Below, piece by piece: positions 1 through 25,646 of a stretch of 25,646 bases of DNA. This DNA is from Myxococcales bacterium (GTDB taxonomy: Bacteria > Myxococcota > Polyangia > Polyangiales > Polyangiaceae). Made by a program: the position numbers and the translations under genes. Position 1 is the first letter of the stretch, and each line of letters opens with the position of its first letter. The notes beneath the pieces are model-generated. The model had not been told where the DNA came from. It was given only the letters and a program-made list of their open reading frames with translations, and did no database searches. Location: contig PLXW01000034.1 in assembly GCA_003151595.1 (NCBI GenBank), positions 1 to 25,646 on the forward strand, given 5' to 3'.

Positions 1-184
<184 letters not shown>

Positions 185-344
185 TCAGGAACTCTTGTTG
201 GCGATGGTGTCGCTGGCGAGTGGGTCGAGAGCGAAGCGGATTTGTCGTCGGATCGGTGGCCGAGGCGCGGAAGCGTACGACTGTACGCTGAGCACCGAGG
301 GCGCCGAGACGGCGGCAAAGACGCGAGCTATCGGCCCGCTCGCG

Positions 345-638
345 TCACTTCTCGAGAACGCCGAGGATGTCTTCCTCGCGGAGGATCAGACGGTCTTCGC
401 CGTCGACCTTGACCTCAGTGCCCCCGTACTTGCCGAAGAGAACGCGGTCGCCGACCTTGACGTCGAGCTTGCGGACCGAGCCGTCCTCGTTGACCTTGCC
501 GTTGCCGACGGCGAGCACTTCGCCCTCGATCGGCTTCTCTTTGGCGCTGTCGGGGATGATGATTCCCCCCTTGGTCTTCTCTTCTTCTTTGACGCGCTTG
601 ACGATCACGCGGTCGTGGAGCGGACGGATGCTCGACAT
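345..638 (-). CDS. groES: Co-chaperonin GroES (Hsp10)
   Basis: This 97-residue protein has the normal length for GroES. It begins [20 protein letters not shown], contains the mobile-loop region [16 protein letters not shown] at about residues 21-36, and ends with the conserved [15 protein letters not shown] and EEDILGVLE blocks. It forms the heptameric lid of the GroEL chamber in the cytoplasm. The chosen ATG at 638 has GGGAGG 8 nt upstream; the frame stays open farther upstream, but the homology starts at this Met. The gene is first in the groESL operon and is transcribed leftward from a sigma70-type promoter with a perfect CIRCE operator just after the -10 box, so heat-shock control by HrcA is expected. 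Confidence 0.97.
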
Positions 639-747
639 GGTGGCCTCCCGAGATGTGAATGAGTGACGGTTGCGACCGCGGCGGTGAACGGCGCACATGG
701 CGCCACCCCCTCTAGCCGCGGGGAACGGTTGGTGTTGCGGGCGATTG

Positions 748-774
748 TTAGCACTCACTCTGACCGAGTGCTAA
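748..774 (-). promoter_or_regulatory. CIRCE operator (HrcA binding site) of groESL
   Basis: TTAGCACTC (748-756), nine spacer bases, then GAGTGCTAA (766-774): an exact match to the CIRCE consensus, the operator of the heat-shock repressor HrcA. It begins 12 bp after the -10 hexamer of the groES promoter, where it would cover the transcription start. It is palindromic, so strand is assigned from groES. HrcA itself is not encoded in the window. Confidence 0.96.
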
Positions 775-786
775 CGGTCTGGCGCG

Positions 787-814
787 AACATAACCGTGGC
801 CTTGGGGTCGTCAA
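787..814 (-). promoter_or_regulatory. Sigma70-type promoter of groESL
   Basis: Read leftward, TTGACG (814-809), a 16-bp spacer, and TATGTT (792-787) match the -35 and -10 consensus well. The predicted start of transcription, near 780, lies at the edge of the CIRCE operator, the classic HrcA-repressed layout. Hexamers are seen directly; activity is inferred. Confidence 0.75.
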
Positions 815-912
815 GAGGCGCCGCCCACCTTTCGCCATGACCATCCCGCGCAGGGCCAAATGCCGGCCGCGATGTGGCTTTTCGATGACGGAGCGTGACG
901 CCGTGCGGCGCG

Positions 913-939
913 TTGGCACTCAGCTCTGCCGAGTGCCGG
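913..939. promoter_or_regulatory. Second, degenerate CIRCE-like inverted repeat
   Basis: TTGGCACTC (913-921), nine bases, GAGTGCCGG (931-939). The half-sites differ from CIRCE at one and three positions, but the 9-bp spacing is kept and the inner 7 bp (GGCACTC/GAGTGCC) are perfectly symmetrical. It lies 139 bp beyond the canonical CIRCE and 81 bp before the start of the divergent gene at 1021. It may be a weak second HrcA operator for groESL, a site acting on the divergent gene, or a decayed duplicate. Confidence 0.5.
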
Positions 940-1020
940 TCTGAGAAGCGAACGCCACGGCCGGACAACTACGCGAAATTGCAGCAAGGCTCCAAGCTGG
1001 CTACGTCTTGATGTAGGCCC

Positions 1021-1635
1021 ATGAGCATTGTCGCAGCGGGTTCGGTGAGCGAGTTCTTCCTCGAAATAGTCGGCGACGCGATCAAGGCGCGGAAGCTGGA
1101 GACGACGGACGGGGCCCAGACCTACCTCGTCTCGCTCCTGGCCGAGTACGCGAAGCCCGATGAGCGTGCGGAAGAGCCGCTCGAGAGACCGCTCGCGTTC
1201 CTGCTCGATGAGGCGCTCCACACGGTCGAAGCCGGAACCCGGTTCGACAAGCTGCGGGCGCTCGGAGACGGCGTCCTCTATGCGTGCGGCTTCTTCGGGG
1301 AGCACTTCGAAGCGCGCGGGGTCGACCCGTCGTACGTGATGGGGATCGGGACGACGGCCTACGGCGCGGCGAGCTCGATGCTCCGACTGCCGAGCGAGGA
1401 CGCGGGCAAGTCGTTCGACATCTACGGCGAGCTGTCGGCGAAGTTCGAGACGTTCGTCGATGTGCTCACCGACGTGGCCGACGTGACCGTGGCGCACGGC
1501 GCGGCGACGCCGAAGCAGGTGCTCAAGCTGTACGAGCGCTGGCTGAAGACCGGGAGCGATCGGCTCGCGCAGGCGCTGGGTGCGCACGGCCTCGTGCCGT
1601 CCCGAAGCCCGCGAGGCAAAGGGGTTCTTCAGTGA
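1021..1635 (+). CDS. Uncharacterised conserved-looking protein, first gene of an overlapping pair
   Basis: The 204-residue product is not recognised. It has no signal peptide or membrane segment, so it is probably cytoplasmic. It looks mostly helical, with acidic helices and a motif YGELSAKFETFVDVLTDVAD near residues 140-160, followed by a C-terminal helix LKLYERWLKTGSDRLAQALG. The ATG at 1021 follows GTAGG at a short distance, a weak ribosome site. Third-position GC is high on this strand, and the overlapping leftward frame (to 1674) reads as Arg-rich low-complexity sequence, so this strand was chosen. Its stop codon overlaps the start of the next gene by 4 bp (GTGA), indicating translational coupling. 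It is divergent from groESL, and the degenerate CIRCE-like site lies in its upstream region. Confidence 0.82.
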   Translation: MSIVAAGSVSEFFLEIVGDAIKARKLETTDGAQTYLVSLLAEYAKPDERAEEPLERPLAFLLDEALHTVEAGTRFDKLRALGDGVLYACGFFGEHFEARGVDPSYVMGIGTTAYGAASSMLRLPSEDAGKSFDIYGELSAKFETFVDVLTDVADVTVAHGAATPKQVLKLYERWLKTGSDRLAQALGAHGLVPSRSPRGKGVLQ

Positions 1636-2330
1636 GACGGCACGCTCGCGGCTTGGCCGCGACGTGGTCTGCACCAGACACGACGAGCGCGCGGTTCCTC
1701 GAAGGGAACGGCGCGGGGCTCGTACGCGAACGCGCCGTGGCCGATCGCGTGCAGCGCGCGCTGGAGCGTCTGTATCAGCTCGATCGCGTCGCCGACGTCG
1801 ACGCGTTCCTCGAAGAGGCCGCGAACGGCGAGCGCGAGACGTTGCTGGTACGCGAAGCCGACGACGGCGTGATCGAGATGGCGCTGCGCGTTCCCCGGCT
1901 GGGTGCGCGCGCGTTCGACGTGGCGCACGACGCGGATCTCGATCCGCTCTGCCAGATCATCGAAGGGGTCAGCCACTTCGTCTACCTCGCCGATCGCGCG
2001 CGCGTCGATCGCGAGGCCACGCAGCTCGAGCTCGAGCTCCAGGCGGAGGTCGACAAGTTCGTCGTGCTCGCGGCGTGGCTCGGCGAGCCCGACGTCCGCG
2101 CCAGCACGACGCTCCGCCGCCGCCTCTACGAAGACGTCGCCTTCGCGCACGATCCGTCGAGCGAGCGCGGTCACCGCTATCGCGTCGCGAACGATCGCGC
2201 GCATGCGTTCGTCCGGAAATTGGAGCGCGAGTACCTCGAAGCGCGCCGCTGGCCGGAGATGCGCGCCGAGCTGAGGCGCTTCTACCGCGTGGGTCAGGAA
2301 GAGAAGCTGCGCATCGCCTGCGCTGCCTGA
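1632..2330 (+). CDS. Uncharacterised helical protein, translationally coupled to the gene at 1021
   Basis: A 232-residue protein of unknown function. The GTG at 1632 overlaps the TGA of the upstream gene (GTGA), the strongest evidence for the start, since no separate ribosome site is needed. The product is soluble and rich in charged helices. A central stretch, HFVYLADRARVDREATQLEL followed by ELQAEVDKFV, looks amphipathic and could form a coiled coil or helical bundle; the C-terminus is very basic and acidic in alternation. A frame in another phase (1580-2344) and a leftward frame (1629-2432) are Arg-rich or antisense shadows. The two genes form a pair that diverges from groESL; they could act together, but no known family was recognised for either. 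Confidence 0.82.
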   Translation: MRRHARGLAATWSAPDTTSARFLEGNGAGLVRERAVADRVQRALERLYQLDRVADVDAFLEEAANGERETLLVREADDGVIEMALRVPRLGARAFDVAHDADLDPLCQIIEGVSHFVYLADRARVDREATQLELELQAEVDKFVVLAAWLGEPDVRASTTLRRRLYEDVAFAHDPSSERGHRYRVANDRAHAFVRKLEREYLEARRWPEMRAELRRFYRVGQEEKLRIACAA

Positions 2331-2331
2331 C

Positions 2332-2619
2332 TCACCCCGTATAGTAATATTCGAACTCGAAATCGCCGACTTCCGGGTGCGCGACGAGGAGCGCGTCGAT
2401 GCACTGCTCGGCGAGCGCATCGAACTCGACATCCTTCAGCCCGAGGTCGCCGTTCCGGTGGAACGTGACCCGGATGGTCTCACCGTCGGGGCGCGGCTGG
2501 ACGAGGCGGAGCTTCAGCGTGAAGTCCTTCTCGTCCTCGGTTCGGCGGAAATGGTGCTTCTCGAGGGTGAATTTCGTGAGAAATCCCTCGGCTGTCCTCG
2601 AAGCTTCCTGGATGTCCAT
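2332..2619 (-). CDS. Small uncharacterised acidic protein (95 residues)
   Basis: The protein begins MDIQEASRTAEGFLTKFTLE and ends in an acidic, aromatic tail EVGDFEFEYYYTG. It has alternating strand-like segments (FTLKLRLVQ, TIRVTFHRNGDLG) and no signal or membrane segment. The function is not recognised. The frame stays open far upstream, but the region beyond 2619 is Arg/Ser-rich, and the ATG at 2619 is the first good start, with a weak GAAGG 9-14 nt upstream. It converges on the gene ending at 2330 with 1 bp between stops and diverges from the gene at 2837 across a 217-bp gap holding a strong inverted repeat. Confidence 0.72.
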   Translation of the reverse strand: MDIQEASRTAEGFLTKFTLEKHHFRRTEDEKDFTLKLRLVQPRPDGETIRVTFHRNGDLGLKDVEFDALAEQCIDALLVAHPEVGDFEFEYYYTG

Positions 2620-2769
2620 CTCGGGCGACCTTCGTTCTGTTGCGCGCGATCTAGCATAGCCCAGGCGCGACGCGCGACGCCCCCGCGCGACGCCCGTTTC
2701 GTCGAGCGCGCTACGCGTTCGACGCGATGCGCTGTCGGATTGCGGATGTGCCACGAGTGAGCTTGCCAA

Positions 2770-2805
2770 GCGGGCCGGCGTTGAGCAGAGTCCACGCCGG
2801 CCCGC
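2770..2805. repeat. Perfect 12-bp inverted repeat between divergent small genes
   Basis: GCGGGCCGGCGT (2770-2781) and its exact reverse complement ACGCCGGCCCGC (2794-2805) flank a 12-nt loop. It lies 31 bp before the start at 2837 and 150 bp before the divergent start at 2619. There is no T-tract on either side, so a classic terminator is unlikely; an operator, a leader hairpin or attenuator is possible. Confidence 0.6.
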
Positions 2806-2836
2806 GCCGGGGGATTGGCGTTCGGGGGGGAAACGG

Positions 2837-3286
2837 ATGGGTAACGACACGGTGCACACGATGCCGCTCGACGCCTTGCGCGCTCGGGCCAGCGAAGCGC
2901 GGCGATTGATCGCCGAAGCGAGAGCGATCGCGCGCGCTTCGTTCGAGACGCTCGATGCGCCGAAGACGGCGGACGAAGCGGCGCACCGCGTCGGCATGCT
3001 GCTCGACGCCGCGCAGACCTTGCTCCCGGGGATGGCGCCGCTCGCCGACGAGCGCGATCGGGCGCCGCGCTCGAAGCCGCCGCGCGAGTCGGGGTGGCGT
3101 CGGGTCACGATGCGCGGGGGAGTCCACCGCGCGCTCGAGACGATCGAACGCGCGGCGATCCTGGAGACGCTGGCCGAGGACGCCGCCACCTTGTTCGCGG
3201 AGATCGAGCGAGGGCGATCGTCGTCCGCGTTCCCGGCCGCCGACCTCGCGTCGTCGGACAGCGAACGCCTCCCGCGGCGCAACTAG
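2837..3286 (+). CDS. Hypothetical protein, helical, 149 residues
   Basis: The product begins MGNDTVHTMPLDALRARASE and is Ala/Arg/Glu-rich and probably helical. The segment HRALETIERAAILETLAEDA (about residues 107-126) faintly recalls the start of a Fis-type helix-turn-helix, but the second helix is not convincing, so no DNA-binding role is assigned. No signal peptide or membrane helix is seen. The ATG follows a run of seven G (2824-2830) at 6 nt, a plausible ribosome site. Overlapping frames on both strands are open because of base composition; this one was chosen for its start, the ribosome site and its less skewed amino acid make-up. Existence is likely but not certain. Confidence 0.6.
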   Translation: MGNDTVHTMPLDALRARASEARRLIAEARAIARASFETLDAPKTADEAAHRVGMLLDAAQTLLPGMAPLADERDRAPRSKPPRESGWRRVTMRGGVHRALETIERAAILETLAEDAATLFAEIERGRSSSAFPAADLASSDSERLPRRN

Positions 3287-3387
3287 CGCGACCCTCCGGC
3301 CATCGATCTCGGCGCTCGACGCCTCGAGCTCGACTCAGCGGACATCGAATTCGCCCCCCCGAGTCTCGTGCGCGACCTCTCGCGCCG

Positions 3388-3520
3388 CAGTTTCGATCCT
3401 CGGCCACGCAAACACCTGTGCCGGCCACGCAGTTTCGATCCTCGGCCACGCAAACACCTGTGCCGGCCACGCAATTTCGATCCTCGGCCACACAAACACC
3501 TGTGCCGGCCACGCAATTTC
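3388..3520. repeat. 42-bp tandem repeat made of two 21-bp half-units
   Basis: Three complete 42-bp copies (3388-3429, 3430-3471, 3472-3513) and the start of a fourth. Each unit holds two 21-bp halves, each beginning with CGGCCACGCA; the second half goes on with GTTTCGATCCT or a one-base variant. The 10-mer is found at 3401, 3422, 3443, 3464, 3485 (one mismatch) and 3506, exactly 21 bp apart, and a degenerate seventh at 3528. The array lies in the 295-bp gap between two convergent genes. All frames through it are open only because 42 is a multiple of three. Units abut without variable spacers, so it is not a CRISPR. Confidence 0.9.
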
Positions 3521-3581
3521 GCCCCCCCCGCCACGCAATCTCGCAGCGTCGAGAGTCGAGCTCGCAGCGCCGAGGGTCGAC

Positions 3582-4442
3582 CTACGGCTTCGTCAGCTCC
3601 AGCTCGGTCCCCTCACGCGCCGCGGTCGATCGCGTGTGAGGTGCGTGCTCGTGGAGCCACTGCGTCGCGCGTGCGGCCATCGAGTCGATGGCGTCGTCGT
3701 CGCGCTCCGGGTCGTGATGGAAGAGGACGAGGTGCGGCGTCGACGCCTTCTTCGCCAGGAGCAGCACGTCTTCGAGCGTGGAGTGCCCCCACCCGTGCTT
3801 CGCGGGCATGTCGCTCTCGACGTACTGCGTGTCGTGAATGACGAGGCTCACCCCTTCGACGAACTTCGCCAGCTCGTCGATCGTCGCCCCTTGGTGCGAG
3901 CCCGCCGGCGGCGAGATCTCGTTGTCCGTGATGTACGCGAGGCTCGCGCCTCCGTCGTCGTCGATGCGGAAGCCTTGCGCGCCGCCCGGATGGTTCAGAA
4001 GGATGTGCCGTATCGACGCCGATCCGATGCGCCACGGGTCGCCGCGCGTCTCGAGAAAATCGATCGTCGCCGGCACGTCGGCCGCGCGCACGGGGAAGTG
4101 AATCCCGTCGAAGAGCGCGCGCTTCCGCGCCGCGGCCTGCTGCGTCTCGTTGGCCAGCGGGTGAATGATGAGATGCGTGTCCTTCTGCCAAATCGGCTTG
4201 AAGAACGGGAGCCCCATCACGTGATCCCAGTGCAGGTGCGTGAGGAGCATGTGGAGCGGCCCCTTGTGCGCTTCGCTCTTCAGCGCGTTCCCCAGCTCGC
4301 GGAGCCCCGTGCCGGCGTCGAGGATCAGGACCTGCCCGTCGGCGAGGCGCACTTCGACGCAGACGGTGTTGCCGCCGTACCGCACGGTCGCCAACCCCGG
4401 CGTGGGGGTCGAACCGCGGACACCGTGGAAGCGGACCTTCAT
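3582..4442 (-). CDS. Metallo-beta-lactamase-fold hydrolase
   Basis: A 286-residue cytoplasmic protein (no signal peptide) of the metallo-beta-lactamase superfamily. The N-terminus MKVRFHGVRGSTPTPG with YGGNTVCVEV is typical of a stand-alone MBL subgroup often related to phosphodiesterases. The metal-binding motif THLHWDH is at residues 68-74, followed by an isolated His (NHPGG, about residue 156), an Asp in YITDNE, and His residues in HDTQY, WGHST and LFHHDP. These supply ligands for a two-metal site. The ATG at 4442 starts directly at the conserved N-terminus. Substrate is unknown: phosphodiester, cyclic nucleotide or thioester hydrolysis are all compatible. It is convergent with the gene ending at 3286, with the tandem repeat array between them. 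Confidence 0.92.
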   Translation of the reverse strand: MKVRFHGVRGSTPTPGLATVRYGGNTVCVEVRLADGQVLILDAGTGLRELGNALKSEAHKGPLHMLLTHLHWDHVMGLPFFKPIWQKDTHLIIHPLANETQQAAARKRALFDGIHFPVRAADVPATIDFLETRGDPWRIGSASIRHILLNHPGGAQGFRIDDDGGASLAYITDNEISPPAGSHQGATIDELAKFVEGVSLVIHDTQYVESDMPAKHGWGHSTLEDVLLLAKKASTPHLVLFHHDPERDDDAIDSMAARATQWLHEHAPHTRSTAAREGTELELTKP

Positions 4443-4811
4443 GACGAGCGGTCAGCATAGACGGGGCAACGTGCCCGCGGCCAACGTTCGTCGCGCGCGC
4501 GCGCGACCGCTCGCTCACCCCGCCGATCGCCATCGCATGAACGTGTGAATGAAGCGGGCGCTGGTCTCGTCCGAAGTCCGAAGCTCACGGAGCGAGCCAA
4601 CGCTTCACGAAGCGCGACGCGGCCAGCGGCCGCATCAAACGAGGGAGAACCGCGAACGGATTTGCGCGGCAATGCGCGCCAATGAGTGGGGCATTCGTGG
4701 TCGCAAATGTGGCGTTTCCAAATTGAAAGGTTGTACAAAGCAGAGGTATGCACGGGGGGACGTGGGGCTCCTGCGTGCGTTTCGAATGGAACACATGAGG
4801 AGGAGAATCAG
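4443..4811 (+). promoter_or_regulatory. Intergenic region with a candidate promoter for the outer-membrane gene at 4812
   Basis: This 369-bp gap between divergent genes has no convincing gene; the short frames crossing it lack ribosome sites and protein-like composition. From about 4670 the GC content falls. A possible promoter is TTGAAA (4723-4728) with TATGCA (4747-4752), 18 bp apart; the -10 match is weak. The ribosome site AGGAGGAG (about 4798-4805) before the ATG at 4812 is strong. Confidence 0.35.
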
Positions 4812-5447
4812 ATGATCCGTACGCTTTCAGCAGTGGCCATCAGCGCCGCCACGGCGCTCTTCGCAACGTCCGCACTCGCGCAAGATCCGCCCGCGCCCGC
4901 GCCCGTGCAGCCGGTCGGCACGCCCGGCTCGGCTGGCGCCGCAGCGCAGACGTCCGCGGACACGTCGAGCGACGGAAGTGGCGTGAGCGCCGCCGTGCTC
5001 CTCGGCTACGGGTTCAACGATGCCTTCAAGCTCGGGTTCGGCGCGCGCGTTGGTTACACGCTCCCGATGCACCTCTATCTCGGCGGCACGTTCGTCTATC
5101 ACCTCGGCACTTCGACGGACATCGGCAACGGCCAGTCGATCACCACGAACGTCATGATGATCGGGGCCGAAGTCGGCTACGAGATCCCGGCGGGCCCCGT
5201 CATGATCCGTCCGAACGTCGGATTGGGCATCGGCATCGTGAAATCCTCGGTTCCGGCGGTCAACGTCGCCGGCTTCGGCACGGTCGGCGGCGGCTCGGCA
5301 TCGGCTTCGGACTTCTTCATCGCCCCCGGCGCGACGTTGCTCTACCCGGTCACGGGGAGCTTCAGCGTCGGTGTCGATGCGCGCTTCATCATCATCAGCG
5401 ACGCGAACGCTTTCGCCGCGTACCTCACGGCCCAGTACCACTTCTGA
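4812..5447 (+). CDS. Outer-membrane beta-barrel protein 1 of 3 tandem paralogues
   Basis: A 211-residue secreted protein. Residues 1-23 form a signal peptide ending SALA, with cleavage before QDPPAPAP. A short Pro/Ala/Ser linker follows, then a barrel of about 155 residues with alternating aromatic/Gly strands: VLLGYGFNDAFKLGFGARVG, YTLPMHLYLGGTFVYHLGTS, and a C-terminal strand ending in YHF, the terminal Phe expected of outer-membrane proteins. The ATG at 4812 has an excellent AGGAGGAG site 6-9 nt upstream; the longer upstream frame would spoil the signal peptide. It is homologous to the genes at 5611 and 6275, especially in the first strands. A structural or small-porin role is possible; no substrate can be named. 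Confidence 0.86.
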   Translation: MIRTLSAVAISAATALFATSALAQDPPAPAPVQPVGTPGSAGAAAQTSADTSSDGSGVSAAVLLGYGFNDAFKLGFGARVGYTLPMHLYLGGTFVYHLGTSTDIGNGQSITTNVMMIGAEVGYEIPAGPVMIRPNVGLGIGIVKSSVPAVNVAGFGTVGGGSASASDFFIAPGATLLYPVTGSFSVGVDARFIIISDANAFAAYLTAQYHF

Positions 5448-5610
5448 TCGGCGCGCGCCTCACGACCCGTGCTCGTCACGAGTCGAGAGCGATCCACGGC
5501 GTACGCCGCGCGCTGCACGCTTCTTCCCTCACGTAGTCGAGGAGGCGCGCGGCGGCGGCGTTTCGCTTTTTGTTCGGCCCCCCGCGCCAAGTTGGGCTAC
5601 CTGAGCGCTC

Positions 5611-6225
5611 ATGGTCCGAAAGCACCGCTTCCTCTTTGTCGCCGTCCCCCTGGCCGCGGCCTCATCGCTCGTCTCGCTCCCCGCGCTCGCGCAGCAGACG
5701 ACCGGCACCGCGACGACTCGCGCGGCGGCCAACCCGAGCTTCGACGATCCGGTCAACCCGATCGATCCGCCGGGGTGGTCGATCCAGGCGCTCCTCGGTC
5801 TCGGCGTGAACGACGGCGTGGGCTTCGGGCTCGGCGCGCGCGGCGGGTACACGCTCGACAACCACGTGTACATCGGCGGCACGCTGCTCGATCACTTCGG
5901 CAGCGGCTTGAACTTGCTGCTCCTCGGCGGCGAGGGTGGCTACGACTTCGTGGCCGGGCCGGTGATGATCCGCGCGTACGCCGGCATCGGGTTCGCGATC
6001 GCCTCGATCGGTGGCACGACCGAGACCATCGCGACGCCGACCGGCACGACCACCGTCGGCTCACCCTCGGTGAGCTCCACGAACTTCGCGTTCTGGCCGG
6101 GCGGCACCGTGACCTACACGTTCCCGCAGAACGATCGCTTCTTCGTAGGCGGCGACGCGCGCATCTACGTGTTCAGCGGCTTCAGCACGTTCGCGCTGTA
6201 CGGACTCGGCGGGATGCACTTCTGA
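5611..6225 (+). CDS. Outer-membrane beta-barrel protein 2 of 3 tandem paralogues
   Basis: A 204-residue protein with a signal peptide (about residues 1-28, ending LPALA before QQTTGT) and a barrel domain. It shares the core pattern of its neighbours: ALLGLGVNDGVGFGLGARGG then YTLDNHVYIGGTLLDHFGSG, a central YDFVAGPVMIRAYAGIGFAI, and a terminal strand ending MHF. It lacks the long linker of the third copy. The ATG at 5611 has no clear ribosome site, but it is the start of a proper signal peptide, and a 163-bp gap separates it from the first copy, so it may have its own promoter. Function beyond an outer-membrane barrel is unknown. Confidence 0.85.
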   Translation: MVRKHRFLFVAVPLAAASSLVSLPALAQQTTGTATTRAAANPSFDDPVNPIDPPGWSIQALLGLGVNDGVGFGLGARGGYTLDNHVYIGGTLLDHFGSGLNLLLLGGEGGYDFVAGPVMIRAYAGIGFAIASIGGTTETIATPTGTTTVGSPSVSSTNFAFWPGGTVTYTFPQNDRFFVGGDARIYVFSGFSTFALYGLGGMHF

Positions 6226-6274
6226 CGCGCGCGAATCGCGGGTTCGCCGCGGATCGCGGTAGTCTCGACGTGAG

Positions 6275-7102
6275 ATGAGTCGAAAGCTCACGGCGATCGC
6301 GTGTCTCGCGGCAGTGGCGCTGGTGGCGTCGTCGGCGTTCGCCGCGCCGAAGAAGAAGAAAAAGAAGAAGCACCCGAAGCCCGCCGCGACGACGACGATC
6401 GAGCTCGACGAGAAGCCGGCAGGGCCGCCGACGCCGGGGCCGGCCGCGGGCGCAGACGCGAACGCGAACGCGAACGCGGGTGCGAACGCGAACGCGAACG
6501 CGAATGCGAATGCGAACGCGGGTGCGAACGCGAACGCGGACCCGAACGCGAACGCGGACCCGAACGCGCCCCCGACCCCGGCCGCGACCCCAGCCGACGC
6601 CGACGACGACAAAGACGACAAAGACGACGACTCCCCGGACGCCTCCGCCATGCCCTGGAGCGCCGCGCTCCTCCTCGGCTACGGCTTCAACGGCGCCGAG
6701 CACCTCGGCTTCGGTTTGCGCGGTGGATACACGCTTCCGAACCACGTCTACCTCGGCGCAACGTTCGTCTATCACGTGGGCACGTCGAGCGACGCCGTCT
6801 CCACGAGCCTCTTCTACCCGGGCGTCGAAGGCGGGTACGAGCTCACGGCCGGCCCGGTCGTCCTGCGCCCCTTCGCCGGCTTCGGACCGGTGCTCGTTCG
6901 CGCGTCGCTCCCCACGAGCGTGATCCTCGGCGTGACCGAAGGGGGCGGCACGCAGGTATCGACGCTCTTCGGCGTCTGGGCCGGCGGCGTGGCGATGGTG
7001 CCGTTCGCGGATCGCTTCTTCGCGGGGGCCGATCTGCGGCTCGTGGTCGTGAGCGGGTACACGACGGCGGGGTTCTTCCTGACGGGCGGCGCGCGGTTCT
7101 GA
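6275..7102 (+). CDS. Outer-membrane beta-barrel protein 3 of 3, with basic/Ala-Asn/acidic linker
   Basis: A 275-residue paralogue of the two preceding genes. A signal peptide (residues 1-24, ending SAFA) is followed by a run of seven Lys, then an unusual linker: Pro/Ala-rich sequence, an Ala-Asn repeat (about residues 61-98, encoded by a hexanucleotide array), and an acidic DDDKDDKDDDS block. The barrel begins near residue 128 with ALLLGYGFNGAEHLGFGLRG and YTLPNHVYLGATFVYHVGTS, and ends in GGARF with terminal Phe. The linker would sit in the periplasm; the Lys run could touch peptidoglycan or lipid, which is speculation. The gap to copy 2 is only 49 bp, so they may be co-transcribed. Confidence 0.86.
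   Translation: MSRKLTAIACLAAVALVASSAFAAPKKKKKKKHPKPAATTTIELDEKPAGPPTPGPAAGADANANANAGANANANANANANAGANANADPNANADPNAPPTPAATPADADDDKDDKDDDSPDASAMPWSAALLLGYGFNGAEHLGFGLRGGYTLPNHVYLGATFVYHVGTSSDAVSTSLFYPGVEGGYELTAGPVVLRPFAGFGPVLVRASLPTSVILGVTEGGGTQVSTLFGVWAGGVAMVPFADRFFAGADLRLVVVSGYTTAGFFLTGGARF
6455..6568 (+). repeat. Hexanucleotide repeat tract (19 units) inside the third barrel gene
   Basis: Nineteen consecutive hexamers of the form NNN-GCG, mostly AACGCG, with variants AATGCG, GGTGCG, GACGCG and GACCCG. In frame it encodes alternating Asn/Gly/Asp and Ala (Pro in two units). Because the unit is six bases, gain or loss of copies changes linker length without a frameshift. The variants suggest partial decay or selection against slippage. 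Confidence 0.92.
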
Positions 7103-7157
7103 CGAAGAGCGCGCGGTCGAACCTCGGGAGCTTCGGATCGCGCGATCGAGGCGAGCG

Positions 7158-7283
7158 ACCGGTGCGCCACGGTCGGCGACCCGTGCACCGCGGTCGACGA
7201 CCTGTGGACCGCGGTCGACGATCGGTGTGACGGGGTCAGCGACCTGTGCACCGCGGTCGACGACCGGTACGACGCGGCCCGCG
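7158..7283. repeat. 21-bp tandem repeat, six copies, in a convergent intergenic gap
   Basis: Six 21-bp units abut at 7158, 7179, 7200, 7221, 7242 and 7263, with the start of a seventh at 7284. Each begins ACC or ATC; the best-conserved core is GTGCACCGCGGTCGACG, rich in palindromic words (GTGCAC, CCGCGG, GTCGAC). Copies 2, 3 and 5 are nearly identical; copies 1, 4 and 6 diverge. It lies between the end of the barrel gene (7102) and the end of the leftward permease (7328). No gene is supported here. Confidence 0.88.
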
Positions 7284-7327
7284 ACCTGCAGAAGCCGATT
7301 GCGAGCCGAATCCTCGTGCCGCCAGGC

Positions 7328-8116
7328 TCACCCCCCGGCGCTCGTGTACCGCGCGATCGATCGCCGCCACACGACGCGCGCCACCACGAGCGCCGCGAGC
7401 GACGCGCCGAACGCCGAGAGCGCGTGCGTGACGTCGAGCTGCCCCAGGATGGCGAGCGCGGGGTACGTCGTCATGAGCGCCAGCGGGATCACGAACGTGA
7501 AGACGATCGCCGCGAAGCCGCGGAAGACCGAGGCCGGCCAGCGGGCGGCGTCGTAGATCGAGAGGAAGAGGTACGAGAGGTTGTCGACCTTCACGACGAC
7601 GAAGGCCAGGCACACGACGAGGATCCACATCGCGTAGAGAATGAACGACGCGCCCAGGAGCAGGAGCGCCGTCCACGCGAACGCGCCCGGCGAGGGGACG
7701 CGCCCGATCTTGCGGAGCGCGAAGACGAGAATGCCGACTCCGCCGGCGACGTTGATGAAGCGGAAGAGATCGAAGCGCGCGGTCGAGACGAGGAACTGCG
7801 CGTCGGCCGGCTTCAGGAGGACGAAGTCGAGCGTACCCTTGCGAATGGACTCGACGACGCTGCCGAGCGCCGGACGGATCGCGCCGTCGAGGATCCCTTT
7901 CAAGCAGGTGAACCACGCCACCACGACGAGCGCCTGCGGCCAGCTCCAGCCGGCGATCTGCGTCCGCTGATCGAACAGCACGACGAGCGGCACGAGCGCC
8001 GTCGCCGTCCAGAAGAGCGACATGACGGCGTCGATCGCGAAGTCGAGCCGGTACTGCATCGCCAGAAGGAGCGAGGCGCGGAGCTGGATGTAGAGGAGGC
8101 GGGCGTAACGGAGCAT
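7328..8116 (-). CDS. ABC-2 type exporter, permease subunit 2
   Basis: A 262-residue integral inner-membrane protein with about six hydrophobic helices, including FWTATALVPLVVLF, ALLLLGASFILYAMWILVV and a C-terminal pair. It matches the pattern of the paired ABC-2 family permeases (DUF990-like) in having a conserved segment before the third helix (SIRKGTLDFVLLKPADAQFL), seen also in its partner as an RSGDIAMRLLRPIHPF equivalent, and a C-terminus RRSIARYTSAGG that mirrors RRGVARYAVFGG of permease 1. The ATG at 8116 follows the partner's stop by 6 nt, with GGAGGG upstream. Substrate is unknown. Confidence 0.9.
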   Translation of the reverse strand: MLRYARLLYIQLRASLLLAMQYRLDFAIDAVMSLFWTATALVPLVVLFDQRTQIAGWSWPQALVVVAWFTCLKGILDGAIRPALGSVVESIRKGTLDFVLLKPADAQFLVSTARFDLFRFINVAGGVGILVFALRKIGRVPSPGAFAWTALLLLGASFILYAMWILVVCLAFVVVKVDNLSYLFLSIYDAARWPASVFRGFAAIVFTFVIPLALMTTYPALAILGQLDVTHALSAFGASLAALVVARVVWRRSIARYTSAGG

Positions 8117-8122
8117 CGCCGA

Positions 8123-8926
8123 TCACCCTCCGAAGACCGCGTAGCGCGCGACGCCGCGACGCCACAAGACGAGCGCCAGCGCGAAGAACGACGTGACCCA
8201 CGCCCACTGCGCCGCGAGCGACCGGAGCGACTGCGTGACCGACTCGAGGCCGAGCATCGTCTCCACCGGGAAGGCCAGCGTGTAGCGGAACGGCATCCAC
8301 CACGTCGCGCCGCGCAGCCAGCTCGGGAAGAGCGCGAGCGGCATGAGGTAGCCCGAGAAGATGAAGAAGAGGCCGAGCCATAGGTCGTAGAGCGACAGCG
8401 AGCTCTCCCAGAAGAGGCCGAGCGAGCCGATGACGAGCATCGCCGCGAACGTGAGCGCCCACGCCCCGAAGAGCGCGACGAGCGCGATCGCCCAGTGCGC
8501 GGCGTCGTGAGCGACGTGGCTGGCGCCGACCCAGGCGAGGGCGCCGAGGGCGATGGGGAGCGCGAGGATGGCGCGCATGGGGATCGCCGAGAGGTTGTCG
8601 GCAGCGTAGTGCACGAACGGATGAATCGGACGCAGCAGGCGCATGGCGATGTCGCCGCTGCGGATCTCGGTGTTCATCTCCCAGACGACCCACGAGCCGG
8701 TCATGAGGCGGACGATGAGCGTGGCCAGGAAGTACGCGGCAAAGTCCTTCTCGCCGAAGCCGGCCACGGGCGCTTCGCGGGCTACCTCGCGGAAGAGCGC
8801 GAGCATGACGAGCGGCATGTTCGTGGAGAGGATCCAGATGAGGAACTCGCCTCGGTAGGCGACCGCGCCCGCGAACCCGACGCGGAACAAGGTAGGGACG
8901 GCGCGGAGCGTTCGCGTCGCCGTCAT
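8123..8926 (-). CDS. ABC-2 type exporter, permease subunit 1
   Basis: A 267-residue membrane protein with about six transmembrane segments, for example FLIWILSTNMPLVMLALF, ILALPIALGALAWVG and LWLGLFFIFSGYLMPLALF. It is paralogous to the next permease and probably forms a heterodimer with it, driven by the ATPase encoded upstream. Its ATG overlaps the ATPase stop by 4 bp (ATGA, 8923-8926), a clear sign of translational coupling. The family exports hydrophobic or lipid-linked compounds or antibiotics; this member's cargo cannot be told from sequence. Confidence 0.9.
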   Translation of the reverse strand: MTATRTLRAVPTLFRVGFAGAVAYRGEFLIWILSTNMPLVMLALFREVAREAPVAGFGEKDFAAYFLATLIVRLMTGSWVVWEMNTEIRSGDIAMRLLRPIHPFVHYAADNLSAIPMRAILALPIALGALAWVGASHVAHDAAHWAIALVALFGAWALTFAAMLVIGSLGLFWESSLSLYDLWLGLFFIFSGYLMPLALFPSWLRGATWWMPFRYTLAFPVETMLGLESVTQSLRSLAAQWAWVTSFFALALVLWRRGVARYAVFGG

Positions 8927-9912
8927 GGCGCGCCCTTGGCGGCGCTGCGGGCGAAGAGGTCGGCGATGACCTCCTCGAGCGGGGCGTCCTCGATCTTGAG
9001 GTCCTCGATCGGCAACGATCCGAGGGCGCGCTCGATCACGGCCCTGACGGAGTGCGGGTCGATCTGGAGAACGGCCCCGTCGTCGTCGCAGGTGACGACG
9101 CGACCGCCGAGCGCCTCCACGTCCTGACGATCGGCGGGGCGCGTGAAGCGGAGCGTGAGGCGCTTGTCGGGGCGGAGCTCGCGCACCAGCGCGTCGAGCG
9201 AGCCGTCGTAGGTGAGCCGCCCGCGATCGATCACGATGACGCGCTTGCAGAGCGCGGCGACGTCATCCATGTAGTGGCTCGTCAGGATCACGGTGGCGCC
9301 GAAGCGCTCGTTGTACGAGCGGATGAACCCGCGCACCGCCGACTGCATCGTCACGTCGAGGCCGATCGTCGGCTCGTCGAGGAAGAGCACGCCGGGACGA
9401 TGAAGCAGCGCCGCCGCGAGCTCGCACTTCATTCGCTCGCCGAGCGAGAGCGTGCGCGTCGGCTGCGTGATGAGCGCGCCGATGCCGAGCAGCTCGACGA
9501 GCTCGGCTCGCGTCGCGTCGTACTGAGCGCGCGGCACGTCGTAGATGGCGCGATTGAGCTCGAACGTCTCCGCCGGCGGCAGATCCCACAGGAGCTGCTG
9601 CTTCTGCCCGGTGACGAGCATGATCGATCGCAGGAAGTCCGGCGCGCGATGCCGCGGCGTGAACCCGGCGACGGTCGCCTCCCCCGACGTCGGATGGAGC
9701 AGCCCCGAGAGCATCTTCAGCGTCGTCGTCTTGCCGGCGCCGTTCGGCCCCAGGAACCCCACGCGCTCCCCGGCGGCAATCTCGAACGACAGATCATCGA
9801 CCGCGACGACCTTCTCGTACGTCCGCGAGACGACCGAGCGCATCGCCGCGACCAGCCCCGGCGGGCGGCGATGAACGAGGTAGTGCTTCGCGAGGTGACG
9901 AACCGAGATCAT
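8923..9912 (-). CDS. ABC-2 type exporter, ATP-binding subunit
   Basis: A 329-residue cytoplasmic ATPase. Walker A is GPNGAGKTT at residues 55-63, the Q-loop region follows (GQKQQLLWDLPP), the ABC signature is the variant LSLGERMKCE (155-164) and Walker B is VLFLDEP (175-181), with the switch His in ILTSHYMDD. The N-terminal extension before the nucleotide-binding core (HRRPPGLVAAMRSVVSRTYE) and the LSLGERM signature are typical of the ATPases paired with DUF990-type permeases. The first gene of a three-gene export unit. The start at 9912 has no clear ribosome site; it lies 43 bp after the lipoprotein stop, so co-transcription with that gene is possible. Confidence 0.95.
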   Translation of the reverse strand: MISVRHLAKHYLVHRRPPGLVAAMRSVVSRTYEKVVAVDDLSFEIAAGERVGFLGPNGAGKTTTLKMLSGLLHPTSGEATVAGFTPRHRAPDFLRSIMLVTGQKQQLLWDLPPAETFELNRAIYDVPRAQYDATRAELVELLGIGALITQPTRTLSLGERMKCELAAALLHRPGVLFLDEPTIGLDVTMQSAVRGFIRSYNERFGATVILTSHYMDDVAALCKRVIVIDRGRLTYDGSLDALVRELRPDKRLTLRFTRPADRQDVEALGGRVVTCDDDGAVLQIDPHSVRAVIERALGSLPIEDLKIEDAPLEEVIADLFARSAAKGAP

Positions 9913-9955
9913 GGCGGAATGCGATCAGGGCGATCAGGGCGATCGAGGGATGCGA

Positions 9956-10927
9956 TCACTGGATGTCGAACGTCACGTCGTCGTACCGCGCGGTCCACCC
10001 CTCGGTGGAGATGCTGGCGTACGTGAGGCCGACGAGGATCTGCGGCTGCCCATCGAGCACGACGACGGCCACCGAGTCCTTGGCGACCTCGGTCGTCCCG
10101 AAGTGCAGCGCGATCGTGGCCACGCCCGAGGTGGCGACCGTGGCGTCCATCTTCACGCGCGTCCACGCGCCGAGCGGGAGCCGCTGGGAAACGGGGTGCG
10201 AAGTGTAGCTGCCGGCGTCACCGGCCGGCGAGCGGTTCTCGGAGAAGAGGACGTCGAGCGCGCCGCCGCCGTCGACCGCCACGTACGAGGTCTCGAGCTG
10301 CAACGCCCAGCGTTCTCCACCGAGCCCCCCCACGAGCTCGATGGCCGCGAGCACCGCGTCCGAGTTCTTCGTCTTGTCCGCCGCGCTCACGTAGAGGTCG
10401 AACGCGAGCGTCATCTGCACGGTCTTCGTGAGAGCCGGAAAGACCTGGTACGCGGCGAGATCAATCGACGCCGTGACGGGCGAGGTCGCCGTCGAGACCA
10501 TGGCGAACGGTTCGGACGTCACGATCCCTTCGCTTCGAACGACGGTGCCTCCGGTCTGCGCGATGTGCTCCCACGGCGCGGTGAACGCGGCCGCGTCGAG
10601 CGGGTCTTCGTCGAAGTCGTCGCAGAAGAGGGGCGCGGGCGACTGCGACGTGCAGAACGCGGCGGCGTCTCCGGCGTCGAACGAATCGGGACTGCCGTCG
10701 GGCCCCGTGAGCGCATCGTCGCCGGTCGTCGCGTCGTCATCGCCCGGCGGGATGACGACGCTGCCGTCGACGCGCGCCTCGCCCGCGTCGTCGCCGAGGG
10801 CCGAATCGGGCGAGCCGCCGCCGCCGCCCCCCGTCAGTCCATCGAGCGACGTGAAGAGCGAGCAAGCCGCCGCGGCGCACGCGAGCGCGGCCGCCACGAT
10901 CGCCGAGCCGAGTCGGGAGCGCCGCAC
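9956..10927 (-). CDS. Secreted lipoprotein with a LamG/jelly-roll-like domain
   Basis: A 323-residue lipoprotein. A basic start and hydrophobic helix lead to a cysteine in AAAACSLF (residue 22; C17 is a second possibility). A Gly/Asp/Pro-rich linker to about residue 90 is typical of surface lipoproteins of Polyangiales-like bacteria. From FCDDFDEDPL onward the pattern is that of a concanavalin/LamG-like beta sandwich: a DDF start, W in APWEHIAQ, alternating strands, LPLGAWTRVKMDA and a final WTARYDDVTFDIQ. Such domains bind or act on carbohydrate, but no catalytic residues are evident. The start is GTG at 10927 with GAAGG almost adjacent, so a later start is not excluded. Confidence 0.8.
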   Translation of the reverse strand: MRRSRLGSAIVAAALACAAAACSLFTSLDGLTGGGGGGSPDSALGDDAGEARVDGSVVIPPGDDDATTGDDALTGPDGSPDSFDAGDAAAFCTSQSPAPLFCDDFDEDPLDAAAFTAPWEHIAQTGGTVVRSEGIVTSEPFAMVSTATSPVTASIDLAAYQVFPALTKTVQMTLAFDLYVSAADKTKNSDAVLAAIELVGGLGGERWALQLETSYVAVDGGGALDVLFSENRSPAGDAGSYTSHPVSQRLPLGAWTRVKMDATVATSGVATIALHFGTTEVAKDSVAVVVLDGQPQILVGLTYASISTEGWTARYDDVTFDIQ

Positions 10928-10944
10928 CCCTTCAGGTTAACACC

Positions 10945-10975
10945 GACGCGCACCAACGGCGAAGCCGTCCGCGTC
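10945..10975 (-). other. Two-tier hairpin between acyl-CoA dehydrogenase and lipoprotein genes
   Basis: GACGCG (10945-10950) pairs with CGCGTC (10970-10975), and inside it ACGGC (10956-10960) pairs with GCCGT (10964-10968) around GAA. It fills most of the 52-bp gap. No T-run follows, so it could be a weak terminator, an mRNA-stability or processing hairpin. Confidence 0.4.
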
Positions 10976-10979
10976 GCGC

Positions 10980-12149
10980 CTAGAGCCCCATCAGCTTCGC
11001 CACGTAGTAGCGAAGGGTCTCGGTCGTCCCGCCGCCGATCCGGAAAAGCCGGTTGTCGCGCCACATCCGGGCGATCGGGTACTCCTCGATGTACCCCGCG
11101 CCGCCGTGGAACTGCAGGCACTGGTCGGCGATCTCGGTGCCGATTTCGCCGACGAAGATCTTCGCCATCGAGATGAGCTTCACCGTCTCCATCTCGACCG
11201 GCCCCTTCTTGACGTACTTGTCCTCGTTGTACGCCTCGGCGGCCTTGTAGGTGAGCGCGCGGCCCGCCTCGAGCTTCGAGTAGAGGTCGACGAACTTGTG
11301 CTGCCAGTACTCGCGCTTGATGATCGGCTTGCCGAACGCCTTGCGATCGCGTCCGTAGGCGACGCTCATGTCGAGCGTGAGTTGCAGCCCGGCGCACGCG
11401 CTGGTGCAGGCGATGATGCGTTCGCTCTGGAAGTTTTGCATGAGGTACATGAACCCCATGTTCTCTTCGCCGAGCAGGTAGCGCTTCGGCACGCGCATGT
11501 CTTCGAACGCCAGCTCGGCGGTGTCGCTCGAGTGGTTGCCGATCTTCTTCAGCTTCTTCGAGACGCTGAACCCCTTGGTCTTCGTCGGCACGAGGAAGAA
11601 CGAACAGCCGTGCGCGCCGGCGTCGGGGTTCGTCTTCACGAGGAGCGTGACGAAGTCGGCGCGCGTCCCGTTCGTGATGTACGTCTTCGCGCCGTTGATG
11701 ATGAAGTCGTCGCCGTCCTTCTTGGCCCACGTCTGGATGCCGGCGACGTCGCTCCCGGCGTTCGGTTCGGTGACGCCGAGCGCGACGATCTTCTCGCCGT
11801 GGATCGCCGGCGTGAGGAACTCGGCGATCTGCTCCTTCGTCCCGAGGTCGCTGATGACGGGCGTCGCCATGTCTCCTTGAACGAGGAGACCCATCGTCAC
11901 GCCGGCCATCCCTCCGCGAACGAGCTCCTCGCTCTTCGCGACGGTGAACCAGAAGTCGCCGCCGCCGCCGCCGTGCTCTTCGGGGTAGTGCGCGGCGAAC
12001 ACGCCGAGCTCGCCGGCGCGCTTGAACACTTCGTTCGGAAAGTTCTCCGCCTCCTCCCACGCGTCGACGAAGGGATAGAGCTCCTTCTCGGCGAACTTGC
12101 GGACGGTGGCGCGGAACTGCTGGTGCTCTTCGCGGTAGGGGCTCGGCAT
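10980..12149 (-). CDS. Acyl-CoA dehydrogenase (long-chain/isovaleryl type by active-site position)
   Basis: A 389-residue FAD enzyme that introduces a trans-2,3 double bond into acyl-CoA, passing electrons to electron-transfer flavoprotein. The signatures are present: VALGVTEPNAGSD (122-134) and QFHGGAGYIEEYPIARMWRD (346-365). At the C-terminus, where medium-chain enzymes have the catalytic Glu in YEGT, this protein has IGGGTTE. The base is then expected in the QSERIIA segment (Glu243), the position used by long-chain and isovaleryl-CoA dehydrogenases. The ATG at 12149 begins the family homology; the frame is open upstream, but that part is not family-like. A 26-bp inverted repeat lies directly before the ATG. 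Substrate chain length is not certain. Confidence 0.95.
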   Translation of the reverse strand: MPSPYREEHQQFRATVRKFAEKELYPFVDAWEEAENFPNEVFKRAGELGVFAAHYPEEHGGGGGDFWFTVAKSEELVRGGMAGVTMGLLVQGDMATPVISDLGTKEQIAEFLTPAIHGEKIVALGVTEPNAGSDVAGIQTWAKKDGDDFIINGAKTYITNGTRADFVTLLVKTNPDAGAHGCSFFLVPTKTKGFSVSKKLKKIGNHSSDTAELAFEDMRVPKRYLLGEENMGFMYLMQNFQSERIIACTSACAGLQLTLDMSVAYGRDRKAFGKPIIKREYWQHKFVDLYSKLEAGRALTYKAAEAYNEDKYVKKGPVEMETVKLISMAKIFVGEIGTEIADQCLQFHGGAGYIEEYPIARMWRDNRLFRIGGGTTETLRYYVAKLMGL

Positions 12150-12175
12150 GAGATGATTCGTACACGAAACATCTC
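12150..12175 (-). promoter_or_regulatory. 26-bp inverted repeat abutting the acyl-CoA dehydrogenase start codon
   Basis: The outer arms GAGATG (12150-12155) and CATCTC (12170-12175) and the inner arms TTCGT (12157-12161) and ACGAA (12164-12168) are symmetrical about a central AC, with one A:A mismatch between the tiers. It ends right at the ATG (12149). Its shape fits an operator for a dimeric TetR- or FadR-type repressor; as RNA it would form a hairpin that covers the ribosome entry region. No Shine-Dalgarno sequence is visible apart from it. Confidence 0.55.
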
Positions 12176-12712
12176 GCCGGGCAAGCCTCGACCGGCTTGA
12201 AAAGCAGTCGATCGCGGGCGTGATCACCGCGTGCTCGACCTCGTCTCATGGGAAATGCGACGGAGAAATCTGGTCTGCAAGGCTGCCGGAACCCCGACGC
12301 CTCGCCTGCCTTTGCTCAAGACGGTGAGCTCCAGCATCGCCCTCGGCATAAGCCTGGAGCGGACCACGTCACTCGCGAGGATCCTTCTGCGTTTTCCGAT
12401 CGATGCAGCGTGCGCCATCGGGGGCGTTCAATCGAACGCGAAGGCCGTGCGTGAGCAAGGCCTCCCCTTTCGCGCTCTCAAAGAGAGCGTGCGCCGCGCA
12501 GAGCGATCGCTTCTACGCAAATGGAGTGGCTTAGAGCGCGCTCGCCGTTCGCGCGCGGCGCAACGGTCACCGTAGTGCCGTCACGCGCGTTCGAGCGCGT
12601 TCCCCAAGCCCCTCACGAGATCTACCTCGTCGCCGGCCGGGCCGATCCCATGCGAACTTGCCGCGGGTCTCAGTTTATCGGCCGGCTCGGGTATCGATCT
12701 CGTTGCGGCGAA
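12176..12712. other. Gene-free region with a cluster of three small hairpins
   Basis: No convincing protein gene in about 540 bp. A 114-codon frame at 12231-12575 has no ribosome site and no recognisable protein pattern. Three consecutive inverted repeats lie at 12425-12490: CGTTC/GAACG (12425-12438), AGGCC/GGCCT (12442-12463) and CGCTCTC/GAGAGCG (12473-12489, 3-nt loop). They could be part of a small non-coding RNA or a termination region; no promoter or T-tract supports either. The rest shows nothing recognisable. Confidence 0.35.
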
Positions 12713-12790
12713 CTATTTCGCCTTCTTCTTCGCCGTCTTCTTCGCAGCCTTCTTCGCAGTCTTCTTCGCAGCCTTCTTCTTCGCAGCCAT
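12713..12790 (-). CDS. Nested candidate histone-H1-like mini-protein (25 residues), in frame with the regulator's tail
   Basis: ATG 12790 lies inside the regulator gene, in frame, and is preceded by AAAGGGGAG with 6 nt spacing, one of the strongest ribosome sites in the window. It would start MAAKKKAAKK and consist only of Met, Ala, Lys and Thr, in AKK/AAKK heptad-like steps of the H1 type. The sequence before it (GETN in the long frame) looks like a normal leader read through. Two readings: internal initiation gives a separate short histone-like protein, or an ancestral small histone gene was joined to the regulator by loss of an intervening stop. Confidence 0.5.
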   Translation of the reverse strand: MAAKKKAAKKTAKKAAKKTAKKKAK

Positions 12791-13456
12791 GTTCGTCTCC
12801 CCTTTCTTATGTTTCGTTTTCGAGGTGTTGCTGAGCCGGGTCTTGGCTTTCGCCGCGACCTTCATCTTGGAGGCGGCCGGCTTCTTCGCAGCGGGCGCGC
12901 TCTTCTTCTTCGTCGTCTTCTTGTTGCTCGCGGTGAGGCTCTTGGCGCTCGCCGTCTTCTTCATCTTCTTCTTCGAGGTAGCGCCCGCGGCCTTCGCCGC
13001 CTTCGCCGGTCCCGACACTCCGTTCACGTTCTTCGTCGGTCGTTGGACTGCGTCGCGCTGAGTGGCGCGAGCCGAGAGGGCCGCCTTGACCTTCTCGTCG
13101 AGCTCTTCGAAGTCGAACGGCTTGTCGATGTACGCATCCGCACCGTACAGCGGACTTGTCATCTGGTTCAAATTCTCGCCAATGCCGGTGAGCATCACGA
13201 CGCCCGTGTGAGCGAGCGCGACGTCCTCTCGGATCTTGCGGCAGACTTCCCAGCCGCTCATGCCGGGCATCATCACGTCGAGCACGACGAGGTCCGGCAG
13301 GTGCTCCTTCGCGAGCTTCCACGCTTGCTCACCGTCGCTCGCTTCGATGACGACGAGCTTCGGGTCGTCGAGCGTCTTCAGGTGCTGCGCGACCAACTCC
13401 AGCATGCTCGGTTCGTCATCAGCGACGAGCACGACGGGGTTCGATGACGGGAGCAT
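12713..13456 (-). CDS. Response regulator with a long histone-H1-like Lys/Ala tail
   Basis: A 247-residue protein. Residues 7-125 are a complete receiver domain: acidic pocket ADDE (12-15), phospho-acceptor Asp60 in VVLDVMMPGMSG, Thr90 (VVMLTGI) and Lys112 (DKPF). Instead of a normal output domain it continues from about residue 140 as a 105-residue Lys/Ala/Ser/Thr tail with many KK and AKK steps, like bacterial and eukaryotic H1-type histone tails, which bind DNA without sequence specificity. The start was set at ATG 13456 because GGAGA lies 10 nt upstream; ATG 13471 is an alternative. The last 25 residues match an independent small gene (see next entry). No histidine kinase gene is close. 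Phosphorylation-dependent control of chromatin-like compaction is an attractive but unproven role. Confidence 0.88.
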   Translation of the reverse strand: MLPSSNPVVLVADDEPSMLELVAQHLKTLDDPKLVVIEASDGEQAWKLAKEHLPDLVVLDVMMPGMSGWEVCRKIREDVALAHTGVVMLTGIGENLNQMTSPLYGADAYIDKPFDFEELDEKVKAALSARATQRDAVQRPTKNVNGVSGPAKAAKAAGATSKKKMKKTASAKSLTASNKKTTKKKSAPAAKKPAASKMKVAAKAKTRLSNTSKTKHKKGETNMAAKKKAAKKTAKKAAKKTAKKKAK

Positions 13457-13679
13457 GTGGTGATTCTCCATCTCGCGATCGTTCTTCGTCAAGCACTTGA
13501 TGATCGCACGTGATCGATTCTTCGATCGCGATCGCACACGCACTCACGCGATCGATCGGTCGAAGAGAGCGCGCGATGGAGTGCGATGGAGTGCGCAAGC
13601 GATCGACGAAGTGAAGTGCGTGTAGATGATCCGGATCGCGAATCGCGCTGTTTTGAAGCGTGTTCGTGCGTCGCGCGGA

Positions 13680-14105
13680 TCACTCGTCGCGGAACTTCGT
13701 CGCGACGCGCGAGGTCGACGAGACGAGCGCTTTCGACGCCGCGACGTACTTCACCATCGTCGGCATGTGCCCCTTCGTGAGCTTCAGCTTTCCTTGCATC
13801 ATCCCCTTCGTGGGATCGAGCTCACCCTTGATGACGGTCTTCCAGAGCGCGTACGAGGCCACGATCACGAACGCGGCGGCCTCCGCGTCCTTCGCCGGGA
13901 TCAACTTGCAGTCGCGACAGACGCCGCGATCGAGGTCGAGCCACATCGCCATGTCCTCGTCGATCCGCAGCGCGGGGTCGGCCTTCACGACCATCGCCAC
14001 GACACCGTGCGTCCAGTCCTTGCCGGCCGTCTTGTACGCGTCGTTCGCGTTGATGGCGTCCTTGAACGCGGCGGTCCACTCGTGCGACGGGAAATCGTAG
14101 GCCAT
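13680..14105 (-). CDS. SCP2-type sterol/lipid-carrier domain protein
   Basis: A 141-residue soluble protein matching the SCP-2 sterol-transfer fold: an N-terminal helix WTAAFKDAINANDAYKT, beta strands (GVVAMVVKADP, MAMWLDLDRGVC), the segment AAFVIVASYALWKTVIKGEL, and the diagnostic GMMQGKLKLTKGHMPTMVKY before a final helix. The family binds lipids or acyl-CoA in a hydrophobic tunnel. There are two Cys residues in a CRDC motif (about residues 62-65), unusual for the family, which could bind metal or form a disulfide. The ATG at 14105 has AAAGGAAC 7 nt upstream. The stop lies 223 bp from the response-regulator start; that gap holds a GATCGA/TCGATC hairpin (13512-13527) and a 10-bp tandem duplication (13573-13592) but no gene. 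Confidence 0.85.
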   Translation of the reverse strand: MAYDFPSHEWTAAFKDAINANDAYKTAGKDWTHGVVAMVVKADPALRIDEDMAMWLDLDRGVCRDCKLIPAKDAEAAAFVIVASYALWKTVIKGELDPTKGMMQGKLKLTKGHMPTMVKYVAASKALVSSTSRVATKFRDE

Positions 14106-14263
14106 GACTCGTTCCTTTCGAGGAGCGAGGCGATAGCACGAGCGCGTGGCTCGGGCACTCGCGATGGCGATGACGCGCTCGGGCGATCGGCGCGTACGAA
14201 ACCGGAACGAAACGCGGTCGAGATGGACGGAGAGCGCGACGCGCGCTTGAATGATTCGAGCCG

Positions 14264-15601
14264 ATGACCCTCCCGAAGACTCACCCAGGCCCGCACGTTC
14301 ACCGCGGCGAGAAGCGTCTCGAAGCGGTGCTCGACTTCGTCGCCTTCACCGCGCGCCCGATGCCGCTCGTCACGCTGCTCGACGACGCGCCGCGGAGGAT
14401 CGCCTCGATCTTCGGCGCCGACGTCTGCTCGCTTTACTTGCTGGAAGGCGAAGGCGACGAGCTCGTCATGCGCGGCAACGTCGGCTTCGCGCGCAACGCG
14501 CTGGGGCAAGTGCGGCTTCAGATCGGCGAAGGGATCACGGGCGAAGCGGTCGAGTACCTGCGGCCGATCTCGGCCGACTTCGCCAAGACGCACGCCTCGT
14601 ACAAGCACTTCGAAGAGCTCGGCGAAGATCGCTTTCCGGTGTTCCTCGCGGTTCCGATCCGCGGCAAGTCGGGTCCGCTCGGCGCGGTGGTCATTCAACG
14701 CGCAGAGACGCCGTTCCCCAGCGCCGACATCGAGCTGCTCACGGCGCTGGGCGCGCTCATCGCGGCGGGCATTCGTCACGCGGAGCTGATCGACTCCAAG
14801 CGCGAGAAAGGAATCCCGCGTCGCGCAGCCGGCGGAGGGACGCGCAAGGTCACGCTCCCGGGGCGACCGATGTGCCCGGGTCGCGCGCTGGGCGCCATCG
14901 CCGCGCTTCGACGACCGGCGCAGCGCCCGACCGACGCCGAGCCGAAGCGCGATCCGGACGCTGACGTGCGCATGCTGCGATCGGCCTTCGACGTGGCGGA
15001 GAAATCGATCCGCGGCCTCAGCGAGCGCGCGCGACAGCTCGACCTCGGGCGCGACGCGGCGTTCCTTTCGACGTACGTCGAGATCCTGGGCGACGCGCGC
15101 TTCCGCGAGCGGGCCAGCGAGCTGGCGGCCGAAGGGATGGGGCTCACGCAAGCGCTCGATCGCGTCGCCCGCGACGTGACGCGCACCGCGCACTCGATCA
15201 CGCGCGATCCGTTCCTCGAAGAGCGCGCGAAGGACATCGAAGACCTGTGCGACGCCCTCACGATGCTCGCCGCGGCCGACAAGCGGGCCGAGCTGCCGTC
15301 GAAGGCGGTGATCGTGGGCGACGGGCTCACGGTGTTCGACCTGCTCATCTCGGCGCGCGCGCACCCGGTCGGCGTCGCGCTGACCGAGCGCGCCTCGGGG
15401 CCTCGCACGCGATCGCTGCTCCAGCTGCTCGGCGTTCCGTCGGTGGTCGGCGTGCAGGGGCTCTTCCGCTGGGCGTCGGACGGAGACATCGCGCTGGTCG
15501 ATGCCGATCACGGCCTCCTCGTGATCAATCCGTCGAAGAGCGAGATTTCCGACCTGCGTGAATTCAAGCGGAGCACGTCGATCCCTCCGACCGAGACCTG
15601 A
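14264..15601 (+). CDS. GAF domain fused to a truncated, His-less PTS enzyme I-like module
   Basis: A 445-residue cytoplasmic protein. Residues about 20-180 form a GAF sensor domain (SIFGADVCSLYLLEGEGDEL, GEGITGEAV, FLAVPIRGKSGPLGAVVIQ). After a linker, residues about 200-440 resemble the N-terminal part of PTS enzyme I/PtsP: the GRPMCPGRALGAI start, the helical HPr-binding-type segment (DPFLEERAKDIEDLCDAL) and a swivelling phosphohistidine domain ending GVPSVVGV...DGDIALVDADHGLLVINP. Where enzyme I has TSHT with the active-site His, this protein has PRTR: the His is replaced by Arg. The PEP-binding barrel is missing entirely. It is therefore probably a regulatory or sensory relic of PtsP rather than a phosphotransferase. 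The ATG at 14264 has no strong ribosome site. Confidence 0.85.
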   Translation: MTLPKTHPGPHVHRGEKRLEAVLDFVAFTARPMPLVTLLDDAPRRIASIFGADVCSLYLLEGEGDELVMRGNVGFARNALGQVRLQIGEGITGEAVEYLRPISADFAKTHASYKHFEELGEDRFPVFLAVPIRGKSGPLGAVVIQRAETPFPSADIELLTALGALIAAGIRHAELIDSKREKGIPRRAAGGGTRKVTLPGRPMCPGRALGAIAALRRPAQRPTDAEPKRDPDADVRMLRSAFDVAEKSIRGLSERARQLDLGRDAAFLSTYVEILGDARFRERASELAAEGMGLTQALDRVARDVTRTAHSITRDPFLEERAKDIEDLCDALTMLAAADKRAELPSKAVIVGDGLTVFDLLISARAHPVGVALTERASGPRTRSLLQLLGVPSVVGVQGLFRWASDGDIALVDADHGLLVINPSKSEISDLREFKRSTSIPPTET

Positions 15602-15685
15602 GCGCAGCAGCCCGCGTCTCACGTCGCGAGGCTCGTTGCGATCCAATGCGGCGCGTGGCACTCGTGTCCATGTGGAGTGCTCGCC

Positions 15686-16315
15686 GTGAAGACCGATGAA
15701 GCGCCGGCGAAGCGCGAGCTCCCCGACCTGATCGCGACCGCGCCGGCGCGCGCCGAAATGGAGTCGGTGACCGACGTCCACGGCACCGTCGCGCGCTTCG
15801 AGATGGCGTACAGCCCCGTCTCGCGCGCTCCCGAGAAGTTCGGGCCGCCAATGCGCCAGCGCGTGGGGTCGATGGTGTTCTTCGCCTTCGCGATCGCGAT
15901 CGCCGTGCTGGTGGCCGTCGCGTACTACGCCTCGTCGAGCAACTCGGCGCTCTACGTGTGGGTCGTCGAAGGCGATAGAGCGCGACCGCTGCCGGCGCCG
16001 GTGCTGGCGTTCTTCGTCTTCCTGAGCAGCGTGGGGACGCTCGTGCGGGCGCGGATGCGCGGCGTGGTGGTGCACGTCGACGGGATCGAAGCGCGCTACC
16101 TCTTGCCGATGGGCGTGCCGCGCGTGAAGCGCTGGGCCTGGGCGCAGATCGAGCGCGTGGTCATCGACGACGAGAGCGCGATGCTCGAGCTGTGGGACTC
16201 GACGTACGAGCGCCTGCCCGACGTGGCGCGCCCGCAGGACCTCGGCGCGCTCCTCGAGCGCATCGCCGCGTCGCGACGGATCGTCGTCACGCGCCTCGAC
16301 ACGATCGAGCGATAG
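15686..16315 (+). CDS. Uncharacterised membrane protein with two N-terminal transmembrane helices
   Basis: About 209 residues. A soluble N-terminal part of about 50 residues precedes two hydrophobic segments (MVFFAFAIAIAVLVAVAYYA and LPAPVLAFFVFLSSVGTLV). A cytoplasmic C-terminal domain of about 100 residues follows, with strand-like VVVHVDGIEARYLLPMG and WAWAQIERVVIDDESAMLEL, weakly like bacterial PH-type domains seen in small membrane proteins. Start: GTG 15686 has GGAG 8 nt upstream; GTG 15677 is in frame as well but has no ribosome site. It follows the GAF gene by 84 bp on the same strand and converges on the hemerythrin gene with a 27-bp gap. Function unknown. Confidence 0.75.
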   Translation: MKTDEAPAKRELPDLIATAPARAEMESVTDVHGTVARFEMAYSPVSRAPEKFGPPMRQRVGSMVFFAFAIAIAVLVAVAYYASSSNSALYVWVVEGDRARPLPAPVLAFFVFLSSVGTLVRARMRGVVVHVDGIEARYLLPMGVPRVKRWAWAQIERVVIDDESAMLELWDSTYERLPDVARPQDLGALLERIAASRRIVVTRLDTIER

Positions 16316-16342
16316 CGGGCGCCGACGCCGCGGGCATCGCGG

Positions 16343-17065
16343 TCAGGGCGACTTGGTGAAGTCGCCGGCCGTCGCGCGCGAGAGGTCGGCGATCCCCAGC
16401 GAGGCCTCGAGGTCGCCGACCTCGGTGACCTTCCGCTCGAACCCCTTGTCGCCGAAGAGCTCCTTCTCGCGCGCCTCGAACGTCGCGCCCAGCGCGTCGA
16501 GCTCCGCTTCGCGGAAGAGATCGCGAAACGCAGGGAAGAGCACCGTGTCTTCACGCGCCACGTGCGGGCGGTACATGCGCCCGAACGATCGCAGCGCGGC
16601 GGCGAGCCTCTTCCGCTCGTCTTTCTTCGTGCTGGCCGCGCTCGCCGCGTTCGCCTCGACGTAGGCGCTTATCTTCCGTCCGACCGCGTGCTGATCGCGC
16701 AGCACGCGCACGAGATCCGTGTGCACGAGCGAGGCCTCGCACTTCGGGAACACGTGCTCCTCTTCGGTTCGCTCGTGGTAGTCGTGCACGAACGCGCGGA
16801 CGATCCGCGACGCCGCCGGCAGCACCTCGGGCGGCACGTCGACGTTCGACTCGATGCGTCGCGCGCACTCGTCGTAGACGAGCATGAGGCGATCGATGAG
16901 CCCGTGCTCGCGCATGAGATCTTCGGTGGGGGTGACGTCGTCCTCGCCGCCGCTCTCCCCCTTCACTTCGACGGGCGCCTGCGCCGGCTTGCATCCCAGC
17001 GCGGCAAACGCCATCACGGCCGCGGCGCCGGCGAGGATCTCGCGTCGCGATCGCAATCGGCTCAC
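16343..17065 (-). CDS. Exported hemerythrin-like (HHE) protein with Tat/lipoprotein signal
   Basis: A 240-residue protein. The N-terminus has a twin-arginine pattern, SRREIL, then a hydrophobic stretch and a lipobox ending ALGC, so it is probably exported folded and lipid-anchored. The mature part has the His/Glu pattern of hemerythrin-type di-iron four-helix bundles: MREHGLIDRLM, FVHDYHERTEEEHVFPKCE, RDQHAVGRKI and YRPHVAREDTVLFPAF. Such proteins bind O2 or NO or sense iron. Start GTG 17065 overlaps the stop of the upstream M20 gene by 4 bp (GTGA), so the two are translationally coupled. A longer frame running on to 18115 is an antisense-free shadow of the M20 gene. Tat export of a pre-loaded metalloprotein is consistent with the family. 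Confidence 0.88.
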   Translation of the reverse strand: MSRLRSRREILAGAAAVMAFAALGCKPAQAPVEVKGESGGEDDVTPTEDLMREHGLIDRLMLVYDECARRIESNVDVPPEVLPAASRIVRAFVHDYHERTEEEHVFPKCEASLVHTDLVRVLRDQHAVGRKISAYVEANAASAASTKKDERKRLAAALRSFGRMYRPHVAREDTVLFPAFRDLFREAELDALGATFEAREKELFGDKGFERKVTEVGDLEASLGIADLSRATAGDFTKSP

Positions 17066-18243
17066 CCGCTCCCGCGCGCATCCCACTCGGCCCTGAGCGC
17101 GCCGCGAAGCTCGGCGTCGGCCAGGACCTCGATCGCCGTGCGCGCGAGCGCCTTGGCCGCCACGATCGCCGCATCGAGCCCGCGATCGCTGGCCGAGGCC
17201 GCGGTGAACGGGTGCGTGTGGCAGAGCGCGACCCCTTCGTCGACGATCCCCAGGTACGGATGAATCGACGGGACGACGTGCGAGACGTCCCCCATGTCGG
17301 TGCTTCCGGCGCCGACGCGGGAATCGGTCTCGCGGGGCGCGCGGCCGAGCGACTCCATGTGCGTCCCGAACCGACGCGCGAGCGCGAGGTTGTTCACCAT
17401 GTCTTTGTACCCCTCGCGTCCGGCGATCTCGACCTCGACGCCACTCGCCATGGCCGCGCCGCGCGCGCATCGCTCGACGATGGCCCGCACGCGCGTCAGC
17501 TCCGCGACCGTCCGCGCCCGGACGCTGATCTCGCACGCGGCGTGCTCGGGGATGATGTTCACCGCCTGCCCGCCGTTGGTCACATAGCCGTGCACGCGCA
17601 CGCCGTCCCTGAAGTGCACGCGCTGCCCGTCGATGAGGCGAAACGTGTCCATGCACGCCGTGAGCGCGCTGTTGCCGTCGTGCGGCGCCGCGGCGGCGTG
17701 CGCCGGGCGCCCCTTGAACTCGAACGTGAGCCACACCGACGCGAGCGCCGGGTGCGCGAGGATGTCTCGATCGAACGGGTGGAACATCATCGCCGCGTCG
17801 AGCCCTTCGAAGGCGCCCGCCTCGATGAGCCGAATCTTTCCGCCGCCCCCTTCTTCGGCCGGCGTCCCGAGCAAGATCACTTCGCCGCCGACCTTCTCGA
17901 CGACGCTCGCCGCGGCGAGGAAGGCGCCGACGCCCCCCATGGCGATCAGGTTGTGCCCGCAGGCGTGGCCGATCTCGGGGAGCGCGTCGTACTCGGCGAG
18001 GATGGCGACGCACGCACCGCCGCCCTTCCCAGCGCGCGCGCGGAGCGCAGTCTTCATCCCGCCGACGCCGCGCTCGACACGATGCTTCCGCGACGCCACC
18101 AGCTCCTCGATCCACCCCGCGGCCTTCACTTCTTCGAAGCGGAGCTCGGGGTTGGCGTGAATGGAGCGCGCGAGTCGGAAGAGGTCGGCGCGGTCGTGAT
18201 CGACGGCTTGATCGATGGAGAGGGCGATGTCTTGTCGAAGCAT
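17062..18243 (-). CDS. M20-family metallo-amidohydrolase/peptidase
   Basis: A 393-residue enzyme resembling the M20D and PM20D2 groups (aminoacylase or dipeptidase-like). Motifs: EYDALPE (84-90), HACGHN (93-98) with metal ligands, GTPAEEGGGGK (126-136) with the catalytic Glu pair, the dimerisation-type segment GRPAHAAAAPHDGNSALTA, and ALCHTHPF near the C-terminus carrying a ligand His. These enzymes hydrolyse amide bonds of N-acyl amino acids or small peptides with two metal ions. No signal peptide, so cytoplasmic. The start at ATG 18243 fits the family N-terminus; ATG 18294 is possible but would nearly overlap the divergent apbE start. It precedes the hemerythrin gene in an operon. Confidence 0.92.
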   Translation of the reverse strand: MLRQDIALSIDQAVDHDRADLFRLARSIHANPELRFEEVKAAGWIEELVASRKHRVERGVGGMKTALRARAGKGGGACVAILAEYDALPEIGHACGHNLIAMGGVGAFLAAASVVEKVGGEVILLGTPAEEGGGGKIRLIEAGAFEGLDAAMMFHPFDRDILAHPALASVWLTFEFKGRPAHAAAAPHDGNSALTACMDTFRLIDGQRVHFRDGVRVHGYVTNGGQAVNIIPEHAACEISVRARTVAELTRVRAIVERCARGAAMASGVEVEIAGREGYKDMVNNLALARRFGTHMESLGRAPRETDSRVGAGSTDMGDVSHVVPSIHPYLGIVDEGVALCHTHPFTAASASDRGLDAAIVAAKALARTAIEVLADAELRGALRAEWDARGSG

Positions 18244-18304
18244 GGGATCCGTACGTTCGAGCAAACGCGGATTGTCGTCAAACCGCGCTAGCATCCACCG
18301 CGAA

Positions 18305-19444
18305 ATGAGCCGTTTGATCCTCGCCTCGGCGCTCTCCGCGATCGCGATCCTCGCCTGCCACGACGGCCCGACTTCGGCCGCGAGCTCGCCATCGACCGCG
18401 ACCCCGACCCCGACCGCGAACGCGAACGCGCCCACGACCCCGATCGCGAACGCGACTCCGACCTCGCCCTTCACCGCGACCCGCATCACTGCGACCGACG
18501 CGGCCATGGGCACCCACATCTCCCTCGCGGCCTACACGACCCCGGCGCTCGAGGACGCCGCCGTCCACAAGGCCTTCGACGCCAGCGTCACCGAAATCCG
18601 CCGCATCGAATCGCTCATGACGACCTGGCGCCCCGACGCCGAGCTCTCGCGCGTCAACGCCGCCGCCGGCAAGTCCCCCGTCGCCGTCAGCCCCGAGACC
18701 TTCGACATCGTCAAAGAGTCGATCCACGCGAGCGACATCTCCGAAGGCGCCTTCGACATCACCTTCGAGAGCCTTCATGGCCTCTGGAAGTTCGATCAAG
18801 ACCTCGACCCGCATCCGCCGACCGACGCACAGATCCGCGCGAAGCTCCCGCTCGTCGGTTACCGGCACATCCACCTCGATGACGCCGCGCGCACGGTCTA
18901 CCTCGATCAGGCCGGCACGAAGATCAGTCTCGGCGGGATCGCCAAGGGATACGCCGTCGATCGCGCCGCGAAGGTTCTGCGCGAGGCCGGGCTCACGTCG
19001 TTCTACGTCCAGGCGGGCGGCGACCTCTACGCCGCCGGCACGAAGCCCGACGGGAGCGAATGGTCGGCGGGCATTCGCGATCCGCGCGGCCCCGAAGGGC
19101 GCTACTTCGCGGTCATCGCGCTGCGCGATCACGCCTTCAGCACGGCGGGCGACTACGAGCGGAGCTACCTCATCGACGGGAAGCGCTACCACCACATCAT
19201 CGATCCGAAGACCGGGCGACCGGCGACCGCGAGCCGTAGCGTGACGATCTACGCCCCTACGGCGCTCCTCGCGGACGAGATCGACGACGCGGTCTTCATC
19301 CTGGGTCCCGAAAAGGGAATGAAGCTCGTCGAATCGATCGACGGCGTCGGCGCCGTGATCGTGGACGCAAAGAACGACGTGCACGTGTCGAAGCGAATCC
19401 AGGAGGCGCTGCACATGACCGCGGCCCCCACCGACGCCCCGTGA
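18305..19444 (+). CDS. apbE: FAD:protein FMN transferase (ApbE family), lipoprotein
   Basis: A 379-residue lipoprotein: MSRLILASALSAIAILAC places the lipobox Cys at residue 18. A Thr/Pro/Ala/Asn linker (to about residue 60) leads to the ApbE domain: AMGTHISLAAY, SLGGIAKGYAVDRAAKVL, YVQAGGDLYAAG, and HHIIDPKTGRPA. It transfers FMN from FAD to a Thr of target proteins such as Na+-translocating NADH dehydrogenase or Rnf subunits, at the periplasmic side. In the late motif where many members have an Ala-Asp...Thr ligand, this one reads ADEIDDAVFILG, Asp in place of Thr, which could alter metal binding. Only 61 bp separate it from the divergent M20 gene; it converges on the VWA gene with 1 bp between stops. 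Confidence 0.95.
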   Translation: MSRLILASALSAIAILACHDGPTSAASSPSTATPTPTANANAPTTPIANATPTSPFTATRITATDAAMGTHISLAAYTTPALEDAAVHKAFDASVTEIRRIESLMTTWRPDAELSRVNAAAGKSPVAVSPETFDIVKESIHASDISEGAFDITFESLHGLWKFDQDLDPHPPTDAQIRAKLPLVGYRHIHLDDAARTVYLDQAGTKISLGGIAKGYAVDRAAKVLREAGLTSFYVQAGGDLYAAGTKPDGSEWSAGIRDPRGPEGRYFAVIALRDHAFSTAGDYERSYLIDGKRYHHIIDPKTGRPATASRSVTIYAPTALLADEIDDAVFILGPEKGMKLVESIDGVGAVIVDAKNDVHVSKRIQEALHMTAAPTDAP

Positions 19445-19445
19445 C

Positions 19446-20861
19446 TCAGCGGTGCACGAGCAGCGCGCGCGCAGCCTCCTCGAGCTCGCGCGCGCATCGC
19501 ACCTCGAGCACCGCGTTGCACTTCGGCGCGTAGCGAAGCATCGCGCTGTCGCCCGTAGCCCACTGCGCGCGCGACTCGGGGGTGAACCAGAGCAGCGCGC
19601 CAGCGCGGTCGCGGATGCGATCGAGCACCTCGGCTGCATCGTCGTGGTAGTTCGTGCGGCCGTCGCCGAGGATCGCGACCGTCGTGCGGCGATCGAGCTC
19701 GCCGAGGTGCCGCGCCTCGAAGTCGCGGAGCACGCGGCCATAGTTCGAGTTCGAGTGCACGCTGACGATCGAGCCGCCGTAGGCGTGACCGAGCGCGACG
19801 CTCGGAGACTCGCGCGCGAAGAGGTCGGTCGTCTCCCCCAGCTCGCTCACGAAGACGAAGCTGCGCGTACGATCGAACAGCTCGTGCGCCGCGTGCACGA
19901 ACTCGAGCATGAAGCGCGCGGCCGCCCGGACCGAGTCGCTCACGTCGCAGAGAAGCACGAGGCGCGGCTTGTCGCGGCGGCGCGCGCGGCGAGCCGGTGC
20001 GAACGGAACGCCCCCGGTTCGCATCGCCGCGCGGAGCGTTCGATGCGGATCGATCCGCCCGCGTGTCGCGCGCTTGCGACGGACGCGCTCGCCGCCACGA
20101 AGCCGCTCCACGAAGATGCGCACGGCGCGTGTCACGTCCGCGATCTCGTCGTCCGAGAGCGTCGCGAACGCGGCGCTGTCGATCCGTCGCGGTCCTTCGT
20201 CGCGAACCTCGACCGCGCGCGACTCGATTCGCTGGCGCACGTGATCGCGGACCTCGTCGCCGGCGCGTTCGAGCTCTTCTTTCAACGCGTCGGCCAGGGA
20301 ATCGCCCCTCGCACCGAGCGCATCCGAGAGCCGCGTTCGAAGCGCCGCAAGCGATTGGTACGCGCGCGGAACCTCCAGCTGTTGAAGCACCCGATGCGCG
20401 AAGAACCCGGCCTGGAGCGGCGACTGGACCTGATCGAGCGTGCGACTCACCCCCGCCAGCTGCAGCAAGCGATCGAGCTCCGGCCCTCGCTCGAGCAGCA
20501 CGCCGAGCCGCTCGAACGAATCGCTGCTGGCGTTCGCCAGCTGAGCCAGCAACGTGCGCACCTCCGCCAGCTCGTCCTCGGTGAAACCGCGCGCGAGCAG
20601 GCGCTCCCACAGCGTTCCGCGAACCGCGCGCGACGGCGCGAAGAACCCCTCGAACGCCGCATCGAACCGCGGCCGATCGCGCGCCCGGTCGACCACGACG
20701 CACGCGATCGCCTCCCGCACCGCGTCGCGATCGGCGAGCCCGGTTTCCCGCACCGCGCGCACGACGTCGATCGCCTGTGACGTCGCCACGCGAAACCCTT
20801 CGCGGCGGAGCGTCCAGAGCAGCTCATCGACCACGCGAGTCAGCGCGCGCGCGTCCGCCAT
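19446..20861 (-). CDS. VWA-domain protein, CoxE-like
   Basis: A 471-residue cytoplasmic protein. The N-terminal two thirds are helical and rich in Arg/Glu; the C-terminal third is a von Willebrand factor A domain with a metal-ion-dependent adhesion site: DVSDS (306-310, DxSxS), a Thr-like position in the middle and ILGDGRTN (about 390-397). The arrangement (helical N-terminus plus VWA at the C-terminus) is that of CoxE-like proteins, which often assist MoxR-type AAA ATPases in inserting metal cofactors or assembling complexes. No MoxR ATPase gene is in the window, so the partner is unknown. It is downstream of the PDZ-thioredoxin gene with 1 nt between stop and start (TGAGATG order on the coding strand), indicating an operon. 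Confidence 0.9.
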   Translation of the reverse strand: MADARALTRVVDELLWTLRREGFRVATSQAIDVVRAVRETGLADRDAVREAIACVVVDRARDRPRFDAAFEGFFAPSRAVRGTLWERLLARGFTEDELAEVRTLLAQLANASSDSFERLGVLLERGPELDRLLQLAGVSRTLDQVQSPLQAGFFAHRVLQQLEVPRAYQSLAALRTRLSDALGARGDSLADALKEELERAGDEVRDHVRQRIESRAVEVRDEGPRRIDSAAFATLSDDEIADVTRAVRIFVERLRGGERVRRKRATRGRIDPHRTLRAAMRTGGVPFAPARRARRRDKPRLVLLCDVSDSVRAAARFMLEFVHAAHELFDRTRSFVFVSELGETTDLFARESPSVALGHAYGGSIVSVHSNSNYGRVLRDFEARHLGELDRRTTVAILGDGRTNYHDDAAEVLDRIRDRAGALLWFTPESRAQWATGDSAMLRYAPKCNAVLEVRCARELEEAARALLVHR

Positions 20862-20862
20862 C

Positions 20863-21726
20863 TCACTCCCCCGGTTTCGCGTCGCTCGGCGCTGGCTCCG
20901 CGAGCAGCGTCTTCACCAGCGCCTCGATCTGCACTTCGCGCCCGGGGTCGTACCCCATGGCCACGTCACGCACGACGCCGCGCTTGTCGATCACGAACAG
21001 CGTCGGCAGCACGCTCACCGAATACGCGCGCGACGTCGTCCCGCTCGGATCGATGTTCATCGCGTACTTCAACCCCGTCCGCTGTGCGAACTCGGCGACC
21101 TTCTCTGCGCCATCGGTCGTCACGCCGACCACGCGGAGCCCTTGCGCGCCGTAGCGTGCCTGCATCGCGCTGAGCCGCGGCGCGAGGAAGCGACATGGCC
21201 CGCACCACGTCGCCCAGAAATCGAGCAACACGACCTTCCCGCGCAGCGACGCGACATGCGAAGGCGCGCTCCCCACCGGCTCCACGCCGACCCACTCCGG
21301 CGCGAAAGCCCCCACGCGATCCATCCGCGTGACGTCGTCGGGCGACGGACGCGCATCGAGCGACACGTGCACGCTCATCGCCACGTCGGCGCGCGTGATC
21401 GTCGCGACGATCGCATCGCCCGGATCGTGATCGGCCACGAGGCGCGTAACGTCCTGCGGCGACGCGACCTTGGTCCCGTCGATCGCATGAATCGCGTCCC
21501 CCTCCTTGAGTCCCGCCTTGTCCGCCGGCGATCCCCGGACCACGTGCGCCACGCGGACCCCGTCAGCGAGCGACGTCTTCTCCATTGCCACGCCGAGCCA
21601 AGCGTGACCCACCGTCACGCGCCCGACCGGCGCGTCCGCCGCAATGGCCGGGGGCACATCGCCGACGATCCCGGCAGCGGCGATCAGCGCGGTCCGAAGG
21701 AACAACTTCCGCGCATTCATGCCCAT
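20863..21726 (-). CDS. PDZ-TlpA/thioredoxin-fold fusion, exported
   Basis: A 287-residue secreted protein. The N-terminus (ARKLFLRTALIAAAGIVG to AIAADAP) is a signal peptide. A PDZ domain follows (about 40-124: LGVAMEKTSLADGVRVAHVV, GSPADKAGLKEGDAIHAIDG), then a TlpA-type thioredoxin domain (about 140-275) with the redox motif WCGPC (174-178), VVLLDFWATW before it and cis-Pro in SVLPTLFVIDKRG. It likely reduces or shuttles disulfides in the periplasm, with the PDZ domain picking the partner. The ATG at 21726 is preferred over 21720 because it keeps the same signal; the ribosome site is weak. The gene is followed by the VWA gene in one operon. Confidence 0.92.
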   Translation of the reverse strand: MGMNARKLFLRTALIAAAGIVGDVPPAIAADAPVGRVTVGHAWLGVAMEKTSLADGVRVAHVVRGSPADKAGLKEGDAIHAIDGTKVASPQDVTRLVADHDPGDAIVATITRADVAMSVHVSLDARPSPDDVTRMDRVGAFAPEWVGVEPVGSAPSHVASLRGKVVLLDFWATWCGPCRFLAPRLSAMQARYGAQGLRVVGVTTDGAEKVAEFAQRTGLKYAMNIDPSGTTSRAYSVSVLPTLFVIDKRGVVRDVAMGYDPGREVQIEALVKTLLAEPAPSDAKPGE

Positions 21727-22181
21727 GTTTTACCACGCGCACAAAAGCGACGTGGCGCGCCCCCGTCCTTTCGGATCGGGAAACGCGCCACCGTTAAGCG
21801 CTCTCGGTTCCAGTGATGCCGAGCCGGAAGCTAGTTAAGGAGAAAGAAGATCAAGCTCGGCCAAGGAAGCGCGAAAGCCAGCTTCAAGCTCGTGCGGACC
21901 AGGAAAGGAAATCGGCCCGTTCCATTCGCACGTTCACCGCAGCCCACGACGAACGCACGAGGTCGAAGCGGAAACCCGCATCGACAAGCGACGCGCCTCC
22001 TTGAGCAGCACCCGTGCCACGCAGCAGAACGGCTTATTTTCGGCCGTTTCATAGCTTTTCGAAAGGCTCGCGCGAACGCATCGCGGCATCGGAGTCACGG
22101 GTCCCCGCCACCCACGCAAACTTTGCGAACCTCGAACGCTCGGCTGAATTGCGCCAAAGGAGCCGCGCTCGTACACATCGA
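21727..22181. other. Gene-poor intergenic region with a strong hairpin at 21752-21791
   Basis: No credible gene in this 455-bp stretch; short frames have no ribosome site or family pattern. GTGGCGCG (21752-21759) pairs perfectly with CGCGCCAC (21784-21791), and inside it CCGTCC/GGATCGG pairs around TTTC, 26 bp before the start at 21726; it would form in the leader of that gene's leftward mRNA. From about 21830 onward the GC content drops. Confidence 0.4.
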
Positions 22182-22209
22182 TTGACACCCGGGTCGCACT
22201 GACTATGGT
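22182..22209 (+). promoter_or_regulatory. Sigma70-type promoter of tRNA-Arg(ACG) and tadA
   Basis: A perfect -35 TTGACA (22182-22187), a 16-bp spacer and TATGGT (22204-22209). The expected start lies about 7-10 bp downstream, just before the tRNA at 22226. The best promoter in the window. No terminator separates the tRNA from tadA, so it should drive both. Confidence 0.82.
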
Positions 22210-22225
22210 TCGCGGCTCTCTACAC

Positions 22226-22302
22226 GCGCCCATAGCTCAGCTGGATAGAGCATTGGTCTACGGAACCAAGGGTCGGAAGTTCGAATCTTCCTGGGCGCGC
22301 CA
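22226..22302 (+). tRNA. tRNA-Arg (anticodon ACG), CCA encoded
   Basis: A 77-nt cloverleaf: acceptor GCGCCCA/TGGGCGC, D-stem GCTC/GAGC, anticodon stem TTGGT/ACCAA with loop CTACGGA giving anticodon ACG (22260-22262), T-stem GGAAG/CTTCC with loop TTCGAAT, discriminator G and encoded CCA. It decodes CGU and, once A34 is deaminated to inosine, CGC and CGA as well. The gene next to it, tadA, encodes that deaminase. Confidence 0.98.
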
Positions 22303-22320
22303 CCCGAGCACGAGCACCGC

Positions 22321-22791
22321 GTGATCCGCGACGACAGCGAGTGGATGCGCGTTGCGCTCGAAGAGGCCGACGCTGCGAGCGCAGTTGGCGAAGTGCCCGT
22401 GGGCTGCGTCATCGTCTCGGCCGCCGGCGACGAGCTCGCGCGCGGACGCAACGCGCGCGAGGCGCTCTCGGATCCGACGGCGCACGCGGAGATGCTCGCG
22501 ATCCGCGACGCCTCGCGAAAGCTCGCCAGCTGGCGACTCGATGGAGCCACGGCCTTCATGACCTTGGAGCCATGCGCGATGTGCGCGGGCGCGCTGGTCC
22601 ATGCGCGGGTCGCGCGCGTCGTCTACGGCTGCGACGATCCGAAGGGCGGCGCGGTCTCCACGCTCTTCACCATCGGCCGAGACCCGCGTCTCAATCATCG
22701 CTTCGAAGTCACGCGCGGCGTGCTCGAGACCGAGTGCGCCGATCGCCTGCGGGCCTTCTTCGCCGCGCTGCGCGCTCTCGGAAAGAAATAG
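22321..22791 (+). CDS. tadA: tRNA-specific adenosine deaminase TadA
   Basis: A 156-residue zinc deaminase that converts the wobble A34 of tRNA-Arg(ACG) to inosine. Motifs: HAE at residues 55-57 (Zn ligand and proton-shuttle Glu) and PCAMC at 84-88 (two Zn-binding Cys), with EVPVGCV before them as in TadA. The GTG at 22321 was chosen because the following [10 protein letters not shown] matches the usual N-terminal helix of the family; an ATG at 22345 would cut into it. It begins 18 nt after the tRNA, with no terminator between them. It is convergent with the next gene (9-nt gap). Confidence 0.95.
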
Positions 22792-22800
22792 CGGGTCACG

Positions 22801-25152
22801 CTACGGCGTCGCAGGCACGGCAGGCGTCTCTTCCCAATCCGCGCCCGCTCGCTCGTTCGTCGCTTCGAAATGCGTCCCGACCACACGCGGACGCGCGCCC
22901 GGAGGAGGATCCTTCGGATCGTGGAAGCTCACTTCCTCCTTCAACCCTTCGGCGAGCTCGGCCTCCGAGATCGTCCCGAGCTTCGCCGCGATCGTCATCA
23001 GCTCTCGAAGATGCTTCGTCCACGACTCCGAGAGCGGCGACTTCTCGGCGAGCTTCGAATACCGGATCGGCGACGGCAGGATCGACGACAAGAACAAGCA
23101 CTCGGCCAGGTTCAGCTCCGCCGGCGTGCGGCCGAAGTAGTGCGCGGCCGCCTGGGTGATCCCGTACACGCTCGGGCCGAACTCGATGACGTTCAGATAG
23201 AGCTCCATCATCTCGCGCTTGGTGAACGAGCTCTCCAGATAGTCGGCGAGGATCACCTCCTCGAGCTTCCGCGACAACGTCTTGTCGCGCGACAAGAACA
23301 GGTTCTTCGCGAGCTGCATCGTGATCGTGCTGGCTCCGCGCACGAAGCGCCCGGCCTTCAAGTCGGCCACGAGCGCGTTCCGCATGGCGGCGCGATTGAA
23401 GCCTTGGTGGCGATAGAACGCACCGTCTTCAGTCGTGAGTACGGCCACCTGCATGAACGGGCTGATGCGCTCGATCTCCGTCCAGTTGTCGCTCGTGGGC
23501 CCGGTGGTCTCCTCCTCGAGCGTGCCGTCGGGCTCGTAGATGGCGTGCTCGAACGGCTGCGCGAAGCGATCTTTGGCGAGCCTCCCAGGAACGGTCGCCA
23601 TGGAGCAGCGATCTTCGACGTTCCAATCGAAGACGAGGTCGTCCAGGTTCCGCGAGTCGAACGCGATCCGTCCGCGGGCTCCGAGCGTCCCCGTCATCTC
23701 GGCGCCATCGAGCGTCGGCACGAGCGCTGATGGAACGCTCTGCAGGAGGGCCTGGCAGGGCGCGCTCGGTAGGTCGACGCCGAGGGATGCCACCAGATGG
23801 TCTTCGGTCTGCTCGGCGCTTCCATGCGCCAGCAGCCGCAAGGCGCCGAGCGCGACCTCGGCATCGTCAAGGCGCAAGGTCCCGTTATCGTCCAGCGCGC
23901 CGCGCGCGATCGCAGTGAGGTCCACCCCGCGAACGGTCTCGCGCGCGATCCGACGCTCGTCGAGCGCGAGCCCCCGCGCCGCGACCTCTCCATCAAAGGT
24001 GAGCGCGTCGCCCGCCGCGGAGAGCGACACGTGCCCGCGGCCGCTCACCGTCGTTCGGTCCACCGCGACCAGCCCCCCCGCCGCCTCGTCGAATCCAAGC
24101 CGGGCGAGAGAGATCGGGCCGCCCGCGAGGGAAAGCACTGCATCGCCGGCCTCGAGAGGCAGCGTCGCCTTCAGTGCAAGCGGCGTCCCACGCGCGTCGG
24201 TGCGCGTGGTGAACGTCACATCGACCGCCGCGCCGCTGCGCGTGACGCTTAGCGGCCCTTGGCCGATCGTCAGCCGACGCTCGCCGTCTCCGAGCGCAAA
24301 AGCCATCGCGTCGACATCGAGGTGCACGCCGTCGAGGAGATGCTCACGCGCGAGGGCGGCGAGCGCGACGAGACGGGCGTGCACGGCGCGCAGGTTCGGC
24401 AGCGGCAAGCGGAGCGCGATCGGCGCGCTCGCTTCTTTCGTCCGATGCTTCGTGGTCAGCGCCGGCAACGGAGGCGGCGCCGGTTCGAGCGGCTGAGTGT
24501 TCACGGCACCGCGCGGGTCGTCCGCGCCTCGCGCGAGCGCGATCGCAACGTTGGAGGCGTGCCCGGCGAGAAGAACTCCATGCCCGTCGATACGCGCGCT
24601 CGCACCGGTCAACTCGACGCGCACATTCTCTCGTTGCACCGTCGCCTCCTCGAACGAGCCTTCCCAGCCGTCGTGCGTCCGCGAGATCGCTGCGCCGCGC
24701 ACGTCGAGCAGCGGGAGCTCGCCTTCGCGCGCGATCCATCGAATCCTCAGGCGTTCAATCGACATCGCCGCTTTGCGCGCCGAGCCTCCCTCGCCAGACC
24801 CGGCGGCACGCCAGCGACGAATCGCGCTCTCGACCTCCTCGGCCGAGCCACTCACACGAACCTCGCCCCCACGAACCGCGACCCTCGCGACTCCGAGTAA
24901 CCCGCTGAGCTCAACCCGAACCTCCGGGAGGACGGCTTGCATCTCCGCAACCGCCGCCGGTGCAACACGCACGTTGCGCAACGTCACCGAGAGCCAGCCT
25001 GCCGAGATCGAACCGACCTCGACTTCGACGCGGCGCGCAGCCGCAACTGCTGAAACCCGCGCTCGAACCAACGGGGCAAAAGCGATCGCCACGATGGCGA
25101 GCACCGCGACGATCCCTGCTGCGGCGACAATACCCTTCCGCGGAACCCGCAT
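22801..25152 (-). CDS. AsmA-like protein fused to a GT51 peptidoglycan glycosyltransferase
   Basis: A 783-residue protein. Residues about 8-32 form a single transmembrane signal anchor. Residues about 35-535 are a long series of beta-strand-rich repeats with an AsmA-like pattern (short hydrophobic strands alternating with Gly/Asp/Arg turns), which would lie in the periplasm. The C-terminal 230 residues are a GT51 glycosyltransferase: EDGAFYRHQGF (catalytic Glu about 575), GASTITMQLAKNLFLSRDKT, RKLEEVILADYLE and ELYLNVIEFGPSVYGI. The transpeptidase domain of class A PBPs is absent. It should polymerise lipid II into glycan strands, like MtgA. Start at ATG 25152; GTG 25158 is in frame and equally possible (AGG lies 5 nt before it). 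Its start lies next to the rRNA operon's terminator. Confidence 0.88.
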   Translation of the reverse strand: MRVPRKGIVAAAGIVAVLAIVAIAFAPLVRARVSAVAAARRVEVEVGSISAGWLSVTLRNVRVAPAAVAEMQAVLPEVRVELSGLLGVARVAVRGGEVRVSGSAEEVESAIRRWRAAGSGEGGSARKAAMSIERLRIRWIAREGELPLLDVRGAAISRTHDGWEGSFEEATVQRENVRVELTGASARIDGHGVLLAGHASNVAIALARGADDPRGAVNTQPLEPAPPPLPALTTKHRTKEASAPIALRLPLPNLRAVHARLVALAALAREHLLDGVHLDVDAMAFALGDGERRLTIGQGPLSVTRSGAAVDVTFTTRTDARGTPLALKATLPLEAGDAVLSLAGGPISLARLGFDEAAGGLVAVDRTTVSGRGHVSLSAAGDALTFDGEVAARGLALDERRIARETVRGVDLTAIARGALDDNGTLRLDDAEVALGALRLLAHGSAEQTEDHLVASLGVDLPSAPCQALLQSVPSALVPTLDGAEMTGTLGARGRIAFDSRNLDDLVFDWNVEDRCSMATVPGRLAKDRFAQPFEHAIYEPDGTLEEETTGPTSDNWTEIERISPFMQVAVLTTEDGAFYRHQGFNRAAMRNALVADLKAGRFVRGASTITMQLAKNLFLSRDKTLSRKLEEVILADYLESSFTKREMMELYLNVIEFGPSVYGITQAAAHYFGRTPAELNLAECLFLSSILPSPIRYSKLAEKSPLSESWTKHLRELMTIAAKLGTISEAELAEGLKEEVSFHDPKDPPPGARPRVVGTHFEATNERAGADWEETPAVPATP

Positions 25153-25218
25153 TCGCACGGGAGCCTAGCGCGCCACCGTCCAAAACCGAATCCCGCCGAC
25201 CGAGGTCGAGCGACAAAA

Positions 25219-25254
25219 TGAAAAAAGGCCCGTGCGCTTTCACGCACGGGCCTT
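25219..25254 (-). terminator. Rho-independent terminator of the rRNA operon
   Basis: Read leftward, a 12-bp stem (AAGGCCCGTGCG with CGCACGGGCCTT), a 6-nt loop and then six T followed by CATTTT. It lies 11 bp after the 5S end, the classical position for an rrn terminator. Confidence 0.95.
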
Positions 25255-25264
25255 CGGGAAAAAA

Positions 25265-25381
25265 TCCCGGCGACGTCCTACTCTCCCACACGGCTTCCCG
25301 TGCAGTACCATTGGCTCCGAGGAGCTTAACTTCCGAGTTCGAGATGGGATCGGGTGTGGCCTCTTCGAAAACATCACCGGA
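25265..25381 (-). rRNA. 5S ribosomal RNA
   Basis: Read leftward it contains CCCGATCCCATCTCGAACTC, GGAAGTTAAGCTCC and the 3' GGGAGAGTAGGACG block, all standard 5S landmarks. The outer stem, TCCGGTGA with TCGCCGGGA, sets the ends near 25381 and 25265 (about 117 nt). Ends are accurate to a few bases. It is the last gene of the rrn operon. Confidence 0.95.
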
Positions 25382-25455
25382 AACTTGTTGGGTGCTGGCT
25401 GGCTCGTCCAAAAGCCTTGCCTAGCGGTCGAACTCGCACTTTATGTTGTGCGCGA

Positions 25456-25481
25456 CTCGCAACCCGAATCCTGGGTGCGAG
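25456..25481 (-). other. Hairpin in the 23S-5S spacer
   Basis: CTCGCAACCC (25456-25465) pairs with GGGTGCGAG (25473-25481) with one bulged A and a 7-nt loop. In an rRNA precursor spacer of about 122 nt such stems often mark processing sites. The spacer has no tRNA. Confidence 0.45.
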
Positions 25482-25503
25482 ACTCAATGTTTGCCTTAGA
25501 GAC

Positions 25504-25646
25504 ACGATCAAGCCGCACGACCTATTAGTAGTGGTTAGCTCCGCAGATTGCTCTGCGTCCACACCCACCCTATCAACCTCGTAGTCTACGAGGGGTCTTT
25601 AGAGGCCTTACGGCCTGGGATACCTTGTCTTGAGGCCGGCTTCCCG
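25504..25646 (-). rRNA. 23S ribosomal RNA, 3' end (partial)
   Basis: Read leftward, the sequence goes through CAAGACAAGGTATCCCAGG, GGTTGATAGGGTGGGTGTGG, and GAGCTAACCACTACTAATAG followed by GTCGTGCGGCTTGATC, which is the universal 3' end of 23S rRNA (helix 100-101 region). The 3' terminus near 25504 is set by alignment with the E. coli GGCTTAACCTT end from memory. The 5' part is outside the window. Confidence 0.95.

Follow-up and report, generated by a model that had tools for sequence, protein, structure and literature searches.

Does a single response regulator gene of a Myxococcales bacterium encode two proteins, i.e., a receiver domain with a histone-H1-like tail and, from a start inside the same reading frame, a free histone-like peptide? 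The question is raised by a gene on the minus strand of contig PLXW01000034.1 (assembly GCA_003151595.1); the whole stretch of 25,646 nucleotides that was analyzed is referred to here as the window. Comparison of this gene with its relatives suggests that it probably gives rise to two same-frame proteins, a DNA-tethered phosphorylatable receiver and a free H1-like peptide, with their ratio and the phosphorylation of the receiver setting occupancy.

A receiver domain with a histone-H1-like tail

The features of the full-length gene are as follows.

12713..13456, minus strand: response regulator with a Lys/Ala-rich C-terminal tail (P0001), 247 aa (open reading frame and translation, homologue search)
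13088..13432, minus strand: receiver domain, residues 9-123, with D60, T90 and K112 (PF00072, E 9.3e-25; AlphaFold fold)
12716..13030, minus strand: histone-H1-like Lys/Ala tail, residues 143-247, predicted to be disordered (translation; AlphaFold pLDDT)
13466..13469, minus strand: GGAG, candidate ribosome-binding site for the full-length protein, at a spacing of 9 nt from ATG 13456 (read from the sequence)

The 247-aa protein combines the PF00072 fold with the phospho-acceptor Asp, the Thr/Ser and the Lys of a receiver. An earlier note, made from the DNA alone, had described this receiver as complete, with Asp60, Thr90 and Lys112, and these three residues were invariant in an alignment of 32 sequences. 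Using the same alignment, AlphaFold2 predicted a folded receiver, in which the ten-residue blocks of residues 11-90 and 111-130 had pLDDT values of 88-95 and those of residues 91-110 had values of 57 and 76. In a Pfam search of the 247-aa protein, PF00072 was the sole match besides a YL1 match under threshold, and no winged-helix output was found; no other output family was above cut-off either in Pfam or among the 25 curated-model matches listed (of 95). All 25 listed models fell far under their cut-offs, the best of them (NCBIfam) reaching 90.7 bits against a cut-off of 296.2. The missing winged-helix output and the sub-cut-off model scores argue against an OmpR/PhoB-family transcription factor. 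The source label "OmpR family" is carried by many of the relatives in the three protein listings described below.

The output is instead a Lys- and Ala-rich tail of about 105 residues, and the translation of residues 143-247 agrees here with the earlier note. Residues 145-247 have pLDDT values below 50, so that the tail is of the Lys/Ala-rich disordered type represented by H1-like proteins such as Hc1/Hc2 and AlgP. No curated H1-like family model was matched in Pfam by the whole protein or by its 25-aa piece described below, or in NCBIfam by the 25-aa piece; the relative P0096 carries PF07382, which we take to be the Hc2 model, in its precomputed annotation. In five other relatives (L029, L032, L033, L035 and L050), the tails contain long Asp/Glu-rich runs followed by Lys/Ala runs, and these outputs are predicted to be strongly polyampholytic.

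Between 12500 and 13700, the sole sigma-70-like match (13463-13492) precedes the full-length start, and no internal promoter before 12790 was found among such matches in this interval. This match ends 6 bases before ATG 13456 and the full-length mRNA might therefore be nearly leaderless there. The sole terminator-like match near the gene (12707-12722) is on the plus strand. An Arg- and Leu-rich open reading frame of 308 aa on the plus strand (12521-13447), antisense to the regulator, is probably a shadow of the Lys/Ala codons and not a gene.

An in-frame start within the tail

Two further features lie near the 3' end of the gene.

12713..12790, minus strand: nested in-frame open reading frame of 25 aa with its own ATG, candidate mini-histone MAAKK...AKKKAK (homologue comparison)
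12797..12805, minus strand: internal Shine-Dalgarno-like site AAAGGGGAG, codons K218, G219 and E220 (sequence; K-G or a near equivalent mostly conserved)

Codon 223 of the regulator is an ATG (12790), and the 25 codons from there read MAAKKKAAKKTAKKAAKKTAKKKAK, with Lys at 13 of the 25 and a stop that is common to the full-length frame. The DNA ahead of this ATG reads AAA GGG GAG ACG AAC; GGGGAG ends 6 nt ahead of the ATG and, together with the preceding Lys codon, forms AAAGGGGAG. The window gene therefore contains an in-frame start and a ribosome site inside an open reading frame, as a gene within a gene would. The earlier note had reported the ATG, the 25 codons and the 6-nt spacing, all of which match the sequence and its translation, and had argued that such a site must either be used or be the relic of a separate gene. 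The start has indeed been conserved for long, but the strength of the site proved unexceptional in such a purine-rich gene.

The regulator family and its gene neighborhood

Scanning of genome contigs identified 323 relatives of the regulator, of which the best 80 loci were retained. Protein searches with P0001, P0020 and L021 as queries provided the best 120 of 1871, the best 120 of 3728 and the best 120 of 2741 matches, respectively, representing 266 distinct proteins, the window's own among them. Long tails were present in 131 of the 146 proteins listed with P0001 and P0020 (frame-shifted ones counted) and in all 120 listed with L021; many more distant loci encode receivers of about 120 aa with no tail. 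The earlier note had raised the doubt that a stop in the true sequence might separate receiver and tail and make the fusion an error; the fusion is real in many genomes. The following genes of the window are conserved neighbors.

13680..14105, minus strand: SCP2-like gene, upstream of the regulator (PF02036)
14264..15601, plus strand: GAF and PEP-utilisers_N gene (domain matches, related loci)
10980..12227, minus strand: acyl-CoA dehydrogenase gene, downstream (domain matches, related loci)

The order GAF/PEP-utilisers_N, SCP2, regulator, acyl-CoA dehydrogenase recurs in loci with the nested start and in loci without it. Among 81 loci, matches to the SCP2 gene were found in 25, to the GAF gene in 21 and to the dehydrogenase gene in 27; several of these dehydrogenase matches were weak ones elsewhere in the locus. 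Based on this common gene order, nested and non-nested genes were taken as orthologues. Orthologues in the same gene order can be without the nested start and yet retain the Lys/Ala tail, and since many orthologues do without it, the nested start is not essential to the regulator family. The gene order across 10980-15601 of the window is kept in many myxobacterial MAGs, which may point to a functional connection of the regulator with lipid metabolism.

Conservation of the nested start

An in-frame MAAKK was found in all 120 proteins listed with L021 (best 120 of 2741). Of the 146 proteins listed with P0001 and P0020, 55 carry MAAKK in their tails; a further 76 have tails that lack it, and the remaining 15 proteins are too short to be scored. 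Lys-Gly precedes the nested Met at positions -5/-4 in 107 of the 120 L021-listed proteins; among the 13 exceptions, it lies one codon earlier in 10 and two codons earlier in 1, and 2 are without it. In the 55-protein set, 51 proteins have K at -5, 49 have G at -4, and three rows carry KKEDTK, which could spell AAGGAGGA (inferred codons). The earlier note had made the nested gene depend on conservation of the internal start and site in relatives, and it is borne out by these counts, with K-G mostly kept upstream. Any other Met is rare in the tails, with 11 in 9370 residues of the L021-listed set and 18 in 6066 residues of the 146-protein set.

In the receiver tree, the window falls within a 50-row clade (SH-aLRT 92) in which 38 rows are nested. 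Of the other 12 rows, 7 are truncated, 3 have tails in a shifted frame (P0041, P0043 and P0045) and 2 seemingly stop mid-tail (P0042 and P0046); no evidently intact tail without the nested Met was found in this clade. Just outside of it, within a 54-row clade, P0094 has a tail and no nested Met. Over 145 selected receivers (65 nested and 80 non-nested), the nested label changes only 4 times and a single clade of nested rows was not rejected (p-AU 0.493); this selection omits P0041, P0042, P0043, P0045, P0046, L028, L039, short-tail rows and duplicate receivers, and also the loci after L023 except L088, five-sixths of the 120 L021-listed proteins, L012 and L018. When truncated and frame-shifted rows are given separate labels and the MAAKK of L039 is scored as nested, 14 label changes are counted, which is an inflated number. 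Conservation of the nested start over large sequence distances makes coincidence or a short-lived relic unlikely, and its long retention argues that the start is still used.

In three close relatives (P0041, P0043 and P0045), the tail no longer follows the receiver in the same frame. The last residues of P0043 are those read in the window's other frame immediately ahead of the internal ribosome site, and P0041 appears to stop a short way ahead of this site. If these frameshifts are real and not assembly errors, the mini-histone would be a separate gene there.

Signals in the DNA around the nested start

DNA was available for eight nested genes (the window, L016, L018, L019, L020, L021, L022 and L023), among which the window is the sole member from its own clade. 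AAAGG is found ahead of the nested ATG in all eight. The Lys codon of the site is AAA in 8 of 8, whereas in the rest of these genes AAA makes up 34 of 247 Lys codons (about 0.002 when the three clades count once each, as the sequences are related), and the Gly codon of the site is never GGC. Within each tail, the positions that are more structured than the mRNA from -30 to +30 number 105 of 108 in the window, 80 of 83 in L018, 86 of 89 in L019, 90 of 93 in L020, 81 of 85 in L023, 71 of 82 in L021 and, most weakly, 53 of 69 in L016; L022 has no dip in structure at the nested start (33 of 74 tail positions), so that a dip is seen in 7 of the 8 genes.

Shine-Dalgarno matches were compared over 53 Lys-rich tails for which DNA was available, each from a different locus (the window and 52 of the 80 retained loci); the nested L018, whose start escaped the motif used, is not counted as nested in this comparison or in the receiver trees and is counted in the eight-gene DNA tests. 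At least 5 exact Shine-Dalgarno letters before an in-frame ATG were found in 7 of 7 nested tails versus 3 of 46 others (L029, L031 and L038), and 6 exact letters in 5 of 7 versus none of 46, the window having 5 (AAAGG). The non-nested tail of L039 has a chance MAAKK with AAGG only. By hybridization energy, the nested site is equalled at 5 of the 120 tail positions of the window and at 37 of 96 in L018, and the whole-gene Shine-Dalgarno rank of the nested site is not special. Moreover, the anti-Shine-Dalgarno match is equalled or beaten by 17-75% of synonymous recodings and is significant in none of the eight genes (0.17-0.75). Because recodings are often as strong, a case for selection at the DNA level would have to be carried by the AAA codon and the structure dip.

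Scanning 317 genomes of the class for AARGG-N10-ATGGCNGCNAARAAR gave 9 matches, i.e., 7 nested genes and 2 unrelated ones. A pattern with K-G-E fixed had no match in any of 183 genomes belonging to one order, an indication that these genomes do not include the window's own clade. No conserved stop-and-restart arrangement was found, as stops in the alternative frames before the start are not common to the eight genes. In a different lineage, L031 has KGKLPM at a comparable place, with AAAGG 10 nt before the ATG, and L043 has KGKAPR; judging from these residues, a second internal start may have been gained or lost in this lineage.

Alternative explanations for the nested start

The nested start could be the relic of a fusion, in which a small H1-like gene and its ribosome site were joined to the regulator by stop loss and the internal start is now dead. 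The nested Met does border a module of uniform AKK repeats. In clade D (L016, L019, L020 and L023), it falls at the beginning of the Lys-rich tail, the region before it is not Lys-rich and the nested open reading frame (39-62 aa) makes up approximately the whole histone-like tail; outside clade D, a Lys-rich linker intervenes and the nested frame is mostly 22-33 aa long. This layout would be consistent with an origin in which a receiver gene was joined by a small H1-like gene that brought along its ribosome site. In addition, a stand-alone Lys-rich open reading frame, which may or may not be related, lies in one non-nested locus.

L109, 2989-3255, minus strand: stand-alone H1-like Lys-rich open reading frame of 88 aa, MAAKKTAKK..., with GGAGG upstream

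This open reading frame lies about 0.75 kb past the non-nested orthologue and is convergent with it. However, a start that is dead is difficult to reconcile with a tree of 120 proteins built without the nested region, in which each of the three columns before the Met changes 19 times and the Met itself does not change; as expected for a gene within a gene, the start is conserved beyond the surrounding sequence. All 120 listed proteins retain the Met, as do all tails in the inner window clade that are evidently intact. Furthermore, no Lys-rich open reading frame was found in 17 gaps between regulator and dehydrogenase, and no unfused copy was found directly behind the regulator on either strand of the 80 loci (first Met per open stretch tried). 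A relic with a dead start is therefore considered improbable.

Slightly less probable still is a protein-level motif, KGExxMAAKK, that would be kept for cleavage or binding of the tail and not as a translation start. In line with such a motif, the AAKK after the Met shows no changes in the same 120-protein tree and is as invariant as the Met itself, and a stretch of about 20 residues before the Met is also recognizable in the window clade. The residues before the Met nevertheless vary by clade (KGETK, KKEDTK, KGKKT, KGTRRI and KGSKR), yet all of them can encode a purine-rich ribosome site. Residues of the IVLFWY group make up 54 of 240 at positions -2/-1, versus 168 of 3240 over the preceding 27 residues, and this excess suggests a loosely constrained spacer. 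A fixed ribosome site followed by a free spacer would explain the pattern better than a protein motif.

Coincidence, i.e., Lys, Gly and Glu codons that resemble a ribosome site with an ATG placed by chance, is highly improbable even though synonymous recodings are often as strong and one chance MAAKK occurs (L039), as it was already disfavored by the conservation counts (120 of 120 and 55 of 146 listed proteins, no changes at the Met) and as, among the 46 control tails, 5 Shine-Dalgarno letters ahead of an in-frame ATG are seen in 3 and 6 letters in none.

Comparison with known systems

The preferred reading, in which the nested start is used, has counterparts in other bacterial genes. The short forms of HrcQ/SctQ are produced through internal in-frame translation, and both these and Cas11b are structured complex subunits, whereas the candidate product of the window gene is a predicted disordered Lys/Ala peptide. 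Cas11b is the shorter product of internal in-frame translation from cas8b, according to the available text of PMC11899642. The Rpn genes (RpnL/RpnS) are described in the available text of PMC10327210 as having an internal in-frame start and ribosome site near the 3' end, from which a separate C-terminal small protein is made; changes at K240, E241 and M244 abolished the small protein, and the internal product blocks the full-length one, while the two products of Cas10d/Cas11d work together (PMC10327210). The window gene resembles the Rpn genes in its candidate internal in-frame start with a ribosome site at the 3' end, but in Rpn the tail is an antitoxin and is attached to a nuclease, and the window gene, known from sequence alone, encodes a receiver with a histone-like tail.

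With regard to the tail, the DNA-binding region of CarD has been likened to H1/HMGA; CarD is an RNA-polymerase-binding protein and is not known to have a receiver; it resembles the window protein as a myxobacterial regulator with an H1-like region and differs from it in the receiver. CarD of Myxococcus xanthus is described as such a regulator in the available text of PMC4374960. AlgP and PhaF have an N-terminal module and a long disordered Lys/Ala/Pro tail for which binding to DNA or to the nucleoid has been proposed (PMC9239181, text available in part). The window protein shares this arrangement of an N-terminal module with a long disordered Lys/Ala-rich tail, but in the available text of PMC9239181 the N-terminal module is not described as a receiver and a nested start is not mentioned. 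OmpR/PhoB proteins have the same receiver type, PhoB being the nearest curated model among the 25 listed (of 95), and differ in having the winged-helix output that the window protein lacks.

In the literature searched, which covered few subscription journals, no report of a receiver with both an H1-like tail and a nested start was found. A term search of the available text of a survey of myxobacterial two-component systems (PMC4603909) gave no mention of histone or lysine. Each of the two features, an internal in-frame product and an H1-like tail, is known separately; it is their union with a receiver for which no precedent was found in this literature.

A possible role in nucleoid occupancy

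The proposal of the earlier note that one gene makes two products has good comparative support, while translation from 12790 is what we infer from sequence. Its further proposal, two-component control of nucleoid compaction, is a hypothesis. Initiation at ATG 13456 would give the phosphorylatable receiver with its disordered H1-like tail, and the charge of this tail would keep the receiver on the nucleoid; by analogy with AlgP and PhaF, the full-length protein would most simply be a nucleoid-tethered receiver. Internal initiation at ATG 12790, from the AAAGG site in an unstructured purine-rich stretch, would give a free Lys/Ala peptide, the nested frame being 22-39 aa long in most lineages and up to 62 aa. 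The free peptide would coat DNA and add charge-neutralizing H1-like material, and may occupy the same DNA either in competition with the tethered receiver or in the gaps around it. The ratio of the two products, together with phosphorylation of the receiver, would then set the amount of receiver on the DNA. A more specific and more doubtful possibility, which we put forward tentatively, is a two-component chromatin switch, in which an H1-tail receiver and its nested mini-H1 would tune nucleoid occupancy through their ratio and phosphorylation, and not through promoter-specific binding.

Gene callers give one product per frame, and nested in-frame starts are therefore easily missed. Similarly, many relatives in the databases are labeled merely as OmpR-family, although no winged helix was found in the protein of the window. 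Should the short peptide be produced, these genes would represent a conserved way in which a group of soil bacteria couples phosphorelay signaling to a histone-like protein by means of a single gene, and would provide a tractable test of response regulators acting on the whole chromosome.
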